A stretch of DNA of 64,000 bases from assembly GCA_018667335.1 (NCBI GenBank), contig JABIVD010000044.1, positions 124,001 to 188,000 of the forward strand, read 5' to 3'. The translations under genes were made by a program, and so were the position numbers. This stretch comes from Rhodospirillaceae bacterium. Its GTDB lineage: Bacteria; Pseudomonadota; Alphaproteobacteria; UBA6615. Below, in pieces: positions 1 through 64,000 of this stretch; within the stretch, counting starts at the first letter, position 1; every line of letters starts with the position of its first letter. The notes beneath the pieces were generated by a model. The model did not search any database. It was not told the DNA's origin and saw only the letters and a list, made by a program, of their open reading frames with translations.

Positions 1-244
1 TCTTGATCGGAGCCTTGGGAAAATAACGCAGCGCTTTGCCGCCCGCCGCCATCAGCTCCTCGCGGCGTGCCTCGGGAAGCTTCAGCGCCAACCCGACCGG
101 TGTCAGGCTCATGAATATACCGCCGTTCACATAGGCGGCCGCGCCGCTGAAGAAATGCCGGCATGCGACCACGTCGCCCGCACCAAAGGCTGGCGCGACG
201 CGGTCGAGCAATTGCTCAAGGTCATCAAGATAGGGCTTCGCCAC
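1..244 (-). CDS. TfoX/Sxy N-terminal-domain protein, 3' end cut by window edge
   Basis: This minus-strand gene runs off the left edge, so only the first 81 residues are visible. The residues around 31-60 (FSGAAAYVNGGIFMSL, then TPVGLALKLPE) match the TfoX N-terminal domain, a small fold found in the competence regulator TfoX/Sxy and in many stand-alone proteins of unknown role. A GTG start at 244 is chosen because GGAGGT lies 9 nt upstream and no ATG is suitably placed. The Lrp-type gene ends 21 nt upstream on the same strand, so the two could be cotranscribed. A competence role is not implied; solo TfoX-N proteins in alphaproteobacteria are mostly uncharacterised. Confidence 0.7.
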   Translation of the reverse strand, partial: MAKPYLDDLEQLLDRVAPAFGAGDVVACRHFFSGAAAYVNGGIFMSLTPVGLALKLPEARREELMAAGGKALRYFPKAPIK

Positions 245-264
245 GTTGCGTTACCTCCGGTCCG

Positions 265-759
265 CTAGCGCTCTGCCTTTTCCGCAATATGTCCGAGCGG
301 CAATGCGGTGCGGTAGCTGACCTGCTTGAGGGCGAAGCTCGACTTGATGCTGGCCACGCCGGGGATCTTGGTCAGATGCTCCAGCAGGAAGTGCTGGAAC
401 GAATCCAGGTCCGGCGCCACGACGCGCAGCAGGTAATCGCTGTCGCCGGTCATCAAATAGCACTCCATCACTTCCGGGCGTTCGACGATCCGGCGCTCGA
501 ATTCCTCCAGCGCGTTGTCGACCTGGCGCTCCAGCGACACCTGCACGAAGACACTCACCGGCAGGCCGATGGCCGCAGGGTCAAGCAACGCCGTGTAGTG
601 GCGGATATACCCCTCACGTTCAAGATTACGCACCCGGCGCAGGCAGGGCGACGGTGACAGGTTCACTTTGCGCGCGAGGTCGGCATTCGCCATCCGCGCA
701 TCCTCCTGGAGCGTATCGAGGATATTGCGATCAATCGCGTCGAGATCATTTATTGGCAT
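265..759 (-). CDS. Lrp/AsnC-family transcriptional regulator
   Basis: A 164-residue protein of normal Lrp/AsnC size. Residues 3-60 form the N-terminal helix-turn-helix ([16 protein letters not shown] followed by the [14 protein letters not shown] recognition helix), and residues about 65-145 form the RAM ligand-binding domain. ATG at 759 is preferred; an in-frame GTG at 771 would add four residues. It is transcribed divergently from the AceE-like gene across an AT-rich gap of about 100 bp, the usual layout when an Lrp-type regulator controls its neighbour and itself in response to an amino acid. In Pseudomonas putida, mdeR (Lrp family) regulates mdeAB, where MdeB is an AceE-like 2-ketobutyrate dehydrogenase; the same pairing is seen here. 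The ligand is not known. Confidence 0.9.
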
Positions 760-889
760 ATTCCGTCTCACAAAAACTCAAATCAGGGGTTTTATTGCTC
801 AATTCGACAACATATACGCCACCTTCGCAACTCCCGTAAAAATCCGAAATGTTACGATGAGGCCCAATACAGCTGACCCGGAAAAGCCG

Positions 890-3277
890 ATGACCCGCCG
901 CAAAGCCGACCCCAAGACGATCCTCTCGAACGTCGACATCCCGACCCTGGAAGCCCTGGAGCGCAAGATCCTGTGGCTGTCGTCCTGGATGATCCACAAC
1001 GCCAATCACCTGCGCGAAAGTAGTGACGGGCTGAAGGTCGGCGGCCATCAGGCATCATGCGCGTCCGCCGCCACGCTGCTCACGGCGTTGTACCTGCACA
1101 GCCTGCGCGCCGAAGACCGGGTCGCGGTGAAGCCTCACGCCTCGCCTGTTTTTCATGCGATTCAGTATCTCCTGGGCCGCCAGGACCTCGACAAGCTCCA
1201 GGACTTCCGGGCACTCGGCGGCGCCCAGTCCTACCCGTCGCGGACCAAGGACACCGATGATGTGGATTTCTCCACGGGCTCGGTCGGGCTCGGGGTCGGG
1301 GCTACGCTGTTCGGCGCGATGGCGCGCGACTATGTGCACCATCATGGGATGGCGGAGGGGCGGCCGAATGGGCGGCTCGTGGCGCTGATGGGCGACGCCG
1401 AACTCGACGAAGGCAACGTCTTCGAAGCATTGCTCGAAGGCTGGAAGCATGATGTGCGGAACCTCTGGTGGGTGATCGACTACAACCGCCAGAGCCTCGA
1501 TGGGGTGGTGCATGACTACCTGTTCCAGCGCATCAAGGACTTCTTCGGCACGGTCGGCTGGAACGTGGTCGAGCTGAAATACGGAAAACTGCAGGAGGCT
1601 GCGTTTGCCCTGCCCGGCGGCGACGCCCTGCGCAAATGGATCGACGAATGCCCAAACCAGCTCTACGCCGCGCTGACCTTCCAGGGCGCCGACGCATGGC
1701 GGACCCACCTCAAATCCGACATCGGGCGGGTGAAGGGCATGAAGGCGCTGCTCGACGATCACGACGACGATGCCCTCCAGCGCCTGATGACAAACCTTGG
1801 CGGCCACGACATGGCGGCGACCCTCGAGGCGTTTGCCGATGTCGGCGACGACGACACGCCGCAATGCTTCGTCGCCTACACGATCAAGGGGTTCAACACG
1901 CCGCTGGCGGGCCACAAGGACAACCATTCGGGCCTGATGAACCTGGAGCAGATGGAGGCCTTCAAGGCGAGCCACGGCATCCGCGACGGGCATGAGTGGG
2001 ATTTCGCCGAGGGGCTCGGCATTTCTGAAGACGCCGTGCAGGCGTTCCTGTCGGACGTGCCGTTCGCCCAGCGGCCGGCCCGGGAGCCCGCACCGAAGAT
2101 CCCGGTCGCGGCGCTGCCGGCCCCCACCGGCGAACGCCTGTCGAGCCAGGAGGCGTTCGGTCAGATTCTCAACGATCTCGGCCGCGGCGACACCGAGCTG
2201 GCGAGCCGGATCGTGACCACCACTCCCGACGTGACGGTCACCACCAACATGGCGGGCTGGGTGAACCAGCGCGGCCTCTTCCACCACAAAGACCTCGCGG
2301 ACACCTTCCGCGACGAAAAGGTTCCCTCGGCGTTCAAATGGTCGATGAGCCCCAGCGGCCAGCATATCGAGCTCGGCATCGCGGAAAACAATCTGTTCCT
2401 GCAGCTCGCGGCACTCGGCCTGTCGGACAAGCTGTTCGGCGCCCGGCTGCTGCCGGTCGGCGCGCTGTATGATCCGTTCATCGCGCGCGGCCTCGATTCC
2501 CTGAACTACGCCTGCTACCAGGACGCCCGCTTCATGGTGGTCGCGACCCCGTCGGGGATCACGCTGGCGCCGGAGGGTGGGGCGCATCAATCGATCAACT
2601 CACCGCTTATCGGCCTGTCCCAGCCCGGCCTCACATCCTTCGAGCCCGCCTATGCCGACGAACTCGCGCACATCATGGAGTGGGGCTTCGAACACATGCA
2701 GGCCGACGACGGCGGCGCGGTCTATCTGCGGCTCTCGACCCATGTGATCGACCAGCCCGTACGGGATTTCGCGCGGATCGCCGACGACGTGCTCGCCGGG
2801 GCCTACTGGCTGCGCGAACCCGCCCCCGGCGCGGAACTCGCGATCGCCTACACCGGCGTGATCGTCCCGGAAGCATTGGCTGCCTATGACGCACTGCTGG
2901 AAGACATTCCCGGCACCGGTCTGCTGGCGGTGACGTCTGCCGACCGTCTCTATGCCGACTGGCAGACCGCGACCCGCGCCCACGCCAAAGGGCCAGACGT
3001 TGCGCCGTCACATATCGAGACACTGCTGGGCCGCCTCGCACCCGATGCCGGACTGGTGACCGTGCTCGACGGGCATCCGGCGACTCTCGCCTGGCTCGGC
3101 GGTGTCGCCAATCATGACGTGGCGGCATTGGGTGTCGACAGCTTCGGGCAGTCGGGCAACCTGGCCGATCTGTACCGAACCCACGGGATCGACACCGACG
3201 CGATCCTCGACGGCGCGGCGGCGGTGATCACCAAGCGGATGCGCAAACGCGGCGGGACCCGAATCGCGGCCGAATAA
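890..3277 (+). CDS. AceE-like homodimeric 2-oxoacid dehydrogenase E1 (pyruvate or 2-oxobutyrate)
   Basis: A 795-residue thiamine-diphosphate enzyme of the homodimeric pyruvate dehydrogenase E1/transketolase superfamily, which decarboxylates a 2-oxoacid and passes the acyl group to a lipoyl E2. The N-terminal part carries LKVGGHQASCAS and the substrate-loop-like DVDFSTGSVGLG. The ThDP motif starts with GDAELDEGN at about residue 168 and continues to the Asn of IDYNRQ. The C-terminal half holds the pyrimidine-binding and transketolase C domains. It is about 90 residues shorter than E. coli AceE. Start 890 has a weak GGA upstream; ATG 857 is also possible. No E2 or E3 is adjacent. The divergent Lrp regulator makes an MdeB-like 2-oxobutyrate dehydrogenase role as likely as a pyruvate one. 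Confidence 0.85.
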   Translation: MTRRKADPKTILSNVDIPTLEALERKILWLSSWMIHNANHLRESSDGLKVGGHQASCASAATLLTALYLHSLRAEDRVAVKPHASPVFHAIQYLLGRQDLDKLQDFRALGGAQSYPSRTKDTDDVDFSTGSVGLGVGATLFGAMARDYVHHHGMAEGRPNGRLVALMGDAELDEGNVFEALLEGWKHDVRNLWWVIDYNRQSLDGVVHDYLFQRIKDFFGTVGWNVVELKYGKLQEAAFALPGGDALRKWIDECPNQLYAALTFQGADAWRTHLKSDIGRVKGMKALLDDHDDDALQRLMTNLGGHDMAATLEAFADVGDDDTPQCFVAYTIKGFNTPLAGHKDNHSGLMNLEQMEAFKASHGIRDGHEWDFAEGLGISEDAVQAFLSDVPFAQRPAREPAPKIPVAALPAPTGERLSSQEAFGQILNDLGRGDTELASRIVTTTPDVTVTTNMAGWVNQRGLFHHKDLADTFRDEKVPSAFKWSMSPSGQHIELGIAENNLFLQLAALGLSDKLFGARLLPVGALYDPFIARGLDSLNYACYQDARFMVVATPSGITLAPEGGAHQSINSPLIGLSQPGLTSFEPAYADELAHIMEWGFEHMQADDGGAVYLRLSTHVIDQPVRDFARIADDVLAGAYWLREPAPGAELAIAYTGVIVPEALAAYDALLEDIPGTGLLAVTSADRLYADWQTATRAHAKGPDVAPSHIETLLGRLAPDAGLVTVLDGHPATLAWLGGVANHDVAALGVDSFGQSGNLADLYRTHGIDTDAILDGAAAVITKRMRKRGGTRIAAE

Positions 3278-3285
3278 ACCCAGAC

Positions 3286-4164
3286 CTAGGGCCGGGCCCT
3301 GCTCTCCTGCCGGGCGATGTAGACCACCGCACCGACGATCACGGCCCCGCCGACCCAGGTCCAGACGGTCGGCACCTCGGCAAATATAAGAAAGCCGAGC
3401 GAAGACGTGATGATCAGGCGGGAATAGTCATAGGACAGCACCGCCGAGGCCTCCGCCGCGGTAAAGGCCCGCACCAGGCAGATATGCGCGCCCAGCCCCA
3501 CCGCACCCAGCATCGCCATCCAGAGCAGGGCCATCGGCGTCGGCCATTGCCAGGCGAACAGCGCCGGCACCAGCGTGAAGGGCACCGACCCCATCGCCAG
3601 CCAGGCGACAGTCGTGGTCGGGGCGTCATCCTTGGCCAGAAACCGGATCATCAGGTTGGACCCGGCGATGAACAGCGCCGAGATCAGCGGCAGGACGAAC
3701 AACGGATTGACGTCGGACACGCCCGGGCGCAGCACGATCCAGACCCCGGCGAATCCCACCAGGGTCGCGACCCAGCGCCGGGCCCGCACCACCTCACCGA
3801 GAAACAGCGCGGCGCCCATCATCCCGAACAGGGGTGCGGCGAAGGTCAGCGCCGAGACCTCGGCCAGGGGCAGGTTCGCCTGAGCGGTGACCAGCAGGAT
3901 CAGCCCGATCATGGAGAAGGCGACGCGCAGGAGCTGGCCCCAGGGATGGGTCGAGCGCAGCGCGGTGCGCCGGTTGGACACGATCCAGGGCAGGATCAGC
4001 AGCAACAGCACCAGGGAACGCCAGAAGGAGATGACCAGCGGGTCGGCGCCCTCCCCGACGGCGAACCGCACCCACACGCCATGGGTGCCGAAGAACAGCG
4101 ACGCGCCCAGCATCCAGATGGCGCCGCGCGCCGTACCGGGCAATTTGGAAAAGGCGTCAAACAA
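3286..4164 (-). CDS. EamA/DMT-superfamily transporter
   Basis: About 292 residues with ten hydrophobic segments in two repeats of five, the layout of EamA-type drug/metabolite exporters. Repeat one includes GASLFFGTHGVWVRF and the glycine-rich ALTFAAPLFGMMGAALFLGE; repeat two has the corresponding YDYSRLIITSSLGFLIFAE. The start is uncertain: TTG at 4164 overlaps the end of the upstream dehydrogenase by 8 nt, and ATG at 4113 would give 275 residues. The gene is convergent with the AceE-like gene, separated by only 8 nt. Substrate cannot be read from sequence; coupling with the upstream 2-hydroxyacid dehydrogenase suggests one operon. Confidence 0.85.
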   Translation of the reverse strand: MFDAFSKLPGTARGAIWMLGASLFFGTHGVWVRFAVGEGADPLVISFWRSLVLLLLILPWIVSNRRTALRSTHPWGQLLRVAFSMIGLILLVTAQANLPLAEVSALTFAAPLFGMMGAALFLGEVVRARRWVATLVGFAGVWIVLRPGVSDVNPLFVLPLISALFIAGSNLMIRFLAKDDAPTTTVAWLAMGSVPFTLVPALFAWQWPTPMALLWMAMLGAVGLGAHICLVRAFTAAEASAVLSYDYSRLIITSSLGFLIFAEVPTVWTWVGGAVIVGAVVYIARQESRARP

Positions 4165-5125
4165 CCCGGTTGGGGACCAGTTCGCCCGCGAGAAGGAGAT
4201 CGAGCCCGTCGAGCAGCATGTCACCCATCGCCGCACGTGACCGCTCGGCTCCGCTGCCGATATGCGGCGTCATGAACACGTTGGGCAGCTCCAGGTAAGC
4301 GGGATGGATATCGTTGGGCTCGCCATTGAAGACATCGAGGCCCGCCGCCGCGACTTTCCCCGACCGCAGGGCATCGACCAGCGCGTCGTCGTCGATCAAC
4401 TCGCCGCGGGCGATGTTCACGACGATCGCCCCGTCGGGCAGGAGCGCGATCCGCTCGGCATTCAAGAACCCTTGGGTTTCGGGTGTCGAGGGCGCGCAGA
4501 TCATCAGGAACGGGCTCGACGGGAGCAAGCCCTCGACGCTCGTATAGTAGCTCGCGCTCTTCTCCTGTTCGAAGGAAAGTCGGGTGCGATTGTGATAGCG
4601 GATCGTCATGTCGAAGGCCCGGGCCCGGGCCGCGACGGTCTGGCCGATCCGGCCCATGCCGAAGATACCCAGCTCTGACCCGGTGATCTCCTTGCCAATC
4701 ATCTGGCGCGGCGACCAGCTGGTCCATTCGCCCGCCCGCATCATCGCCGCACCCTCTGCGGCACGGCGCGCGGCGCCCAGCAGCAGCAGCATGCCGACCT
4801 CGGCCGTCGGGTTGGTCACCGCATCGGGCGTATTAAGCACCGCGATGCCGCGCGCCTTCGCAGCCCCTGTGTCGATGTGGTCGAGGCCGACCGACAGGGT
4901 CAGGACAGTACGCACGCTGTCGGGAAGGCGCTCGATGGTCGCCGCATCCATCGGTTCGGTCACGCAGATCAGGAGCGCGTCCATGTCGTCGGCCGCCGCC
5001 ACGATCTCGTCAGCCTCCATGATGTGGTCGTCGGTATTGAGCGTCGCGTCATAGTCAGCGGTGAGCCGATCCTCGGTCGCCGCGAGATGACGTCGGGTCA
5101 CCAGTATCTTCGGCTTGTCGCTCAT
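4157..5125 (-). CDS. D-isomer-specific 2-hydroxyacid dehydrogenase (glyoxylate/hydroxypyruvate reductase-like)
   Basis: A 322-residue NAD(P)H-dependent oxidoreductase. The Rossmann fingerprint GMGRIG is at 156-161 after the substrate-binding first half. The catalytic triad of the family is complete: Arg240 (in NIARGELID), Glu269 (NGEP) and His288 (TPHIG). The VGLDHID and NPTAEVG segments are typical of the GyaR/GhrB subgroup, which reduces glyoxylate or hydroxypyruvate, but many paralogues act on other 2-oxoacids. Start 5125 is taken because the family begins at MSDKPKILVTRR; upstream in-frame codons are not conserved-looking. The DMT transporter follows with overlap. Confidence 0.88.
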   Translation of the reverse strand: MSDKPKILVTRRHLAATEDRLTADYDATLNTDDHIMEADEIVAAADDMDALLICVTEPMDAATIERLPDSVRTVLTLSVGLDHIDTGAAKARGIAVLNTPDAVTNPTAEVGMLLLLGAARRAAEGAAMMRAGEWTSWSPRQMIGKEITGSELGIFGMGRIGQTVAARARAFDMTIRYHNRTRLSFEQEKSASYYTSVEGLLPSSPFLMICAPSTPETQGFLNAERIALLPDGAIVVNIARGELIDDDALVDALRSGKVAAAGLDVFNGEPNDIHPAYLELPNVFMTPHIGSGAERSRAAMGDMLLDGLDLLLAGELVPNRVV

Positions 5126-5245
5126 ATGCTCCGACCCTGCTGCCATCTCCAGCTTCGCTGTTAGCATTTTCGGTGATGTCCGCACCAGCCCGCGCCGCTA
5201 GAGTGCGGGCAACGAATATCCAAATTGCGAAGGGGGAGAGAGCGC

Positions 5246-6001
5246 ATGCGCCTCGAGGGAAAGACTGCCATCGTCACGGGTTCCGGCTCGGGCTTCGGCG
5301 CGGGAATCGCGCACACGCTGGCCCGTGAAGGTGCCGCGGTTATCGTCAACGATGTGAACGAAGTCGGCGGGAACCGGGTGGCCGCAGAGATCACGAATGC
5401 GGGCGGGCGCGCTGTTTTTGTGGCCGCCGATGTCACCAACGCCGACGCGGTCCGGGGCATGGTCGATCGGGCGGTCGAGACCTTCGGTGGGCTGGATATC
5501 CTGGTCAACAACGCCGGCGTGTCCCACAAGCGCAAGCCGATGCTCGACGTGACCGAGGACGAGCTCGACCGCATCCTTGCGGTCAACGTGAAGGGGCTCT
5601 TTCATACCGGCAACGCCGCCATCCCCGCGATGCGCAACGGCGGCGGCGGGGCGATCATCAACATCGCCTCGACCGGCGCCGTGCGGCCGCGCCCCGGCCT
5701 CACCTGGTACAACGCAACCAAAGGCGCGGTCACCACGCTCACCAAGTCGATGGCGGTCGAACTGGCCGACGACGGCATCCGGGTCAACGCGGTGAATCCG
5801 GTGGCCGGCGACACGCCGTTGCTGGCGACATTCCTGGGCGAGGACACACCGGAGAACCGGGAGGCTTTTCGACAAACGGTGCCGCTGGGCCGACTCTCCA
5901 CACCTGAAGACGTAGCGAATGCGGTGCTGTTCCTCGCATCCGACGACGCCGCACTGATCACCGGTGTCTGCCTGGAGGTCGACGGCGGGCGCTGTATTTG
6001 A
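5246..6001 (+). CDS. SDR-family NAD(P)-dependent oxidoreductase (FabG-like)
   Basis: A 251-residue classical short-chain dehydrogenase/reductase. The cofactor motif TGSGSGFG spans 11-18, NNAG is at 88-91, and the catalytic Ser142-Tyr155-Lys159 are in place. Asp36 (VNDVNE) after the second strand favours NAD(H) over NADP(H). The purine-rich AAGGGGGAGAGAG just upstream of ATG 5246 is a strong ribosome site and rules out the earlier in-frame codon. It is divergent from the 2-hydroxyacid dehydrogenase gene and its stop codon overlaps the promoter of the following marR gene. The substrate is unknown; FabG-type homologues reduce 3-oxoacyl groups or oxidise secondary alcohols. Confidence 0.88.
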   Translation: MRLEGKTAIVTGSGSGFGAGIAHTLAREGAAVIVNDVNEVGGNRVAAEITNAGGRAVFVAADVTNADAVRGMVDRAVETFGGLDILVNNAGVSHKRKPMLDVTEDELDRILAVNVKGLFHTGNAAIPAMRNGGGGAIINIASTGAVRPRPGLTWYNATKGAVTTLTKSMAVELADDGIRVNAVNPVAGDTPLLATFLGEDTPENREAFRQTVPLGRLSTPEDVANAVLFLASDDAALITGVCLEVDGGRCI

Positions 6002-6040
6002 CTACATTCTGTCATTATGCCAATATACTGTCATAATGAC
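5998..6040 (+). promoter_or_regulatory. Predicted leaderless promoter with two TGTCATWATG boxes before marR
   Basis: TTGACT (5998-6003) and AATATA/TATACT (6022-6029) can be read as -35 and -10 with an 18-20 bp spacer. A transcript would begin at about 6036, the A of the marR ATG. Two direct copies of TGTCATTATG and TGTCATAATG (6010-6019 and 6029-6038) overlap the spacer and the start site; each half is nearly palindromic (GTCATAATGAC). This suggests MarR autoregulation. Confidence 0.5.
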
Positions 6041-6518
6041 CCACGAAAGCTACACGCAGGCGGGTGCGCTCGTCACCTCGCTGTTCCTCGAGGCCTTCCG
6101 CTTCAATGGCCGCCTGCTGGCGGCGGGTGATCAGCTCGTCGCCGGGCTCGGCTTGACCAGCGCCCGCTGGCAGGTGCTCGGCGCTGTCGCCCTCGCGGAT
6201 CGACCACAGCCGGTCGCCCACATCGCCCGTACCATGGGTCTGTCGCGCCAGAACGTTCAACGGATCGTCAACGATCTCTCCGGTGCGGGATATCTCGACT
6301 TCACGTCCAACCCACACCACAAGCGCGCCAAACTCGTGCTGCTGACCGCGGCCGGCCGCGAGGTCTATGACGCCGCGCACAGACGTCAGGTGCCATGGGC
6401 AAACCGCCTCGGAGAGGCTTTCACAGCCGACCAGATTCGCGACGCAATGTCGGTGCTGCACGGCCTGCGGACGGCTCTCGAGACGGAGGAGAACCAGAAT
6501 GTGGAAGAGTACGCCTGA
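6036..6518 (+). CDS. MarR-family transcriptional regulator
   Basis: A 160-residue winged-helix regulator. The DNA-binding part is around 45-110: ALADRPQPVAHIARTMGLSRQNVQRIVNDL forms the HTH and the following YLDFTSNPHHKRAKLVLLT the wing. N- and C-terminal helices should form the dimer interface. ATG 6036 fits the start of similarity and overlaps the predicted start of transcription. The cytochrome b561 gene begins 20 nt before this gene ends, so the two are translationally coupled, and the likely target is its own promoter. MarR proteins usually respond to phenolic or oxidative signals; the ligand here is unknown. Confidence 0.9.
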   Translation: MTHESYTQAGALVTSLFLEAFRFNGRLLAAGDQLVAGLGLTSARWQVLGAVALADRPQPVAHIARTMGLSRQNVQRIVNDLSGAGYLDFTSNPHHKRAKLVLLTAAGREVYDAAHRRQVPWANRLGEAFTADQIRDAMSVLHGLRTALETEENQNVEEYA

Positions 6519-7032
6519 TCAATATGGCCGTGTGGCCATCGCGATTCACTGGGTCAGCGCCCTGCTGATCGTGGCGCTGCTTGTTTCAGGGTTCCGGGCA
6601 GACGCCACGGCCGATGCCGTCGGAAAGATCACGGTATTGCGGGCCCATGCCGCCATGGGAATCACGATCCTGATTCTGACCCTGGCGCGCATCGCCTGGT
6701 GGCGCATGGCCGACCGCAAACCGCCCGCCCCGGAGGGTACGACCAATTCGCAACACCGTGCCGCCCAGCTCGTTCACGTACTTTTCTATGTGGTGATTCT
6801 GGGAATGGCCGTAAGCGGAATCGGGATGCTGGTCCTGTCCGGGGCCGGCGCGATCCTGTTCGGCGGCGGCGCGGGCCCATTGCCCGACTTCGAGACCTTT
6901 CTCCCGCGCACGCCGCATGGCATCGGCGCCCGCCTGATGCTGGCGCTCTTCGCGCTCCATGCCGGGGCGGCGCTGTACCATCACTTCATCCGTCGGGACG
7001 GGCTGTTGCGACGGATGGGAATACGCCTCTAG
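6499..7032 (+). CDS. Cytochrome b561-family membrane protein
   Basis: A 177-residue protein with four transmembrane helices, each carrying the histidines expected for di-heme b-type coordination: H17 (AIHW), the LRAHAAMG histidine near 52, HVLF in the third helix and LHAGAALYHH in the fourth. Such proteins (CybB/b561) move electrons between quinol and periplasmic acceptors, for example in superoxide disposal. GGAGGAG lies directly upstream of ATG 6499, inside the 3' end of marR, so the pair forms an operon under the marR promoter. The 3' end overlaps the opposing hypothetical gene by 4 nt. Confidence 0.85.
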   Translation: MWKSTPDQYGRVAIAIHWVSALLIVALLVSGFRADATADAVGKITVLRAHAAMGITILILTLARIAWWRMADRKPPAPEGTTNSQHRAAQLVHVLFYVVILGMAVSGIGMLVLSGAGAILFGGGAGPLPDFETFLPRTPHGIGARLMLALFALHAGAALYHHFIRRDGLLRRMGIRL

Positions 7033-7601
7033 CGCCGTTCCTGATCCAACATCCCCCGCAGCGTGCCGCGAACATTGCGGTGCAGGGTGGCGAAGGGGGC
7101 TTTGTCGAAACGCTGGCGCGCGCCGCAGCGCGGGCGCTGGCTGCGAATGTGATCGACCACGCCGTCGGCCATGGTGAACATCAGATAGCCATAGCGCGGC
7201 AGAACCTGCGTGGTCGCTCCTGACCGAACGTCCGCGTCAGGCGCCGTTGACGCAAACTCGATAGACCCGGCGCGGGTCTGCTCGAAGCCTTCGTGGGGAC
7301 TGTCCGAGACATCGTCGAAGGCCGCCTTGATGTCGGCCACGACCGAGGCATCCACCCTGACCACAAACGCGCTCATCCGACCGGGATCGGACTTCGCGGT
7401 ACGCCTGGCCATCTCGCGCAATTCCGGCGCCGGGCCGATCACCTCGAAACAGGTGACCGCGGATTCCTCGACGACAAACACCGGCGCGGCCAGTGCCGCG
7501 TCGTGCCCGCCGGGCGACGTGCCCAGCAGAACCAGCCCGCCCACCAGGGCGAGCGGTAGCGCGTGCTTAACCTGCGTGAACAACGCCGGCGAGCTCTTCA
7601 T
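7029..7601 (-). CDS. Secreted protein of unknown function
   Basis: A 190-residue product I do not recognise. Residues 1-39 look like a Sec signal peptide: a lysine near the start, hydrophobic LPLALVGGLVLLG and an AALAA cleavage region. The mature part is soluble, with two Cys and a basic C-terminus. It begins inside the 3' end of the deacetylase gene (35 nt overlap) and shares its strand, so it is probably cotranscribed and translationally coupled. No catalytic motif is obvious. A periplasmic location is inferred from the signal only. Confidence 0.55.
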   Translation of the reverse strand: MKSSPALFTQVKHALPLALVGGLVLLGTSPGGHDAALAAPVFVVEESAVTCFEVIGPAPELREMARRTAKSDPGRMSAFVVRVDASVVADIKAAFDDVSDSPHEGFEQTRAGSIEFASTAPDADVRSGATTQVLPRYGYLMFTMADGVVDHIRSQRPRCGARQRFDKAPFATLHRNVRGTLRGMLDQERR

Positions 7602-8403
7602 GGGTGGTCATCCAGACCCAGTCGACATTCATCACCGACTCAATCGCGGCCTTGAACTCGATCGCGCCGTAGGGCCGGCCGAACACATGAGCGTGGGCGG
7701 TAATGTCGATCACGGCGGGCGGGCGGCCGATCGTGTCGTACTTGTCGACGATGCGCTTCAGGACATCTGAATAGGCCTGGGGCGGATTGCCGTAGCGCAT
7801 GTAGAGCGGCAGGTCGTTGATCTCCATCGTGAACGGGACCGCGGCCAGCGGCCCCGCCTTGGTGTCGATCAGGTAGGGCAGATCCGTGTTGAAATAATCG
7901 ATATGCCAGGTGAACCCGTTCTCGACCAGGAGCTCGGCCGTGTTCGGACTATGGGTGCCGCGCGGGCTCGAAAACCCTTTCGGCGCCTTGCCGATGACGT
8001 CCGCGAACAGGGCCGCGCCCTTTTTCAGTTCGGCCTCTTCCTGGGCGCGTTCCTGGTAGACCGGCAAGCTGTTCTGCATCCAGGCATGAGCGCCGATGAA
8101 ATGCCCGTCGCCATCGATCCGGCGCAGCAGCTCGGGCCATTTCTCGGCGATGATGCCGCTGGCATAGGTGCCGCAGGGCACGCCCAGCTCACCGACGATA
8201 TCGAGCAGCCGCGGCGCGCCATGGGTCATCCCGTACTCACCCCAGGAGCGCGACTGGGTGTCCAGGTAGCCGGCCTTAAGGGGGTTCCCCATGGGTCCGA
8301 TGCCGGGCGATGCGTCATCGGTCCACGCCTCGCACATGACGTTTACGGAGACGGCGAGCGCCTTGCCCTCGGGCCAGCCCTTCGGCGTTTCATTGTCGGA
8401 CAT
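7567..8403 (-). CDS. Polysaccharide deacetylase-family protein (PuuE allantoinase-like)
   Basis: A 278-residue NodB-like amidohydrolase of the cytoplasmic PuuE subgroup; there is no signal peptide. Asp29-Asp30 near the start, His106 in GAHAW and His151 in RGTHSP are the likely metal ligands and catalytic residues. The C-terminal ITAHAHVFGRP segment is typical of PuuE-like and related deacetylases acting on small C-N substrates rather than glycans. It heads a minus-strand pair with the secreted protein. The substrate could be allantoin or another ureide or amide; nothing else of purine breakdown is adjacent, so the specific role is open. Confidence 0.8.
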   Translation of the reverse strand: MSDNETPKGWPEGKALAVSVNVMCEAWTDDASPGIGPMGNPLKAGYLDTQSRSWGEYGMTHGAPRLLDIVGELGVPCGTYASGIIAEKWPELLRRIDGDGHFIGAHAWMQNSLPVYQERAQEEAELKKGAALFADVIGKAPKGFSSPRGTHSPNTAELLVENGFTWHIDYFNTDLPYLIDTKAGPLAAVPFTMEINDLPLYMRYGNPPQAYSDVLKRIVDKYDTIGRPPAVIDITAHAHVFGRPYGAIEFKAAIESVMNVDWVWMTTHEELAGVVHAG

Positions 8404-8556
8404 TGAATTCCCCCTTGATGATCATTTTTTCTGGCGTGCCTCAGCATGCGGCCATTCTTGCGATGGGCGTGCCGCCCTGTGATGATACCGTAAAGACGCA
8501 ATCAAAACCGCCGCGACGATCGGCGGGTTCAAACTTTTCCGACGAGGACCGACGCC

Positions 8557-9579
8557 ATGCTCAAGACCACCATCACCGGGAGCCTGCCCAAGCCGTCCTG
8601 GCTGGCGCAGCCGGAAACACTCTGGGCACTTTGGGCGGCAGAAGACCCGGCACAGCTCCAGGAAGCCAAGCATGACGCCGTCCGCCTGGCGATCCGCGAC
8701 CAGGAAGAGGCCGGGATCGACATCGTCACCGACGGCGAGCAGTCGCGGCAGCATTTCGTCCACGGCATCCTCGAGAAGATCGAGGGCATCGATTTCGACA
8801 AGAAGACCCGGATCGGCATCCGCGACGACCGCTACGACGCCGACTGCCCGACCGTCATTTCTGAACTGAAACGCCGTGGTTCGATCCATGGCGACGAGGT
8901 GAAGTTTGCCCGCGCGCATACGGACCGCGCGCTGAAATTCACCATGCCCGGGCCCATGACCATCGTCGACACGCTGGCCGACGAGCATTACGGCGACCGA
9001 CCGAAGATGGCGATGGCGTTCGCCGAGATCCTCAACGAGGAAGCCAAGGAACTGGTCGCCGCCGGGGTCAATGCCCTGCAGTTCGATGAGCCGGCCTTCA
9101 ACGTCTATCTCGACGCGGTGCCGACCTGGGGCGTCGAGGCGCTCAACCGCGCCGTCGAAGGGCTCGACTGCACCACCGCCGTGCACATCTGCTACGGCTA
9201 CGGGATCGAGGCAAACCTGCAGTGGAAGGCGACCCTGGGCGACGTCTGGGACCAGTATGAGGCGATCCTCCCCGCTCTGGCCGGCAGCAATATCGACCAG
9301 GTCTCGCTCGAATTCGCGGGCTCGCGGGTGCCGATGGAAGTCATCAAGCTGCTCGACGGCAAGAAGGACGTGCTCGTCGGCGCGATCGATGTCACCACCC
9401 TGACCGCAGAAGCGCCCGAAGAGGTTGCCGCCGTGATCCGCCACGCGATGGAGTTTACGTCGCCGGAGCGCATCTTCCCCTGCACCAATTGCGGCATGGT
9501 CCCCCTGCCCCGCGAGGTCTCCCAGGGCAAACTCAAGGCGCTCGGCGCCGGCGCGGCATTGGTCCGCGCGGAGCTCTAA
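8557..9579 (+). CDS. Core-MetE-like cobalamin-independent methionine synthase-family protein
   Basis: A 340-residue protein corresponding only to the C-terminal catalytic barrel of MetE (full MetE is about 750). The zinc site is complete: His210 and Cys212 (VHICYG), Glu252 (LEFAG) and Cys312 (TNCGM). The substrate region FDEPA is at 176-180. Short MetE-like proteins (YxjG/core-MetE types) transfer methyl groups to homocysteine or other thiols from donors that may not be methyl-folate. The alpha/beta hydrolase gene follows after 4 nt and the Ldh gene overlaps that, so the three form one operon. This context suggests a catabolic methyl-transfer or C-S function rather than housekeeping methionine synthesis. 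Confidence 0.85.
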   Translation: MLKTTITGSLPKPSWLAQPETLWALWAAEDPAQLQEAKHDAVRLAIRDQEEAGIDIVTDGEQSRQHFVHGILEKIEGIDFDKKTRIGIRDDRYDADCPTVISELKRRGSIHGDEVKFARAHTDRALKFTMPGPMTIVDTLADEHYGDRPKMAMAFAEILNEEAKELVAAGVNALQFDEPAFNVYLDAVPTWGVEALNRAVEGLDCTTAVHICYGYGIEANLQWKATLGDVWDQYEAILPALAGSNIDQVSLEFAGSRVPMEVIKLLDGKKDVLVGAIDVTTLTAEAPEEVAAVIRHAMEFTSPERIFPCTNCGMVPLPREVSQGKLKALGAGAALVRAEL

Positions 9580-9583
9580 TCCG

Positions 9584-10480
9584 ATGGCGCATCTCGACAT
9601 CAACGGTGTGCGCCTGTGGGTCGAGGACGAGGGCGAAGGTCGCACTGACGCCCCGGCACTCGTCTTCGTGCACGAGTTCGGCGGCGACCACCGGTCGTGG
9701 CGCGGCCAGGTCGATCATTTCAAGGACCGGTTCCGCTGCATCACCTACAGCGCACGCGGCTATCCGCCATCGGACGTGCCGGACGACGAGGATGCCTACG
9801 GTCAGGACATCGCCACGGCCGACCTGCTGGGTGTGCTCGATGCGCTGGAGCTCGACCGGGCACACCTGATCGGCCTCAGCATGGGTGCCTATACCTGCCT
9901 GCGCTTCGTGCTCGCCCATCCCGAACGCGTCGCGAGCGCGGTGGTCGCGAGCGGCGGCTCCGGCTCGTTCCCGGCAAACCGCCCCGCGTTCCTGTCCGAG
10001 ACCCGCGCGCTGGCGGACCATATCCTGGCGCAGGACTCACTGGACCTGCCGGGCTTCGCGACCAGCGCGACCCGCCTCCAGCTCAAGCTGAAAAACCCGG
10101 ACGGCTGGCAGGAGTTTTCGGATCAGTTCGCCGAGCATTCACCCATGGGGTCGGCCTACACCCTGCGCCGCGTCCAGGCCGGCCGGCCGTCGCTGTATGA
10201 TTTCGAGGCCGCGCTCGGCGCCGTCGCGACGCCGGTCCTGCTGATGATCGGCGACGAGGACGAGCCCTGCATCGACACCAATATTTTTCTCAAACGCGCC
10301 ATGCCGTCGGCCGGCCTCATGGTGTTTCCCAAGAGCGGGCACCTGATCAACCTCGAGAACCCGGCGGCCTTCAACGCCGCGGTCGACGCCTTTCACCGCG
10401 ACATGGCGGCCGACCAGTGGCCCCGCCGGGATGACGCAACCACGGGCGACAGCGCCTATTTATCGCAAGAGGATTCATGA
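9584..10480 (+). CDS. Alpha/beta-hydrolase
   Basis: A 298-residue serine hydrolase. The oxyanion HG-like region VFVHEFGGDHRSW is at 27-39, the nucleophile elbow GLSMG has Ser99, an acid residue lies in GDEDEPC near 225, and the catalytic His is in KSGHLINLENP near 249. This is the 3-oxoadipate enol-lactonase/esterase-like branch, which hydrolyses esters, lactones or C-C bonds in small-molecule catabolism. It lies 4 nt after the MetE-like gene and overlaps the Ldh gene by 4 nt (ATGA). The substrate cannot be deduced. Confidence 0.85.
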   Translation: MAHLDINGVRLWVEDEGEGRTDAPALVFVHEFGGDHRSWRGQVDHFKDRFRCITYSARGYPPSDVPDDEDAYGQDIATADLLGVLDALELDRAHLIGLSMGAYTCLRFVLAHPERVASAVVASGGSGSFPANRPAFLSETRALADHILAQDSLDLPGFATSATRLQLKLKNPDGWQEFSDQFAEHSPMGSAYTLRRVQAGRPSLYDFEAALGAVATPVLLMIGDEDEPCIDTNIFLKRAMPSAGLMVFPKSGHLINLENPAAFNAAVDAFHRDMAADQWPRRDDATTGDSAYLSQEDS

Positions 10481-11529
10481 GCACCGACGACCATATTGTC
10501 TCCGCCGAGGCCCTGAAATCCTTCACCAAGGAGATCTTCCGCGCCTCCGACGTGGCGGAGGATCACGCCGAGACCTGGGCCGATATCCTGATCTGGGCAA
10601 ACATGCGCGGGATGGATTCCCATGGCGTGCTGCGGGTGCCCCGCTACATCGCCTATATGAAGAACGGCAACATCCACGCCCAGCCCGACATCAAGGTCGA
10701 GAAACGCGCGGGCGCGATCGCGATACTGGATTCCGACTGGGCCCCCGGCCCCGTCGCCATGTCCATGGCGATGGACGAAGCCATCGGGCGCGCCCGGGAA
10801 TGCCATGTCGGCTGGTGCATCGTGCGCAACATCACCCATGGTGGTGCGATCGGCTACTACGCCCTGCAGGCCGCGCGGGCCGGGTTCGCGGGCATCGTGA
10901 TGACGGCCTCGCGCCCGATGATGGCCTATTACGGATCGAAGGCGGCCGGCGCGTCGACCAACCCGCTGGCCATCGCGGTGCCCGGCGGCGAACACCCGCC
11001 CCTGCTGCTCGACATGTCCACCGCCACCGTCTCCATGGGCAAGATCCTGTCCGCCCAGGACAGCGACGACCCGATCCCCGATGGCTGGGGGCTGGATGCC
11101 GACGGCCACAACACCAACGATGCGAATGCCGTGAAGACCCTGATGCCGCTGGGCGGCGCCAAGGGATCGGGCCTGTCGATGATGATCGAATGCATGGTCA
11201 GCCTGTTCGCGAGCAACCCGCTGGTCGAGCCAAATATCCGACCCGGCGCCAACCCGACCGGCTATCGCCAGAATGGGCTCGCCGCGGCGATCGATATCTC
11301 CGCCTTCACCGACCTCGACAGCTACCGCGACGAGATCGACCAGCTGGCCAAGGGCCTCAAGGCACTGCCCAAAGCCGACGGGGTGGACGAAATCTACGCG
11401 CCGGGCGAACGGGGCGATGCCGTTCAGGCCACGCGTGCCAAGAATGGCATTCCGCTGCCGCCCGGCACCTGGGACCGCCTAAAGACTGAGGCCGACAAAC
11501 TCGGCATCGAGATGCCCAAAACGCTATAA
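10477..11529 (+). CDS. Ldh-family (MDH/sulfolactate/ureidoglycolate type) NAD(P)-dependent dehydrogenase
   Basis: A 350-residue member of the malate/L-lactate dehydrogenase family that is unrelated to Rossmann LDH. The catalytic MDSHGVLRVPRY motif (His49) and the cofactor-binding GAKGSGLSMMIE region near 227 are clear. Members oxidise 2-hydroxyacids such as L-lactate, sulfolactate, ureidoglycolate or 2,3-diketogulonate. It is the third gene of an operon with the MetE-like enzyme and the hydrolase. With an allantoinase-like gene nearby, ureidoglycolate is possible, but (S)-sulfolactate or malate are equally compatible with the sequence. Confidence 0.85.
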   Translation: MSTDDHIVSAEALKSFTKEIFRASDVAEDHAETWADILIWANMRGMDSHGVLRVPRYIAYMKNGNIHAQPDIKVEKRAGAIAILDSDWAPGPVAMSMAMDEAIGRARECHVGWCIVRNITHGGAIGYYALQAARAGFAGIVMTASRPMMAYYGSKAAGASTNPLAIAVPGGEHPPLLLDMSTATVSMGKILSAQDSDDPIPDGWGLDADGHNTNDANAVKTLMPLGGAKGSGLSMMIECMVSLFASNPLVEPNIRPGANPTGYRQNGLAAAIDISAFTDLDSYRDEIDQLAKGLKALPKADGVDEIYAPGERGDAVQATRAKNGIPLPPGTWDRLKTEADKLGIEMPKTL

Positions 11530-11612
11530 AGGCTGTCTGGCAGTACGCCGGAAACGCCGAAATCAACAAATAATCGGTGCCGACCGGCGACGTAGGGGCG
11601 AGGAAACAGCGC

Positions 11613-13493
11613 ATGACGCTGCGGGTGTATCAGCCTGACTTCGACTGGTTTCGACGCAACCGGCTACTGATCGCCGTGTCTTTGCTGTGCGTCGTATTCG
11701 GCGCAGCCATTGTCGTTGGATCGGCTGTATGGGCCCGCGACCAGGCGCAGAACGCTGTGCGCGAGCGCAGCGTCAGCACCCTCAACCTTGTCATCGAAAA
11801 CCTCCGCGGGGAGCTGTCCAAGTTCATCTATATGCCGAAGGTTCTGTCTTCGCTGGAGAGCCTGGCCCCCGCCCTCGCCACGCCGAGTGACCCGGCCGCG
11901 GTCCGCTTACTGGCCGATGAACTGGATCAAATCGCCAACATCTCGGGCGCCAAGGCCATCCACCTGGTGGACCGGAACGGCCATGCGGTGGCAACGAGTG
12001 GTGCCGACCCGATGGCGGCAACCCATGCTTTTGCCGAAGAGCCGTACTTCCGCGACGCCCTCCAGGGCCGGCTCGGGCGATATTTCTCGGTCGGCGCACG
12101 ATCGCGCGAACGAAGCTATTTCTTCGCCCATCCGGTGCGCACCGGCAAAACCATCGCCGGGGTCATCGTGATCCAGTTGGAATTGGACAACCTCGAACCC
12201 CTGTGGTTCTCCGCAAACAGCGAAATCCTTGTGGTCGACGAAAACGGGATCGTATTTCTTTCCAGCCGGCCGGAGTGGCGATCGCGCAGCCTTTCACCTC
12301 TTTCTGAAGACACCCGCACACGGCTTGCGGACCGGTACCAGCAGCAGACCTTCGCGCCCCTGCCATTCGTCGACGGCCTCCAGGATGGCTTTGCGCGCAT
12401 CGAGCCTGCAGTCATTTCATCGTCAACGCGCGGCGGCGACACCACGACGGGTGTGGACTTTCTGGTCTACGAGCGCGAGATGCCCGATTCGGGCTGGCGG
12501 GTCCTGATTCTATCGAACGCGAACGGTGTTCGGCGCCAGGTGGCGATTTCAGCCCTGGTCTCCGCGTCGATCCTGGTGATCTTCATGCTGGTCGCCGCGA
12601 ACATATACCAGCGTCGGCGGCGGATGATCGAACGTATGGCAATCCAGGACACCGCGCGGCACGAACTGGAAACCCGCGTCCTCGAACGAACCCAGATTTT
12701 GACGGAAACGAACGTCAAACTTTGTGATGAAATTGACGAGCGACATCGCGCGGAACGTGAACTGAAAACCGCCCAGGTCGAGCTCGTCCAGGCGTCAAAA
12801 CTGGCCGCACTCGGGCAGATGGCCGCGGGGTTGAGTCACGAGCTGAACCAGCCGCTCGCCGCCATCCGCTCCTATGCCGACAATGCCGCAACATTCCTTG
12901 ACCGGACCGAACTCGCCCCCGCCCGCTCGAATCTTCTGGGGATCGGCGAACTGACCGAGCGCATGGCCAGGATCATCAAGAACCTGCGAACCTATGCGCG
13001 CAACGAACAGGTCCCCGCGCGGCCCGTACCCTTGCCGGACACGATCAACGAGGCGTTGTCTCTGCTGGAAGGCCGGCTGACGAAGGACGCGGTCACGGTA
13101 AGCATCGACCTCCCCGACCACCTGCCGCCAGTCATGGGGGGCGAGGTGCGTTTCCAGCAGGTCTTCATAAATCTGTTCACCAACGCCATCGACGCGATGG
13201 CGGACAGCCCGCGGAAACACATAAACGTGCGGGTCGTCACAGACACAGGCGGGGTGCAGGTCAGTGTCGAGGATAGCGGCCCCGGGGTTCCCTCCGAAGT
13301 CCTCGAGAATGTCTTCGACCCGTTTTACTCGACGAAGACTGTCGGCGAGGGCATGGGGCTTGGCCTGTCCATCACCTACGGGATCGTGCGCCAGTTCGGC
13401 GGCACGATCACGGTGTCCAACGCCAGCACGGGCGGCGCAGTGTTCACGCTTACCCTTCCGCTCGCTGCAATCTCTGACGAGGCCGCCGAATGA
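11613..13493 (+). CDS. dctB: DctB-type sensor histidine kinase
   Basis: A 626-residue membrane kinase. TM1 is about 18-38, followed by a periplasmic Cache-type sensor of about 270 residues and TM2 near 310-333. A coiled-coil linker (about 345-395) leads to HisKA with GLSHELNQPL (His409 the phospho-acceptor) and a HATPase_c domain with DSGPGVP and GMGLGLSI. This is the DctB arrangement, which senses C4-dicarboxylates outside the cell. GAGGAAA precedes ATG 11613. The stop overlaps the dctD start by 4 nt, and the TRAP genes follow, so the pair very probably controls dctPQM. Confidence 0.92.
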   Translation: MTLRVYQPDFDWFRRNRLLIAVSLLCVVFGAAIVVGSAVWARDQAQNAVRERSVSTLNLVIENLRGELSKFIYMPKVLSSLESLAPALATPSDPAAVRLLADELDQIANISGAKAIHLVDRNGHAVATSGADPMAATHAFAEEPYFRDALQGRLGRYFSVGARSRERSYFFAHPVRTGKTIAGVIVIQLELDNLEPLWFSANSEILVVDENGIVFLSSRPEWRSRSLSPLSEDTRTRLADRYQQQTFAPLPFVDGLQDGFARIEPAVISSSTRGGDTTTGVDFLVYEREMPDSGWRVLILSNANGVRRQVAISALVSASILVIFMLVAANIYQRRRRMIERMAIQDTARHELETRVLERTQILTETNVKLCDEIDERHRAERELKTAQVELVQASKLAALGQMAAGLSHELNQPLAAIRSYADNAATFLDRTELAPARSNLLGIGELTERMARIIKNLRTYARNEQVPARPVPLPDTINEALSLLEGRLTKDAVTVSIDLPDHLPPVMGGEVRFQQVFINLFTNAIDAMADSPRKHINVRVVTDTGGVQVSVEDSGPGVPSEVLENVFDPFYSTKTVGEGMGLGLSITYGIVRQFGGTITVSNASTGGAVFTLTLPLAAISDEAAE

Positions 13494-14845
13494 ACCATGA
13501 CGTCATCCTCATCGACGACGAGGTGCATCTGCGCACGGCCTGTTCCCAGGCAATCGAACTCGCTGGGCTGTCCGTCGCCGCCTTCGCCTCGGCCGAGGAG
13601 GCCCTCGATCACATCGACCGTGACCGTGCCTGTGTTGTCGTCTCCGACGTGAAAATGGCAGGAATGGGCGGCCTGCAACTGCTCGAAGCCACGCTCGAGC
13701 GCGATCCGCAAATGCCCGTCATCCTGATCACCGGGCACGGAGACATCGCCATGGCGGTGAAGGCAATCCAGGACGGCGCCTATGATTTCATTCAAAAACC
13801 TTTCGCCTCCGAACGGCTTGTCGAGGTCGTGCGGCGGGCGTTGGAGATGCGGCGGCTGGTGATCGAAAACCGGGCGCTGCGAAACGAGCTGGCGAGCGGC
13901 GACGACCTTGAACGGCTGATCGTCGGCCGAACGCCTTCGATGGTCCGACTGCGAGAACTGACCGAGAGCTACGCCGCCACCGACGCGGATGTGCTCGTAA
14001 CCGGCGAAACTGGCACCGGCAAGGAGTTGATTGCCCGCGCGCTACATCAACGCTCGACCCGGGCCCACGCCCGCTTCGTTGCCATAAACTGCGGCGCATT
14101 GCCCGAAACGATGATCGAGAGCGAATTGTTCGGCCACGTTGCCGGCGCCTTCACCGGTGCGGATAAGGCGCGCGTGGGAAAGTTCGAATATGCCGACGGC
14201 GGCACTCTGTTTCTCGACGAGATCGAGAGCATGCCGATCGACCTGCAAACCCAGTTGTTGCGGGTCTTGCAGGAACGGACGATCACCCCGCTCGGGGCAA
14301 ATCAGGAATCCGCCATTGACGTGCGTGTCGTCGCGGCGACCAAGATAGATCTGGCGGCGGCGGCGGACGCGGGCAACTTCCGGTCCGATTTGTATTTCCG
14401 GCTGAATGTCCTGGCGCTCGAAATTCCACCCCTGCGCGAGCGCCGCGACGATCTGCCCCTGCTGTTCACCCACCTCCTCGATCAGTTCGCGCTGCGGTTC
14501 AAGCGGGAACCGGTCACACCGTCGCCAGCGGATATCGCCGCCCTGATGTCCGACGAGTGGCGGGGCAACATTCGCGAGCTGCAGAATGTGGCGATGCGAT
14601 GCGCCCTCGGTTTCGGCATCGAAGCCCCCTCGAGCACACCGACCGCCGGGCCCGATGCAGACGGCAGTACTTCCACGCTGAACGACCAGATCTCGGCCTT
14701 CGAGCGTCTGCTGATCCAGCGGACATTGGCCGAACATAACGGCCGTCTGAAGCCGACGTATGAAGCGTTGGGCATCTCCCGTAAGACGCTCTACGAGAAG
14801 ATCCGAAAACACGGCCTGAGCGAGCGCGAAGACGCGACCGTTTGA
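13490..14845 (+). CDS. dctD: DctD-type sigma-54-dependent response regulator
   Basis: A 451-residue NtrC-family activator. The receiver domain has Asp53 (VVSDVKMAG) with Asp9/Asp10 and Lys103. The AAA+ domain has Walker A GETGTGKE at 172-179, the sigma-54 contact loop GAFTGA at 219-224 and Walker B FLDE at 241-244. A Fis-type helix-turn-helix (YEALGISRKTLYEKI) ends the protein. It is translationally coupled to dctB. A perfect -24/-12 promoter lies 175 bp downstream, before dctP, so regulation of the TRAP operon is directly supported by the sequence. Confidence 0.95.
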   Translation: MNHDVILIDDEVHLRTACSQAIELAGLSVAAFASAEEALDHIDRDRACVVVSDVKMAGMGGLQLLEATLERDPQMPVILITGHGDIAMAVKAIQDGAYDFIQKPFASERLVEVVRRALEMRRLVIENRALRNELASGDDLERLIVGRTPSMVRLRELTESYAATDADVLVTGETGTGKELIARALHQRSTRAHARFVAINCGALPETMIESELFGHVAGAFTGADKARVGKFEYADGGTLFLDEIESMPIDLQTQLLRVLQERTITPLGANQESAIDVRVVAATKIDLAAAADAGNFRSDLYFRLNVLALEIPPLRERRDDLPLLFTHLLDQFALRFKREPVTPSPADIAALMSDEWRGNIRELQNVAMRCALGFGIEAPSSTPTAGPDADGSTSTLNDQISAFERLLIQRTLAEHNGRLKPTYEALGISRKTLYEKIRKHGLSEREDATV

Positions 14846-14854
14846 TTGCGCGAT

Positions 14855-14872
14855 TGGGTGGTTATCCACCCA
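14855..14872. promoter_or_regulatory. Perfect inverted repeat, candidate DctD enhancer site
   Basis: TGGGTGG-TTAT-CCACCCA is a perfect 7-bp inverted repeat about 150 bp upstream of the sigma-54 promoter, a normal distance for an NtrC-family activator site. A weaker candidate IHF match (ATTCAA-N4-TTG, 14971-14983) lies in AT-rich DNA between the two, where DNA bending would be needed. It could instead be a small stem after the dctD stop. Confidence 0.45.
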
Positions 14873-15020
14873 TAGACATGTCCGGGCGGGTCGCCACGGT
14901 GACATCGATCTGCATTCGCTGCGTTTCGTCCAACCGTCGTCGGCTGGGTGCATAATATTTTTTCTCGCAAATTCAAAGGGTTGTGGTTTTTTAACCGTCT
15001 CATCCCAAAGCACCAGTGCG

Positions 15021-15035
15021 TGGCACGACCGTTGC
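15021..15035 (+). promoter_or_regulatory. Sigma-54 (-24/-12) promoter of dctPQM
   Basis: TGGCAC-N5-TTGC matches the sigma-54 consensus in every fixed base (TGGCAC at 15021-15026, TTGC at 15032-15035). Transcription should start near 15047, giving a leader of about 60 nt before dctP. The adjacent DctD activator with an intact GAFTGA loop makes this one of the best supported regulatory sites in the window. Confidence 0.9.
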
Positions 15036-15108
15036 GATGAAGATGGGACCAAGAATCGTTCGGGCGGCCAACGCCCGGAAACCAATACCATCCAAAAGGG
15101 AGAGACCC

Positions 15109-16119
15109 ATGAAGACGTTGATGATCGCTGCGGCAGCCACGGTAGCCGCCAGCATATCCTTCGGAAGCGCACCGGCGCATGCCAAGTGTGACCCCGGCGA
15201 ACTCGTCATCAAGTTCAGCCATGTGACCAACACCGACAAGCACCCCAAGGGGATCGCCGCCTCGCTGCTCGAGAAGCGCGTGAACGAGGAGATGAACGGC
15301 AAGGCCTGCATGGAAGTGTTCCCGAACTCGAGCCTGTATGACGACAACAAGGTTCTCGAAGCGATGCTGCAGGGCGATGTCCAGATGGCCGCGCCGTCGC
15401 TGTCGAAGTTCGAAACCTTCACCAAGAAGTTCCGTCTGTTCGATCTGCCGTTCGTGTTCGAGGACATCAACGCCGTCGACCGTTACCAGACCTCCGCCGA
15501 CGGCCAGAAACTTCTGCGATCGATGGAGCGCAAGGGACTTCTCGGCCTCGCCTTCTGGCACAACGGCATGAAGCAGATGTCGGCCAACACGCCGCTGGTC
15601 TCGCCGAGCGACGCCTCGGGCCTGAAATTCCGTGTGCAACCCTCCGATGTGCTGGTCGCACAGTTCGAGGCGCTCGGAGCCAACCCGCAGAAAATGGCCT
15701 TTAGCGAAGTCTATGGCGGCCTGCAGACCAAGGTGGTCGACGGGCAGGAAAACACCTGGTCGAATATCTACGGCAAGAAGTTTTTTGAAGTCCAGGACGG
15801 CACCACCGAGACCAATCACGGCATCATCGACTACCTCGTCGTGACGTCGACCGATTGGTGGGAAGGCCTTCCCGCCGATATCCGCACCCAATTGGCCGGT
15901 ATCATGGACGAAGTCACGTCGACCCGGAACAAGGAGGCGACTGCCGTAAACGAACGCGCCAAGCAGCTGGTGATCGAGGCCGGTGGCGAAGTCCGCCAGC
16001 TGACCCCACAGCAGCGCCAGGACTGGATCAATGCCATGAAGCCAGTCTGGGAGAAGTTCCAGGATGAAATCGGCACCGACACGATCGAGTCCGCGGTGTC
16101 CTACAACAAGAGCAGCTAG
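15109..16119 (+). CDS. dctP: TRAP transporter substrate-binding protein DctP
   Basis: A 336-residue periplasmic solute receptor. Residues 1-26 are a signal peptide ending AHA. The mature protein starts with the DctP-type strand ELVIKFSHV and has the family's conserved region LGLAFWHNGMKQMSAN and the Arg-containing GLKFRVQPSD (Arg that binds the ligand carboxylate) followed by GGLQTKVVDGQENTWSNI. ATG 15109 is set by AAAGGGAGAG upstream. It is first in the sigma-54-driven operon. C4-dicarboxylate is the likely ligand given DctBD, though related receptors bind other carboxylates. Confidence 0.93.
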   Translation: MKTLMIAAAATVAASISFGSAPAHAKCDPGELVIKFSHVTNTDKHPKGIAASLLEKRVNEEMNGKACMEVFPNSSLYDDNKVLEAMLQGDVQMAAPSLSKFETFTKKFRLFDLPFVFEDINAVDRYQTSADGQKLLRSMERKGLLGLAFWHNGMKQMSANTPLVSPSDASGLKFRVQPSDVLVAQFEALGANPQKMAFSEVYGGLQTKVVDGQENTWSNIYGKKFFEVQDGTTETNHGIIDYLVVTSTDWWEGLPADIRTQLAGIMDEVTSTRNKEATAVNERAKQLVIEAGGEVRQLTPQQRQDWINAMKPVWEKFQDEIGTDTIESAVSYNKSS

Positions 16120-16170
16120 CTCCTGTTTCCATTGACGGGGCAGGCAGTGTCTGTCCGGTCTCAGATGGAG

Positions 16171-16208
16171 AGTTCCGCCGGTCGGGGTCTATCCCGACTG
16201 GCGGACTT
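16171..16208 (+). other. RNA hairpin between dctP and dctQ
   Basis: The arms 16171-16186 and 16193-16208 pair over about 13 bp with GTCGGG/CCCGAC next to a 6-nt loop. Only a short T-run follows, so it is unlikely to end transcription fully. Such structures downstream of binding-protein genes usually protect the upstream message from 3' decay or cause partial termination, giving more receptor than membrane subunits. Confidence 0.6.
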
Positions 16209-16232
16209 TCGTCTCGAAGCGGGGGCAATTCA

Positions 16233-16874
16233 ATGACGGCGACCAATCCCGGATCCCTGGGAACCGGACCCGTAGGACGATGGGTCAACCAGATCGAGGA
16301 GACCTTTATTGCGGTCATTCTCGGCCTGATGACCCTCATCACGTTCGCCAACGTGATCGCCCGCTACGCATTCAACGACAATATTCTGTGGGCCCTGGAA
16401 GCCACCGTATTCCTGTTTGCATGGCTGGTGCTCGTCGGCGCGGCCTACTGCGTCAAGACCACGTCCCATCTCGGCGTGGACTTGATAATCAATGCCCTGC
16501 CCCCTGTACCGCGACGCATCATGGGCATGGTCGCTGTTTCCGCCTGCATCGCCTTCAGCGTTCTGCTTCTGGTTGGTTCCTGGCAGTACTGGGAGCCATT
16601 CGTGAGCAAGCGCGCCTGGTATCAGGTCGACGACATCCTGATGCCCGAGTTCCTGCAATTCCTCGCCGACTGGCTGAACGAGGGCGAGCGCTACGACAAA
16701 ATGCCCCGCTTCATCCCCTACTTCGGCTTGCCCCTCGGGGTTGCCCTGCTGACCTTCCGCTTCATCCAGGCCGGCTGGAATGTCGTCACCGGCAAGCAAG
16801 TGTTGGTCATCGCCAGCCATGAAGCCGAAGACATGCTCCACGACGTCGTCGCCTCCGATCACGACCGCGCATAG
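16233..16874 (+). CDS. dctQ: TRAP transporter small permease DctQ
   Basis: A 213-residue membrane protein with four transmembrane helices. The first carries the family signature TFANVIARYAFNDNILWALEA; the helix-2 region contains FAWLVLVGAAYCVK and SHLGVD, also conserved. It carries an extra hydrophilic loop of about 45 residues between helices 3 and 4, longer than minimal DctQ proteins and seen in a subset of C4-dicarboxylate TRAP systems. It pairs with DctM in the inner membrane; the dctM start follows after 14 nt. Confidence 0.92.
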   Translation: MTATNPGSLGTGPVGRWVNQIEETFIAVILGLMTLITFANVIARYAFNDNILWALEATVFLFAWLVLVGAAYCVKTTSHLGVDLIINALPPVPRRIMGMVAVSACIAFSVLLLVGSWQYWEPFVSKRAWYQVDDILMPEFLQFLADWLNEGERYDKMPRFIPYFGLPLGVALLTFRFIQAGWNVVTGKQVLVIASHEAEDMLHDVVASDHDRA

Positions 16875-16888
16875 ATCGGAGCTGGATC

Positions 16889-18262
16889 ATGGAAGCCGTA
16901 CTTCTTTTCTCGATGGTGATCATCCTGCTGCTGATCGGCGTGCCGATCGCCGTCGGGCTGGGGTTGTCCTCGATTGTGTTTCTGCTCGTCTATTCCGACG
17001 CTTCGCTGGCGTCGATCGCGCAAACCATGTTCAACGCCTTTGCCGGGCATTTCACCCTGCTGGCGATCCCGTTCTTCATTCTCGCCTCGGCCTTCATGTC
17101 GACGGGCGGGGTGGCACAGCGAATCATCCGCTTTGCGATTGCCGCCGTCGGACATTTCCCAGGCGGCCTGGCCATCGCGGGCGTGTTCGCCTGCATGCTG
17201 TTCGCCGCACTGTCGGGCTCCTCGCCCGCCACCGTGGTCGCTATTGGGTCGATCGTCATCGCGGGCATGCGCGAGGTCGGCTACACCAAGGAATTCGCCG
17301 CAGGTGTGATTTCGAACGCAGGCACTCTCGGGATCCTGATCCCGCCGTCGATCGTGATGGTCGTCTACGCGGCCTCGGTCGATGTCTCGGTCGGCCGCAT
17401 GTTCCTGGCGGGCGTCATCCCGGGAATCGTCGCCGGGCTGATGCTCATGGTCTCGATCTACATCGTTGCCAAAGTCCGCGGTTTGCCCTCGCAACCCAAA
17501 GCCAGCTGGCGGGAATTGTTCAGCGCCGGATGGAACGCCGGTTTCGGCCTGTTTCTGATCGTGATCATCCTCGGTGGCATCTATGGCGGTATCTTTACGC
17601 CGACCGAAGCCGCCGCCGTGGCCGCCATCTACGCCTTCGTCATCGCAAATTTCATCTACCGGGACATGGGCCCGCTCAAGGGCGACGGCGACATACCCAT
17701 TTCGCTGCTCAAGAAACCGAGCGCATTGTTCACGGCCTGGTTCCACCCGGACACCAAGCGAACCCTGCTTGAGGCCGGCAAGCTTACAATCATGCTGATG
17801 TTTATCATCGCCAACGCGCTGATCCTGAAGCATGTGCTGACCGAGGAACGAATCCCGCAATTGATTACCGAGGCCCTGCTGTCGGCCGGTTTCGGGCCGA
17901 TCATGTTCCTGGTCATGGTCAACCTGATCCTGCTCATCGGCGGGCAATTCATGGAACCATCGGGCCTGATCGTAATCGTCGCGCCGTTGGTCTTCCCGAT
18001 TGCGATCGAACTCGGGATCGATCCGATCCATCTCGGGATCATCATGGTCGTGAACATGGAAATCGGCATGATCACCCCGCCGGTGGGACTGAACCTGTTC
18101 GTCACCGCCGGGGTCGCGCAAATGTCGGTCATGAGCGTCGTGCGCGCCGCCCTGCCCTGGGTCGGCATCATGTTCATATTCCTGATCCTGGTGACCTACG
18201 TCCCGATCCTGTCGACCTTCCTGCCGACGAGCCTTATGGGACCCGAAATCATCACCAAGTAG
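16889..18262 (+). CDS. dctM: TRAP transporter large permease DctM
   Basis: A 457-residue membrane protein with about 12-13 helices, the ion-coupled transport subunit. Signature segments include LSGSSPATVVAIGSI near 110, GTLGILIPPSIVM near 150 and NMEIGMITPPVGLN near 390. It carries a hydrophilic insertion around residues 255-300 (KGDGDIPISLLKKPSALFTAW), making it longer than the typical 425-440 residues. ATG 16889 has GGAGCTGG upstream. It ends the operon; the minus-strand amidohydrolases converge on it and the gap holds a terminator hairpin and palindromic repeat. Confidence 0.94.
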   Translation: MEAVLLFSMVIILLLIGVPIAVGLGLSSIVFLLVYSDASLASIAQTMFNAFAGHFTLLAIPFFILASAFMSTGGVAQRIIRFAIAAVGHFPGGLAIAGVFACMLFAALSGSSPATVVAIGSIVIAGMREVGYTKEFAAGVISNAGTLGILIPPSIVMVVYAASVDVSVGRMFLAGVIPGIVAGLMLMVSIYIVAKVRGLPSQPKASWRELFSAGWNAGFGLFLIVIILGGIYGGIFTPTEAAAVAAIYAFVIANFIYRDMGPLKGDGDIPISLLKKPSALFTAWFHPDTKRTLLEAGKLTIMLMFIIANALILKHVLTEERIPQLITEALLSAGFGPIMFLVMVNLILLIGGQFMEPSGLIVIVAPLVFPIAIELGIDPIHLGIIMVVNMEIGMITPPVGLNLFVTAGVAQMSVMSVVRAALPWVGIMFIFLILVTYVPILSTFLPTSLMGPEIITK

Positions 18263-18289
18263 GCCGGTGCGCAACTGCAATGGCAGCCG

Positions 18290-18320
18290 AAAAAAAGATG
18301 GCCGGGTCTAGCCCGGCCAT
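18290..18320 (-). terminator. Rho-independent terminator for the amidohydrolase genes
   Basis: On the minus strand ATGGCCGGG-CTAGA-CCCGGCCAT is followed by CTTTTTTTC. The 9-bp GC-rich stem plus T-tract ends transcripts coming from the two amidohydrolase genes. On the plus strand no T-tract follows, so dctM transcripts are stopped less efficiently. The hairpin is also the first half of the paired palindromic repeat. Confidence 0.75.
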
Positions 18321-18363
18321 GACGAAGGATTAATTCCGTCATGCGCGGACTTGATCCGCGCAT
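18298..18363. repeat. Paired palindromic intergenic repeat, copy 1
   Basis: Two hairpins, each with 9-bp arms and a 5-nt loop, lie 20 bp apart: ATGGCCGGG-N5-CCCGGCCAT (18298-18320) and ATGCGCGGA-N5-TCCGCGCAT (18341-18363). A 23-bp stretch (18338-18360) recurs as an exact reverse complement at 47496-47518. The form matches REP/RPE-type alphaproteobacterial repeats. Confidence 0.8.
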
Positions 18364-18386
18364 CTGTTCTCGTCTTTGCGTCGCGC

Positions 18387-19481
18387 TCAGCGCCCCGCCG
18401 GAACCACGATCCCGAGCAGTGCTGCGGCGTTCGAGCCCATCACCAGGGCCTTGTCAGCGTCGGACAGATCTTTCACCGAATCCACATGCCCGACCGGGTC
18501 GGTCTCGGCCATGTCATAGGGATAGTCGGTGCCCATGACGATGTGGTCCGCACCCCAGGTCTCGATCAGGTAGCGGAGCTGATGCTCGGTGAAGACGACC
18601 GTGTCGAAGTAGAGCTTCTTCACATACTCGGACGGCGGCTTGGAGATCACGGTGCGGCAATCGTCACGCAGGTGATACGGGTGATCGAAACGGCCCACAT
18701 AGGTCGGGACGTAGCCGCCGCCATGGGCGATGCAGATCTTCAGGCCCGGATAGGTCTCCAGATACCCGTCGAACACCAGATGCCCGACCGCCAGCGCGGA
18801 TTCCAGCGGATGGCCGATGGTATTGCGGAAATAGTGATCCTTCATGCGGTCCTTGAAGGAGGTGCCGATGGGATGCATGAAGATCACGACCCCCAGCTCC
18901 TCGACGCGGGCGAAGAATTTTTCCAGACCCGCGCGGGTCAGGTCGTTGCCGTTCACGTTGGTCGAGATCTCGACGCCGCGCATGCCCAGGTCGTTGACGC
19001 AACGGTCGAGCTCGGCGACCGCGATGTCGGCGTCCTGCAGCGGCACGGTGCACATGCCGACGAAGCGATCGGGATGCTGGGCGCAGATCTCGGCGATCCG
19101 ATCGTTGACCACATGGGCTGTGTCGCGCGCGAAGCCGGCCTCATAGGAGTAGTTGTAATGGAACGGCGCGGGCGAGATGGCCTGCACGTCGATGCCCGCC
19201 GCGTCCATGTCGGCGATACGCACCTCCGGCTCGGTCAGCTTGTCGATGATCGACTGGTGCTGCGCGCGGTTGATCGCCGCCGTCGCCTCGTTGGTGTCGA
19301 CATAGAGGTTCTTCTGATCGGCCGCCTCGGCGTTCTTCAGCATCACGTCGGCTTCGGGCACATGCACGTGGCAGTGGATGTCGACGGTGAAGTGTTTCTT
19401 GCCGTTGGTGACGGTCTGGCCATGGTCGGCCGCCGGCGCATGGGTGTGCTTGTGGGTGGGGTTTGAACAGGTAAAGAGCAT
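18387..19481 (-). CDS. Amidohydrolase-2 (ACMSD-like) family protein, copy A
   Basis: A 364-residue metal-dependent TIM-barrel protein related to 2-amino-3-carboxymuconate-6-semialdehyde decarboxylase and resorcylate decarboxylases. Metal ligands are visible: the HxH pair His36/His38 in DIHCHVH, His in VIFMHPIG, His in CIAHGGG and Asp in MGTDYPYD. An unusual N-terminal extension of about 30 residues is rich in His (PTHKHTHAPAADH) with a Cys at position 5. GGAGGGACATCACG precedes ATG 19481. It is a paralogue of the next gene upstream on the same strand and ends at a strong terminator. A decarboxylase or hydrolase of an aromatic or cyclic acid is likely; the substrate is unknown. Confidence 0.85.
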   Translation of the reverse strand: MLFTCSNPTHKHTHAPAADHGQTVTNGKKHFTVDIHCHVHVPEADVMLKNAEAADQKNLYVDTNEATAAINRAQHQSIIDKLTEPEVRIADMDAAGIDVQAISPAPFHYNYSYEAGFARDTAHVVNDRIAEICAQHPDRFVGMCTVPLQDADIAVAELDRCVNDLGMRGVEISTNVNGNDLTRAGLEKFFARVEELGVVIFMHPIGTSFKDRMKDHYFRNTIGHPLESALAVGHLVFDGYLETYPGLKICIAHGGGYVPTYVGRFDHPYHLRDDCRTVISKPPSEYVKKLYFDTVVFTEHQLRYLIETWGADHIVMGTDYPYDMAETDPVGHVDSVKDLSDADKALVMGSNAAALLGIVVPAGR

Positions 19482-19515
19482 CGTGATGTCCCTCCGGGGA
19501 TGGATTTGGTTTGGA

Positions 19516-20616
19516 TCAGGTGAGTTTGAGCAGCTTGGCCGCGTTCTCACCGAGGATGGCGCGCTTCTGGTCATCGGACAGGTTCGAGCCCATGACGTGG
19601 CCCACCGGGTCGGTCTCGGCCATGTCGTAGGGATAGTCGGTGCCCATGATCACTTGCCCGGCGCCGTAATGGTTGGCGAGAAATTCGAGCTGATCATTGG
19701 TGAACACGACGGTGTCGAAATAGAAGCGGTTGAGGCTGTCGCCCGGGATCTTGTCGGCCCCAAGCTCGCGCTGCATGTCGGCGCGCAGGGGATGGGCATG
19801 GTCGATCCGGCCCGGGTATGAGCCGAGGAAGCCGCCACCATGGGCGAGCACGACCTTGAGACCCGGATGCCGGTCCATCACCCCGTCGAAGATCAGGTAG
19901 TGGACCGCGACCGTGGTCGCCAACGGGTTGCCGATGATGTTGGAGAAGTAATGATCGGCCAACCGGTCACCCTTGGCGAAACCTGACGGGTGGATGAAGA
20001 CGATCACGTCCAGCTCTTCGCACTTGGCCCAGAACGGGTCGAGGCCGGCGCGGGACAACTCGTTGCCCGCCACGTCGGCGTTGATCTCCACGCCGCGCAT
20101 GCCGAGATCCTTGACCGCACGCTCGAGCTCTGTGACCGCCATCTCGGGGTTCTGCAGGGGCACGGTGCACAGGCCGACGAAACGATCGGGATGTTCGCCG
20201 ACCACATCGGCCAGCTTGTTGTTCACCAGCTGTGCCACGTCGCGGCCCAGCTCCGGCGCGGCCCAGTAGCAGTAGTGGTTCGGTGCAGTCGAGATCGCCT
20301 GCACGTCCACCCCGGAGGCATCCATCTCGGCCAGGCGCAGGGACGTGTCCGTGGCCCGCGGCATAATGTTCTGGCCATGGGCCATCTGGAACTTGCGGGT
20401 CTCGTCATTGGCGAACCACAGCAGCGGCTCGTTCTTAAGGTCCATGACGTCCTTCAACAGCGCGTCCGCCTCAGGCACATGCAGGTGGCAGTGGATGTCG
20501 ACCGTGCGCACGCCGAGTTTCTCGACCTTGACGGTGTGTCCGCCCGCGTCGCTGGCGGGTGCGTGGTTGGCGGGGCCATTGGAGTGAGCGTGGTTGTGAC
20601 CGCATTTGAAAAGCAT
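19516..20616 (-). CDS. Amidohydrolase-2 (ACMSD-like) family protein, copy B
   Basis: A 366-residue paralogue of copy A with the same metal ligands: His42/His44 (DIHCHLH), VFIHPSG, LAHGGG and the MGTDYPYDMAETDPVGH block, which the two copies share exactly. Its N-terminus is also His-rich (CGHNHAHSNGPANH). The pair is a tandem duplication, 34 nt apart, and should be one transcription unit running to the terminator at 18290. Divergence in the central barrel suggests different substrates or a two-step or hetero-oligomeric arrangement. It is divergent from the molybdenum-hydroxylase gene at 20838. Confidence 0.85.
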   Translation of the reverse strand: MLFKCGHNHAHSNGPANHAPASDAGGHTVKVEKLGVRTVDIHCHLHVPEADALLKDVMDLKNEPLLWFANDETRKFQMAHGQNIMPRATDTSLRLAEMDASGVDVQAISTAPNHYCYWAAPELGRDVAQLVNNKLADVVGEHPDRFVGLCTVPLQNPEMAVTELERAVKDLGMRGVEINADVAGNELSRAGLDPFWAKCEELDVIVFIHPSGFAKGDRLADHYFSNIIGNPLATTVAVHYLIFDGVMDRHPGLKVVLAHGGGFLGSYPGRIDHAHPLRADMQRELGADKIPGDSLNRFYFDTVVFTNDQLEFLANHYGAGQVIMGTDYPYDMAETDPVGHVMGSNLSDDQKRAILGENAAKLLKLT

Positions 20617-20837
20617 GTGTGTTCCTTCCCGGCGTGGCGGGTTTGATCATGTCTCGGCAATGTTGAGGGGAATTCCCGGTCGCCGGCGGGCGCGATTATA
20701 CAGAAGGAAAATCACACGGGAAGCCGCAGAAATCAGGCTTCGGTATTTCATCTCGGTGGCCCGGAATGCTATGTATTTGAGAATAGGAAAATTAGCCTCA
20801 CACCAGAAAACACAGGGTTTTCGAGGGAGTAAATACG

Positions 20838-23162
20838 ATGGCGACCGGTCAATTCGGAATTTCCCAGCATGTCACGCGGCGCGAAGACGCGCGGCTGATC
20901 ACCGGCGGCGGCAACTATGCCGACGACGCCAACATGAATCGCCAGGCCTTTGCGGCCTTCCTGCGTTCGCCCGTCGGCCATGCGGATATCACGGGCATCG
21001 ATGTGTCAGCGGCAGCCGCAGCTCCCGGCGTCATCTCTGTTTATGTCGGCGAAGACCTGAAGTCCGCCGGTGTCGGCCCCATTCCCAACGTCACGCCCTT
21101 CATGAACCGCGACGGCTCCCCCATGCTCAAGACCCAGCGCCCAGCCGTCGCTGTCGGGCGGGTGCGTCATGTGGGTGAGATCATCGCGGTCGTGGTCGCC
21201 GAGAGCACCGCACTGGCCCAGGACGCGGTCGACCTGATTGACCTCGATGTCGACACACTCCCGGCAGTGGTCGATATCCGGGATGCGTCGGCCGACGGCG
21301 CCATGGAGATCTGGGACGATATCCCCGGAAACATGTGCCTCGACTTCCAGATCGGCGATGAGGACAAGGCCAAGGCTGCCATCGACAACGCCGCCCATGT
21401 GGTGAAGCTGACCCTGAGCACCAACCGCCTGATGGCCGCGACGATGGAGCCACGCAGCGCCGTCGCCCGGTTCGACGACGCAGACAGCCGGTATGAGCTG
21501 ATCACCGGCTCCCAGGGCGTGAACGCGATGCGCAACATGCTCGCCGACGTGATTTTCCAGGTGCCCCACGAGCAGATGCATGTGCGCACCAACGATGTGG
21601 GCGGCGGCTTCGGCATGAAGACACAAGCCTATCCGGAATATGTCGCGATCCTGTTTGCGGCCAAGGCCACCGGCCGGCCGGTCAAATGGCAAGGCAGCCG
21701 CTCCGAGGCGTTCCTCGCCGACAATCAGGCCCGCGACGGAGTGATGAACGGCACCATGGCGTTTGACGCCGACGGCAAGATCCAGGGCTTCCGGGTCGAC
21801 ATGATCGCGGCGATGGGCGGGTATCTCTCGTCCCATGGCCCGGCGGCGGCGACCCGCAATGTCTGCAACTGCCTGACCGGTTGCTACGACAACCCGGCGC
21901 TCGAATTCCAGGTCCGCTGCTACATGACCAACAACGTCCCCATCGGCCCCTATCGCGGCGCCGGCCGACCCGAGGCGGCCTACATGCTGGAACGGATGAT
22001 GGATCAGGCGGCGCGCGAGCTGGGTATCGACCGGATCGAGCTGCGCCGACGCAACTTCGTCAAGCCCGGGCAGATGCCCTACACCACGTCGCTGGGTCAG
22101 GTTTATGATTCCGGCGAGTTCGAGGCCGAGATGGACAAGGCGCTGGCACTGGCCGACTGGGATGGGTTCCCGGCCCGCCGCGCCGCATCCGAGGCCGACG
22201 GCAAGCTGCGCGGCATCGGCATGTCCTGCTTCGTCGAGACCGCCGGTGGCTACCTGGAGGAAGGCGCCAAACTGGTGTTCACCGATGACGGGTTCGTCGA
22301 GGCGCGTCTGGCCGTCCAGTCGAACGGCCAGGGCCACGCCACGTCATTTGCGCAGGTCGTGTCCGACCTGCTGCAGGTACCTTACGAGAGGGTCCGCATC
22401 GTCGAGGGCGACAGCTTCGAGACGCCCGACACGGGTTTCGCCTCGGTCGCATCGCGTTCCATGGCGCTGGCGAGCGGCGCCATCTCGGTCACGTCCGACG
22501 CGGTGATCGCCAAGGGCACGGCGTTGGCGAGCCATATCCTGGAGGCCGCCGAGGCCGACATCGAGTATGGCGACGGCGAATTCCGGGTGACCGGCACCGA
22601 CAGGACGATCGATATCTTCGCGCTCGCCGCGCAGGCCGGGTCGGGCGATCAGCCGGAGGGTGTGCCGGACACGTTGGATTCCGAGGAGGACTTCACGTCG
22701 CCGGAGCAGACCTATCCCAACGGCTGTCACATCTGCGAGGTCGAGATCGACCCGGAGACGGGCGTGATCGAGGTGCTGAACTATATCGCCGTCGACGATT
22801 GCGGGACCGTGATCAACCCGATGATCGTCCACGGCCAGGTGCATGGCGGCGTCGCCCAGGGGCTGGGCCAGGTCCTTGGCGAACATGCCGTCTACGACGA
22901 TGACGGGCAGCTCCTCGCCGGCTCCTTCATGGATTACATGATGCCGCGGGCGACCGACATGCCCGACATGAAGCTCGGCTTCCACTCGGTCCCCTGCACC
23001 ACCAACCCGGTGGGTGCCAAGGGCGCGGGCGAGGCCGGCACGACCGGCGCGCTGGCGGCGGGCATGAACGCCATCGTCGATGCGCTGTCGGTGCGCGGCA
23101 TCACCGAGCTGGACATGCCGGCGACCCCGCCGCGGGTCTGGGCGGCGCTGCATCAGAACTAG
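20838..23162 (+). CDS. Orphan molybdenum hydroxylase large subunit (CoxL/XdhB-like), paralogue 1
   Basis: A 774-residue molybdopterin-cytosine-dinucleotide-binding subunit. The N-terminal a/b-hammerhead domain begins at RREDARLITGGGNYADD, the cofactor loop GGGFGMK is near 256, PYRGAGRPE begins near 371 and the catalytic Glu is E732 in GAGEAG. PYRGAGRPE is the form seen in xanthine-dehydrogenase-like or form-II CoxL enzymes, not the AYXCSFR of true CO dehydrogenase. The usual 2Fe-2S (CoxS) and FAD (CoxM) subunit genes are missing on both sides. The divergent amidohydrolases suggest joint attack on a heterocycle. An AT-rich 220-bp gap with no clear promoter precedes it. Confidence 0.88.
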   Translation: MATGQFGISQHVTRREDARLITGGGNYADDANMNRQAFAAFLRSPVGHADITGIDVSAAAAAPGVISVYVGEDLKSAGVGPIPNVTPFMNRDGSPMLKTQRPAVAVGRVRHVGEIIAVVVAESTALAQDAVDLIDLDVDTLPAVVDIRDASADGAMEIWDDIPGNMCLDFQIGDEDKAKAAIDNAAHVVKLTLSTNRLMAATMEPRSAVARFDDADSRYELITGSQGVNAMRNMLADVIFQVPHEQMHVRTNDVGGGFGMKTQAYPEYVAILFAAKATGRPVKWQGSRSEAFLADNQARDGVMNGTMAFDADGKIQGFRVDMIAAMGGYLSSHGPAAATRNVCNCLTGCYDNPALEFQVRCYMTNNVPIGPYRGAGRPEAAYMLERMMDQAARELGIDRIELRRRNFVKPGQMPYTTSLGQVYDSGEFEAEMDKALALADWDGFPARRAASEADGKLRGIGMSCFVETAGGYLEEGAKLVFTDDGFVEARLAVQSNGQGHATSFAQVVSDLLQVPYERVRIVEGDSFETPDTGFASVASRSMALASGAISVTSDAVIAKGTALASHILEAAEADIEYGDGEFRVTGTDRTIDIFALAAQAGSGDQPEGVPDTLDSEEDFTSPEQTYPNGCHICEVEIDPETGVIEVLNYIAVDDCGTVINPMIVHGQVHGGVAQGLGQVLGEHAVYDDDGQLLAGSFMDYMMPRATDMPDMKLGFHSVPCTTNPVGAKGAGEAGTTGALAAGMNAIVDALSVRGITELDMPATPPRVWAALHQN

Positions 23163-23185
23163 GCGCGGCCGCGTATCTCGAACAG

Positions 23186-23216
23186 AAAAAGGGCGGGTCC
23201 ATGACCCGCCCTTTTT
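23186..23216. terminator. Bidirectional rho-independent terminator
   Basis: AAAAAGGGCGGGTC-CAT-GACCCGCCCTTTTT is symmetric, with a 9-bp GC stem, an A-tract on one side and a T-tract on the other. It lies between the convergent molybdenum-hydroxylase gene (plus) and the carboxymuconolactone-decarboxylase-like gene (minus) and should stop both. Confidence 0.92.
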
Positions 23217-23240
23217 GATTTGTGCTCCGTGGCTTAAGAC

Positions 23241-23777
23241 CTAGGCGGCGAGCGGCCGCGCGTTCAGCGTTTTCATGAACAGATGGGCCGCATGGTAGAT
23301 GGCCAGGAACGTGCCGATCTCCATGATCTGCGCATCGTTGTAGTGCTCGCGCATCTGGTCATAGAAAAACTTGTCGACCTTGTCCGGGTCGAGAAAGAGC
23401 TGGTCGGAGAACCGCAGTGCCATGCGCTCGGCCTCGGTGAAGAGCTCCGAATCCTCGTAATCGTCGCAACCCGCGTCGATCCGCTCTTCGGTGAGCCCCT
23501 CGTCCATGGCCTTCTTCGAGCGCAGGGCCGAGAAGTACGGATCTTCGACGAAGCGCGCGAGCTGGATCCGGATGATCTCCTTGAGCTGGTGATCGACCGT
23601 ACCCTTCGTGTGTAACTCGAGCATCACGCCCAACAGGGTCTTCGCCTGGGCCGGGACCCGCGCGATGATGCGCGGAAACAGCTCATCGGGTACGCCAAGT
23701 TCAACGCATTGGGTGATGAGATCACGGAGTTCGGGATCCTCGATCTGATCGAGTTCCAAAGGTGCAAGACGCGACAT
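23241..23777 (-). CDS. Carboxymuconolactone decarboxylase (AhpD-like) family protein, Cys-less
   Basis: A 178-residue all-helical protein that aligns with the selenoprotein encoded just upstream (shared DHQLKEIIRIQLAR, EGL, and the late IGTFL..H segment). Where its partner has the CSYU redox motif this protein has DPYF, so the peroxidatic pair is absent. It may be a structural partner in a hetero-oligomer or a non-redox family member. The start codon shares one nucleotide with the stop of the selenoprotein gene (TAATG), so translation is coupled. It is last in the thioredoxin-selenoprotein-CMD operon and ends at the terminator at 23186. Confidence 0.8.
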   Translation of the reverse strand: MSRLAPLELDQIEDPELRDLITQCVELGVPDELFPRIIARVPAQAKTLLGVMLELHTKGTVDHQLKEIIRIQLARFVEDPYFSALRSKKAMDEGLTEERIDAGCDDYEDSELFTEAERMALRFSDQLFLDPDKVDKFFYDQMREHYNDAQIMEIGTFLAIYHAAHLFMKTLNARPLAA

Positions 23778-24397
23778 TATTCCGCCGCCTCGCCCTGGAG
23801 GGATTCCGGACGATCGCCGTAGAGCGCCGCCGATTCTTCCTGGCTCACCAGACGACCGTCCGGCGAGAACATCGGGAAAAATTTCAGTGATCCGAAGAAG
23901 GTGTGGAAACCGAGATTGCCGACCAGGAACATTCCCAGTTCGGCGATTTCGTCCTCGCTCAGATGGGCCCGAAGGTCATCCCATTCCTCGTCACCGAAAG
24001 AATCCACGTCCGTGGATACGATCTCGACATAGCGCATGATCGCCTTCTCCTTATCGGTGAAGACGTCGCTGCCGGCATGGTTGTTGATACCGTCGTCGAG
24101 GAGTTTTTCGTCAAGTCCTTCCCGCTTCGCCGAAGCAGATCGAACGTTACCTCAATAACTGCAATGGGCCATGCGCGACAGCATCACCCGGATAACCTCT
24201 TTGAGTTTGTGGTCGAGGGCACCCTCGTTGAACACACTAACCCAGAACAGATAGGCCTTCTCGGCCAGGTCGACGTTGTGGCCCATGACCGCGTGAAAGC
24301 CGGGATCCGGCGCGCGCAGTTCAAGGGATTTTTCGATATACGGTTTGAGCTTCGTCTTCTTCAGCTCTTCGATATCGACCAGGGTGATATTTGGCAT
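23777..24397 (-). CDS. AhpD/CMD-like selenoprotein (in-frame TGA read as Sec82)
   Basis: Ordinary gene calling splits this into pieces of 81 and 86 residues. Reading TGA at 24154-24152 as selenocysteine gives a continuous 206-residue protein in one frame. The residue falls in HCSYUGN, i.e. Cys79-X-X-Sec82, exactly where AhpD-like proteins have the CxxC redox pair. The upstream LKEVIRV and downstream REGL, DVFTDKEKAIMRY and GFHTFFGSL match the Cys-less paralogue that follows. A hairpin starts 14 nt after TGA. AhpD-like Sec proteins are a known bacterial selenoprotein family; their substrates are unknown, and alkylhydroperoxide or disulfide reduction is likely. A thioredoxin gene lies 56 nt upstream in the same operon. 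Confidence 0.9.
24122..24138 (-). promoter_or_regulatory. Candidate SECIS hairpin of the AhpD-like selenoprotein
   Basis: In the mRNA, CUGCUUC-GGC-GAAGCGG forms a 7-bp stem (one G-U pair) with a 3-nt loop. It starts 14 nt after the UGA, the position at which SelB binds bacterial SECIS elements. It is embedded in the coding sequence (SASAKR region). Confidence 0.6.
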
Positions 24398-24453
24398 ATC
24401 GCTCTCTCAATTATTTGGTGCTGTAGGCACCCTAGCAAAAATCAGGCGTATTC

Positions 24454-24783
24454 TCAGGCGTGTTCTTCAATGGCCTTCTTGAGCACCTGGCGGCGGTCAA
24501 CGCCTGTCCGGGTCTCGACGACCTCGCCACCCTTGAAGAACATCAATGTCGGGAACCCGCGCACGCCATAGCGTGCCAGGAGGTCGAGGTTTTCGTCACC
24601 ATCGACGGTGCCGATTACGACATCCTCGGGAAGCTCCTCGTTGACCTGACCGAGGATCTTCTTGAGCTGCTTGCACGGCACGCAGGTCTTCGACCAGAAA
24701 TCGACGACTGTCAGGCCGTCGCGGCCAAGAACCTCGGTGTCGAAGTTGGAATCATCAAAAATCGAAAGATCTTCCAGTGCCAT
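24454..24783 (-). CDS. Thioredoxin
   Basis: A 109-residue cytosolic thioredoxin. The active site is WSKTCVPCK (Cys34, Cys37), a CVPC variant of the usual WCGPC in which the residue before the first Cys is Thr rather than Trp-Cys. The cis-proline loop GFPTLMFFKGG follows near 75-85. ATG 24783 is preferred; AAAGGAGTGCACCC upstream gives a ribosome site and longer in-frame starts lack one. It heads an operon with the AhpD-like selenoprotein and its Cys-less paralogue. The clustering suggests it reduces the selenoprotein. Confidence 0.92.
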   Translation of the reverse strand: MALEDLSIFDDSNFDTEVLGRDGLTVVDFWSKTCVPCKQLKKILGQVNEELPEDVVIGTVDGDENLDLLARYGVRGFPTLMFFKGGEVVETRTGVDRRQVLKKAIEEHA

Positions 24784-24901
24784 GGGTGCACTCCTTTTGG
24801 CGAATATCTGCCCCACTATATAGAGACCCTGAGGATCGCGGACAAACGCACACAGATCACAACTGATATGCGCCGGACATACGGCAGTGGCCAGGAAGAA
24901 C

Positions 24902-26035
24902 CTATTTGGCGGGTGCCTGGGACAGTTCCTTCGCCACCGCATCCAGCGTGCTGGGCGGCGCGACGCGAGACCAGTCGCGGGTGATCGTCACGCCGGACGT
25001 GCGTAGTTCTTCGATGAACGAACCGACTGCCTTGCTTCCGGGACGGCCCGCCGCATCATTTTCAACCGCCCAGAACTGCGCCAAAGGCGGCAGGCGATCG
25101 GCCCATTGAAAGCGGCGCGTCTTGAGCAGTTTGGTGGTCCGCACACCCTGGGATTTGAGATCTGCGAGCGCCTCGTCTCCGGCGTTGCAATAGGCCTGCG
25201 CCGCACCTTGTGTGAACGCCGCGCTCGTTTCCTGAATGGCGGTCCGCACAGCATCGGGCAGCGCCTTCAGCCGCGCCGTATTGACGGTCAGCACAAACGG
25301 CACCTGGGAGCCAAACCCGGTCCGGGTGTAGTGATCGGCCTGCAGTTTCAGGCCCAGCCGGCCGATCTCGGTGGTCGGCAGAACGGCGGCGCCAAGCACG
25401 CCAGCCTCCATGCGCGCGCGCATCGTATCGTCCGGCATCCGCTGCGGTATGCCCTCCACACCCGCGATCCAGGCCTCAAGACGGTCCACCATGCCGACCG
25501 TCAGGCCGCGCACTTCGTCAGCATTGCGGATCGTCTGCACGGAAATGAAATTGTATCCGTCGCTCGCAATGCCCGACAGGAAGGTCTGGCGCGCCGCCGA
25601 AAGGGCGTCGGTCATGCCGGGCACATTCCGGTGCACAGCCTGGTAGGCCGCGCCCACAATCGCGCAATCTTCGGTCGTGAACGGCATCTGGAATGTCAGA
25701 TTCTGCAGCGGCAACCGGAGAGTCTCATGGTTGACCGCAACGATTCCAATCAGCGCGAGATCATCTTCGACGGCCTCGAGCACACCGCCCATGCGAGTCG
25801 GGGTGCCGGCATGCATTTCATCCCAGACAATCTCGCCGGCCCCCGCATCGGCCACCCGCCGCGAGACTTCGTCCTGAAAATGGGTCCGCACGATCGCCAG
25901 AACCGCATGGTTCTCGGCGAGGCCGCTGGTTACGGACAGGCGCAAGGGCTCTGCCGCAACTACCTGCGATACGGAGAAGGGGGAAATAACAGCGGCGGAC
26001 AGTATCGCGCCCGCCATCGCGGTTCTCGTTGTCAT
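24902..26035 (-). CDS. TRAP-type substrate-binding protein, orphan
   Basis: A 377-residue DctP-fold periplasmic protein with a signal peptide of about 30 residues (MTTRT, hydrophobic core, QVVAAEP). Fold landmarks include the strand PLRLSVTSGLAENHAV, the NFISVQTIRNADEVRGLTVGM hinge segment (in place of the common KLRxx arginine loop) and the late ETSAAFTQGAAQAYCNAGDEAL helix. No DctQ or DctM gene is next to it, so it must use a distant permease or act as a sensor or binding protein. GAGGCGCCGAT before ATG 26035 sets the start. The divergent cupin gene shares the 177-bp intergenic region. Confidence 0.72.
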   Translation of the reverse strand: MTTRTAMAGAILSAAVISPFSVSQVVAAEPLRLSVTSGLAENHAVLAIVRTHFQDEVSRRVADAGAGEIVWDEMHAGTPTRMGGVLEAVEDDLALIGIVAVNHETLRLPLQNLTFQMPFTTEDCAIVGAAYQAVHRNVPGMTDALSAARQTFLSGIASDGYNFISVQTIRNADEVRGLTVGMVDRLEAWIAGVEGIPQRMPDDTMRARMEAGVLGAAVLPTTEIGRLGLKLQADHYTRTGFGSQVPFVLTVNTARLKALPDAVRTAIQETSAAFTQGAAQAYCNAGDEALADLKSQGVRTTKLLKTRRFQWADRLPPLAQFWAVENDAAGRPGSKAVGSFIEELRTSGVTITRDWSRVAPPSTLDAVAKELSQAPAK

Positions 26036-26212
26036 ATCGGCGCCTCGATCCTTCCTGGGTCGGCCACAAACGCCCGATCTCCGGACGCATGCCTGCGCAT
26101 AGCGTGAGTAATTCTGGGCGCAAAAGGTTAAGCAAGCGCATACGGGGCGGGCCTCATACGTTGAAAACCGGCGGAAACCCGTGGTGAGGTGCATTCGAAA
26201 GAGGGAGACATC

Positions 26213-26776
26213 ATGAAAACCATCGACATTGGCCCCGACGGCATGGCCGAGCACATCGTGCGTTTCAACGAACTGCAACCCAAACAGGGCAATTACGCAT
26301 CCCTGGGCATTCCGAGCGAGGCCTACGAGATGCTGACGGCGAAAACCCTCTACTCGTTGCTCGCGCCCGCAAGTGCTGCCGGGTCGCACCAGTTCACATC
26401 GGCGACGGGTCCCGACGGCCTGTCACTTTCGATCGCCGAATGCCCGCCGGGCGACGGCCCGATGCTCCACGCCCATATGGAAACCCACGAGATCTTCTTC
26501 TGTCTCAGGGGCCGGTTCGAAATCAGCTGGGGCGACGAAGGCGAGCATGCCGACGTGCTCGAACAGTTCGACATGGTCGATGTGCCGCTCGGCGTCACCC
26601 GCGCCTTCCGCAACGTCGGCGACGACGACGCGCTGCTGTTGGTGATCATCCTGGGGAGCAACCAGAACGACATCGGCTACGCCCGGGCCGTGGGCGATCA
26701 GGTCGCCGCGAAATACGGTCCGGACGTGCGCGACGCGATCGAGGCGAACACCTCGATGAAGTTCAATGTTGGATGA
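26213..26776 (+). CDS. Cupin-domain protein
   Basis: A 187-residue single-domain cupin. Metal ligands follow the standard pattern in MLHAHMETHEIFFCLRGRFE (two His, one Glu), about residues 83-102, with a second motif near DVPLGVTRAFRNVG. GAGGGAGAC lies before ATG 26213. Cupins of this size include dioxygenases, isomerases and sugar-binding proteins, so the reaction cannot be assigned. It is divergent from the orphan TRAP receptor and convergent with the LLM-class flavin enzyme gene. Confidence 0.8.
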   Translation: MKTIDIGPDGMAEHIVRFNELQPKQGNYASLGIPSEAYEMLTAKTLYSLLAPASAAGSHQFTSATGPDGLSLSIAECPPGDGPMLHAHMETHEIFFCLRGRFEISWGDEGEHADVLEQFDMVDVPLGVTRAFRNVGDDDALLLVIILGSNQNDIGYARAVGDQVAAKYGPDVRDAIEANTSMKFNVG

Positions 26777-26820
26777 GATTGGCGGCACGGACTGGCGCAC
26801 AAACAGCGCGGGCGTACGGC

Positions 26821-27843
26821 CTATTGGGCGGCTTCCTCGCGCGCCGACAGCGAGAAAACCTCGGCCAGCAGTTCATAGGAGCGCAGCCGCTTCTCGAAAT
26901 TATAGGTGATCGTCAGAACGAGTAATTCCTCCAGGCCATTCTCGTCGGCGAAGGCCGTGAGCTGCTCGTGCAGACTCTCCGGCGTGCCGGCAAACCTATT
27001 GGCCTTGTTCGCCTCGACGACCTGCAGCTCCTGCGGACTGTAGTCGTAGGCCAATGCCTCATCGGGATGGGCATAGGGCAGATGCTGGCCCTTGTTCAGC
27101 CTCAGCCGCCACAGGTCCCGGCTCGCGGCCAGATAGTCCGCCTCTTCCTGGGTGTCGGCGCAGACCACGAACACCGCGGCATTGGCCCGCGGTGCGGCGA
27201 GGCTGTCGGACGCTTCAAACTTGTCCCGATAATATTTCAGCACCGGCGAGATGACCTGCGGCGCGATGAAATGGGCGAACGAATAGGCCAGCCCGAAATG
27301 CGCCGCATAGGCCGCGCTCTGATCGCTGGACCCGAGCAACCAAACCTCGGGCGCCTCCGCCACGGCAGGCGTGGCACGCACGTCCTTGAACGGCTTGGTC
27401 GCAGGCGGCTCATCGGCCAGGAACGCCATCATGTCCGCGATCTTGGTCGGGAAATACTCGATTCCCACCTCGCTGCCATAGGCCAGCGCTGCTGCCGTGG
27501 CCCCGTCGCTGCCCGGCGCGCGGCCGATGCCCAGATCGATCCGGCCAGGATAGAGGTTTTCCAGGAGCTTGAAGTTCTCCGCCACCTTGAGCGGCGAATA
27601 ATGGCTCAGCATGACCCCGCCCGAGCCGACGCGGATATGTTTGGTCGCGGCGGCCACACGGGTGACCATGATCTCCGGCGACGAGCCGGCGAATCCTGCG
27701 GTCCCATGATGTTCAGCCAGCCAGTAGCGGGTGTAACCCAGCCGCTCGGCCGCCTGTGCCAGCGCGATCGTTTCTTCGAGCGCCTGACGGGCATCACCGT
27801 CTTCGCGTATGGGAGATTGATCGAGGACGGAGAGTTTCACCAT
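26821..27843 (-). CDS. LLM-class flavin-dependent oxidoreductase (luciferase-like)
   Basis: A 340-residue bacterial-luciferase-like TIM barrel. The N-terminal LSVLDQSPIREDGDARQAL and YTRYWLAEHHG block identifies the MsnO8/YhbW-type subgroup, and RIDLGIGRAPG near 100-112 is the family's FMN-phosphate region. Such proteins use reduced FMN from a separate reductase for monooxygenation or desulfonation. The start is directly at MVKLSVLD. It shares strand with the downstream-lying DMT transporter and isochorismatase genes, whose 5' ends are further right, so a three-gene minus-strand unit is possible. Confidence 0.88.
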   Translation of the reverse strand: MVKLSVLDQSPIREDGDARQALEETIALAQAAERLGYTRYWLAEHHGTAGFAGSSPEIMVTRVAAATKHIRVGSGGVMLSHYSPLKVAENFKLLENLYPGRIDLGIGRAPGSDGATAAALAYGSEVGIEYFPTKIADMMAFLADEPPATKPFKDVRATPAVAEAPEVWLLGSSDQSAAYAAHFGLAYSFAHFIAPQVISPVLKYYRDKFEASDSLAAPRANAAVFVVCADTQEEADYLAASRDLWRLRLNKGQHLPYAHPDEALAYDYSPQELQVVEANKANRFAGTPESLHEQLTAFADENGLEELLVLTITYNFEKRLRSYELLAEVFSLSAREEAAQ

Positions 27844-27880
27844 GGCGATATCTCTAGCATGTCCGGATGATCCGACAGTT

Positions 27881-28768
27881 TCATGACCGTTTATCGGGAC
27901 GCGGCTGCAGGAAGACGGTCATCAGAATACCGATGGTGACAATCACCGCGCCGACAATGTTCAGGGCCGTGGGAATTTCTCCCAGGGTCGGGATGGCCGC
28001 AATCAACGCCAGCGGCGGGACCAGGGATCCGACCGCGGCCTGACGGGTCGGGCCGATGGTCTTGACCGCATAGGCATGGCCGAAGATACACAGGAACGCC
28101 CCGAACACCCCGTGAACAACTGACTGCATGACGACGTCGTTGAAGGGCGCGGTGAACATCGTGGAAGGCAAAAACAGAAACCAGACCGGGATGTAGACAA
28201 GCGCGTTTCCGATCAACAGGGCCGCGAGCGACTGCATGACCCCGAGCCGCGCGGCGCGCATCCCGCTGTACCAGATGGCGACCGACAGCGCGGCGCCCAG
28301 GAACAGCAGATGCCCGCGCCACTGTCCCGCCTCGCCGCCGCCCGACAGCGCCTCCCAGCCGACCGCGCCCACCCCGGCGACGATCGCGAAGATTCCGGCC
28401 CACTGCCAGCGGCCCGGCCGGTCCCCGACCCAGGCCCATGCAACGAGCGCGGCGAAGATCGGAAGTGCGCCATACATCACGACGGACGCATGCCCCACGG
28501 GCGCATAGGTCATGCCGCCGAACAGCATCAGGATAAATGGCGCGCCGCCGAAAAAAGCGACGATCGCATGGTCGCGCAGCCGCACCCGCCAGGGGAAATA
28601 ACGCACCAGCAGCGGGATCGCCAGAATCACGGCGACACCCATACGCAAGGCCGCCATATCATAAATCGTCAGAGCGTCGGTGGTCGCACCCAGCCGGCCG
28701 GCGATCAACATCACCACGACGCACAAGACCGTGCCGAGCCCGGCCGCTATTCCTCCCCAATCTTTCAT
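27881..28768 (-). CDS. EamA/DMT-superfamily transporter
   Basis: A 295-residue inner-membrane protein with ten predicted helices in two EamA repeats. The first ends with FGGAPFILMLFGGMTYAPVGHASVVMYGALPIFAALVAW, the second with TRQAAVGSLVPPLALIAAIPTLGE, the typical conserved ends. It lies between the isochorismatase-like hydrolase (9 nt upstream) and the flavin enzyme on the minus strand. Likely an exporter of a small metabolite; substrate unknown. It is not closely similar to the DMT gene at 3286. Confidence 0.87.
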   Translation of the reverse strand: MKDWGGIAAGLGTVLCVVVMLIAGRLGATTDALTIYDMAALRMGVAVILAIPLLVRYFPWRVRLRDHAIVAFFGGAPFILMLFGGMTYAPVGHASVVMYGALPIFAALVAWAWVGDRPGRWQWAGIFAIVAGVGAVGWEALSGGGEAGQWRGHLLFLGAALSVAIWYSGMRAARLGVMQSLAALLIGNALVYIPVWFLFLPSTMFTAPFNDVVMQSVVHGVFGAFLCIFGHAYAVKTIGPTRQAAVGSLVPPLALIAAIPTLGEIPTALNIVGAVIVTIGILMTVFLQPRPDKRS

Positions 28769-28777
28769 GTGTGATGC

Positions 28778-29446
28778 CTACAACCGGTCGAGCGCGGTGA
28801 TGATCTTGTCTGACGTGGTCGTCCAGCCGATCAGCGCATCCGAGGATCGCACCATCTCGATGGTCGCCTGTTTGAAGGCCGGGTAGTAACTCTCGGTCGC
28901 ATCCTCGACAAGCAGACATTCATAGCCACGGTCATTGGCCTCACGAATGGTGGTCTGCACGCAGACCTCGGTGGTGACCCCCGTCATCACCAGATGGGTC
29001 GCACCGACCCGATCGAGCTCGTCTTGCAGGCCGGTGTTATAGAAGGACCCCTTGCCCGGCTTCTCGATGACGATTTCGCCGTCGACCGGTGCTAACTCGG
29101 GCACAATATCGCTGCCGGGTTCGCCGCAGATCAGCAGCCGCCCCATGGGGCCTTCGTCACCGATCCTGAGTGCCTGGCGCCCGCGCCGGAGTTTCGCCGG
29201 CGGGCAATCCGACAGGTCCGGCTTGTGGCATTGTTTGGTGTGCACGATCGGCATGCCGTGCGCCCGGAAGCCCGCGATCAGCGTCTGCATCGCCGGAATG
29301 ATCGCCCGGCTCGGCCCCGGGTCCAGTCCCAGTGAAGAGCCATATCCACCCGCCTCCAGATAGTCTCGCTGCATGTCGATGGCGAACAGAACAAGCCCGG
29401 ACGGGTCGAATTCATAATCATAGGGTGCAGCGGAAATGACGGGCAT
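28778..29446 (-). CDS. Isochorismatase-family cysteine hydrolase
   Basis: A 222-residue hydrolase. The catalytic triad is present: Asp24 (FAIDMQRDYLE), Lys in VIEKPGKGSFYNTGL near 115 and Cys in TEVCVQTTIREAND near 156. The GVTTEVCVQ cis-peptide segment is typical. Members hydrolyse amides or imides such as nicotinamide, N-carbamoylsarcosine, biuret or ureidoacrylate. The downstream DMT transporter and luciferase-like enzyme on the same strand suggest a small N-containing compound; the ureidoacrylate (Rut) pathway also pairs such a hydrolase with a luciferase-like enzyme, but other Rut genes are absent here. Confidence 0.87.
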   Translation of the reverse strand: MPVISAAPYDYEFDPSGLVLFAIDMQRDYLEAGGYGSSLGLDPGPSRAIIPAMQTLIAGFRAHGMPIVHTKQCHKPDLSDCPPAKLRRGRQALRIGDEGPMGRLLICGEPGSDIVPELAPVDGEIVIEKPGKGSFYNTGLQDELDRVGATHLVMTGVTTEVCVQTTIREANDRGYECLLVEDATESYYPAFKQATIEMVRSSDALIGWTTTSDKIITALDRL

Positions 29447-29528
29447 GGCAGATAATCACAGGTGTTGGTCGCTGGAGAGACTATATCAGTCTTGATCCAA
29501 GCCGCCGCGAACGGAACAATCACGCCCC

Positions 29529-30935
29529 ATGGCCGAACAGAAACCCGACTTCTCCACCATCCCGTCGCTCGACCGCCTGTTGCAGGCGCCGGCCGTGATC
29601 ACGCTCGTCGCATCCCACGGCCGCAGCGCCACGGTCGCAGCGTTACGTGCGGCGCTCGACACTGCACGCGGCGCGCTTGCGGCCGGGGATGCGATCGCCC
29701 TGACCGAGGATGTCTTTGCCCAGACGGCCGCAGCGCGCCTGGAGCGCGAGGCGGCACCCGGACTGCGGCGGGTCTTCAACCTGACGGGCACGGTCCTGCA
29801 CACCAATCTCGGCCGCGCGCCGTTGGCAGAGGTCGCAATCACCGCCATGGCCGAGGCCGCGCGGGGCGCCAGCAATCTGGAGTATGACCTTGAGACCGGG
29901 AAACGCGGCGACCGCGACGTTCATGTCGAAGAACTGCTTTGCGAATTGACGGGGGCCGAGGCCGCCACGGTCGTGAACAACAATGCGGGTGCGGTGCTGC
30001 TGCTGCTGAATGCGCTGGCGCTGCGTAAGGAAGTCCCGGTGTCACGCGGCGAGCTGGTGGAGATTGGCGGCGCGTTCCGGATTCCCGACATCATGGCACG
30101 GGCGGGGGCTAAACTTGTCGAGGTGGGGACCACCAACCGGACGCACGCAAAGGATTTTGTGGAGGCCATCGGCGACCGGACCGCCCTGGTGATGAAGGTT
30201 CACACGTCGAACTATCTGGTCCAGGGGTTCACGGCCGACGTCGCCGAGGATGAATTGGCGGCCATCGCACATGCGCGCGATATTCCCTTCGCTGTCGATC
30301 TGGGCGCGGGCGCGCTGGTCGACCTGGAACGCTGGGGCCTGCCCCACGAACCGACCGCGCGCGAGACCCTCGGGGCGGGCGCCGACATCATTACTTTCTC
30401 CGGCGACAAGCTGCTCGGCGGGCCCCAGTCCGGGCTGATCGTCGGACGTGCCGACCTGATCGCCAAACTCAAGAAAAACCCGCTGAAACGTGCCCTGCGC
30501 TGCGACAAGGCAACCCTCGCTGCACTCGCCGCTACGCTCGGCCTCTATCGTGACCCCGATCGGCTGGCCGAACGCCTGCCCACGTTGCGGCTGCTGTCGC
30601 GCGATCCGGCCGAGATCCGCAAACTGGCCGAGAGCCTGACAGCCCCGGTGCAGGCGGCCGTCGGCGACGGCTTCACAATCTCGGTCAATGACTGCGCCGG
30701 GCAGATAGGCTCCGGGGCCTTGCCCGTCGAGAGCCTGGACAGCGTCGCACTGGTGATCCGGCCCGTCGGGTCGCGCGGCCAGGGTGCGCGCCTCAAGCGG
30801 CTCGCGGCGAGCCTGCGCGCCCTCCCGGTCCCCGTGATCGGCCGGGTCCATGACGACGCGCTCTGGCTCGACCTGCGCTGCCTCGACGATGTCGACGGCT
30901 TCCGCAGCCAACTCGAAAAGCTACAGATGACATGA
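29529..30935 (+). CDS. selA: L-seryl-tRNA(Sec) selenium transferase SelA
   Basis: A 468-residue PLP enzyme that converts seryl-tRNA(Sec) to selenocysteyl-tRNA(Sec) using selenophosphate. The N-terminal tRNA-binding domain begins with [12 protein letters not shown]; the fold-type-I core has [17 protein letters not shown] near 92, [15 protein letters not shown], the [17 protein letters not shown] block and the PLP-lysine Lys294 in [11 protein letters not shown]. Length is the usual size for bacterial SelA. Its stop overlaps the selB start (ATGA), so the two are co-translated. tRNA-Sec and selD lie 9 kb downstream. Confidence 0.97.
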
Positions 30936-32842
30936 TCGTCGCGACCGCAGGCCATATCGATCACGGCAAGACATTGCTGGTGAAGGCGCTGACCGGCGTC
31001 GATGCCGACCGGCTGCCGGAAGAGAAGAAACGCGGCATGACCCTCGATCTCGGCTTCGCCTACACCGATCTCGAGAATGGTGCCCGGCTCGGGTTTATCG
31101 ATGTCCCGGGCCATGAGCGCCTGGTCCACAACATGCTCGCCGGCGTCACCGGGATCGACTGCGCCCTCCTTGTGGTGGCCGCCGATGACGGACCGATGCC
31201 TCAGACGCTCGAACATCTGGCGATCCTCAATATTCTCGGCATCTCCCGCGGCATGGTCGCGCTGACCAAGATCGATCGTGTTGACCCGGCGCGGGTCGAG
31301 GAGGTCCAGGCGGAGATCGAGCTGCTGATCGGCGAAACCTCGCTCGCCGGCGCGCCGATCTATCCCGTCTCGGCGATCTCCGGCGATGGCATCCCCGCAT
31401 TACGGGAGCGTGTCGCCGACATGGCCGCCGAGACCGAAGCCAAATCGGGCAACGGCCATTTCCGCCTCGCCGTCGACCGGGTTTTCACCGTCGCCGGGGC
31501 CGGGCTCGTCGTCACCGGCACCGCGTTCGCAGGCACCGTCGCACGCGAGGATCGGCTGTGGATTTCCGGACACGACTCCCAGGTGCGAGTCCGGGGCATC
31601 CATGCCAACAACCAGGACAGCGAGACGGGCCGGGCCGGCGACCGGCTCGCCCTCAACATTACCGGGCTCGACAAGGATGACATCGTGCGCGGCGACTGGC
31701 TCGTGGCCGACCCGGGCCTCGCCCTGCACCGCAAGCTGGATGTGCGTCTGCATGTCGTCACCGACGCGAAACGTCCGCTGCGCCACTGGACACCGGTGCA
31801 TGTGCATCTTGGCGCGCGGAATGTTACGGGCCGCGTTGCGATTCTCGGGGCGGAGAACGCCGCGCCGGGCAGTTCGGTATTGGCCCAACTGGTGCTCGAC
31901 GCCCCCGTCGGGGCCTGTGTCCTCGACCGGTTCGTCATTCGCGATCAGTCGGCGCAGTTCACGCTCGGTGGCGGCCATGTTGTGGATCTCCACCCGCCGC
32001 GCAGGGGGCGCGCCAAACCGGAACGCCCGGAATTGCTCGCCGCGCTCGACACGTCCGATCCGGTGGCGGCGTTCGCCGCCGCGCTCGAACGTTCGCCCAC
32101 GGGAGTCTCAATCGAAGATTTCGCGGCGGCCCGCAATCTGACCGAGGCCGAGAAAGCGGCGGTGCTGAAATCCACGACCGCGGTCGTAACGGGTGAAGAT
32201 GCCACAGCCCTTGCGCTGTCCCCGGCCACCTGGGCGGCGCGCCAGGGTGAGTTGCTGGCGGCGCTCGACCAGTTCCACGAACGTTATCCCGACCGGCTCG
32301 GCCCCGCGGCCGCCCAGCTGCGCAAGAGCCTGGGCCGCTATATTCCCGAGCCGCTTTTCGACGCAATCACAGCGCGGCTGGTGGCAGACAAGACATTGTC
32401 CAGCGATGGCATGCTGTTGCACCGGCCGGATCACCAGCCCGGCCTGACCGGCGACGATGCGAAACGCTGGGACGTTCTGCAGCCCCTGCTGAACGAAACA
32501 CCCGAAAGCCCGCCCGTGGTGCACGATCTGGCGCAGACTGCCGGTCTCCCCGTCAATGGCGTGGGCAAGACCCTGCGGCAGGCCGTGCGCATGGGTCTCG
32601 CAGTACAGATCGCAGAGAACAGGTTTTTCACACCCGCAGCACTGCGCGCGCACGCGCAGACATTCGAGACCATGATCGCAGCCGAAGGGGTTGTTGGCGT
32701 ATCGCCGTTCCGCCAGCAAGCGGGCATCGGGCGAAACCTCGCCGTCGAAGTGCTTGAGTATTTCGATCGGATCGGGCTGTCACGGCGCGACGGGAATGCC
32801 CGACATCAAGTGCGGCCCGCGGCCGAGGTGTTCGGCAACTAG
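30932..32842 (+). CDS. selB: Selenocysteine-specific elongation factor SelB
   Basis: A 636-residue GTPase that carries Sec-tRNA to the ribosome at UGA codons with a SECIS hairpin. G1 is GHIDHGKT (7-14), the switch region includes [14 protein letters not shown]3 is [12 protein letters not shown] and G4 is LTKIDRV. Domains II and III follow to about 340. The C-terminal winged-helix repeats (about 400-636) bind the SECIS RNA; they end in the segment around [39 protein letters not shown], a typical WHD4. It is coupled to selA. The three TGA-containing genes nearby are expected clients. Confidence 0.97.
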
Positions 32843-32875
32843 ATCAGCTGTCACGCGCAACCAGGTTGGTTTGGC

Positions 32876-33526
32876 CTATGGCCGGACGAAGGCGTAGCTC
32901 ACAACCTGACCAACATTGTCCGTGTTGCGCACCGTCGCGATGGCCTTGTCGAGCTCTTCCTGAGAGCGCGCACGCCCCATCAGAAAGATCGTGCCGAAGG
33001 AATCGGCGGCCGTGCGGAAATTCACGTCCGCGACACCCCGCGTTGCAACCATTTCGATACCGACCTTGGTCTCCAGGACCAGGACGTCGTCCCAGCCGAG
33101 CAGCTCGTCTTTCCGACGCTCGCGTTCCTCGTCTGTCAGGACCTGCGCGTGCCAGAACAGATCCTTCACGCCTTCGACCTGTTTGACCTGTTCGAGAAAA
33201 CCATCATGGGTTTTCTGGTCGGAGAAAATCCCGGTAATCAGAAGTCTCTGCTCGTAGATTTCTGTCGAGGCCTTGATCGTGCCGAGATCAGCCATGATCC
33301 CATTGACCTTGATCACGATCCGGTTGTCCTTGGTAATGTCTGCCGCACTGCGCGCCTCGATCGCGCGATCGATCAGCGTTTTCGGCGCCTTCAGGATGTC
33401 GCCGAGCTGTGCGCCGGCGGGCTCCCATGACAGGGCAACGAAGGGTGCTGCCAGAAGTGCCGCAGCCGTGGCTTTTTGAAACCGCATGAGCATTCCTTTG
33501 GGTTGTTTCCCCGATCTGCCCATCAT
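32876..33526 (-). CDS. Secreted BON-domain protein (DolP/OsmY-like)
   Basis: A 216-residue protein with an N-terminal signal region (basic residues, then AAALLAAPFVALS and PAGAQ). Two BON-type phospholipid-binding domains follow, near 50-125 (ITKDNRIVIKVNGIM, LLITGIFSDQKTHDGFLEQVKQVEGVKDLFW) and 135-210 (VRTTD-like NFRTAADSFGTIFLMGRARSQEELDKAIATVRNTDNV). This is the DolP/OsmY layout of envelope maintenance proteins. The start is uncertain: ATG 33526 has GAGGAG 7 nt upstream; ATG 33487 with AAGGA would give 203 residues. It is convergent with selB and unlikely to be part of the selenium system. Confidence 0.8.
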   Translation of the reverse strand: MMGRSGKQPKGMLMRFQKATAAALLAAPFVALSWEPAGAQLGDILKAPKTLIDRAIEARSAADITKDNRIVIKVNGIMADLGTIKASTEIYEQRLLITGIFSDQKTHDGFLEQVKQVEGVKDLFWHAQVLTDEERERRKDELLGWDDVLVLETKVGIEMVATRGVADVNFRTAADSFGTIFLMGRARSQEELDKAIATVRNTDNVGQVVSYAFVRP

Positions 33527-33784
33527 TGGTTTTCTCCTCGAATTGAACGTTCCGGCCCGAGCACAGGCTCGACCGCACGGCTTGCTCTGATCCCTCTGCC
33601 GTAGCGCGTGCCCCGAGAACGCGTCAACGTCCACACGCACTGACCTGGCAGCACGGCCAAACCCGGCGCGTCGCTGCCAGTCCACCATCTAATGCATGAA
33701 TGTGGCGGTGGTGCGGTGATTGTTGGAATGATTCCGGGGGCGTGACTCCGAACCGCCTGAATGGAACATCACCCCGAAAGCCGG

Positions 33785-34588
33785 TCAGTCCTGCGGTGGT
33801 CGCGCCCAATCGAACAGAAAACGGTGCTGGTCCGGGATTCTCGCCCATTCTGCCGGGTCCATCACCAGCGGCGACTGGGACAGAAAATTCACCGTGTCCC
33901 GGAACCACGACCGCTGATAGGTATTGTAGAGCACCGGGCGCGGCGCGGCGGACCTGTTGGGTGTCCCGCCGTGCCAGACGCGCGCATCAAACAACAAGGC
34001 GGAGCCGACAGGAACGTCCGGTGCGACAGGTTCCGAGCCCGGGGGTTCATCGGCGATGACCCTGTGGCTGCCGGGAAAAAACGCCGTCGTACCGTTCATC
34101 GCATTCATATCGACCAGCGGGATCACCAGCGTGAGGCTGTAACTCGGCAGTTCGGGGCTGACGCGTTCGGCCTCGAACAACAGCGGCATATCGAGATGTG
34201 CCTCCTGGTCCAGCGACCCCGGTAGCGACGTGACCGACACGAAACTGCCGAGGATCACATCATCCCCGAGCAGCTTACTTATCAGCGGGAAAACAGTGGG
34301 GTTTGCATAGAGACCAGGATCATTGAAGGGACCGTCGACGGTGATCGTGATCATGGTCCGTTTGTCGCCGACCGCGAGAGCATCGGCAAATTCACGATCA
34401 TGGTGATAGTTCGCATAGACCGCGCCGTAGGCGTCGTGCAGGCCGGAGATAACAGCCGCGGGCCACACAGCATCAAAGATCATCACGCCCGCTTCCGCGA
34501 ACCGGCGTACCACTTCATCCTGGAGTATCTCGGGGATGACGGCGCCGCCCGGCGCCTTGACCCGCGGTATTTCGGCCGGCTCGCTCAA
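33785..34588 (-). CDS. Phytanoyl-CoA dioxygenase (PhyH)-family protein
   Basis: A 267-residue Fe(II)/2-oxoglutarate-dependent oxygenase. The facial triad is His131-X-Asp133 (QEAHLDMPL) and the distal His near 219 in WHGGTPNRS, with the nearby Arg that binds 2-oxoglutarate. AGGGGACG sits before ATG 34588. Family members hydroxylate lipids, halogenate or oxidise many small substrates, so phytanoyl-CoA itself is only the family name. It is divergent from the MBL-fold gene across a gap of about 100 bp. Confidence 0.85.
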   Translation of the reverse strand: MSEPAEIPRVKAPGGAVIPEILQDEVVRRFAEAGVMIFDAVWPAAVISGLHDAYGAVYANYHHDREFADALAVGDKRTMITITVDGPFNDPGLYANPTVFPLISKLLGDDVILGSFVSVTSLPGSLDQEAHLDMPLLFEAERVSPELPSYSLTLVIPLVDMNAMNGTTAFFPGSHRVIADEPPGSEPVAPDVPVGSALLFDARVWHGGTPNRSAAPRPVLYNTYQRSWFRDTVNFLSQSPLVMDPAEWARIPDQHRFLFDWARPPQD

Positions 34589-34690
34589 TTCGATCGTCCC
34601 CTGGTCACCACTTGCCCCTGCCCCAAGCTTGCACAGCCAACCCTAACATTAGACACTCTGGTGACTCATCAACCGATCGGGACCCGAGCG

Positions 34691-35572
34691 ATGCAACCCC
34701 TGACGATTGGCGCATTCACCGTCAAATCCGTGCATGAAGATACAGGCGCCTATATCACGCCGGCCGACATGTTCCCCACAGCAACGGCCGAGGCGGTGGC
34801 AGAACATCTGGACTGGATGACCCCGACCTATTTTGACGTCGCCAGCGGCAAACTGAAGCTGGCCTTCCAGAGCTTCATTCTGCAGACGCCGGACCACAAC
34901 ATCCTGATCGACACCTGCGTCGGCGAGGACAAGGAACGCACGCATCCTGATTTCCACATGAAGAAGTGGCCATGGATGGACAATCTCTTGGCCCTCGGAC
35001 TAACTCCGGCGGATATCGATATCGTCATGTGCACCCATCTGCATCCCGACCATGTCGGCTGGAACACCCAGTTGCGCGACGGCCGCTGGGTGCCGACCTT
35101 CCCGAATGCAAAATATGTGTTCGCGCGCGACGAGTACGCCCACTGGGAAAAGGAAAGCGCTCAAGGTTCCGAGCGAATCGGATTGACCTTCATCGACAGC
35201 GTCCTACCAGTGATGGAAGCCGGGCAGGCCGTCCTGGTCGACCATGACCATCAGATCGAGGACGGCATCTGGCTCGAGCCGACCCCCGGTCACTCTCCCG
35301 GACATGTCATTGTGAACGTCGAATCCGAGGGTGAGCGCGGCGCCTTTGTGGGCGATTTGATGCACCACCCCATCCAGGTCCCGCACCCGGAATGGAGCAC
35401 GTGCTTCTGCTGGGACCTTGAGATGTCGGCCGCCAGCCGAACCGCATTCGTCGACACCCACACCGATGCCGGCACCCTGGTGCTCCCGGTCCATTTCGCC
35501 GGCCCCACCGCCGGCCGCATCACCAGCCACGGCGACGCGCAAAAATTCACGTTTCTAGACCACTCCAGCTGA
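34691..35572 (+). CDS. MBL-fold metallo-hydrolase
   Basis: A 293-residue metallo-beta-lactamase-fold hydrolase. The metal site is CTHLHPDHVGWN (His116, His118, Asp120, His121), followed by His and Asp in GHSPGHVI near 199 and VGDLMHHP near 220, and the C-terminal VHFAGP. This resembles the quorum-quenching lactonase/AidC-like and alkyl-sulfatase-like branch, without confirming substrate. ATG 34691 begins the conserved part. The bicupin gene follows 11 nt later, in one operon. Confidence 0.87.
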   Translation: MQPLTIGAFTVKSVHEDTGAYITPADMFPTATAEAVAEHLDWMTPTYFDVASGKLKLAFQSFILQTPDHNILIDTCVGEDKERTHPDFHMKKWPWMDNLLALGLTPADIDIVMCTHLHPDHVGWNTQLRDGRWVPTFPNAKYVFARDEYAHWEKESAQGSERIGLTFIDSVLPVMEAGQAVLVDHDHQIEDGIWLEPTPGHSPGHVIVNVESEGERGAFVGDLMHHPIQVPHPEWSTCFCWDLEMSAASRTAFVDTHTDAGTLVLPVHFAGPTAGRITSHGDAQKFTFLDHSS

Positions 35573-35583
35573 ACGGAAAAAGC

Positions 35584-36384
35584 ATGAGCATTTCAGTCAT
35601 TCAAACCATGGACGTGGCCCCGGAACGCATGGAAGAGCGCGACGGCTGGGCGATTTCCGAGTTCCGCCTGCCCATCACCGGCGATACGGGCAGCGCCACA
35701 ACCGTCTTTCATTCGATCTTTCGGCCGGGCTCGACCCACGCCAAGCATCTGCACGAGGTCAGCGACGAGATCGCAGTTTATCTGTCGGGCTATGGCGTCG
35801 TCGGTCAGGGCGAGAGTCGTGCGGTTGTATCGGCCGGGCATTGCCGCCTGATGCCGAAGGGCTCGGAGCATTTCTTCTACAACGAGACCACCGACGAGGA
35901 TGCCAAGGTCATCGGTTTCTACATGAACGCGCCGAGCGTCGCGGGAACCGGATACCAGTTCTGCGCGACCGTGACTCCGGCTGATTTGGAACGTGAACGC
36001 GGAGACTTGGCCGAGGGCATCCTGGTGAGGCTGGAAGATACCGCCGCACCCGACGGCACCCTGCCCGACGCGTGGGCCGGCGCCGACGTGAAGGCACCCA
36101 TCGGCACCCACAACGGCAGCGAGAACTCGCTACTGCACGTATCCATTCCGCCCGGCGGCGCGTTGAAAGATCATGCGCTAGCCAGCGCCGAAGCCATCTA
36201 CTATGTGGCGGCCGGTAACGGCACGGCGGCCGACGACGACGGTACGGCGTCGGATATCAGAGAAGACAGTTTCGTATTCGTCCCGCGCGGCACACGTCAC
36301 GCCATCCGCAACGGAAGCGATGCGCCGCTGGAGCTCTATGTGGTGCTGACCGGCGCGGGCAGTCTCGCGGCCGCGGCCGGCTAG
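35584..36384 (+). CDS. Two-domain cupin protein
   Basis: A 266-residue bicupin. The first cupin core includes STHAKHLHEVSDEIAVYLSG near 48-67 (His, His, Glu ligands) and the second HVSIPPGGALKDHALASAEAIYYVAAG near 180-206, where the usual His pair is reduced to one His and a Glu. This suggests that only the N-terminal domain binds metal tightly. GAACGGAAAAAGC precedes the ATG. It is cotranscribed with the MBL-fold gene and ends 4 nt before the opposing small membrane gene. The substrate is unknown. Confidence 0.8.
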   Translation: MSISVIQTMDVAPERMEERDGWAISEFRLPITGDTGSATTVFHSIFRPGSTHAKHLHEVSDEIAVYLSGYGVVGQGESRAVVSAGHCRLMPKGSEHFFYNETTDEDAKVIGFYMNAPSVAGTGYQFCATVTPADLERERGDLAEGILVRLEDTAAPDGTLPDAWAGADVKAPIGTHNGSENSLLHVSIPPGGALKDHALASAEAIYYVAAGNGTAADDDGTASDIREDSFVFVPRGTRHAIRNGSDAPLELYVVLTGAGSLAAAAG

Positions 36385-36388
36385 AGGC

Positions 36389-36739
36389 CTAAGCCGCGTT
36401 GCGGGTCATCCCCGACACGCCACCGATGAACAGGGCCACCGCATAGCCAAACGGCAGGATCATGATCGTCGACAAGAGCGGCTTCCAGATCAGGACGAAG
36501 GGCTCGGGTCCGCCGCGGATTTCGAACACCACGATGGTGACCACGGCCGCAATGATCGCGGCGATGTAAGCTTCACGGTGAAGGTCATCATAGGCCGCCA
36601 TCCGACCCGACTGGCGCGAGTTGTCTGCCTTCGGCAGCAACCGTTGCAAAACCAAGGTCGCGACCGTCATGACGATGAAGGGCAAGATGAACAGGATCTG
36701 ATGTTCACTATTGGCGAAAAAATTGAAGACAACTTCCAT
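36389..36739 (-). CDS. Small membrane protein of unknown function
   Basis: A 116-residue protein I do not recognise. It has three predicted transmembrane helices: about 13-30 (QILFILPFIVMTVATLVLQ), about 55-75 (AAIIAAVVTIVVFEI) and about 85-108 (LLSTIMILPFGYAVALFIGG). Charged loops contain no known motif. GGGGAGCC before ATG 36739 supports that start. It is convergent with the bicupin gene and divergent from the peroxiredoxin-like selenoprotein. No function can be proposed. Confidence 0.65.
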   Translation of the reverse strand: MEVVFNFFANSEHQILFILPFIVMTVATLVLQRLLPKADNSRQSGRMAAYDDLHREAYIAAIIAAVVTIVVFEIRGGPEPFVLIWKPLLSTIMILPFGYAVALFIGGVSGMTRNAA

Positions 36740-36921
36740 GATGGCTCCCCTGCCCAAATTCGGTCGCGGTTTTATGAAAACGCTTGCCTAAGACTTACAA
36801 TGCAAGAGGCACGGGTGACAAGGCCAAGCACGAGCTGACGATTGCGGCGCAGCGCAATTTTGTGCACGATATTTTGGTGATCCGCGCCGATTTCGGCGCA
36901 TATCTAACGTAAGGAAGCAGA

Positions 36922-37392
36922 ATGTCAGAGAAACTCGGCATCGGTTCGGCCTTCCCCAACCTGACGATTGACCTCGTCGGGGGCGGAACGCTCAGCCTGC
37001 CCGATGACCTCGATGCGAAGTATCGGGTCATCCTGTTCTATCGCGGCCACTGGTGACCCTATTGTCGCCGTCAGTTGGTCGGCTATGCAGAACTCAAAGA
37101 CGAATTTGACAAGCTGGGCGTGAAAATTGTCGCGGCCAGTGTCGATCCCATCGACAAGGCCCAGGAGGTCGCCGACGAGGTGAACTTCCCGGTTGGACAT
37201 GGCGTGTCCCGGGACATCGCCAACAGCCTGGGTTCCTGGTGGGAAGACCGCCGTCAGATCATTCAGCCATCCGAATTCATCGTTGGCGCGGACGGCAACG
37301 TCGTCGCGTGCAGCTACAGTGACGGCCCGCTCGGCCGGATCGACGCTGGTGACGTGATCAAGATGGTGAATTTCTACGAGTCACGAAAGTAA
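36922..37392 (+). CDS. Peroxiredoxin-like selenoprotein (in-frame TGA read as Sec45)
   Basis: ATG 36922 follows AAGGAAG and opens a 44-codon frame that meets TGA at 37054-37056. Reading it as selenocysteine gives a continuous 156-residue thioredoxin-fold protein. The context FYRGHWUPYC has Sec45 and Cys48, the position of the catalytic Cys in the AhpC/TSA-like FYRGxWCPYC family. Upstream GSAFPNLTIDLVGGG and downstream ELKDEFDKLGVKIVAASVDP and VGADGNVV complete the fold. It likely reduces peroxides or disulfides with high reactivity through Sec. A hairpin follows the TGA, and a strong terminator lies 34 nt after the stop, so it is probably monocistronic. Confidence 0.92.
37057..37083 (+). promoter_or_regulatory. 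Candidate SECIS of the peroxiredoxin-like selenoprotein
   Basis: After the UGA, CCCUAUUGUC is followed by GCCG (37067-37070), a 9-nt loop UCAGUUGGU and CGGC (37080-37083). The stem is short (4 bp) but begins 11 nt after UGA, as in bacterial SECIS elements, and the loop has the G and U residues often found there. Confidence 0.45.
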
Positions 37393-37425
37393 CCGGTAAC
37401 GCCACACCAGCGTTGCAACGCGATC

Positions 37426-37464
37426 GCGCCGCATCGGACATCTCCGGTGCGGCGCTTTTCGTTT
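37426..37464 (+). terminator. Rho-independent terminator of the peroxiredoxin-like gene
   Basis: A 13-bp stem (37426-37438 with 37443-37455, one G-T pair) closed by CATC is followed by TTTTCGTTT. It lies 34 nt after the selenoprotein stop and separates it from the cupin gene. Confidence 0.93.
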
Positions 37465-37532
37465 CGCGACGTTTACGGACACACAGAAGCAGCGCTAAAC
37501 TCCGTCCAAGTTTCTTGGGAGGAGACACGCAA

Positions 37533-37925
37533 ATGATCGCTTATGACCTGAATACCGAACAGGAATGGAACCCGCAGCGCCATGTCGAGAAGATCCTCGA
37601 CACGGTCGAGGACGGAGACGTCACCGTAGCCTGCTGGGAGCCGGGACAAGTGAGCCCGAATCACTGCCACCCGAACGCGACGGAGATCTACTTCTGCTTC
37701 GAAGGTGGCGGGACCATGCGGACCGCCGACCAGACAATCCCGGTCACGCCGGGCGCATTTATTGTTCATCCGCCGGGCGAGCTGCACGAATATGAGAATG
37801 GGCCCCAGCGCTCGCTCCTGTTCCGCGTGCGCTATGGCGGTGACTTCTCAACCCGGATCAAGGACTGGCCGACCCAGCCCGACTTCGCGCGCAGCGACGA
37901 GGACCGTGCCTATTATCCCGATTAG
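37533..37925 (+). CDS. Single-domain cupin
   Basis: A 130-residue cupin. Motif 1 is GQVSPNHCHPNATEIYFCFEGGG (His, His, Glu) and motif 2 is PGAFIVHPPGELHEYENG. GGGAGGAGAC lies upstream of ATG 37533. The hydrolase gene begins 13 nt later, so the two are probably cotranscribed. It is of the small RmlC-like fold that binds a metal, with no assignable substrate. Confidence 0.82.
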   Translation: MIAYDLNTEQEWNPQRHVEKILDTVEDGDVTVACWEPGQVSPNHCHPNATEIYFCFEGGGTMRTADQTIPVTPGAFIVHPPGELHEYENGPQRSLLFRVRYGGDFSTRIKDWPTQPDFARSDEDRAYYPD

Positions 37926-37938
37926 AACAGGACGACAT

Positions 37939-38910
37939 ATGCACACCGCCGCCGTCGCGGCGGTGGCGCTTTTCGCGTCCGTATTCGCATCCGTACTCGC
38001 AGCGGGATCGGCATCTGGCGACAGCATCAATGTCAGCGAGAACGGGCTGGGCGCGACCCTCGCGAGGCCGGACGGTGCAGCAAAGAGCAAGGGCGTCGTG
38101 TTTGTTGCCGGTTCGGGGCCAACGGACCGAGACGGCAACAGTCGGCTCGGCGTCCATGCCAACTACCTGCACCTTTTGTCTGACGCGCTTGTCCGCGATG
38201 GCATCATTACGCTGCGCTACGACAAGCGTGGCGTCGGCGCCAGCGCGACGGCGTTGACGTCGGAATCCGAACTTCGTTTCACGGATTTCGTTGCAGATGC
38301 GGAAAGCTGGGGAAATTGGCTGCGAAGACGCCCCGGCGTCGCTTGCATATTCATGCTGGGCCACAGCCAGGGCGGTTTGGTGGCGACCATGGCCGCCCCA
38401 CGAGACGATGCTGCTGGTCTCATCCTGCTGGCGTCATCCGGGCGCACGTTCGGAACGCTCCTGCATGATCAGCTGGCCCGCGCTCCCATGGACGCAAAAC
38501 TCAAGACCGATGCGCTCGCCATCGTGCGCAGCCTCGAGGCCGGCAAACCAGTGAGCAACATCAATCCGGGGCTCGAGCGTTTGTTCCGCCCCAGTGTGCA
38601 GCCCTTTTTGATCTCTCTGGTCGATATCGACCCCGCCGCGGAACTGGCGAAACTCAAGATACCCAGCCTCATTGTCTCCGGTTCGCATGACCTGCAGGTC
38701 AGCGAGACCGACTTCAAACGCCTGACCGCCGCACGCCCGGACGCGACGGCGATCAGCATTCCGGGCATGAACCACGTGCTGAAGGAAGCGCCGGCCGCGC
38801 GAAAACCCAATCTGGCGACCTACGCCAACCCGGACCTGCCGCTGGCGCCCGGGCTGGCCGAAGCCGTGACCAAATTCATCCACAAAACAGCCTGTCCCAT
38901 CTCGGGTTGA
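37939..38910 (+). CDS. Secreted alpha/beta-hydrolase
   Basis: A 323-residue serine hydrolase with a signal peptide (residues 1-26; AVAAVALFASVFASVLAAGSASG). The mature part has the oxyanion region VFVAGSGPTDRDGNS, nucleophile elbow LGHSQGG and the His-containing GMNHVLKEAP near the end. GSGPTDRDGNS is characteristic of the YqiA/BAAT-like and dienelactone-hydrolase-like secreted group also seen with the CocE-type esterases. The start ATG 37939 is just behind the cupin gene. It likely hydrolyses esters in the periplasm. Confidence 0.85.
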   Translation: MHTAAVAAVALFASVFASVLAAGSASGDSINVSENGLGATLARPDGAAKSKGVVFVAGSGPTDRDGNSRLGVHANYLHLLSDALVRDGIITLRYDKRGVGASATALTSESELRFTDFVADAESWGNWLRRRPGVACIFMLGHSQGGLVATMAAPRDDAAGLILLASSGRTFGTLLHDQLARAPMDAKLKTDALAIVRSLEAGKPVSNINPGLERLFRPSVQPFLISLVDIDPAAELAKLKIPSLIVSGSHDLQVSETDFKRLTAARPDATAISIPGMNHVLKEAPAARKPNLATYANPDLPLAPGLAEAVTKFIHKTACPISG

Positions 38911-38971
38911 GCTATCGAATTCTGGCGTGCAAGACTGTTTGTGATCGGACACCAGAACGGAGGTGCATATC

Positions 38972-39877
38972 ATGGGAATACACACAAATACGAAGTCACG
39001 CGCGGGCCATCTCCTTGCCGGTGCGGCGTTCAGCGCGATGTTGCTCGCGTCACCCGTCGCCATGGCTGCGGATGACGGCGTCGACGCCGACGACGTGGTG
39101 GCCGCGCTGGCGCGTGAGGGGTACCCCGTCGACCTGGGTGAAGATTTATTCGGAAACCCGGAGATCGAAAGCGCCATGGGCGACACCCTGTTCGATGTCC
39201 TGTTCTTCGATTGTGACGGCGATACCTGCGACACCATCACGTTCAGCGCGGTGTATGTAAGCGACACCGTCTCGTTGGAAAATGTGAACCAGTGGAACAT
39301 CAATACGCTCCACGGACAGGCCTATCTCGATGATGAGGATGACCCGAACCTCGATTTCACGATCCTCGCCGCGGGCGGCCTGACCGACTCCAATCTTCGC
39401 AAGATCGTGCGCCAATGGGCCGTGTCCCTCGCCGAATTCGAGGATCACATTGGCTGGACCGGAAACTCCGGCCGCGGCGCGGCGGCTTCCGGCGGCGCGG
39501 CCGTTGCCAGCGCGTCGAGCACGATCGATGTCTGCAACAATAGCGGCGATGGCGTCTCCATCGCCTATGCAACGGCATCGGGCGGCACCGACAGTGCGGG
39601 CGACACGCTGTTTCTTTCGGAAGGCTGGCTGAACGTCGACGATGGCGAATGCACGGATATCTGGGAGAGTCCGTTCGAGAACTGCTTCTATTACATCTAC
39701 GCCGAGGCGGATGACGGCGACTATAGCGGTGACTATTTCTTCTGCACCCTTGAGGACGCTTTCGAGATCATCGACACCCAGTGCACCGCCGACTTCGAGC
39801 GAAACGGCTTCTTTCAGATCGACATGTCCGAAGGCACTCGCATGCAGGTCGGCCACACCATCGAGCTGAATCCCTGA
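38972..39877 (+). CDS. Secreted protein with YbjN-like and DUF1036-like domains
   Basis: A 301-residue exported protein. The signal peptide spans about 1-32 (HLLAGAAFSAMLLASPVAMAADD). Residues about 35-150 resemble YbjN (DVVAALAREGYPVDLGEDLFGNPEIES, then FFDCDGDTCDTITFSAVY and IVRQWAVSL). After a Gly/Ala-rich linker, residues about 175-295 resemble DUF1036 (TIDVCNNSGDGVSIAYATA, GWLNVDDGECTDI, FFCTLEDAF) with paired Cys. GGAGG lies 8 nt before ATG 38972. Both domains are of poorly known function. It ends 118 bp upstream of tRNA-Sec. Confidence 0.75.
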   Translation: MGIHTNTKSRAGHLLAGAAFSAMLLASPVAMAADDGVDADDVVAALAREGYPVDLGEDLFGNPEIESAMGDTLFDVLFFDCDGDTCDTITFSAVYVSDTVSLENVNQWNINTLHGQAYLDDEDDPNLDFTILAAGGLTDSNLRKIVRQWAVSLAEFEDHIGWTGNSGRGAAASGGAAVASASSTIDVCNNSGDGVSIAYATASGGTDSAGDTLFLSEGWLNVDDGECTDIWESPFENCFYYIYAEADDGDYSGDYFFCTLEDAFEIIDTQCTADFERNGFFQIDMSEGTRMQVGHTIELNP

Positions 39878-39994
39878 TCGCGATACTTGCGGGAAATCGA
39901 CCGCGTTAATTTGAGACCAGCGTTCACGGGTCTTCGTACCGGCACACGCGCCGGATCGCTTGCTCCGCCGCGCCAACTCGCCGACAATGAAGGC

Positions 39995-40090
39995 GGAGGA
40001 GGACCGTTCCCCGGTGGGGCGCCCGGTCTTCAAAACCGGTGAGGGGCGTTAGACGTGCCTGGTGGGTTCGACTCCCACCCTCTTCCGCCA
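39995..40090 (+). tRNA. selC: tRNA-Sec (UCA anticodon)
   Basis: The 96-nt gene folds as bacterial tRNA-Sec: an 8-bp acceptor stem GGAGGAGG/CCTCTTCC (one G-T pair), discriminator G and encoded CCA; anticodon stem CCGGT/ACCGG with loop CTTCAAA and anticodon TCA at 40030-40032; a long variable arm; and a 5-bp T-stem GTGGG/CCCAC with loop TTCGACT adjoining the acceptor strand without spacer (8+5 architecture). Length, discriminator and CTTCAAA loop match E. coli selC. selD starts 94 bp downstream on the same strand. Confidence 0.97.
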
Positions 40091-40183
40091 ATTCACGGCA
40101 CCCATGCGCGATCCGGGGATGAGTATCGCGCCCACGGTGTTTATGTTCGTGCGTAACCCATTCCTGGCGGCCCCTGAAAACGC

Positions 40184-42415
40184 ATGACCCCGACAGTTCC
40201 CATCACATGCGACATCGTCCTGGTCGGCGGCGGCCATAGCCATGTTGCGGTTCTCAGGCGGTTCGGTATGAAGCCCGAGCCGGGGGTGCGGCTGACGCTG
40301 ATCACCCGCGACCTGCTGACCCCCTATTCGGGCATGATCCCCGGCTACATCGCCGATCACTACAGCGAGGCCGAGGCGCATATCGACCTGCGGCCGCTGG
40401 CGGCCTTTGCGAATGCTCGCGTGATCCACGCTGCCGCGACCGGTCTCGATCTCGCGCAGAACTTCGTACAGGTCGCCGGCCGGCCGCCGGTGGCGTTCGA
40501 CCTCATCTCGATCGACACGGGCTCGACACCGTCGACGGCGCATATCGAGGGTGCGGAACACGGGCTGCCGGTCAAACCCATCGACCGGTTCCTCGATGCC
40601 TATCACCGGCTGACCGACGAGATACGCGGTCATGACGGCCCGTTCCACATCACGGTCGCCGGCGGCGGTGCTGGCGGAGTCGAGCTTTCGCTGGCGCTGA
40701 GCCATCGTCTGCGCGTCGCGGCGCCCGGCCTCAACAAACGGCCCGACGACATGCATTTCGCGATCGTCGAGGCTGCGGACACGCTGCTGCCCGGCTACAA
40801 CGCGGCCGCGCGGCGCAAGCTGGCGCGGGCTTTGTCGGACCGGGGCATCGACGTGCGCACCGGCGCCAGGGTCGAGCGGGTCACACCCGACTCCGTGACA
40901 TTGTCCAACGGCGACAGCCTGACCAGCGACAAGACGATCCTCGTCACATCGGCCGGCCCGCCGCTCTGGCTCGCCGACAACGACATCGCGCGCGACGAAC
41001 GGGGCTTCATCCGGGTCGACGACAAGCTCCGCTCCCCGTCCCACGCCCAGCTGTTCGCGGCCGGCGATGCCGCCTCCATGGACGGACACCAGCTTCCGAA
41101 GGCCGGCGTCTATGCGGTGCGTCAGGGACCGTATCTCGCAGACAATCTCCGTCGCGCGGCGCTCGACAAGCCTCTCAAGGCCTACCGCCCCCAGGGGCAA
41201 GCCCTGGCGTTGATCACGACCGGCGACCGCTACGCCATCGCCGCGCGGGGGCCCTTCGCGTTCGAGGGGGACTGGGTCTGGCGCTGGAAGGACTGGATCG
41301 ACCGGCGCTGGATGAAGAAGTACCAGGAGCTGCCGGAGATGGATGGCGGGCATGGCGCGGATGGCGACGATGCGCTTGAGGCCATGCGCTGCGGCGGTTG
41401 TGGCGCCAAGGTGCCGGCACCCGTCCTGCGCCGCGCGCTGGATCGCCTGCCGCCGCAACATGCCGATGGGCTCGACCAGGGGTTGGACTCGCCTGACGAT
41501 GCGGCGGTCCTGTCGCCGCCGCCGGGCAAGGCCCTCATACAGACGGTGGACCAGTTTCGCGCCTTCATCGACGACCCGTATCTGTTCGGCCGGATCGCGG
41601 CGAACCATTGCCTGGGCGACATTTTCGCGATGGGTGCGGATGCCCATTCGGCCCTGGCCGCCGTCATGCTGCCCCATGGCGAGGATGACAAGACGTCCGA
41701 CGATCTCTACCAGCTGCTCGCCGGCGCCACCGAGACCCTCGCCGAAGCGGGTGCCGTCCTGGCCGGCGGGCATACGGGCGAAGGTTCGGAGATGGCCTTC
41801 GGCCTGACCGTCAATGGCTATGCCGAGCGCGATGAAATCCTGCGCAAGTCCGGCCTGCAGGCGGGAGACATCCTGATCCTGACCAAACCACTGGGCACCG
41901 GCGTGTTGTTCGCCGCCGACATGCGCGCCAAGGCCAATGGCGACCATGTGACCCGCGCGTTCGCCTCCATGCAGCGCTCGCTGGCACCGTGTATCCCCGT
42001 GATCCGCCGCCACGGCGCCACGGCCGGCACGGACGTCACCGGGTTCGGGCTGGCCGGTCATATGCTGGAGATGCTCAACGCATCCGACGTCGACGCGGAA
42101 CTGAAACTTGACGCCTTGCCGGTGCTTCCGGGCGTGGCGGAACTGGTTGCCCTGGGGCATGAGAGCACCCTGCGCCCGAGCAATGAGGAGTCCGTCGGAA
42201 ACGCCGTGCCCTTGTCGGCACATCCGAGCTTCCCGCTGCTGTTCGATCCCCAGACCGCGGGCGGGCTTTTGTTCGGCGTGCCCGCCGACCAGGCCGAAGC
42301 CTGCTGCGCCGAACTGCGTGCCGGCCCGGCGCCGGACGCCAGAATCATCGGACGGATTACGCCGCGGCGCGGGTCGGTCGGCGTGGTGCGTTTCACCGAC
42401 GAGACCAAAAGCTAA
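40184..42415 (+). CDS. selD: Selenide, water dikinase fused to an FAD NADH-dehydrogenase-like domain
   Basis: A 743-residue two-domain protein. Residues 1-390 are a pyridine-nucleotide-disulfide-oxidoreductase-like FAD domain starting VGGGHSHVAVLRRF (15-28) with the second nucleotide site AGGGAGGVELSLAL and FAAGDAASMDGHQLPKAG. Residues about 400-743 are SelD: MRCGGCGAKV, with Cys406-Lys409 equivalent to Cys17-Lys20 of E. coli, DDAAVLSPPPGKALIQTVDQFRAF, and the GGHTGEGSE and TDVTGFGLAGH blocks. It makes selenophosphate for SelA. The fusion occurs in alphaproteobacteria, cyanobacteria and some algae; the flavin domain probably supplies reduced selenium. This SelD uses Cys, not Sec. Confidence 0.96.
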   Translation: MTPTVPITCDIVLVGGGHSHVAVLRRFGMKPEPGVRLTLITRDLLTPYSGMIPGYIADHYSEAEAHIDLRPLAAFANARVIHAAATGLDLAQNFVQVAGRPPVAFDLISIDTGSTPSTAHIEGAEHGLPVKPIDRFLDAYHRLTDEIRGHDGPFHITVAGGGAGGVELSLALSHRLRVAAPGLNKRPDDMHFAIVEAADTLLPGYNAAARRKLARALSDRGIDVRTGARVERVTPDSVTLSNGDSLTSDKTILVTSAGPPLWLADNDIARDERGFIRVDDKLRSPSHAQLFAAGDAASMDGHQLPKAGVYAVRQGPYLADNLRRAALDKPLKAYRPQGQALALITTGDRYAIAARGPFAFEGDWVWRWKDWIDRRWMKKYQELPEMDGGHGADGDDALEAMRCGGCGAKVPAPVLRRALDRLPPQHADGLDQGLDSPDDAAVLSPPPGKALIQTVDQFRAFIDDPYLFGRIAANHCLGDIFAMGADAHSALAAVMLPHGEDDKTSDDLYQLLAGATETLAEAGAVLAGGHTGEGSEMAFGLTVNGYAERDEILRKSGLQAGDILILTKPLGTGVLFAADMRAKANGDHVTRAFASMQRSLAPCIPVIRRHGATAGTDVTGFGLAGHMLEMLNASDVDAELKLDALPVLPGVAELVALGHESTLRPSNEESVGNAVPLSAHPSFPLLFDPQTAGGLLFGVPADQAEACCAELRAGPAPDARIIGRITPRRGSVGVVRFTDETKS

Positions 42416-42428
42416 GTTGGCAAAGAAA

Positions 42429-42454
42429 AAGGCCCTCCCGACGGGGAGGGCCTT
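42429..42454. terminator. Rho-independent terminator between selD and the GrdB-like gene
   Basis: AAGGCCCTCCC-GACG-GGGAGGGCCTT has an 11-bp stem. On the minus strand it is followed by TTTCTTT and so ends the GrdB-like selenoprotein message; on the plus strand the tail is CCTGAT, a weaker stop for selD. Confidence 0.85.
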
Positions 42455-42478
42455 CCTGATATTGGGTTGGGTTTGGCG

Positions 42479-43711
42479 TCAGCCGTGTTTGGTGCGGTGG
42501 CGCTGATGGGTCGGGACCATGGCGGTCGTCGCCAGCGCCTTGAAGCCCTTGTTCTCGCTCTCCATCGCCCAATCGCGGATCTCGACCAGCACCTTGCCCA
42601 GCGTGGTCTCGCCCCACAGCCAATTGCCGATTTCGAGATCGCTGACCCGCGCGTCGGGCCGCGCGATCGCCGCTTCCATATAGTAGTAACGCAGGTCGTC
42701 GGCCATCTGCTTGAACGCCAGCGGCGCCGGCCTGTCCTCAACCGGTGACGCCGTGTCTTCCCGGTTCACCACGAGGCTGGCAAAGAACGCCGGGATCTCT
42801 TCCGGTGCCTTGCCCGAGATGCCGTAATTCGTGCGGCCACCCCGGGTCTGCTTCGATTCCTCATACCAGGGCTTCAGCAACGAGATTTCCTGCAGCAGCG
42901 TCTGGGTGAGCAGCTCTTCATCGCTCATATCCGCGACCGGTGCGGCGAAGTTGACTGGGCAGGCCCAGCCTTCCTGATCCACATCCGCACCCGGTGCATC
43001 GTCGGGAAAATCTGCGAGCGCCGGCCCGGATTCCTCTTCGAGGAGCTCCAGGCAATTCTGCAAGACCCGGCGTTGGAAGTCGGGCTCGTTGGGCGCACCC
43101 AACGGACGGCCAAGTTCGAACGGCACCGCGAGTGCGCGCGGCGGTTTGATTTCCTCGGCATGCTTGCGGATCAGTGCGATCAGCGTCGTCGGAATGCCTT
43201 CGTCTTCGAGATAATGTGCAAGCCCGCTCACGGCGCGCGTGCATTGGGGTCAGACAGGGACGAGTACGACAGCGTCGACATTGTCCGCCTTGAGGACATT
43301 CGCAAGATCGCGTGCGATCGGCTCCATCACGGTTGGCGGCGTCGCCCCCATGAAGGAATAGTGCCGGCTCGCAACCGAACCAATCACGCCCTCATCGGCC
43401 AACTCGCTCAGACGATCGAAGGGGAAGGACGTGTTGACGTCCTGGTAGAAGCCGCTGCGATCGAAATTCGTCGACAGATGGCTCATCACCAGCTGGTCCA
43501 TATCGTAGTCGTCCGGGATGATCCGGTAATCGGCGGACCCGGGCGTGAACGGAGGATCTTCTCGGCGGTGCAAACCCGCCGTCGAGATCAGCGCCACGCG
43601 GCATTCATTCAACGGTTTGGGCGTGACCCATGGCGTGTCGCCATATTCGGGCAGTTCCTGATTGATCAGCGCCTCGCGCAGATGATCAGGCATTTCGCGC
43701 AGATGGACCAT
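42479..43711 (-). CDS. GrdB-like selenoprotein (in-frame TGA read as Sec154)
   Basis: Gene calling splits this at TGA 43252-43250. Read through as selenocysteine it is one 410-residue protein in a single frame. The TGA falls in LVPVUPQCTRAVSGL, giving Sec154-X-X-Cys157, as in the glycine/betaine/sarcosine/proline reductase selenoprotein B family. Other family blocks are RVALISTAGLHRREDPP near 38, GSVASRHYSFMGATPPT near 110 and ARDLANVLKADNVDAVVLVPV before the Sec. The C-terminal half is long and acidic/Trp-rich. Proteins A, C, D and E of glycine reductase are absent, so it is probably a different reductase. GAGGAG precedes ATG 43711; the GST gene lies 124 nt upstream on the same strand. Confidence 0.9.
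43217..43243 (-). promoter_or_regulatory. Candidate SECIS hairpin of the GrdB-like selenoprotein
   Basis: Starting 7 nt after UGA, UGCA pairs with UGCA, and an inner stem GC(G)CCG / CGGGC with a bulged G is capped by UGAG. Total size about 27 nt, ending 33 nt after UGA. Bulged apical stems of this kind are usual for bacterial SECIS elements. Confidence 0.5.
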
Positions 43712-43835
43712 AACTTCTCCTCAAATCGGAATTTTCAAAACCCTATCAGCGCCATTGGCCGGCAACAACTCCGGTGCCTGAACAGCACCTTTGCTCGCAG
43801 CGCAATGCTGCGGGCGGGTTGTTCCGGACTTATAG

Positions 43836-44528
43836 CTAGGCGGCGCGCATATCCGCGGCGGTCGTGCCGGTCGAAGTGTTTTCTGCGTATTTGCGCCAGT
43901 TCTCGATGAGGACATCGAGCGCGGCCGAACCGGCCGACACCGACGCGCGCTGGCCCATCAGCTGCAGCCAACCCTTGAGCAGGATGCATTCGTCGGGAAT
44001 CTGGAAGTCGCGATAATGGGTCAGTACGGCAACCCGCTGCATGTGCGGCAGGAATGTCAGATCGACCAGGCTGATGTCGTCGCCCATCCAGTAGGAACCG
44101 TCGCCCAGCTTGCCGAGCCCCTCATGCTCCATCATCAGCATGGCGTTGGACAGCCGCTCGGCTTGAACAGCCTGCGCGTCGGCATCCTGGGCCAGCATCA
44201 GCTTGTAGACATGGGGCGTGAAGCGGACATTCGCGAAGTCGATCCAGATGCGCGCCTGGGCCCGGCGAACCGGATCGCGGGGCATCAGCGGCCGGTCGGG
44301 GAACACCTCTTCGAGATACTCGTTGATCACGCCGGATTCGAAAATCACCGCACCATTGTGACGCAGAACCGGAACCTTGCCGTAGGGTGATATCGCCAGG
44401 AACCAATCGGGTTTGTCATTGAGATCGATCGCCGTTAGCTCGAAATCGATGCCCTTCTCGATCAGGGCCATGCGCGTGCGTTGCGCAAACGGGCAGGTCG
44501 CCGAACTGATGATTTCCACGTCAGCCAT
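43836..44528 (-). CDS. Glutathione S-transferase-family protein
   Basis: A 230-residue cytosolic GST. The N-terminal thioredoxin-like domain begins EIISSATCPFAQRTRMAL with Cys12 as the likely catalytic residue (as in Omega and dehydroascorbate-reductase-like GSTs), followed by SPYGKVPVL and the cis-Pro and the FESGVINEYL glutathione contact. The C-terminal helical domain includes DDISLVDLTFLPHMQR. It is placed 24 nt after the molybdenum-hydroxylase gene and 124 nt before the GrdB-like selenoprotein gene, all minus strand, so these three may be one unit. A thiol-transfer or reductive function is likely. Confidence 0.9.
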   Translation of the reverse strand: MADVEIISSATCPFAQRTRMALIEKGIDFELTAIDLNDKPDWFLAISPYGKVPVLRHNGAVIFESGVINEYLEEVFPDRPLMPRDPVRRAQARIWIDFANVRFTPHVYKLMLAQDADAQAVQAERLSNAMLMMEHEGLGKLGDGSYWMGDDISLVDLTFLPHMQRVAVLTHYRDFQIPDECILLKGWLQLMGQRASVSAGSAALDVLIENWRKYAENTSTGTTAADMRAA

Positions 44529-44552
44529 GGTCGGTCTCCGTATTCAGTCTGA

Positions 44553-46943
44553 TTAGTATTTGCCGAGCGCCTTGAGCACCCGTTCCGGCGTCACCGGCTG
44601 GGCCCAGACGGACGCATTGAACGGGCTGAGCGCATCGTTGATCGCGTTCAGGATCGCCCCCGGCGCGCCGGCCGTGCCGGCCTCGCCCGCACCCTTGGCG
44701 CCAAGCTCGGATTCCATGGTCAGGGTCTCGATATGCCCGATCTCGATGTCCGGCATCTCGCCGGCCATGGGCACCAGATAGTCGGCCATGTTGGCGTTGA
44801 GGAAGTTCCCGTCCCGGTCGTAGCGGCACTCTTCATAGAGCACGCCGCCGATCCCCTGGACGATCGAGCCGCGCACCTGCTCGTCGACCAGCAGCGGGTT
44901 GATCACCTTGCCGCAATCCTCGACGCACCAGTATTTCAGGAGCTGGACTGTTCCCGTCTCGGGATCGACGTCGACGGTCACCGCCTGGAAGCTGTTGGTC
45001 ATGGCGACCGGGTACTTCTTCGGGATGTAGTGGCGTGTCGCCATCATCTCCGACTGGAAATCCTGGGGCAGCGTATCGGGCCGGAAATAGGCAACCCGTG
45101 CGACCTCCTCGAGCGGCATGCGCTCTTCCCGCGTCACGCGGTCCACGACGACACCGGCGCTGATATCGAGCGTCTCGCGTTCGGTCTGGAGCAGGATCGC
45201 CGCCACGTCCAGTACGTTGTGACGCAGCGCCTTGGCCGCCTGCAATGCGGCTTCACCGGCGATGCCTGCGCCGCCGGAACCGCCCGCGCCCCAGCCGACC
45301 GGGACATTGTCCGTGTCGCCGGAGATCACCTTCACCTTGTCAGGGGTGGTGCCGAACGCGGTCGCGGTCACCTGCTGGATAACCGCCTCGCTGCCCTGCC
45401 CCTGCTCGCTGATGCTGGTCTGCACGATCACGGCGCCGGACGCGTCCATGCGCGTCGCCGCCCCGTCCTGGGACGAAATGCGTGCGCCGCCGAGCCCATA
45501 GGTGTGTGGCCCCGGGTTGGTCATCTCGACGAGCGTCGCGAAGCCGATCCCCCGGTAGATGCCTTTCTCCCGAAGCTCCGCCTGCTCGGCCCGGAAGCCC
45601 TTGTAGTCGAACATCGTCAACAGCTTGTCGAGGGAGGCCTCGTGGGAGAGGGCTTCCATCTTGAGCCCGGTGATGAACTCGCACGGATAGCCGTCATCGG
45701 GCATCAGGTTACGCCGGCGGATGTCGACCGGGTCCATGCCCAGCGCCCGCGCGCCCTCATCCATAAGTGTTTCTGTGATTGCCACCGCCACGGGATGACC
45801 CACGGCGCGGTACTGGCTCATCGGCGTCTTGTTCTGGAACACGACCCGCGAACGCGCCTTGTAGTTCTGATGGGTATAGGGCGCGCCCACATAGTTGATG
45901 ACCTGCAGGGCCTCCAGCGCGCTGGTGCGCGGGTACATGGAGTAGGCGCCGACACCCGTGAGATCGTCCATCTCGATCCCCAGCAACTCGCCATCCGCCG
46001 CAAAGGCCGCACGGGCCGTGGCGCGGTGATCGCGCGCGTGCAGATCGGTGAGGAAGGATTCGAGCCGATCGGCGATGAACTTCACCGGTCGTTTGAGGAT
46101 CATCGAAATCGCGGCCGTGGCCATCTCGTCGGGATAGGTGTGGCCCTTGACGCCGTAGGCGCCGCCCACATCGCCGCAGATGATCCGCACATTCTGGTTC
46201 TCGATGCCCAGATGACGCGCGAACAGGTCCTGCATCATGTGCGGGGCCTGGTGCGAATGATAGGCGGTCAGCCGATGTTCGGACGCGGTGTAATCGGCGA
46301 TGATCGACCGGGATTCCGGGCACACGCCGGTGTGTCGGCCGAAATCCAGCGTCCGCTCGACGATCTTGTCGGCGGCGGCAAAGGCCGCGGCGGTGTCGCC
46401 GATATCGTGGTTCATCTCGAACAGCAGATTGTCACCGAGGTCCGGATGCATCACCGGCGTATCGTCATCCATCGCGACTTCGGGGTCCGCGAGGACCGGC
46501 AGTTCCTCGAACTCGACCTCGATCAGTTGGACGGCGTCCTCGGCCTCGGCGCGGCTGTTGGCGACCACGGCGGCGATCGGCTCGCCCTGCCAGCAGGCGC
46601 GCTCGACGGCGAGCGCGTGCTGGGGCGCCGACTTCATGCCCTTGAAATGCGCCAGGGTGCCGACCCAGGGCGTGCAGACTTCGGCAACCTCCTTGCCGCT
46701 GATCACGCGAACGACGCCAGGGCAGGCCAGCGCGGCGGTGTCATCGATCGAGACAATCCGCGCGTGGGCATAGGGCGAGCGGTAGTAAACGACATGCACC
46801 ATGCGCGGCAGGGTCAGGTCGTCGACATAGCGCCCTTCGCCCGCGACCAGCCGGCGCACAACGGCGCGCGGCACAGAGGCGCCGATATAGTTGTCGGCAC
46901 GGTCGAGGACGCTGCCCTCGTCGGTCTCGTTGGATACGCTCAT
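44553..46943 (-). CDS. Orphan molybdenum hydroxylase large subunit, paralogue 2 (QYRAVGHP variant)
   Basis: A 796-residue CoxL/XDH-like protein. The hammerhead domain contains LVAGEGRYVDDLTLPRMVH at 32-50; GGAYGVK at 260-266 binds the cofactor; QYRAVGHP at 377-384 replaces the usual AYRGAGRPE; the base Glu754 sits in GAGEAG. No 2Fe-2S or FAD partner gene is near. It resembles paralogue 3 closely (both 796 residues with common C-terminus PERxLKALGKY) and paralogue 1 more distantly, pointing to duplication. ATG 46943 is chosen for a GAAATC/AGGGCGG-containing leader; earlier in-frame codons precede the conserved part. Substrate unknown. Confidence 0.87.
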   Translation of the reverse strand: MSVSNETDEGSVLDRADNYIGASVPRAVVRRLVAGEGRYVDDLTLPRMVHVVYYRSPYAHARIVSIDDTAALACPGVVRVISGKEVAEVCTPWVGTLAHFKGMKSAPQHALAVERACWQGEPIAAVVANSRAEAEDAVQLIEVEFEELPVLADPEVAMDDDTPVMHPDLGDNLLFEMNHDIGDTAAAFAAADKIVERTLDFGRHTGVCPESRSIIADYTASEHRLTAYHSHQAPHMMQDLFARHLGIENQNVRIICGDVGGAYGVKGHTYPDEMATAAISMILKRPVKFIADRLESFLTDLHARDHRATARAAFAADGELLGIEMDDLTGVGAYSMYPRTSALEALQVINYVGAPYTHQNYKARSRVVFQNKTPMSQYRAVGHPVAVAITETLMDEGARALGMDPVDIRRRNLMPDDGYPCEFITGLKMEALSHEASLDKLLTMFDYKGFRAEQAELREKGIYRGIGFATLVEMTNPGPHTYGLGGARISSQDGAATRMDASGAVIVQTSISEQGQGSEAVIQQVTATAFGTTPDKVKVISGDTDNVPVGWGAGGSGGAGIAGEAALQAAKALRHNVLDVAAILLQTERETLDISAGVVVDRVTREERMPLEEVARVAYFRPDTLPQDFQSEMMATRHYIPKKYPVAMTNSFQAVTVDVDPETGTVQLLKYWCVEDCGKVINPLLVDEQVRGSIVQGIGGVLYEECRYDRDGNFLNANMADYLVPMAGEMPDIEIGHIETLTMESELGAKGAGEAGTAGAPGAILNAINDALSPFNASVWAQPVTPERVLKALGKY

Positions 46944-47067
46944 GATTTCCGCCCTTTGGAATTTGCTGGGCCGGAAGGTACAACCCCTTGGGCGATGCGG
47001 CCACCCCACTCTTGGGGACGACCGATCACAATCCGGAACACCCCGGAAACGGCATACGGCGAACCAA

Positions 47068-47433
47068 ATGATTCAGGGCGAGAACCGAAAACTCTGGCTG
47101 TCGATTCGGCGCAGCCTAAGAGGCCGTTGCCCCAACTGTGGAGACGCGCGCCTGTTCCGCGCCTATCTGAAACAGGTCGACAATTGCGCCGATTGCGGCG
47201 AGGCCTGGTCGGAGATCCGCTCCGACGACGCAGCCCCCTGGCTGACGATCCTGATCGTCGGCCACCTCATGGCGCCGGTGATGATCCACATGATCAAGCA
47301 CCAGTATTTCGAGCCCTGGGTGTCAGCGGCGATCCTGATCCCGATCATCGTCGGGCTGTCGCTGCTGATACTGCCGTTCGCGAAGGCGACGTTCATGGCC
47401 GCGATCTGGGCACTCCGGGCGAACAGTTCGTAA
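47068..47433 (+). CDS. DUF983-family membrane protein
   Basis: A 121-residue protein. The N-terminal RGRCPNCGDARLFRAYLKQVDNCADCG has two CxxC pairs (Cys21, Cys24, and a later pair) likely to bind a metal such as zinc, followed by two transmembrane helices (LTILIVGHLMAPVMI and AAILIPIIVGLSLLILPFA). This is the full DUF983 architecture; function is not established. It sits on the plus strand between two minus-strand molybdenum-hydroxylase genes and overlaps neither. Confidence 0.87.
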   Translation: MIQGENRKLWLSIRRSLRGRCPNCGDARLFRAYLKQVDNCADCGEAWSEIRSDDAAPWLTILIVGHLMAPVMIHMIKHQYFEPWVSAAILIPIIVGLSLLILPFAKATFMAAIWALRANSS

Positions 47434-47447
47434 CCCCTGGAAAGATT

Positions 47448-47518
47448 GTCATGCCCGGGCTCGACCCGGGCATCTCGTCTCGCAGCCACGAGATACGCGG
47501 ATCAAGTCCGCGCATGAC
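47448..47518. repeat. Paired palindromic intergenic repeat, copy 2
   Basis: Hairpin ATGCCCGGG-N5-CCCGGGCAT (47451-47473), a middle inverted repeat ATCTCGT/ACGAGAT (47472-47478 and 47488-47494), and an exact 23-bp reverse complement (47496-47518) of the element at 18338-18360. It lies between the convergent DUF983 and molybdenum-hydroxylase genes. Confidence 0.82.
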
Positions 47519-47541
47519 GCGGCAGGAGAACTCGGCTCCGC

Positions 47542-49932
47542 CTAATACTTGCCGAGCGCCTTGAGAATACGCTCCGGCGAGATCGGCTGGTGGGTCAGGC
47601 GCGCATCGAACGGCGACAGCGCGTCGTTGATCGCGTTCATGATCACCGCCGGCGCACCCGCTGTGCCCGCCTCGCCCGCACCCTTGGCGCCGAGTTCGGA
47701 ATCTGCCGTCGGCGTCTCCACATGGCCGACCGAAATGTCCGGCATCTCGCCCGCCATCGGCACCAGGTAATCCGCCATGTTCGCGTTCACGAGGTTCCCG
47801 GCCACGTCGTAGCGGCATTCCTCCATCAGCGCGCCGCCGAGCCCCTGGATCACGCCGCCGCGCACCTGCTCATCGACGAGTTGCGGGTTCAGCACCGTGC
47901 CGCAATCCTCGACCACCCAGTAGTTCAGGAATTTGAGGAAGCCTGTGTCGGGATCGATCTCGACGTAGCAGGCCTGGATGCCGTTGGTGAACGCGATGTT
48001 GTATTCCCGCGGCACGAAATGGCGGGTCGCCATGAGCTCCGGCTGGAACCCCTTGGGGATCATGTCCGAGCGAAAATAGGAAATCCGCGCCAACTCGTCG
48101 AGGCCCATGCGCTCGTTGCCGGTGTCGTTGTCCACGACCACGCCCTCGCGGATGTCGAGGGTCACCGGGTCGGCTTGCAGCAGCTGGCCGGCCACGTCCT
48201 TGACGTTGTAGCGCAGCGCCTTGGCCGCCTGCAGGACGGCTTCACCGCCGATGCCCGCACCGCGCGAACCCCAGGTGCCGCCGCCGGTCGGCACATTGTC
48301 CGTGTCGCCGGTGATCACCTTGACCCGGTCCGGGGACGTCCCGAACGCGGTGGCCGCGATCTGGGCCATCACCCCGTCGGTGCCCTGGCCCTGTTCTGTA
48401 ACGGATGTATGCACGACGATCGAGCCGCTCGAATCGAGCCGCACCTGCGCGCCGTCCTGGGACGAAATCCTCGCACCGCCGATGCCGTACATGGCCGCAC
48501 CCGGATTGGTCAGCTCGATCATCGCCGCGAAGCCGATGCCGCGATAGATGCCGTCGGCACGCAGCGCGTCGCGCTCCGCCTTCATCCCCTCATAGTCCAT
48601 CGATGCCAGAAGCTTATCGAGCGTCTGATGGTGTGACAGGCCTTCGAACGCGATACCGCTCGCACCCTTGGTCGGATAGGCATCATCGGCGATCAGATTG
48701 CGTCGCCGGATGTCGACCGGGTCGATCCCCAGCTCCCGCGCGCCCTTGTCGACCATGGCCTCGGTCACCGCGAAGGCGATCGGGTGGCCCACCGCACGGT
48801 ACTGGCACATGACGTTCTTATTCTGGAACACGACCTGCGCCTTGGCGCGATAGTTCTGATGCTTGTAAGGGCCGCCCGTGAAATTCAGGACCTGGTTGGC
48901 CTCCATGGCGCTGGTGCGCGGATACATGGAGTAAGGCCCGACCCCGGTCAGGTCGTCGACCTCGATCGCGGTGATATCGCCGTCCTTGGTGAATCCCATC
49001 TTGGCGTGCACCCGATGGGCGCGGGCGTGGATGTCCGTGAGAAATGATTCCAGCCGGTCGGCCGCGAACTTGACCGGTCGGCAGAGCATCCTGGACAGCG
49101 CGGCAGCCGCCATCTCGTCAGCATAGACATGCACCTTGATGCCGAACGAACCACCCACATCCTTGCAGATGACCCGGACCTGGCCTTCATGGATGCCGAG
49201 ATGCTTGGCGAAGATGTGCTGCATCATGTGCGGTGCCTGGTTCGACATATGCACCGTCAGCTTGTCGTCGGCCTCGTCATAGTCAGCCAGGATGACCCGC
49301 GGCTCCAGGGTCACGCCGGTGTGGCGATCGAAGTTATAGGTCTCCTCGACCACCAGATCGGCGGCGGCAAAGGCCGCGTCCACATCGCCGGACTCGACCC
49401 CGTTCTCGAAGGCGATGTTGTCGCCGAGCTCGGGGTGGATCACATGGGTGCCGGGATCGCCGGCCGTCTCCGCGTCGGTGACCGCAGGCAGCTCTTCATA
49501 ATCGACTTCGATCATCGCCGCGGCGTCTTCGGCCTCGGCCCGGCTGTTGGCGACAACCGCGGCCACCGCCTCACCCTGCCAGCTGACCTTGTTCACCGCG
49601 ATCGCGTGTTGCGGCGCGGATTTGAGACCCACCATATGCGTGAGCACCCCGACCCACGGCTCGCAATACTCGGCCAACTGCGCGCCCGTTACGACGCGCA
49701 CGACGCCGGGCATTCCCGCGGCTTCGCTGGTATCGATGGAGGTTATTTTGGCATGGGCGTGGGGTGAGCGCAGGAACACCGCGTGCACCATGCGGGGCAG
49801 TGTCAGATCATCAACGAACTGGCCCTTGCCACGCACAAGCTTGCGTACGTTCGGGCGCGGCACCACCTTGCCGATGTAACTGTTGGGGCGTCCCAGGACG
49901 CTCGAATCCGGGCTCAGCGCTTCGTCGGTCAT
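47542..49932 (-). CDS. Orphan molybdenum hydroxylase large subunit, paralogue 3 (QYRAVGHP variant)
   Basis: A 796-residue close paralogue of the protein encoded at 44553-46943. It has LVRGKGQFVDDLTLPRMVH, the GGSFGIK cofactor loop, CQYRAVGHP in place of the usual AYRGAGRPE, and Glu754 in GAGEAG. No CoxS or CoxM partner gene is adjacent. GGAG lies 7 nt before ATG 49932, which is preferred over an ATG 3 nt upstream and a further one at 49953. The acyl-CoA dehydrogenase gene lies upstream on the same strand (37 nt gap between them), so they may be cotranscribed. Confidence 0.87.
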   Translation of the reverse strand: MTDEALSPDSSVLGRPNSYIGKVVPRPNVRKLVRGKGQFVDDLTLPRMVHAVFLRSPHAHAKITSIDTSEAAGMPGVVRVVTGAQLAEYCEPWVGVLTHMVGLKSAPQHAIAVNKVSWQGEAVAAVVANSRAEAEDAAAMIEVDYEELPAVTDAETAGDPGTHVIHPELGDNIAFENGVESGDVDAAFAAADLVVEETYNFDRHTGVTLEPRVILADYDEADDKLTVHMSNQAPHMMQHIFAKHLGIHEGQVRVICKDVGGSFGIKVHVYADEMAAAALSRMLCRPVKFAADRLESFLTDIHARAHRVHAKMGFTKDGDITAIEVDDLTGVGPYSMYPRTSAMEANQVLNFTGGPYKHQNYRAKAQVVFQNKNVMCQYRAVGHPIAFAVTEAMVDKGARELGIDPVDIRRRNLIADDAYPTKGASGIAFEGLSHHQTLDKLLASMDYEGMKAERDALRADGIYRGIGFAAMIELTNPGAAMYGIGGARISSQDGAQVRLDSSGSIVVHTSVTEQGQGTDGVMAQIAATAFGTSPDRVKVITGDTDNVPTGGGTWGSRGAGIGGEAVLQAAKALRYNVKDVAGQLLQADPVTLDIREGVVVDNDTGNERMGLDELARISYFRSDMIPKGFQPELMATRHFVPREYNIAFTNGIQACYVEIDPDTGFLKFLNYWVVEDCGTVLNPQLVDEQVRGGVIQGLGGALMEECRYDVAGNLVNANMADYLVPMAGEMPDISVGHVETPTADSELGAKGAGEAGTAGAPAVIMNAINDALSPFDARLTHQPISPERILKALGKY

Positions 49933-49989
49933 CATCTCACTCCACTCGTGCATTCGGTCCGCGTCTGACGCACGGATTGTTGAGTCTAA

Positions 49990-51192
49990 CTATTCCACAG
50001 CAGGCCCGTGAAGGCGATTGCGAACCGGGTGCCGATTGGCATCCTTTATCCCCAGCGCATCCTCGCCAATCAGGATCCGCTGGACGTTCGCCGTGCCCTC
50101 GCCCACCGCCAGCATGTTCACATAGGCCGTGTATTTCTTGATCGGATACTCGTCTGCCAGCGCGTAGCCGGCGAAGACCTCCGCCGCGCCCGCCGCGGCC
50201 TGCTTCGCCGCCTCGACGGCGAAATACTTGGCGCGGGATGCGGCGCGGCTCGCGGGCCGGCCCTCATCCATCAGCCAGGCCATCCGCTGCACCATCAGGC
50301 GCGCGGCATCGGTGTGGGTCGCCATGTCGGCGATCAGGTGCTGCACCATCTGATACTCAGCGATCGGGTTGCCCCGGATCACGCGCTGGTTCGCGTAGCC
50401 GACCGCTTCGTCGAGGCAGGCCTGCGCCAACCCAACCGCGCGGGCCGACACGGTCAGCCGCCCGAACTCCAGGGCGTTCATCGCGATCTTGAAGCCCGCG
50501 CCCTCTTCGCCGAGACGATTCTCCGCCGGGACGACAAAGTCATCGAGGAACACCGCGTTGGATGCCAGGCAATTCGACAGCCCGGTCATCGGGATCGGGT
50601 TGGCGCTGTAGCCGTCATATTTCTTCGGCTCGACGATGAAGGCGGTGATGCCCCTGTGACCAGCCGCCGCATCGGTCTTGGCGAACAGCACGCCCACATC
50701 GGCGGCGTTGGCGAACGTGATCCACTGTTTCGAACCGTTCAGGCGATAGACACCCCCGTCACGCACGGCCGTCGTCTTCATCGACCCGGCCGCATCCGAG
50801 CCGCCGCCGGGTTCGGTCAGCGCAAACATGCCGATGCGTTTGCCGGCGATCAGATCGGGCACGAAATCGGCGATCTGCGCATCGGTGCCCCAGTTGAAGA
50901 TCGTGAAGGGGCAGGTCATGCCTTGCATATTCATGCAGTAGCCGAATTCGGGCGCGACCCGTGAGATCGCCTCGGAGATCGCCGCCACGGCAACGAACCC
51001 GACGTTCGTCCCACCCAGGTCCTCGGGAAAAGCCGCGCCGAAGAAACCGGCCGCACCCATCTTCTCGACGAGTTCACGGGGAAACTCGCCCGACGCCTCA
51101 TACGCGACCATCGCGGGCGTGATCTCGGTCTCGACGAACCGCGCGACCGTATCCGCAAATGCGGCAATCTCTTCGGGCAGGGTGAAATCCAT
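49990..51192 (-). CDS. Acyl-CoA dehydrogenase
   Basis: A 400-residue FAD-dependent dehydrogenase. The FAD/substrate-binding blocks [22 protein letters not shown] near 130 and [15 protein letters not shown] near 155 are conserved, as is the [25 protein letters not shown] helix. The late [10 protein letters not shown] carries the likely catalytic Glu in the position used by short/medium-chain enzymes. It starts at [14 protein letters not shown] and is divergent from the CoA-transferase pair. Together with that pair and the CaiB/BaiF enzyme it suggests degradation of an organic acid through CoA thioesters. Confidence 0.93.
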
Positions 51193-51266
51193 CGGCGCGT
51201 TCCTTTATTCCTGCGGCCAATCTATCTAACATCGCGCCAACCGTGAAAAGAAAGGTGGAAGCGCAT

Positions 51267-52091
51267 ATGAGCGAGCTTTTCACATCCGTAGAAGACCTGG
51301 CCGAACGCATCCCCGACGGGGCGAAGGTCGCGATGGCGCCCGACTATTCGGGTTGCTCCATGGTGACCGCGCGTGCCCTGATCGCCCGCGGCGCCAGGAA
51401 CCTGCATCTCATCGGCGTCCCGTCCGTGGGCTTCCAGGGCGATATGCTGATCGGCGCGGGCTGCGTCGAGACCCTCGAGACCGCCGCGGTCACCCTCGAC
51501 GAATACGGCCCCGCACCGCGCTTCATGGCGGCGGCCAAGGCCGGCACCCTGAAAATCATCGACGGCACCTGCCCGGCGATCCATGCCGGGCTGCAGGCCG
51601 CAGAGAAGGGCATCCCCTACATGCCCGTGCGCGGCATCGTCGGCTCGGACCTGCTGACCCACCGCGACGACTGGACGACCGGCACCGACCCGTTCGGCGA
51701 ACAGGGCGGACCGCTGGTCCTGGTCAAGGCGATCCGCCCCGACGTGACGCTGATCCACGCGCCGCTGGCCGACCGAAACGGCAATGTCTGGATCGGTGTG
51801 CGCCGCGAGATGATGGTGATGGCCCACGCCGCCCGCGAGACTTTCGTGACGGCCGAGGAAATTTACGACGGCGACCTGCTCGCCGACGAACGGCTCGCGC
51901 CCGGCACGATCCCGGGGCTTTATGTGTCGGCACTCGCCGAGGCGGCCAATGGCGCGTGGCCCGTCGGCCTGTTCGGGCGCTACGGACCGGACGACGCCCA
52001 TCTACGCGACTATCTCGATCGCGCGCGCACCGACGAGGGTTTTGCAGGTTGGCTCGACGAGTTCGTCTACGCCCCGAAGGCCGCCGAATGA
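51267..52091 (+). CDS. CoA-transferase subunit alpha
   Basis: A 274-residue family-I CoA-transferase A subunit. RIPDGAKVAMAPDYSG near 16-31 and the VGFQGDMLIGAGCVETLETAAV block fit the glutaconate/3-oxoacid CoA-transferase A fold. It overlaps its B subunit by 4 nt (ATGA), so the two assemble as a heteromer. AAAGGTGGAAG lies upstream of ATG 51267. Family members transfer CoA from acetyl- or succinyl-CoA to carboxylic acids; the substrate is not defined by the sequence. Confidence 0.87.
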   Translation: MSELFTSVEDLAERIPDGAKVAMAPDYSGCSMVTARALIARGARNLHLIGVPSVGFQGDMLIGAGCVETLETAAVTLDEYGPAPRFMAAAKAGTLKIIDGTCPAIHAGLQAAEKGIPYMPVRGIVGSDLLTHRDDWTTGTDPFGEQGGPLVLVKAIRPDVTLIHAPLADRNGNVWIGVRREMMVMAHAARETFVTAEEIYDGDLLADERLAPGTIPGLYVSALAEAANGAWPVGLFGRYGPDDAHLRDYLDRARTDEGFAGWLDEFVYAPKAAE

Positions 52092-52831
52092 GTGCGGACC
52101 TGGCGCCGGAAGAGCTGCTGATCGCGACCGTCGCCGGCATGCTCGATGGCCTGCGCCACGTCGCCGTCGGCGCCCAGTCGCCGATCCCGGGCTCGGCCGC
52201 ACTGCTCGCGCGCGCGCGTTCAGGTGGGTCGCTTCGCGTCTCGATGCTCGGCAGCGAGACCCACAGCCCGTTCACCGATGGCGGGCGCGAGCTGTTCGAT
52301 TGCGCCGCCCAGGGTCGGATTGACGCCTTCTTCCTCGGCGGCGGCCAGATCGACGGGCAGGCGAACATCAACCTGGTCGGCATCGGCGATTACCCCAACA
52401 CCAAGGTCCGGTTCCCGGGCTCGTTCGGCTCGGCCTATCTCTATCTCCTGGTGCCGCGGGTGATTCTGTTCCGCGAGGAACACACCGCGCGCGTGCTGGT
52501 GCCGAAGGTGGATTTCATCAGCGCGCCGGGCGTCAGTGACGACGATGTCCTTCGCACCGGCGGGCCACATGCGCTGGTGACGGGCCGCTGCGTGTTCGCT
52601 TTCAATGCCGACAAGCGCCGCTTCGCGCTCGCGTCGGTGCATCCGGGACATGACGCCGACGAGATCCGCGAGCACACCGGGTTCGACTATGACGTCCCCG
52701 ATGTCGTGCCCGAGACCCAAACTCCCAATGCGGCGACCCTCGAACTGCTGCGCGGCCGCGTCGCCGACGAGGTGGCAGAGACCTATCCTGCATTTGCTGC
52801 GCGTGTATTTGGCGCGGCAGATGCGGCCTGA
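52088..52831 (+). CDS. CoA-transferase subunit beta
   Basis: A 247-residue family-I CoA-transferase B subunit. The Glu-containing SMLGSETHSPFTDGG near 55-69 is the expected position of the catalytic glutamate, followed by the conserved AFFLGGGQID, RFPGSFGSAYLYLLVPR and HPGHDADEIREHTGF. Translation is coupled to the alpha subunit. The CaiB/BaiF gene begins 22 nt later on the same strand, consistent with one operon for CoA-ester catabolism. Confidence 0.87.
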   Translation: MSADLAPEELLIATVAGMLDGLRHVAVGAQSPIPGSAALLARARSGGSLRVSMLGSETHSPFTDGGRELFDCAAQGRIDAFFLGGGQIDGQANINLVGIGDYPNTKVRFPGSFGSAYLYLLVPRVILFREEHTARVLVPKVDFISAPGVSDDDVLRTGGPHALVTGRCVFAFNADKRRFALASVHPGHDADEIREHTGFDYDVPDVVPETQTPNAATLELLRGRVADEVAETYPAFAARVFGAADAA

Positions 52832-52853
52832 TTCCCCTTCAAGGTAAAAACCC

Positions 52854-54068
52854 ATGACCGAACATTCCGGACCCTTCGGCGCGCTCGCCGGCCTCAAGGT
52901 GGTGGATTTGGCCCGCGTCCTCGGCGGCCCCTACTGCACACAAATTCTGGCCGACCATGGCTCCAACGTAATCAAGGTCGAGCCGCCCCAGGGCGACGAG
53001 GTCCGCGACTGGGGCCCGCCCTTCCACGAAGGCGACGCCTCCTATTTCGTCGGGCTTAACCGCAACAAGCGCTCGATCGGACTGGATCTGACCAAGCCCG
53101 AAGGACGCGAAGTGCTGTTCCGGCTGCTCGACGAGGCCGATGTCCTGATCGAGAACTACAAGACCGGCACGATGGAGAAATGGGGCCTCGGCTATGACGA
53201 TGTCCTGGCAGAGAAATATCCGGGGCTGATCCATTGCCGGATTTCCGGCTACGGGGCCGACGGCCCGCTGGGAGGATTCCCCGGCTACGACGCCATCGTG
53301 CAATCGATGGCCGGCTGGCTATCCATCAATGGCGGCGCGGAGAAGGAGCCGACACGGGTCGGCATCGCCGCGGTCGATATGGGCACCGGGCTCTATTCCT
53401 GCGTCGCGATCCTGATGGCGCTGTTCGAGCGGCAGACCTCGGGCCGCGGCCAGTTTATCGACATGACCCTGTATGATTGCGCGGTCTCGCTGATGCACCC
53501 TCATGTCCCGAACTACTACCTTTCGGGCGGCAAGGTGCCGGGCATCACCGGTAACCAGCACTCCAACATCGCGCCCTACGACAAGTTCCCGACCAAGACC
53601 GTCGACGTGTTCATCGGCGCGGGCAACAACCGCGCCTTCCGGCGCCTGTGCGACGAGCTGGGCCGGCCCGAGCTCGCCGACGACCCGCGCTTCGTGAACA
53701 ACTCCGACCGGACCCAGCATCGCGACGAACTGCGCGCGGAGCTGATCGACCTGTTTCTCGCAGTCGATGGCGAGGAATTGTCGCTCAAACTGCTGGAGGC
53801 CGGCATTCCGGCCGGGCCCGTCCTCAACACCGAACAGGTGATGAACGCGCCCCATACGAAACATCGCAATATGGCTGCCAAGCTCGACTGGTATGAGGGC
53901 ACCGGCATCCCCATCAAGTTCGGGCGCACGCCCGGCGAGATCCGCTCGACCCCGCCGGCCTTCGGCGCACACGCCCGGGAAATCCTCGACGAACACGGTT
54001 TCGATGAAGATGCGGTCGAGGCGCTCGCCGAGTCCGGTGGCCTCGTTACCGAACGCCGCAAGCTCTAG
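52854..54068 (+). CDS. CaiB/BaiF (class III) CoA-transferase
   Basis: A 404-residue class III CoA-transferase. The N-terminal GLKVVDLARVLGGPYCTQILADHGSNVIKVE and NRNKRSIGLDLTKPEGREV are typical, and the catalytic Asp175 is in AVDMGTGLYS. Members (formyl-CoA:oxalate, carnitine, mesaconate, itaconate/succinyl types) use ternary mechanisms and do not need the family-I pair. It follows the CoA-transferase B gene by 22 nt. Having two kinds of CoA-transferase side by side suggests two different acids activated in sequence, or an acid and a product. Confidence 0.92.
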   Translation: MTEHSGPFGALAGLKVVDLARVLGGPYCTQILADHGSNVIKVEPPQGDEVRDWGPPFHEGDASYFVGLNRNKRSIGLDLTKPEGREVLFRLLDEADVLIENYKTGTMEKWGLGYDDVLAEKYPGLIHCRISGYGADGPLGGFPGYDAIVQSMAGWLSINGGAEKEPTRVGIAAVDMGTGLYSCVAILMALFERQTSGRGQFIDMTLYDCAVSLMHPHVPNYYLSGGKVPGITGNQHSNIAPYDKFPTKTVDVFIGAGNNRAFRRLCDELGRPELADDPRFVNNSDRTQHRDELRAELIDLFLAVDGEELSLKLLEAGIPAGPVLNTEQVMNAPHTKHRNMAAKLDWYEGTGIPIKFGRTPGEIRSTPPAFGAHAREILDEHGFDEDAVEALAESGGLVTERRKL

Positions 54069-54108
54069 AAATCCCCTTAGACAAACACGCTCAAGAATAG
54101 GAACCGCC

Positions 54109-54966
54109 ATGCGCTGGTCCGAACGCCGCAAAGAATTTCGCGCCATCCTGAACGGGGACCGGTGTGTCCATCCGGGCTCGGTGGCAGACCCGATGACCGC
54201 ACGCATCACCCGGGAGGCCGGCTTCGAGGTGGGCATCTTCGCCGGCTCGGTCGCGTCGATGGCCGTGCTCGCGGCACCCGACCTGATCGTGCTGACTTTG
54301 TCGGAGTTCGCCGACCAGGCGCGCCGCATCGGCCGGGCCAGCGACCTGCCGCTGATGGTCGACGCCGACCATGGCTATGGCAACGCGCTGAACGTGCGCC
54401 GTACCGTCGAAGAGCTCGAAATGGCGGGCATCGCCGGCATGTCGATCGAGGACACGGATTTGCCGAACCCGTTCGGCGCGGGCGGCAAGGCGAGCCTGAT
54501 ATCGCTCGAGGAAGGCGTCGGCAAAATGCGGGCCGCGCTCGACGCACGCATTGACCCGGATCTGGTGATCGCCGGGCGCACGAGCGCGCCGGGTATCGCT
54601 GGCGTCGAGGAAGCGGTCAGGCGGGTCAAGGCGTACGAGGAGGCCGGCGTCGACGCGCTGTTCCTGGTCGGTGTGAAAAACCGAGATGACCTGGCGAGCA
54701 TCGCGGCCGAAGTCTCGACGCCGATCATCCTCGGCAGCGCCTCGCGCGAGATGATGGACCGCGAATGGCTGGCCTCCATCGGAGTCCGGGTCTGCCTGCA
54801 GGGACACAAGGTCCACGCGGTGGCCATGGAGGCCTTTCTGCGTGCCCAGACCGCGCTCGCAAACGGAACCCATCCCGACGATCTCGAGAATGTCGCGCCG
54901 GGCGACACCATGAAACGACTGATGCGCGCCGAGGATTACGACCGCTGGAGTGAGGACTACCTCTAA
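54109..54966 (+). CDS. Oxaloacetate decarboxylase (PEP mutase/isocitrate lyase superfamily, PA4872-like)
   Basis: A 285-residue enzyme of the PEP mutase/isocitrate-lyase fold. GSVASMAVLAAPDLI near 46-60, the metal-binding MVDADHGYGNALNV (Asp85, Asp87), SIEDT at 112-116 and LQGHKVHAVAM with the active-site His match the Pseudomonas PA4872 oxaloacetate decarboxylase strikingly well from memory. It decarboxylates oxaloacetate to pyruvate with Mg2+. ATG 54109 begins the match. It follows CaiB/BaiF by 40 nt and would feed products of CoA-ester breakdown towards pyruvate. Confidence 0.88.
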   Translation: MRWSERRKEFRAILNGDRCVHPGSVADPMTARITREAGFEVGIFAGSVASMAVLAAPDLIVLTLSEFADQARRIGRASDLPLMVDADHGYGNALNVRRTVEELEMAGIAGMSIEDTDLPNPFGAGGKASLISLEEGVGKMRAALDARIDPDLVIAGRTSAPGIAGVEEAVRRVKAYEEAGVDALFLVGVKNRDDLASIAAEVSTPIILGSASREMMDREWLASIGVRVCLQGHKVHAVAMEAFLRAQTALANGTHPDDLENVAPGDTMKRLMRAEDYDRWSEDYL

Positions 54967-54975
54967 GAAGCACGT

Positions 54976-56517
54976 CTAAAGCGGAAGTGGGTTCCCGTCC
55001 GCAAAGCCGCGCAATTCATCGAACAATTCCGCGTCGTTGATGATGCGTGGCACCTTGTGTTGCCCGCCGAGCTGCCCGCGCGATTTCATCCATTCTGCGA
55101 ACTCGCCAGGCGACAAAGCGATCGCCTGCGGCGGGTTCATGCCGAACCCCTCCGATCGGTGCGCCTCGTAGTCCTCGTTCGTAGCGCATAGCGCCGCGTC
55201 AAGCGTACGCGCGAAATGCGCCAGCCGGGCCTCGGACGGCACCTCACCGGCGAACTCGACGATGTAGAGATGACCGCCCCGGCTGTCGTCATCGCTGGCA
55301 TGCACGGCACCCACGGACCAGTCCCGGACGTCCGAGCCGATGGCCACGCCACCGTCGCGGACCGCGGCCTCGATCTCATCCGCGATCAGATGCTCGCCGA
55401 ACGCCGACATCATATAGCTCGTGCGTCCCGTCACCTTGAGCCGAAGCGGGTTCCGGCTCACCAGCTCGACCGTATCGCCGAGCACATAGGACCAGAGGCC
55501 GGCACAACTGCTGACGACCAGTGCATAGTTGATGCCGCGCTGGACGGTACCTGCCCAGTGACGCGTCGGTTGGCGGGCGTCGAGTTCATCGACCGGCACG
55601 AATTCATAGAACAGCCCGGTGTCGAGCATCAGCCGCAGGCCGTCCTCCGGTGCCTGATCGGCGACGCCGATGAACCCCTCGCTGGCGGGATAGACCTCGC
55701 GCAGTTCGGCCCGGGTATTCGCAATCAGCGCCTCGAACCGCGCCCGATAGGGTTTGAAATCCACGCCGCCATGGATCATCAGCTCGAGGTTGGGGAAATA
55801 TTTCGCCAGGTCGGGGCTGCTGTCACCACGATGCGCGGCGAGCTTGTCGAAGAAGATCAGCAACCAGGACGGCGTGCCGCCGATGAGCCGGATATCCTCG
55901 CCGTCCAACGCGCGCACCATCCGACCGACCTTCAGTTCCCAATCGGTGACAGATGCAAGCTCCTGCGAGGGAAACGAACGGCTGCGGAACCACCAGGGCA
56001 GGTTCGCGGTCATGATCCCGGAGAGATCACCACTGCGAATGCCCGGCGCCTCGTCGGTGAAGTCGGTGCTGCCGCCCAGCATGAAGGACTTGCCACCAAG
56101 GATCTTGCTGCCGGGCCGACTGGCGAGGTGGTGGCAGATCAGGTCGAGCCCCGCCATGGTGTTCGACGAGATCATCTCATTCGTGCAGGGGATGTATTTG
56201 GTGCGCCCCGAGGTCGTGCCCGACGTGACCGCCAGATACGGCACCCGCGACGGCCAGGTGACACCTCGCAGATCCGGAAAGGCGTCACCCCAGTAGCGCT
56301 CCTGGAAATCCTCGTACCGGCGCAGCGGCACCCGCGCCTGGAACTCCGTCACACTCCGGATGGATTTGAAATCGTGATCGCGACCGAAGGTCGTCCGGCT
56401 TGCCCGCGCCACCAACCCGAGCAGTTGCCGCTGCTGGATGTCCGCGGCATTCATCGCGGCCAGCTTGCGGAGCCGTCGCGTACCGTAGATCCGGACAAGA
56501 GGTGTGATGTTCAGCAT
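54976..56517 (-). CDS. GH3 (auxin-responsive promoter) family acyl-adenylating enzyme
   Basis: A 513-residue ANL-superfamily protein of the GH3 type. The phosphate loop is TSGTTSGRTKYIP (about 98-110), and conserved blocks such as LMIHGGVDFKPYRARFEALI, YPASEGFIGVAD and LVVSSCAGLWSYVLGDTVELV follow. Plant GH3 enzymes adenylate acyl acids and conjugate them to amino acids; bacterial members are widespread but poorly defined. It is convergent with the oxaloacetate decarboxylase gene (9-nt gap). The penicillin-acylase gene lies just upstream on the same strand, so synthesis and hydrolysis of an N-acyl amide could be coupled. Confidence 0.87.
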   Translation of the reverse strand: MLNITPLVRIYGTRRLRKLAAMNAADIQQRQLLGLVARASRTTFGRDHDFKSIRSVTEFQARVPLRRYEDFQERYWGDAFPDLRGVTWPSRVPYLAVTSGTTSGRTKYIPCTNEMISSNTMAGLDLICHHLASRPGSKILGGKSFMLGGSTDFTDEAPGIRSGDLSGIMTANLPWWFRSRSFPSQELASVTDWELKVGRMVRALDGEDIRLIGGTPSWLLIFFDKLAAHRGDSSPDLAKYFPNLELMIHGGVDFKPYRARFEALIANTRAELREVYPASEGFIGVADQAPEDGLRLMLDTGLFYEFVPVDELDARQPTRHWAGTVQRGINYALVVSSCAGLWSYVLGDTVELVSRNPLRLKVTGRTSYMMSAFGEHLIADEIEAAVRDGGVAIGSDVRDWSVGAVHASDDDSRGGHLYIVEFAGEVPSEARLAHFARTLDAALCATNEDYEAHRSEGFGMNPPQAIALSPGEFAEWMKSRGQLGGQHKVPRIINDAELFDELRGFADGNPLPL

Positions 56518-56543
56518 GCCAGCAGTCTACGCCACGGAGAGGC

Positions 56544-58811
56544 TCAGGGCGTCAACTCGGTTTTCCGTGTGAACTCCCGCCGGACCGTCTCAAGCTGCAA
56601 CGGCAGGCGCACATATTCACCCCGCAGCCAGAGATCGAACTGATCGACGAAGTTCGCGCTGTTGATCCATCCGTCCTGGCCGCCCAGAAGGGTGAACCAG
56701 TTGGCGTCCGGATCAGACATGTCGGAGATGTGCCGCGACTGGGACCCAAACCGCGTGAAGTGCCGCTCGTCAGTGTCCGCGTGTGCGGTCTTCATCACCG
56801 TCGTCGAGCTGCCGGCGATGGGCACATCGTTGAAGCGGTATTTTCCGCCGACGATCGGAATGAAGTTCAGCGGATGGCGCAAACCCAGCCGGTGCATGTC
56901 GCCCCAGGTCGGGAGTTCCTTGTGCTTGGCGGCCGCCACACGCAGCGCTTCCGCCAGAGCCGGCGCGACCTCCGCCGCCGGCGTCGTGCCGATCATCTCG
57001 CCCAATTGTTCGTCGAAACGCCCGCCGACAGAGATGCGCGTTCGGGTATCTTCGCTCAGGAATTTTTCGGCGAAGGCGAACATCGTGAGTTCGAACGCGA
57101 CCGCGCCGGGAGAGTCAGCCGCATAGTGGCCATCCCAGTCGCGAATCTCGGCTGCGAGGCGCGTCTGTTCCGGGGTCAATTCCTGTGCGACCGCACCCAG
57201 CTTGCCCAACAGCAGATCGCGCAGCGCGACCGCCGATTCCATATAGACGTCTTGCTGGAGCGCACTGAGATCATCGAAGGTGATGCTTTTCGGCCCCGAG
57301 AGAAGGTCGCGCAGACGCGCGATCCGATCATCGTTGGAGAAATGCCAACCGACGGCCACATCAGCTTCGGCGGGCTTGTTGTTGGCCGATGCGACGAACC
57401 CGGACGGCGGGTCGAACGCCGCAGGCAATGCGCCCGCCGTCACGGTCGTCGCCCAGGGATCACGACCATCCGCGGTCTCGGCAGGGATCAGCATATCCAC
57501 CGGTGGGACCGGAGAACGGTCAGGCAGTTTCACCGCCATGACCTGCCCGATATGGCCGGCCGCATCCGCATAGACCATGTTCTGACCTGGCACGTGAAAC
57601 CCGTCGAGCGCGCTGCGGAAACCATCGAAATCCTGTGCCTGGCTCATCCGCAGCATGGACGTGATTTCGTCGCTCGGCTGATGGCCCATCCAGCGCAATG
57701 CAATTGTTTCATTCGGCCGCGCGGAATTCACCAGCGGTGAATCCGTGATCACCGGCCCGAACCGGGTCTCGCGAATCTCGACCTCCGTGTCGAACCACCA
57801 GCGCACACCGATGTCTTCCGTGCGCGTCCGGAACTCATCGACCGTCAAGTCGGCGACATCCACGAGATCCGTGGACAGGGCCCGCATGTTGGTGCCGCCC
57901 CAGGCGATCTGGGCGTTGCGGCCCAGTGCGATGAACGGCACGCCCGGGATCATCATCCCGACCGCGTGATACGACGGCGACTTGTAGCCGGCCAGCAACC
58001 AGAGATTGGGCAGGAAAACACCCAGATGAGGGTCGCTGGCAATCATTGCCGCGCCGGTGCCCGTGCGTGCGCCCGACACCGCGACCGAGTTGGACCCGGC
58101 CTTGGAGAATCCCGCCAGAAGCTCCATGAACACTGATGCCTGATCATCGGCGCCGGCCCCGATGCTGGGGATGGATTCGAGCCCCTTCTCGGTCGCCCGC
58201 GCCCAGATCTCCGGCCAGTCGGGACGGTCGCGCAGGGACAGCATGCCGAACCAGATCAGCCAGTTCACATCGGTGGAGGCCAGGCGTCCGACGGCAATCA
58301 CATCCGCCTCGGTCCAGGGTTCGCGCGTGAGACCCAACACCCGGTGCTCATGGGGCAGCTCTTCCGCGTTCGCGATGTAGTGATTCACCCCGGCGACGAA
58401 CCCGTCGAGCCAGGCACGGGTGTCGGCCGGCATCAATTCCAGCGTGGCATCGGCTCCGCGCCCGAAATTCAGAATGCGCAACGACTTGTCGATGTCCCGC
58501 GCCAGCGGGCCGCCCATCTCGGCGACACGCCCGCGCACGAGCCGCCGTGCAACCTCCATCTGGCCCCAACGCAAGTGTGCATGAACCACGCCCAGCGCGA
58601 CGGCAAGATCACTGTCGCTTTCGGCCTCGATGAACGGCACCTGGAACTTGTTCCAGTGAATGCGGACCGGCGCATCGACCGGCGTCCCCGACACCGGGAT
58701 CGCGTCGAGCCGCTGATCGATGGTCACCGGTTCAGGCAACGGGGTGAGCACGGCGCAACCGGCGAGGATGGTTGCCATGGCCGTGCCGGCGAGCAGGTTG
58801 GCGAGACGCAT
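56544..58811 (-). CDS. Penicillin acylase-family lipoprotein (N-terminal nucleophile hydrolase)
   Basis: A 755-residue Ntn hydrolase precursor. The signal ends in the lipobox LAGC (Cys19), so it should be membrane-anchored rather than freely periplasmic. Autocleavage should occur before Ser240 in KAGSNSVAVSG, giving a small and a large subunit; the conserved large-subunit segments ASDPHLGVFLPNLWLLAGYKS, ALGRNAQIAWGGTNM and HIGQVMAVKLP follow. Family members hydrolyse N-acyl amides such as penicillins or acyl-homoserine lactones. The GH3 enzyme is 26 nt downstream on the same strand. Confidence 0.92.
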   Translation of the reverse strand: MRLANLLAGTAMATILAGCAVLTPLPEPVTIDQRLDAIPVSGTPVDAPVRIHWNKFQVPFIEAESDSDLAVALGVVHAHLRWGQMEVARRLVRGRVAEMGGPLARDIDKSLRILNFGRGADATLELMPADTRAWLDGFVAGVNHYIANAEELPHEHRVLGLTREPWTEADVIAVGRLASTDVNWLIWFGMLSLRDRPDWPEIWARATEKGLESIPSIGAGADDQASVFMELLAGFSKAGSNSVAVSGARTGTGAAMIASDPHLGVFLPNLWLLAGYKSPSYHAVGMMIPGVPFIALGRNAQIAWGGTNMRALSTDLVDVADLTVDEFRTRTEDIGVRWWFDTEVEIRETRFGPVITDSPLVNSARPNETIALRWMGHQPSDEITSMLRMSQAQDFDGFRSALDGFHVPGQNMVYADAAGHIGQVMAVKLPDRSPVPPVDMLIPAETADGRDPWATTVTAGALPAAFDPPSGFVASANNKPAEADVAVGWHFSNDDRIARLRDLLSGPKSITFDDLSALQQDVYMESAVALRDLLLGKLGAVAQELTPEQTRLAAEIRDWDGHYAADSPGAVAFELTMFAFAEKFLSEDTRTRISVGGRFDEQLGEMIGTTPAAEVAPALAEALRVAAAKHKELPTWGDMHRLGLRHPLNFIPIVGGKYRFNDVPIAGSSTTVMKTAHADTDERHFTRFGSQSRHISDMSDPDANWFTLLGGQDGWINSANFVDQFDLWLRGEYVRLPLQLETVRREFTRKTELTP

Positions 58812-58948
58812 GGATGTAGCTCCGAACAGGACTTCCCTAGAAGTCTACGCGCGTTGCGCGGGGAAGGATCACACAGGCAATGCAAAGGCGGAGATATGAT
58901 CGCCGGACGACATTGTCCAGTTGCGAAGACGTGATCAGACGCCCCGGA

Positions 58949-59404
58949 CTAGATGCCAGTGACTTTCCGCAGCAGTCGGAGCAGTTCGGCGGATTCGGAC
59001 TCTGTGAGATTTGCGGAGATCGCCTCATCATGGTCCCGCACCATGGGTGTGATCCGTTCGAGCGTCTCCGCACCCGCATCGGTCAGGTGCAACTCATGGG
59101 ACCGGCGGTCGGTCTTGGACCGCGCGCGCGCGACCCAGTCATTTTTCTCCATGCGGTCGATCATCGCGACCATCGTGGAACCGTCCACACCGAGCGTTCG
59201 GGCAAGCTGGGTCTGGCTTAACCCCGGATTGTTGGCGACAATGATCAGCAGGCCGAACCAGCCCGGCCGCATACCTTCGTCGCTCAGGTTGGAGGTGAAA
59301 TGCTGGAACGTCTCGATCTGCGCGCGACGCAACTGGTAGCCGACGAGCCCGGGCAGAAGGCCCAGATCGATCTCGCTGCTCTTGTCGTTGGCGTCATCAG
59401 GCAC
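58949..59404 (-). CDS. MarR-family transcriptional regulator
   Basis: A 151-residue winged-helix regulator. The DNA-binding part LSQTQLARTLGVDGSTMVAMIDRMEKNDWVARARSKTDRRSHELHLTDAG is near 64-113, with the Asp-Arg-Arg wing tip that contacts DNA. Dimerisation helices flank it. It is divergent from the thioesterase and TRAP operon, and three direct repeats lie in the shared intergenic region, so that operon is the likely target. MarR proteins here usually respond to aromatic acids or their CoA thioesters. Confidence 0.92.
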   Translation of the reverse strand: MPDDANDKSSEIDLGLLPGLVGYQLRRAQIETFQHFTSNLSDEGMRPGWFGLLIIVANNPGLSQTQLARTLGVDGSTMVAMIDRMEKNDWVARARSKTDRRSHELHLTDAGAETLERITPMVRDHDEAISANLTESESAELLRLLRKVTGI

Positions 59405-59518
59405 AGTGTCATTCCCCCGTTCGCGTGCGCGACGCCCCGCAACGGAGCATGACTGCGCGCATCAAATTTGTACCACAACGATCCGGTTTGTCCGCCCGCG
59501 GCATAGTCGCAGCCCGCC

Positions 59519-59551
59519 GATGTTGATCTGATGTTGACCCGATATTGACGC
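59519..59551. repeat. Three tandem 11-bp repeats upstream of the thioesterase gene
   Basis: GATGTTGATCT, GATGTTGACCC and GATATTGACGC follow one another exactly, each 11 bp, with a shared GATrTTGA core. The spacing of one helical turn places a run of protein-binding sites on one face, between the divergent marR and thioesterase genes. It may be the MarR operator or overlap a promoter (TTGACC is -35-like). Confidence 0.6.
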
Positions 59552-59608
59552 ACCCCGGCGCACCGCCGAAACTGGGACGGCGTCCCGACCCAAGGAGCCT
59601 CACGCAGC

Positions 59609-60034
59609 ATGTTCAAAAACACGATCACGATTCCAATCGAATGGGGTGATTGCGACCCGGCGAAGATCGTTTTCTATCCCAACTATTTTGTTTGGTTCGA
59701 CCATGGCACCCGGCACCTCTTCGAACGCGCCGGCGTCGGCTACGAGGTGATGCTCGATGAATACAAGACGGTCGGTTTGCCGCTGGTGGACGCGAGCGCC
59801 AAATTCCTGTCGCCCAGCCAGTTCGGTGACACGCTGGAAATCACCAGCCATGTCAGCGCGTGGCGTCGCCGGACGCTCGTCGTTACCCACGAGGTCTCCA
59901 ACGCCGGGACGCCGGCCGTGCTTGGAGAAGAGATCAGAGTCTGGGCCTCCGCAGACCCCGATACGCCCGGCAAGTTGATTGCGGCCGACATCCCGAAAGA
60001 TTTTCGCGCGCGCTTCGACGCGGGGAGCACTTGA
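59609..60034 (+). CDS. 4-Hydroxybenzoyl-CoA thioesterase-family protein
   Basis: A 141-residue hot-dog-fold thioesterase. The N-terminal WGDCDPAKIVFYPNY (12-26) is the signature of 4-hydroxybenzoyl-CoA thioesterase, with Asp16 as the catalytic residue. It hydrolyses aryl- or acyl-CoA to free acid and CoA; a benzoate-type substrate is favoured by the signature but not certain. CAAGGAG precedes ATG 59609. It is followed by the second TRAP operon and divergent from marR, which suggests joint regulation and import or export of an aromatic carboxylate. Confidence 0.9.
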   Translation: MFKNTITIPIEWGDCDPAKIVFYPNYFVWFDHGTRHLFERAGVGYEVMLDEYKTVGLPLVDASAKFLSPSQFGDTLEITSHVSAWRRRTLVVTHEVSNAGTPAVLGEEIRVWASADPDTPGKLIAADIPKDFRARFDAGST

Positions 60035-60197
60035 GCCGGGAATAACGCATGCTTCCCACTTTTGGCGGATGCGCCGGAGACCGTATGCGCTAGACTGCGT
60101 TCCAACAGGCGGTCGAAAACAAGAACGACAACAGCGCCGCACAAGAATGGATCGTCAGAACAGAAGCGTTCCGCGTCCACATCAGGGAGAGAAAAGC

Positions 60198-61250
60198 ATG
60201 AGTCGAAACATTGTGAAGTCGGCCGCTGTCGTCGGCGCCGCGATCGCCGCGCTGAGCCTCAGCGCCGCACCGGGCATGGCACAAGAAGTGACTTTGCGCA
60301 TGCACACATTCATTCCGCCGGTTGCCAACCCGGGCAAGACGTTTCTGGCCCCGTGGGCGGCAAAGATCGAGAAAGATTCGGGTGGCCGCCTCAAGATTCA
60401 ACCCTTCTGGGCCATGCAGCTCGGCGGCAAGGCGCCCCAGCTTCTCGATCAGGCACGCGACGGTGTCGTCGACATCGTCTGGACCCTGCCGGGCTTCTCG
60501 GCGGGCCGCATGCCCGAAGTCGAGCCCTTCGAACTTCCGTTCGTTCACAAGGATGCGCTGTCGACAACCCTGGCACTTCAGGACTTCCAGGCGAAGAATC
60601 TCGGCAAGGCTCTCGGCGCCTATCACCCGCTCCTGCTGCATAGCCATCAGGGTTTCCTCTTTCAGACCAAGGAGCCGGTCCAGAAGATGGAAGATCTGAA
60701 GGGCATGAAGCTGCGTGCCGCGTCGCGCGGCGGGGTGTGGCTGCTCGAAGCGCTCGGCGCAACGGGCGTCGGCCTGCCGCTGCCGGCCATTCCCGCAGCG
60801 CTGTCCAAGGGTGTCATCGACGGCGTGACTTTGCCGTTCGAGATCGCACCGGCGGTGAAGACGCCTGATCTGGTCAGCCACTTCTCGAGCCTCGCGGGCG
60901 CACAGCCTCGCCTCGGCACGAACGTCTTTACCTTCCTGATGAACAAGGCCAGCTACGACAAGCTGCCGCCGGACCTTCAGAAGGTGATCGACGACAACTC
61001 CGGAACCAATATCGCCCGCCAGGCCGGCCAGAACTGGATCGATGTCGAGACCCCGGGCCGCAATGCTGTCGCAGCGAAGCCGAAGAACAAATTCTACGAG
61101 ATTCCCGAAGCCGAGGTCGCGAAGATGAAGGCCGCGGCGCAACCGGTGTTCGATCGCTGGTATGGCGAGGTCGGCAAATCCGGCATCGACGGCCCGGCGC
61201 TCGTGAAGGATGCACGCGACATGATCGCAAAGTATTCGGGCGCCTCTTAA
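60198..61250 (+). CDS. TRAP transporter substrate-binding protein (second system)
   Basis: A 350-residue periplasmic receptor. Residues 1-28 are a signal peptide ending GMA. The mature part starts QEVTLRMHTFIPPVANPG and includes PFWAMQLGGKAPQLLDQARDGVVDIVWTLPGF and the Arg-containing GMKLRAASRGG segment. It is closest to receptors for carboxylates, including aromatic ones, given TLPGFSAGRMPEVEPFELPF. ATG 60198 follows AGGGAGAGAAAAGC. It heads a full dctPQM set with no two-component pair adjacent, unlike the system at 15 kb. Confidence 0.93.
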   Translation: MSRNIVKSAAVVGAAIAALSLSAAPGMAQEVTLRMHTFIPPVANPGKTFLAPWAAKIEKDSGGRLKIQPFWAMQLGGKAPQLLDQARDGVVDIVWTLPGFSAGRMPEVEPFELPFVHKDALSTTLALQDFQAKNLGKALGAYHPLLLHSHQGFLFQTKEPVQKMEDLKGMKLRAASRGGVWLLEALGATGVGLPLPAIPAALSKGVIDGVTLPFEIAPAVKTPDLVSHFSSLAGAQPRLGTNVFTFLMNKASYDKLPPDLQKVIDDNSGTNIARQAGQNWIDVETPGRNAVAAKPKNKFYEIPEAEVAKMKAAAQPVFDRWYGEVGKSGIDGPALVKDARDMIAKYSGAS

Positions 61251-61251
61251 G

Positions 61252-61271
61252 GGAACCCGCAGGACGGTTCC
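61252..61271 (+). other. Short inverted repeat between TRAP receptor and small permease genes
   Basis: GGAACC and GGTTCC (61252-61257, 61266-61271) can form a 6-bp stem with an 8-nt loop in the gap between the receptor and small-permease genes. It is weaker than the hairpin in the first TRAP operon but occupies the same place. Confidence 0.35.
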
Positions 61272-61293
61272 ATGACCGGTTGGGTTTTCGCAG

Positions 61294-61848
61294 ATGAGCG
61301 AAACGACATCTGACAACGCCCGGCCCACCGATCCGGTGGGCCGGGTGCTTTATGGCATCGCGAAATGGCTTGCCGTCTTCGGTGGCATCATTCTGTGCGG
61401 CATGGCCCTGCTCACGACCGCGAGTGTGGCAGGCCGGTCGCTGTTCAACGATCCGATCTCCGGTGATTTCGAACTGGTGGCGATTGGCACGGGCCTCGCC
61501 GTCTTCGCATTCCTGCCCTGGTGCCAGATGACGCGCGGCAATGTCCTTGTCGACTTCTTCATGGCGGCCGCGCCGCCACGCATGCAGATTTTCACCGATG
61601 TGGTTGGCGGCCTCTTCTATCTGGCGATCGCCACGCTCCTGACCTGGCGGATGATCTTCGGCGGTCTCGACATGTACAATTACAACGAACTGTCGATGAC
61701 CATTAACTTCCCCCGCTGGACGACCTTTCCACCTTCGGTCCTGCTCATGTCATTCCTGGTGATCGTGATCGCCTATACGGTCGGACGCAGCGTCGCCGAG
61801 CTGCGGGCCGGGGGTCACAGGAACGACCCGGACGGCACAGGACAATGA
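61294..61848 (+). CDS. TRAP transporter small permease (second system)
   Basis: A 184-residue inner-membrane protein with four helices. The first is about 24-45 (WLAVFGGIILCGMALLTTASVAG) followed by the conserved SGDFELVAIGTGLAVFAFLPWCQMTRGNVLVDFF; helices three and four include AIATLLTWRMIFGG and FPPSVLLMSFLVIVIAYTVG. It lacks the long hydrophilic loop of the first DctQ. It starts 43 nt after the receptor gene and overlaps the large permease by 4 nt. Confidence 0.9.
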   Translation: MSETTSDNARPTDPVGRVLYGIAKWLAVFGGIILCGMALLTTASVAGRSLFNDPISGDFELVAIGTGLAVFAFLPWCQMTRGNVLVDFFMAAAPPRMQIFTDVVGGLFYLAIATLLTWRMIFGGLDMYNYNELSMTINFPRWTTFPPSVLLMSFLVIVIAYTVGRSVAELRAGGHRNDPDGTGQ

Positions 61849-63164
61849 CCGGCCTCGAGATTGGCATCACCGGTTTTGTCGCCCTGTTCGTCCTGCTGGG
61901 CCTGCGGATTCCAATCGGCGTGGCCATGCTCGGCGTCGGCATTGTCGGCTATGTCACGATCGCAGGCGAGGTCGCGCTCTTCAGCTATCTCAAAACGGAG
62001 ACTTACTGGCGCTTCACGACGGAGAGCCTGTCGGTCATCCCGCTGTTCCTGCTGATGGGGCAGTTCGCGGCCAAGGCCGGGCTCAGCCAGGCGCTTTTTG
62101 CGGCCGCCTATACCTGGCTCGGCCACTATCGCGGCGGCGTTGCAATGGCCGCTGTCGGCGGTTGCGCAGGGTTCGGGGCGATCAGCGGGTCCTCGCTCGC
62201 CACCGCGGCCACCATGGGCCAGGTGGCGCTGCCCGAGCTGCGGCGGTTCAATTATTCAGGCGCGCTTGCCACCGGCGCCCTGGCCGCAGGCGGCACACTG
62301 GGCATCCTGATCCCGCCTTCGGTGGTGCTGATCATCTACGCCGTGATGGTCGAGGCGAATGTGGCCACCCTGTTCCAGGCCGCCTTAATCCCCGGCATCC
62401 TGGCGGCCCTGGGTTACATCGCGGTGATTGCCATCGTCGTGCGCGTGAACCCGGAGGCCGGCCCCGCCGGCCCAACGGCGAGCCGGGCTGAAAAATGGAC
62501 GGCCCTGCTCGAGATCTGGCCTGTGCTGCTGATCTTCATTCTGGTCATGGGCGGCATCTATTTCGGCATCTTCACGCCCACCGAAGGTGCCGGCGTCGGC
62601 GCGTTTGGCACCTTCCTGATCGCCGTAATCCGCGGCGGCATGCGTTTCCAGGGCTTCGTCGATGCCCTGCTCGGCACCGCACAAACGACGGCCATGATCT
62701 TCCTGATCCTGCTCGGTGCGGCCATCTTCAATGCGTTTCTGGGGTTTTCCCAGCTGCCGATCTTCGCCGCGGATTTCTTCGGCGGTTCCGGCCTCGCGCC
62801 GCTGACCATCCTCGGCGGCATGATCGTGCTCTATATCCTGCTCGGCTTCGTCATGGATTCCCTGTCCATGATCTTCCTGACCGTGCCGATCTTCTGGCCG
62901 ATCATTGCCGGCCTCGACTTCGGCATGAACGTCGAGGAAACGAAGCTCTGGTTCGGCATCATCTCGTTGATCGTGGTCGAAATGGGTCTGATCACGCCGC
63001 CGGTCGGACTGAACGTCTTCATCATCAATTCCATGGCCCGCGACGTGCCGATGATCGAGACCTTCAAGGGTGTGATTCCCTTTTTCATGTCCGACATCGT
63101 GCGGGTCGTTGTTCTCGTATTCCTGCCCGGTATCACGCTGATCCTGCCGCGCCTGCTCAACTGA
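61845..63164 (+). CDS. TRAP transporter large permease (second system)
   Basis: A 439-residue DctM-type transporter with about 12 helices. Signature segments include AISGSSLATAATMGQVALPELRRFNY near 106, GTLGILIPPSVVLIIYA near 147 and MGLITPPVGLNVFIINSMARDVP near 380. Length is the usual size, without the insertion of the first DctM. It is translationally coupled to the small permease. The substrate should match the receptor at 60198; the linked 4HBT thioesterase suggests an organic acid. Confidence 0.93.
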   Translation: MTGLEIGITGFVALFVLLGLRIPIGVAMLGVGIVGYVTIAGEVALFSYLKTETYWRFTTESLSVIPLFLLMGQFAAKAGLSQALFAAAYTWLGHYRGGVAMAAVGGCAGFGAISGSSLATAATMGQVALPELRRFNYSGALATGALAAGGTLGILIPPSVVLIIYAVMVEANVATLFQAALIPGILAALGYIAVIAIVVRVNPEAGPAGPTASRAEKWTALLEIWPVLLIFILVMGGIYFGIFTPTEGAGVGAFGTFLIAVIRGGMRFQGFVDALLGTAQTTAMIFLILLGAAIFNAFLGFSQLPIFAADFFGGSGLAPLTILGGMIVLYILLGFVMDSLSMIFLTVPIFWPIIAGLDFGMNVEETKLWFGIISLIVVEMGLITPPVGLNVFIINSMARDVPMIETFKGVIPFFMSDIVRVVVLVFLPGITLILPRLLN

Positions 63165-63253
63165 TATGACCCCAAAGCTCTGCGCCGACAGTTAATGCGT
63201 AGTTACAATAATTTGCATTACAAACTAATCGATCCTGCTACAGTTTGGTCACC

Positions 63254-64000
63254 ATGAGCTTCACCGTCAAAATCAGGCAATCCGATGCGCCGTTAGCCGT
63301 CGAGATGGGCGAGACCATCCTCGTCGCCGCGCTCGCTGCCGACATCGACTACCCCCATGGCTGCCAGTCCGGAAATTGCGGCGCCTGCAAGTCGCGCCTG
63401 CATACGGGCGAGGTCGAGATGTCGCCCTATTCCGACTACGCGCTGACCGATGCCGAGAAAGACTCCGGCCTGGTCCTCGCCTGCCGTGCCGTGCCGTGGA
63501 GCGACTGCGAGATCGCCTGGTTGGAGCAGGACGAGGTGATTTCCCATCCCCTGCGCAAGCTCGACTGCAAGGTCGTCGAGCTGGAGCATATGACCCATGA
63601 TATCACTCGCCTGCGCCTGTCGATCGCGGCCGGCGGCCCGTTTGAATTCACGGCCGGCCAGTATGCGCGCCTGCACTTCGACGGCCAGCCGCCGCGCGAC
63701 TATTCCATGGCCAGCCTGCCCGGCGAAGATGTCCTCGAATTCCATATCCGGATGGTTACCGACGGTGGGGTCAGCACCTTCGTCCACAATGACTTGAAGG
63801 TGGGCGACGGCGTCCGTGTCGAGGGGCCCTACGGGATTTCCTACCTGCGCCAGAAACACGCCGGCCCCATCGTGGCACTCGCCGGTGGCTCGGGCCTTGC
63901 GCCGGTGAAATCCATCGTCGAATCAGCGCTCGCAGACGGTGCCGAACAGCCGATTCATATGTATTTCGGCGTCCGCGCCGAACAGGATGTCTATCTGGAA
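63254..64000 (+). CDS. 2Fe-2S ferredoxin-NAD(P)H flavin reductase, 3' end cut by window edge
   Basis: The visible 249 residues begin with a plant-type 2Fe-2S domain with ligands Cys37, Cys42, Cys45 and Cys77 (PHGCQSGNCGAC, then LACRAV). An FAD-binding barrel with RDYSMAS near 154 and an NAD domain beginning ALAGGSGLAPVKSIV follow. This is the electron-transfer component of Rieske or diiron oxygenases (BenC/phenol-hydroxylase-reductase type). No ribosome site is seen before ATG 63254; an extended -10-like TGCTACAGT (63236-63244) would give a leader of about 3 nt. It follows the TRAP operon and could feed an oxygenase encoded beyond the edge. Confidence 0.88.
   Translation, partial: MSFTVKIRQSDAPLAVEMGETILVAALAADIDYPHGCQSGNCGACKSRLHTGEVEMSPYSDYALTDAEKDSGLVLACRAVPWSDCEIAWLEQDEVISHPLRKLDCKVVELEHMTHDITRLRLSIAAGGPFEFTAGQYARLHFDGQPPRDYSMASLPGEDVLEFHIRMVTDGGVSTFVHNDLKVGDGVRVEGPYGISYLRQKHAGPIVALAGGSGLAPVKSIVESALADGAEQPIHMYFGVRAEQDVYLE

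Follow-up and report, generated by a model that had tools for sequence, protein, structure and literature searches.

A PrdB/GrdB-like selenoprotein with a fused helical domain and no detected pyruvoyl partner in a probably respiring alphaproteobacterium

D-Proline reductase is an anaerobic enzyme of Stickland metabolism that works with a pyruvoyl partner. What, then, is the function of a selenoprotein of this superfamily in an alphaproteobacterium that is likely to respire? The question is raised by a gene in a 64,000-nucleotide stretch of contig JABIVD010000044.1 of a Rhodospirillaceae bacterium (assembly GCA_018667335.1), here called the window. The first-pass annotation described its product as a GrdB-like selenocysteine (Sec) protein without any glycine-reductase partner in a likely respiring bacterium. 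We have analysed the gene together with its relatives, and refer to the protein and its relatives of the same kind as the long form.

The features of the locus are collected in Table 1. The boundaries originally given for the gene are correct; it lies on the minus strand. The glutathione S-transferase (GST) and molybdenum hydroxylase that had been placed upstream on the same strand are indeed there, the latter as two large subunits. The gene starts with the ATG at 43711 and ends with the TGA at 42481-42479, encoding 410 residues; when read with translation table 11 it appears as two open reading frames of 153 and 250 aa. The sequence around the Sec is LVPV-U-PQCTRAV. The genes for selA, selB, tRNA-Sec and the SelD fusion all lie within about 14 kb. 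In the fusion a pyridine-nucleotide-disulfide oxidoreductase domain stands in front of SelD, and tRNA-Sec is located about 100 bp upstream. No adjoining FAD or 2Fe-2S subunit was noticed beside the tandem molybdenum hydroxylase large subunits. Elsewhere in the window (54976-56517) is a protein close to the OlsH lyso-ornithine lipid synthetase model, scoring 568 bits against a cut-off of 620.

Table 1. Positions of the long-form gene, its elements and its neighbours in the window
Feature	Position	Strand	Remarks
Long-form PrdB/GrdB-like selenoprotein gene	42479-43711	minus	410 aa, Sec at 154
In-frame UGA, read as Sec (U154)	43250-43252	minus	UGA in 80/80 named loci; Cys where SelB is missing
UPQC active-site motif (UxxC)	43241-43252	minus	N terminus of helix after beta strand (model)
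SECIS-like hairpin directly 3' of UGA	43217-43243	minus	Core-pair conservation and covariation
Rossmann-like catalytic domain, PrdB/GrdB homologue (residues 31-231)	43019-43621	minus	Profile, tblastn, model
C-terminal all-helical domain (residues 262-410)	42482-42928	minus	Found fused to long form only
AGGAG ribosome-binding site	43717-43721	minus	Sequence
Terminator-like hairpin and T run between convergent genes	42426-42452	minus	By eye
Glutathione S-transferase, directly upstream	43836-44528	minus	Lineage-specific neighbour
Molybdenum hydroxylase large subunit (xanthine dehydrogenase family)	44553-47009	minus	
Second molybdenum hydroxylase large subunit	47542-49953	minus	
Acyl-CoA dehydrogenase	49990-51192	minus	Neighbour conserved in family
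Pyridine-nucleotide oxidoreductase-SelD fusion, convergent	40184-42415	plus	TIGR00476, 289 bits (cut-off 125)
tRNA-Sec (selC)	39995-40086	plus	
SelA	29529-30935	plus	
SelB	30932-32842	plus	

As far as the sequence can tell, the UGA at codon 154 encodes selenocysteine. Long-form loci from genomes of the class (36) and from named genomes (80) align on either side of it, and the protein as a whole aligns with about 90 distinct relatives. At all the named loci the UGA is kept, 78 times as PVU or PIU and twice as GVU. Identity is conserved on both sides of it, and homology to the PrdB and GRDB models ends at or spans the codon. Three long-form members (L061, L064 and L065) have cysteine at the Sec position (PVCPNCTR), and no SelB above the model cut-off was found in their genomes. 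SelB was above the cut-off in 20 of the 22 other carrier genomes tested. In one carrier (G338) part of SelB was found where a contig breaks off; in another (G264) the long-form gene has the UGA, yet no SelB was seen.

The folding energy of the hairpin that follows the UGA is unremarkable (z = -0.36), and we therefore turned to covariation and codon choice as evidence. The core pairs are kept in 81-86 of 86 sequences, though the one adjacent to the loop is kept in 62. At +12/+26 there is C-G in 73 sequences, U-A in 11 and A-G in two. The change from C-G to U-A affects both sides in the same 11 sequences and arose three times independently in the tree, a number too small for a sign test to be informative (p = 0.25); its 3' part is synonymous. 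Where glycine is encoded at +24, the codon is always GGG or GGA (46 of 46 sequences), though GGC is the common glycine codon of these genes; the associated p of about 2e-26 treats the sequences as independent and is thus overstated. The features expected of a bacterial selenoprotein, i.e., an in-frame UGA, a SECIS-like hairpin and the Sec machinery, are all present. The full-length formate dehydrogenase (FdhA) of the host has no in-frame UGA, and the Sec machinery is thus not kept for that enzyme. That the UGA is a true stop or a sequencing error, with the two halves separate or decayed, would agree with the unremarkable folding energy, but is made extremely improbable by the retention of the UGA at every named locus, the compensatory changes in the hairpin, the synonymous choice at one glycine codon and the cysteine replacement where the genome lacks SelB. 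Among the aligned genes, an in-frame TAG was seen in one long-form copy and a frameshift in one (L053 and L037, in G034 and G376); these may be assembly errors or decay.

To which family does the protein belong? The PrdB model (TIGR04483) matched with 126 bits over residues 31-226, below its equivalog cut-off of 300, and the models of GrdB/GrdF/GrdH type with 46-52 bits. The Pfam GRDB family (PF07355) was matched by 33 of 33 members. The match of the window protein (35.1 bits, cut-off 22) lies at profile positions 221-345 only; this is the C-terminal half of the profile, and the protein is not a full-length GrdB. True PrdB, taken from annotated plasmid records and compared by tblastn, is 32-37% identical, with the similarity confined to residues 32-231. 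A UGSC family match was obtained for one of 33 members (E = 0.0043), and PHROGs gave none. In a tree of the shared domain (129 rows, quick SH-aLRT support without bootstrap, the long-branch row L071 being unsure) the long-form sequences, Cys members among them, fall into a single clade (SH-aLRT 100), apart from GrdB (100), PrdB (90) and the short alphaproteobacterial forms. The window protein is nested in neither clostridial GrdB nor PrdB. Judged by these comparisons, PrdB is a closer relative of the catalytic domain than GrdB is, but the domain falls into neither group. The original description as GrdB-like was therefore right as to the superfamily, but not as to the nearest relative, and it missed both the separate clade and the fused domain.

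Comparison with the known subunits brings out what is shared and what is not. PrdB, the 26-kDa Sec subunit, has a homologous catalytic domain with the UxxC motif and the core H, D, E and R residues, but carries UGTCHR in about 240 aa where the window protein has UPQCTR in 410 aa. It ends 8-15 aa after the catalytic domain, and is encoded with PrdA in annotated Enterococcus, Terrisporobacter and Ligilactobacillus records. In GrdB, GrdF and GrdH, the Sec subunits of glycine, sarcosine and betaine reductase, it is the C-terminal half that is homologous. The long form lacks the N-terminal half of GrdB as well as the third cysteine of its motif (UGTCTRC), and forms a separate clade; GrdA and GrdE are absent. 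The short alphaproteobacterial proteins of the 'selenoprotein B family' (UPVCHQ, UPLDHQ and Cys forms) belong to the same superfamily, but unlike the long form they lack the C-terminal domain and fall into clades of their own; no pyruvoyl partner was found nearby in their annotated loci. Five of the short Sec proteins (L171, L172, L174, L176 and L180), with the motif UPLDHQTV, have no resolving cysteine at U+3, so that resolution of their Sec must take a different route.

The motif of the long form as a whole is UPxCTRAV. P97, G108, U/C154, E169, G172, R192 and G201 are kept in all subfamilies; the long form has, in addition, the invariant residues R63, H78, S80, D84, H117, C157, Q213, E275 and D339. 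The predicted structure (pLDDT 90, pTM 0.86) places UxxC at a strand-helix junction. A fold search with the full model gave no match at E = 0.001, and a search of PDB sequences with the family profile gave nothing. Comparison by VIA returned generic Rossmann-like folds (LacI, ketoreductase) with a best Z of 8.3, and no thioredoxin chain is among the fold matches listed.

The C-terminal domain, about 150 aa, is predicted to be entirely helical with a pLDDT of 95.8. It matched nothing in Pfam or NCBIfam, and only short stretches in a PDB sequence search. The best of these, which covers 30 residues of an engineered cytochrome c555 with E = 0.0016, was taken as chance. The domain alone gave no Foldseek match below E = 5 and a best VIA Z of 3.8, although failure to match is no proof of a new fold. 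It was found in 32 of 372 alphaproteobacterial genomes and, among the matches listed, the places are those of long-form genes. The one exception, in G281, is a fragment with which a contig begins and which fits the missing end of the truncated long-form gene of that genome. Within the sampled class the domain is thus a dedicated part of the long-form protein. It is the natural candidate for the role of the missing pyruvoyl subunit; it may instead serve in oligomerisation or regulation.

Is the partner subunit encoded elsewhere? The GrdE/PrdA family (PF09338) was found in none of 25 carrier genomes, i.e., that of the window and 24 others, and GrdA (PF04723) is likewise absent from all of these. 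Clostridial, enterococcal and lactobacillar records served as positive controls, with matches to PF09338 in four of four and to PF04723 in three of four, which makes the absence of both meaningful. The genome of the window is 96% complete, and the absence holds within that completeness. It also contains two haem-copper oxidase genes. The claims of a missing glycine-reductase partner and of a likely respiring host are thus both upheld, the former, as regards GrdA and GrdE/PrdA, now for the whole assembly. With GrdA and GrdE/PrdA missing in the carriers and haem-copper oxidase genes in the host, Stickland metabolism is unlikely, and the central point of the first-pass annotation, a Stickland-type Sec protein outside Stickland metabolism, stands. 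Among 11 further carriers, mostly from outside the class, eight have no PF09338 match, including the cultured Reyranella aquatilis. The three that do are Desulfobacterales, SAR202 and 'Deltaproteobacteria' genomes, and on the Desulfobacterales chromosome over 1 Mb separates the PF09338 gene and the long-form gene. The SAR202 genome of locus L090 (G389) has eight matches to PF09338 (GrdE/PrdA-like), several of them on different contigs.

Over 91 distinct loci the commonest neighbours are SelD (15 loci), SelB (12) and SelA (10). Others recur in a scattered manner, namely short-chain dehydrogenases (SDRs, 13), molybdenum hydroxylases (12), CoA-transferases (9) and GSTs (8). Besides the sel genes there is no frequent general operon partner across these loci. 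Nor is there consensus on a shared substrate pathway among the neighbours in the clade, which are a mixture of SDR, CoA-transferase, molybdenum hydroxylase and alcohol dehydrogenase genes. In the window's own family the order molybdenum hydroxylase, GST, selenoprotein and convergent SelD is kept in several genomes. GST was considered as a general functional partner and rejected, since its recurrence is largely limited to the lineage of the window. At two of the Cys-form loci (L061 and L065) the downstream gene on the same strand looks by eye like a TauD-type dioxygenase. Four loci (L085, L086, L101 and L108) have tandem paralogues, the second long-form gene starting 4-42 bp after the first.

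What reaction might the protein perform? Our preferred reading, to which we assign a probability of roughly 0.5, is a one-subunit Sec reductase that uses selenolate chemistry of the PrdB/GrdB type, with the C-terminal domain in place of the pyruvoyl subunit. The reaction would then probably be a bond-breaking one similar to those of the amino-acid reductases of anaerobes. The Rossmann-like domain retains the PrdB/GrdB active site, comprising H78, D84, P97, U154-x-x-C157, E169 and R192. The selenolate of U154 may attack a small organic substrate at an activated carbon, most likely in the position alpha to a carboxyl or carbonyl, and so expel an amine, thiol, alkoxide or halide. Attack of C157 on the resulting seleno-ether would give the reduced product and a selenenyl-sulfide, to be recycled by cellular thiols. 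The fused helical domain, with its invariant E275 and D339, might take over the substrate binding performed by GrdE/PrdA.

Seleno-ether cleavage has been proposed for both glycine and D-proline reductases (PMC10298544). A precedent for a different leaving group and a substrate other than glycine is provided by FarB/FarE of Synergistota, where an operon of GrdB/GrdE type is linked to cleavage of the C-F bond of fluoroacetate (PMC10838667); this suggests that the chemistry of the superfamily is not confined to amines. Unlike the long form, however, the anaerobic Far system keeps a GrdE-type partner, FarE. In their known reactions PrdB and GrdB use a pyruvoyl or carbonyl partner, and their chemistry may therefore not transfer to the long form.

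The main rival to selenolate chemistry is that the protein is a general Sec thiol oxidoreductase, reducing disulfides, peroxides or sulfoxides via glutathione or thioredoxin, and resembles PrdB only through the ancestry of its fold. We consider this possible, if rather unlikely. The UxxC motif by itself also fits a disulfide or peroxide reductase, the model places it at the start of a helix, and in the window's family the gene has the GST as its immediate upstream neighbour. Of the UxxC selenoproteins found in the sea, many are moreover redox proteins (PMC1088965). Yet E169, R192, H78 and D84 are kept, for which a plain disulfide reductase would have no need, the listed fold matches are Rossmann-like rather than thioredoxin-like, and the link to GST is confined to one lineage.

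The prominence of sel genes among the neighbours could alternatively point to a protein of selenium homeostasis, either a Sec-dependent sensor or a selenium-handling factor for the adjacent genes. SelD is no more than two genes away from the long-form gene in 12 of the 91 distinct loci, and SelB and SelA lie near it in 12 and 10. The majority of loci, however, show no linkage to sel genes, tandem and multiple copies occur, and Cys forms persist in genomes without SelB. Such linkage would be expected equally of the main client of the Sec machinery, given an FdhA without UGA, and we regard a homeostatic role as improbable.

Still less probable, indeed barely credible, is a true D-proline (or glycine or betaine) reductase whose pyruvoyl partner has diverged or escaped recognition. 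PrdB is certainly the best NCBIfam match, and marine members have been counted as PrdB in two surveys (PMC1088965, PMC2398784). Against this the score remains well under the PrdB cut-off, PF09338 is absent from all 25 carrier genomes while the controls are positive, the clade lies outside PrdB, UPxCTRAV takes the place of UGTCHR, a C-terminal domain has been added and the host has haem-copper oxidases.

Returning to the one-subunit reductase, how common might such a protein be? In the Sargasso Sea survey, 'proline reductase PrdB' (UxxC) is the third most abundant known selenoprotein family, with 42 of 310 genes (PMC1088965), and the Global Ocean Sampling (GOS) survey counted 235 PrdB selenoproteins (PMC2398784). 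These counts date from 2005 and 2008 and were made under the proline-reductase name; the PrdB type accounts for 6.4% of marine selenoprotein genes. The marine proteins share UxxC and pfam07355, are abundant in the surface ocean and probably include the long form; the accessible parts of the surveys mention neither a partner analysis nor a fused domain. It is likely that the Sargasso and GOS genes belong to the partnerless, domain-fused clade. We found no description of this clade in the open-access literature searched.

More tentatively, we suggest that the long form represents a widespread and hitherto unrecognised class of one-subunit selenoenzymes in both respiring and anaerobic bacteria, cleaving C-X bonds reductively by means of a new helical domain with no pyruvoyl partner, and that it may be a common Sec enzyme of the surface ocean, concealed by the name proline reductase. 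As a self-contained protein that needs a single gene, it lends itself to direct tests of its function, and the natural Cys-containing relatives offer an easy route to expression. If the marine genes do belong to the long-form clade, the accepted name would be wrong for what would be a major oceanic use of selenium.
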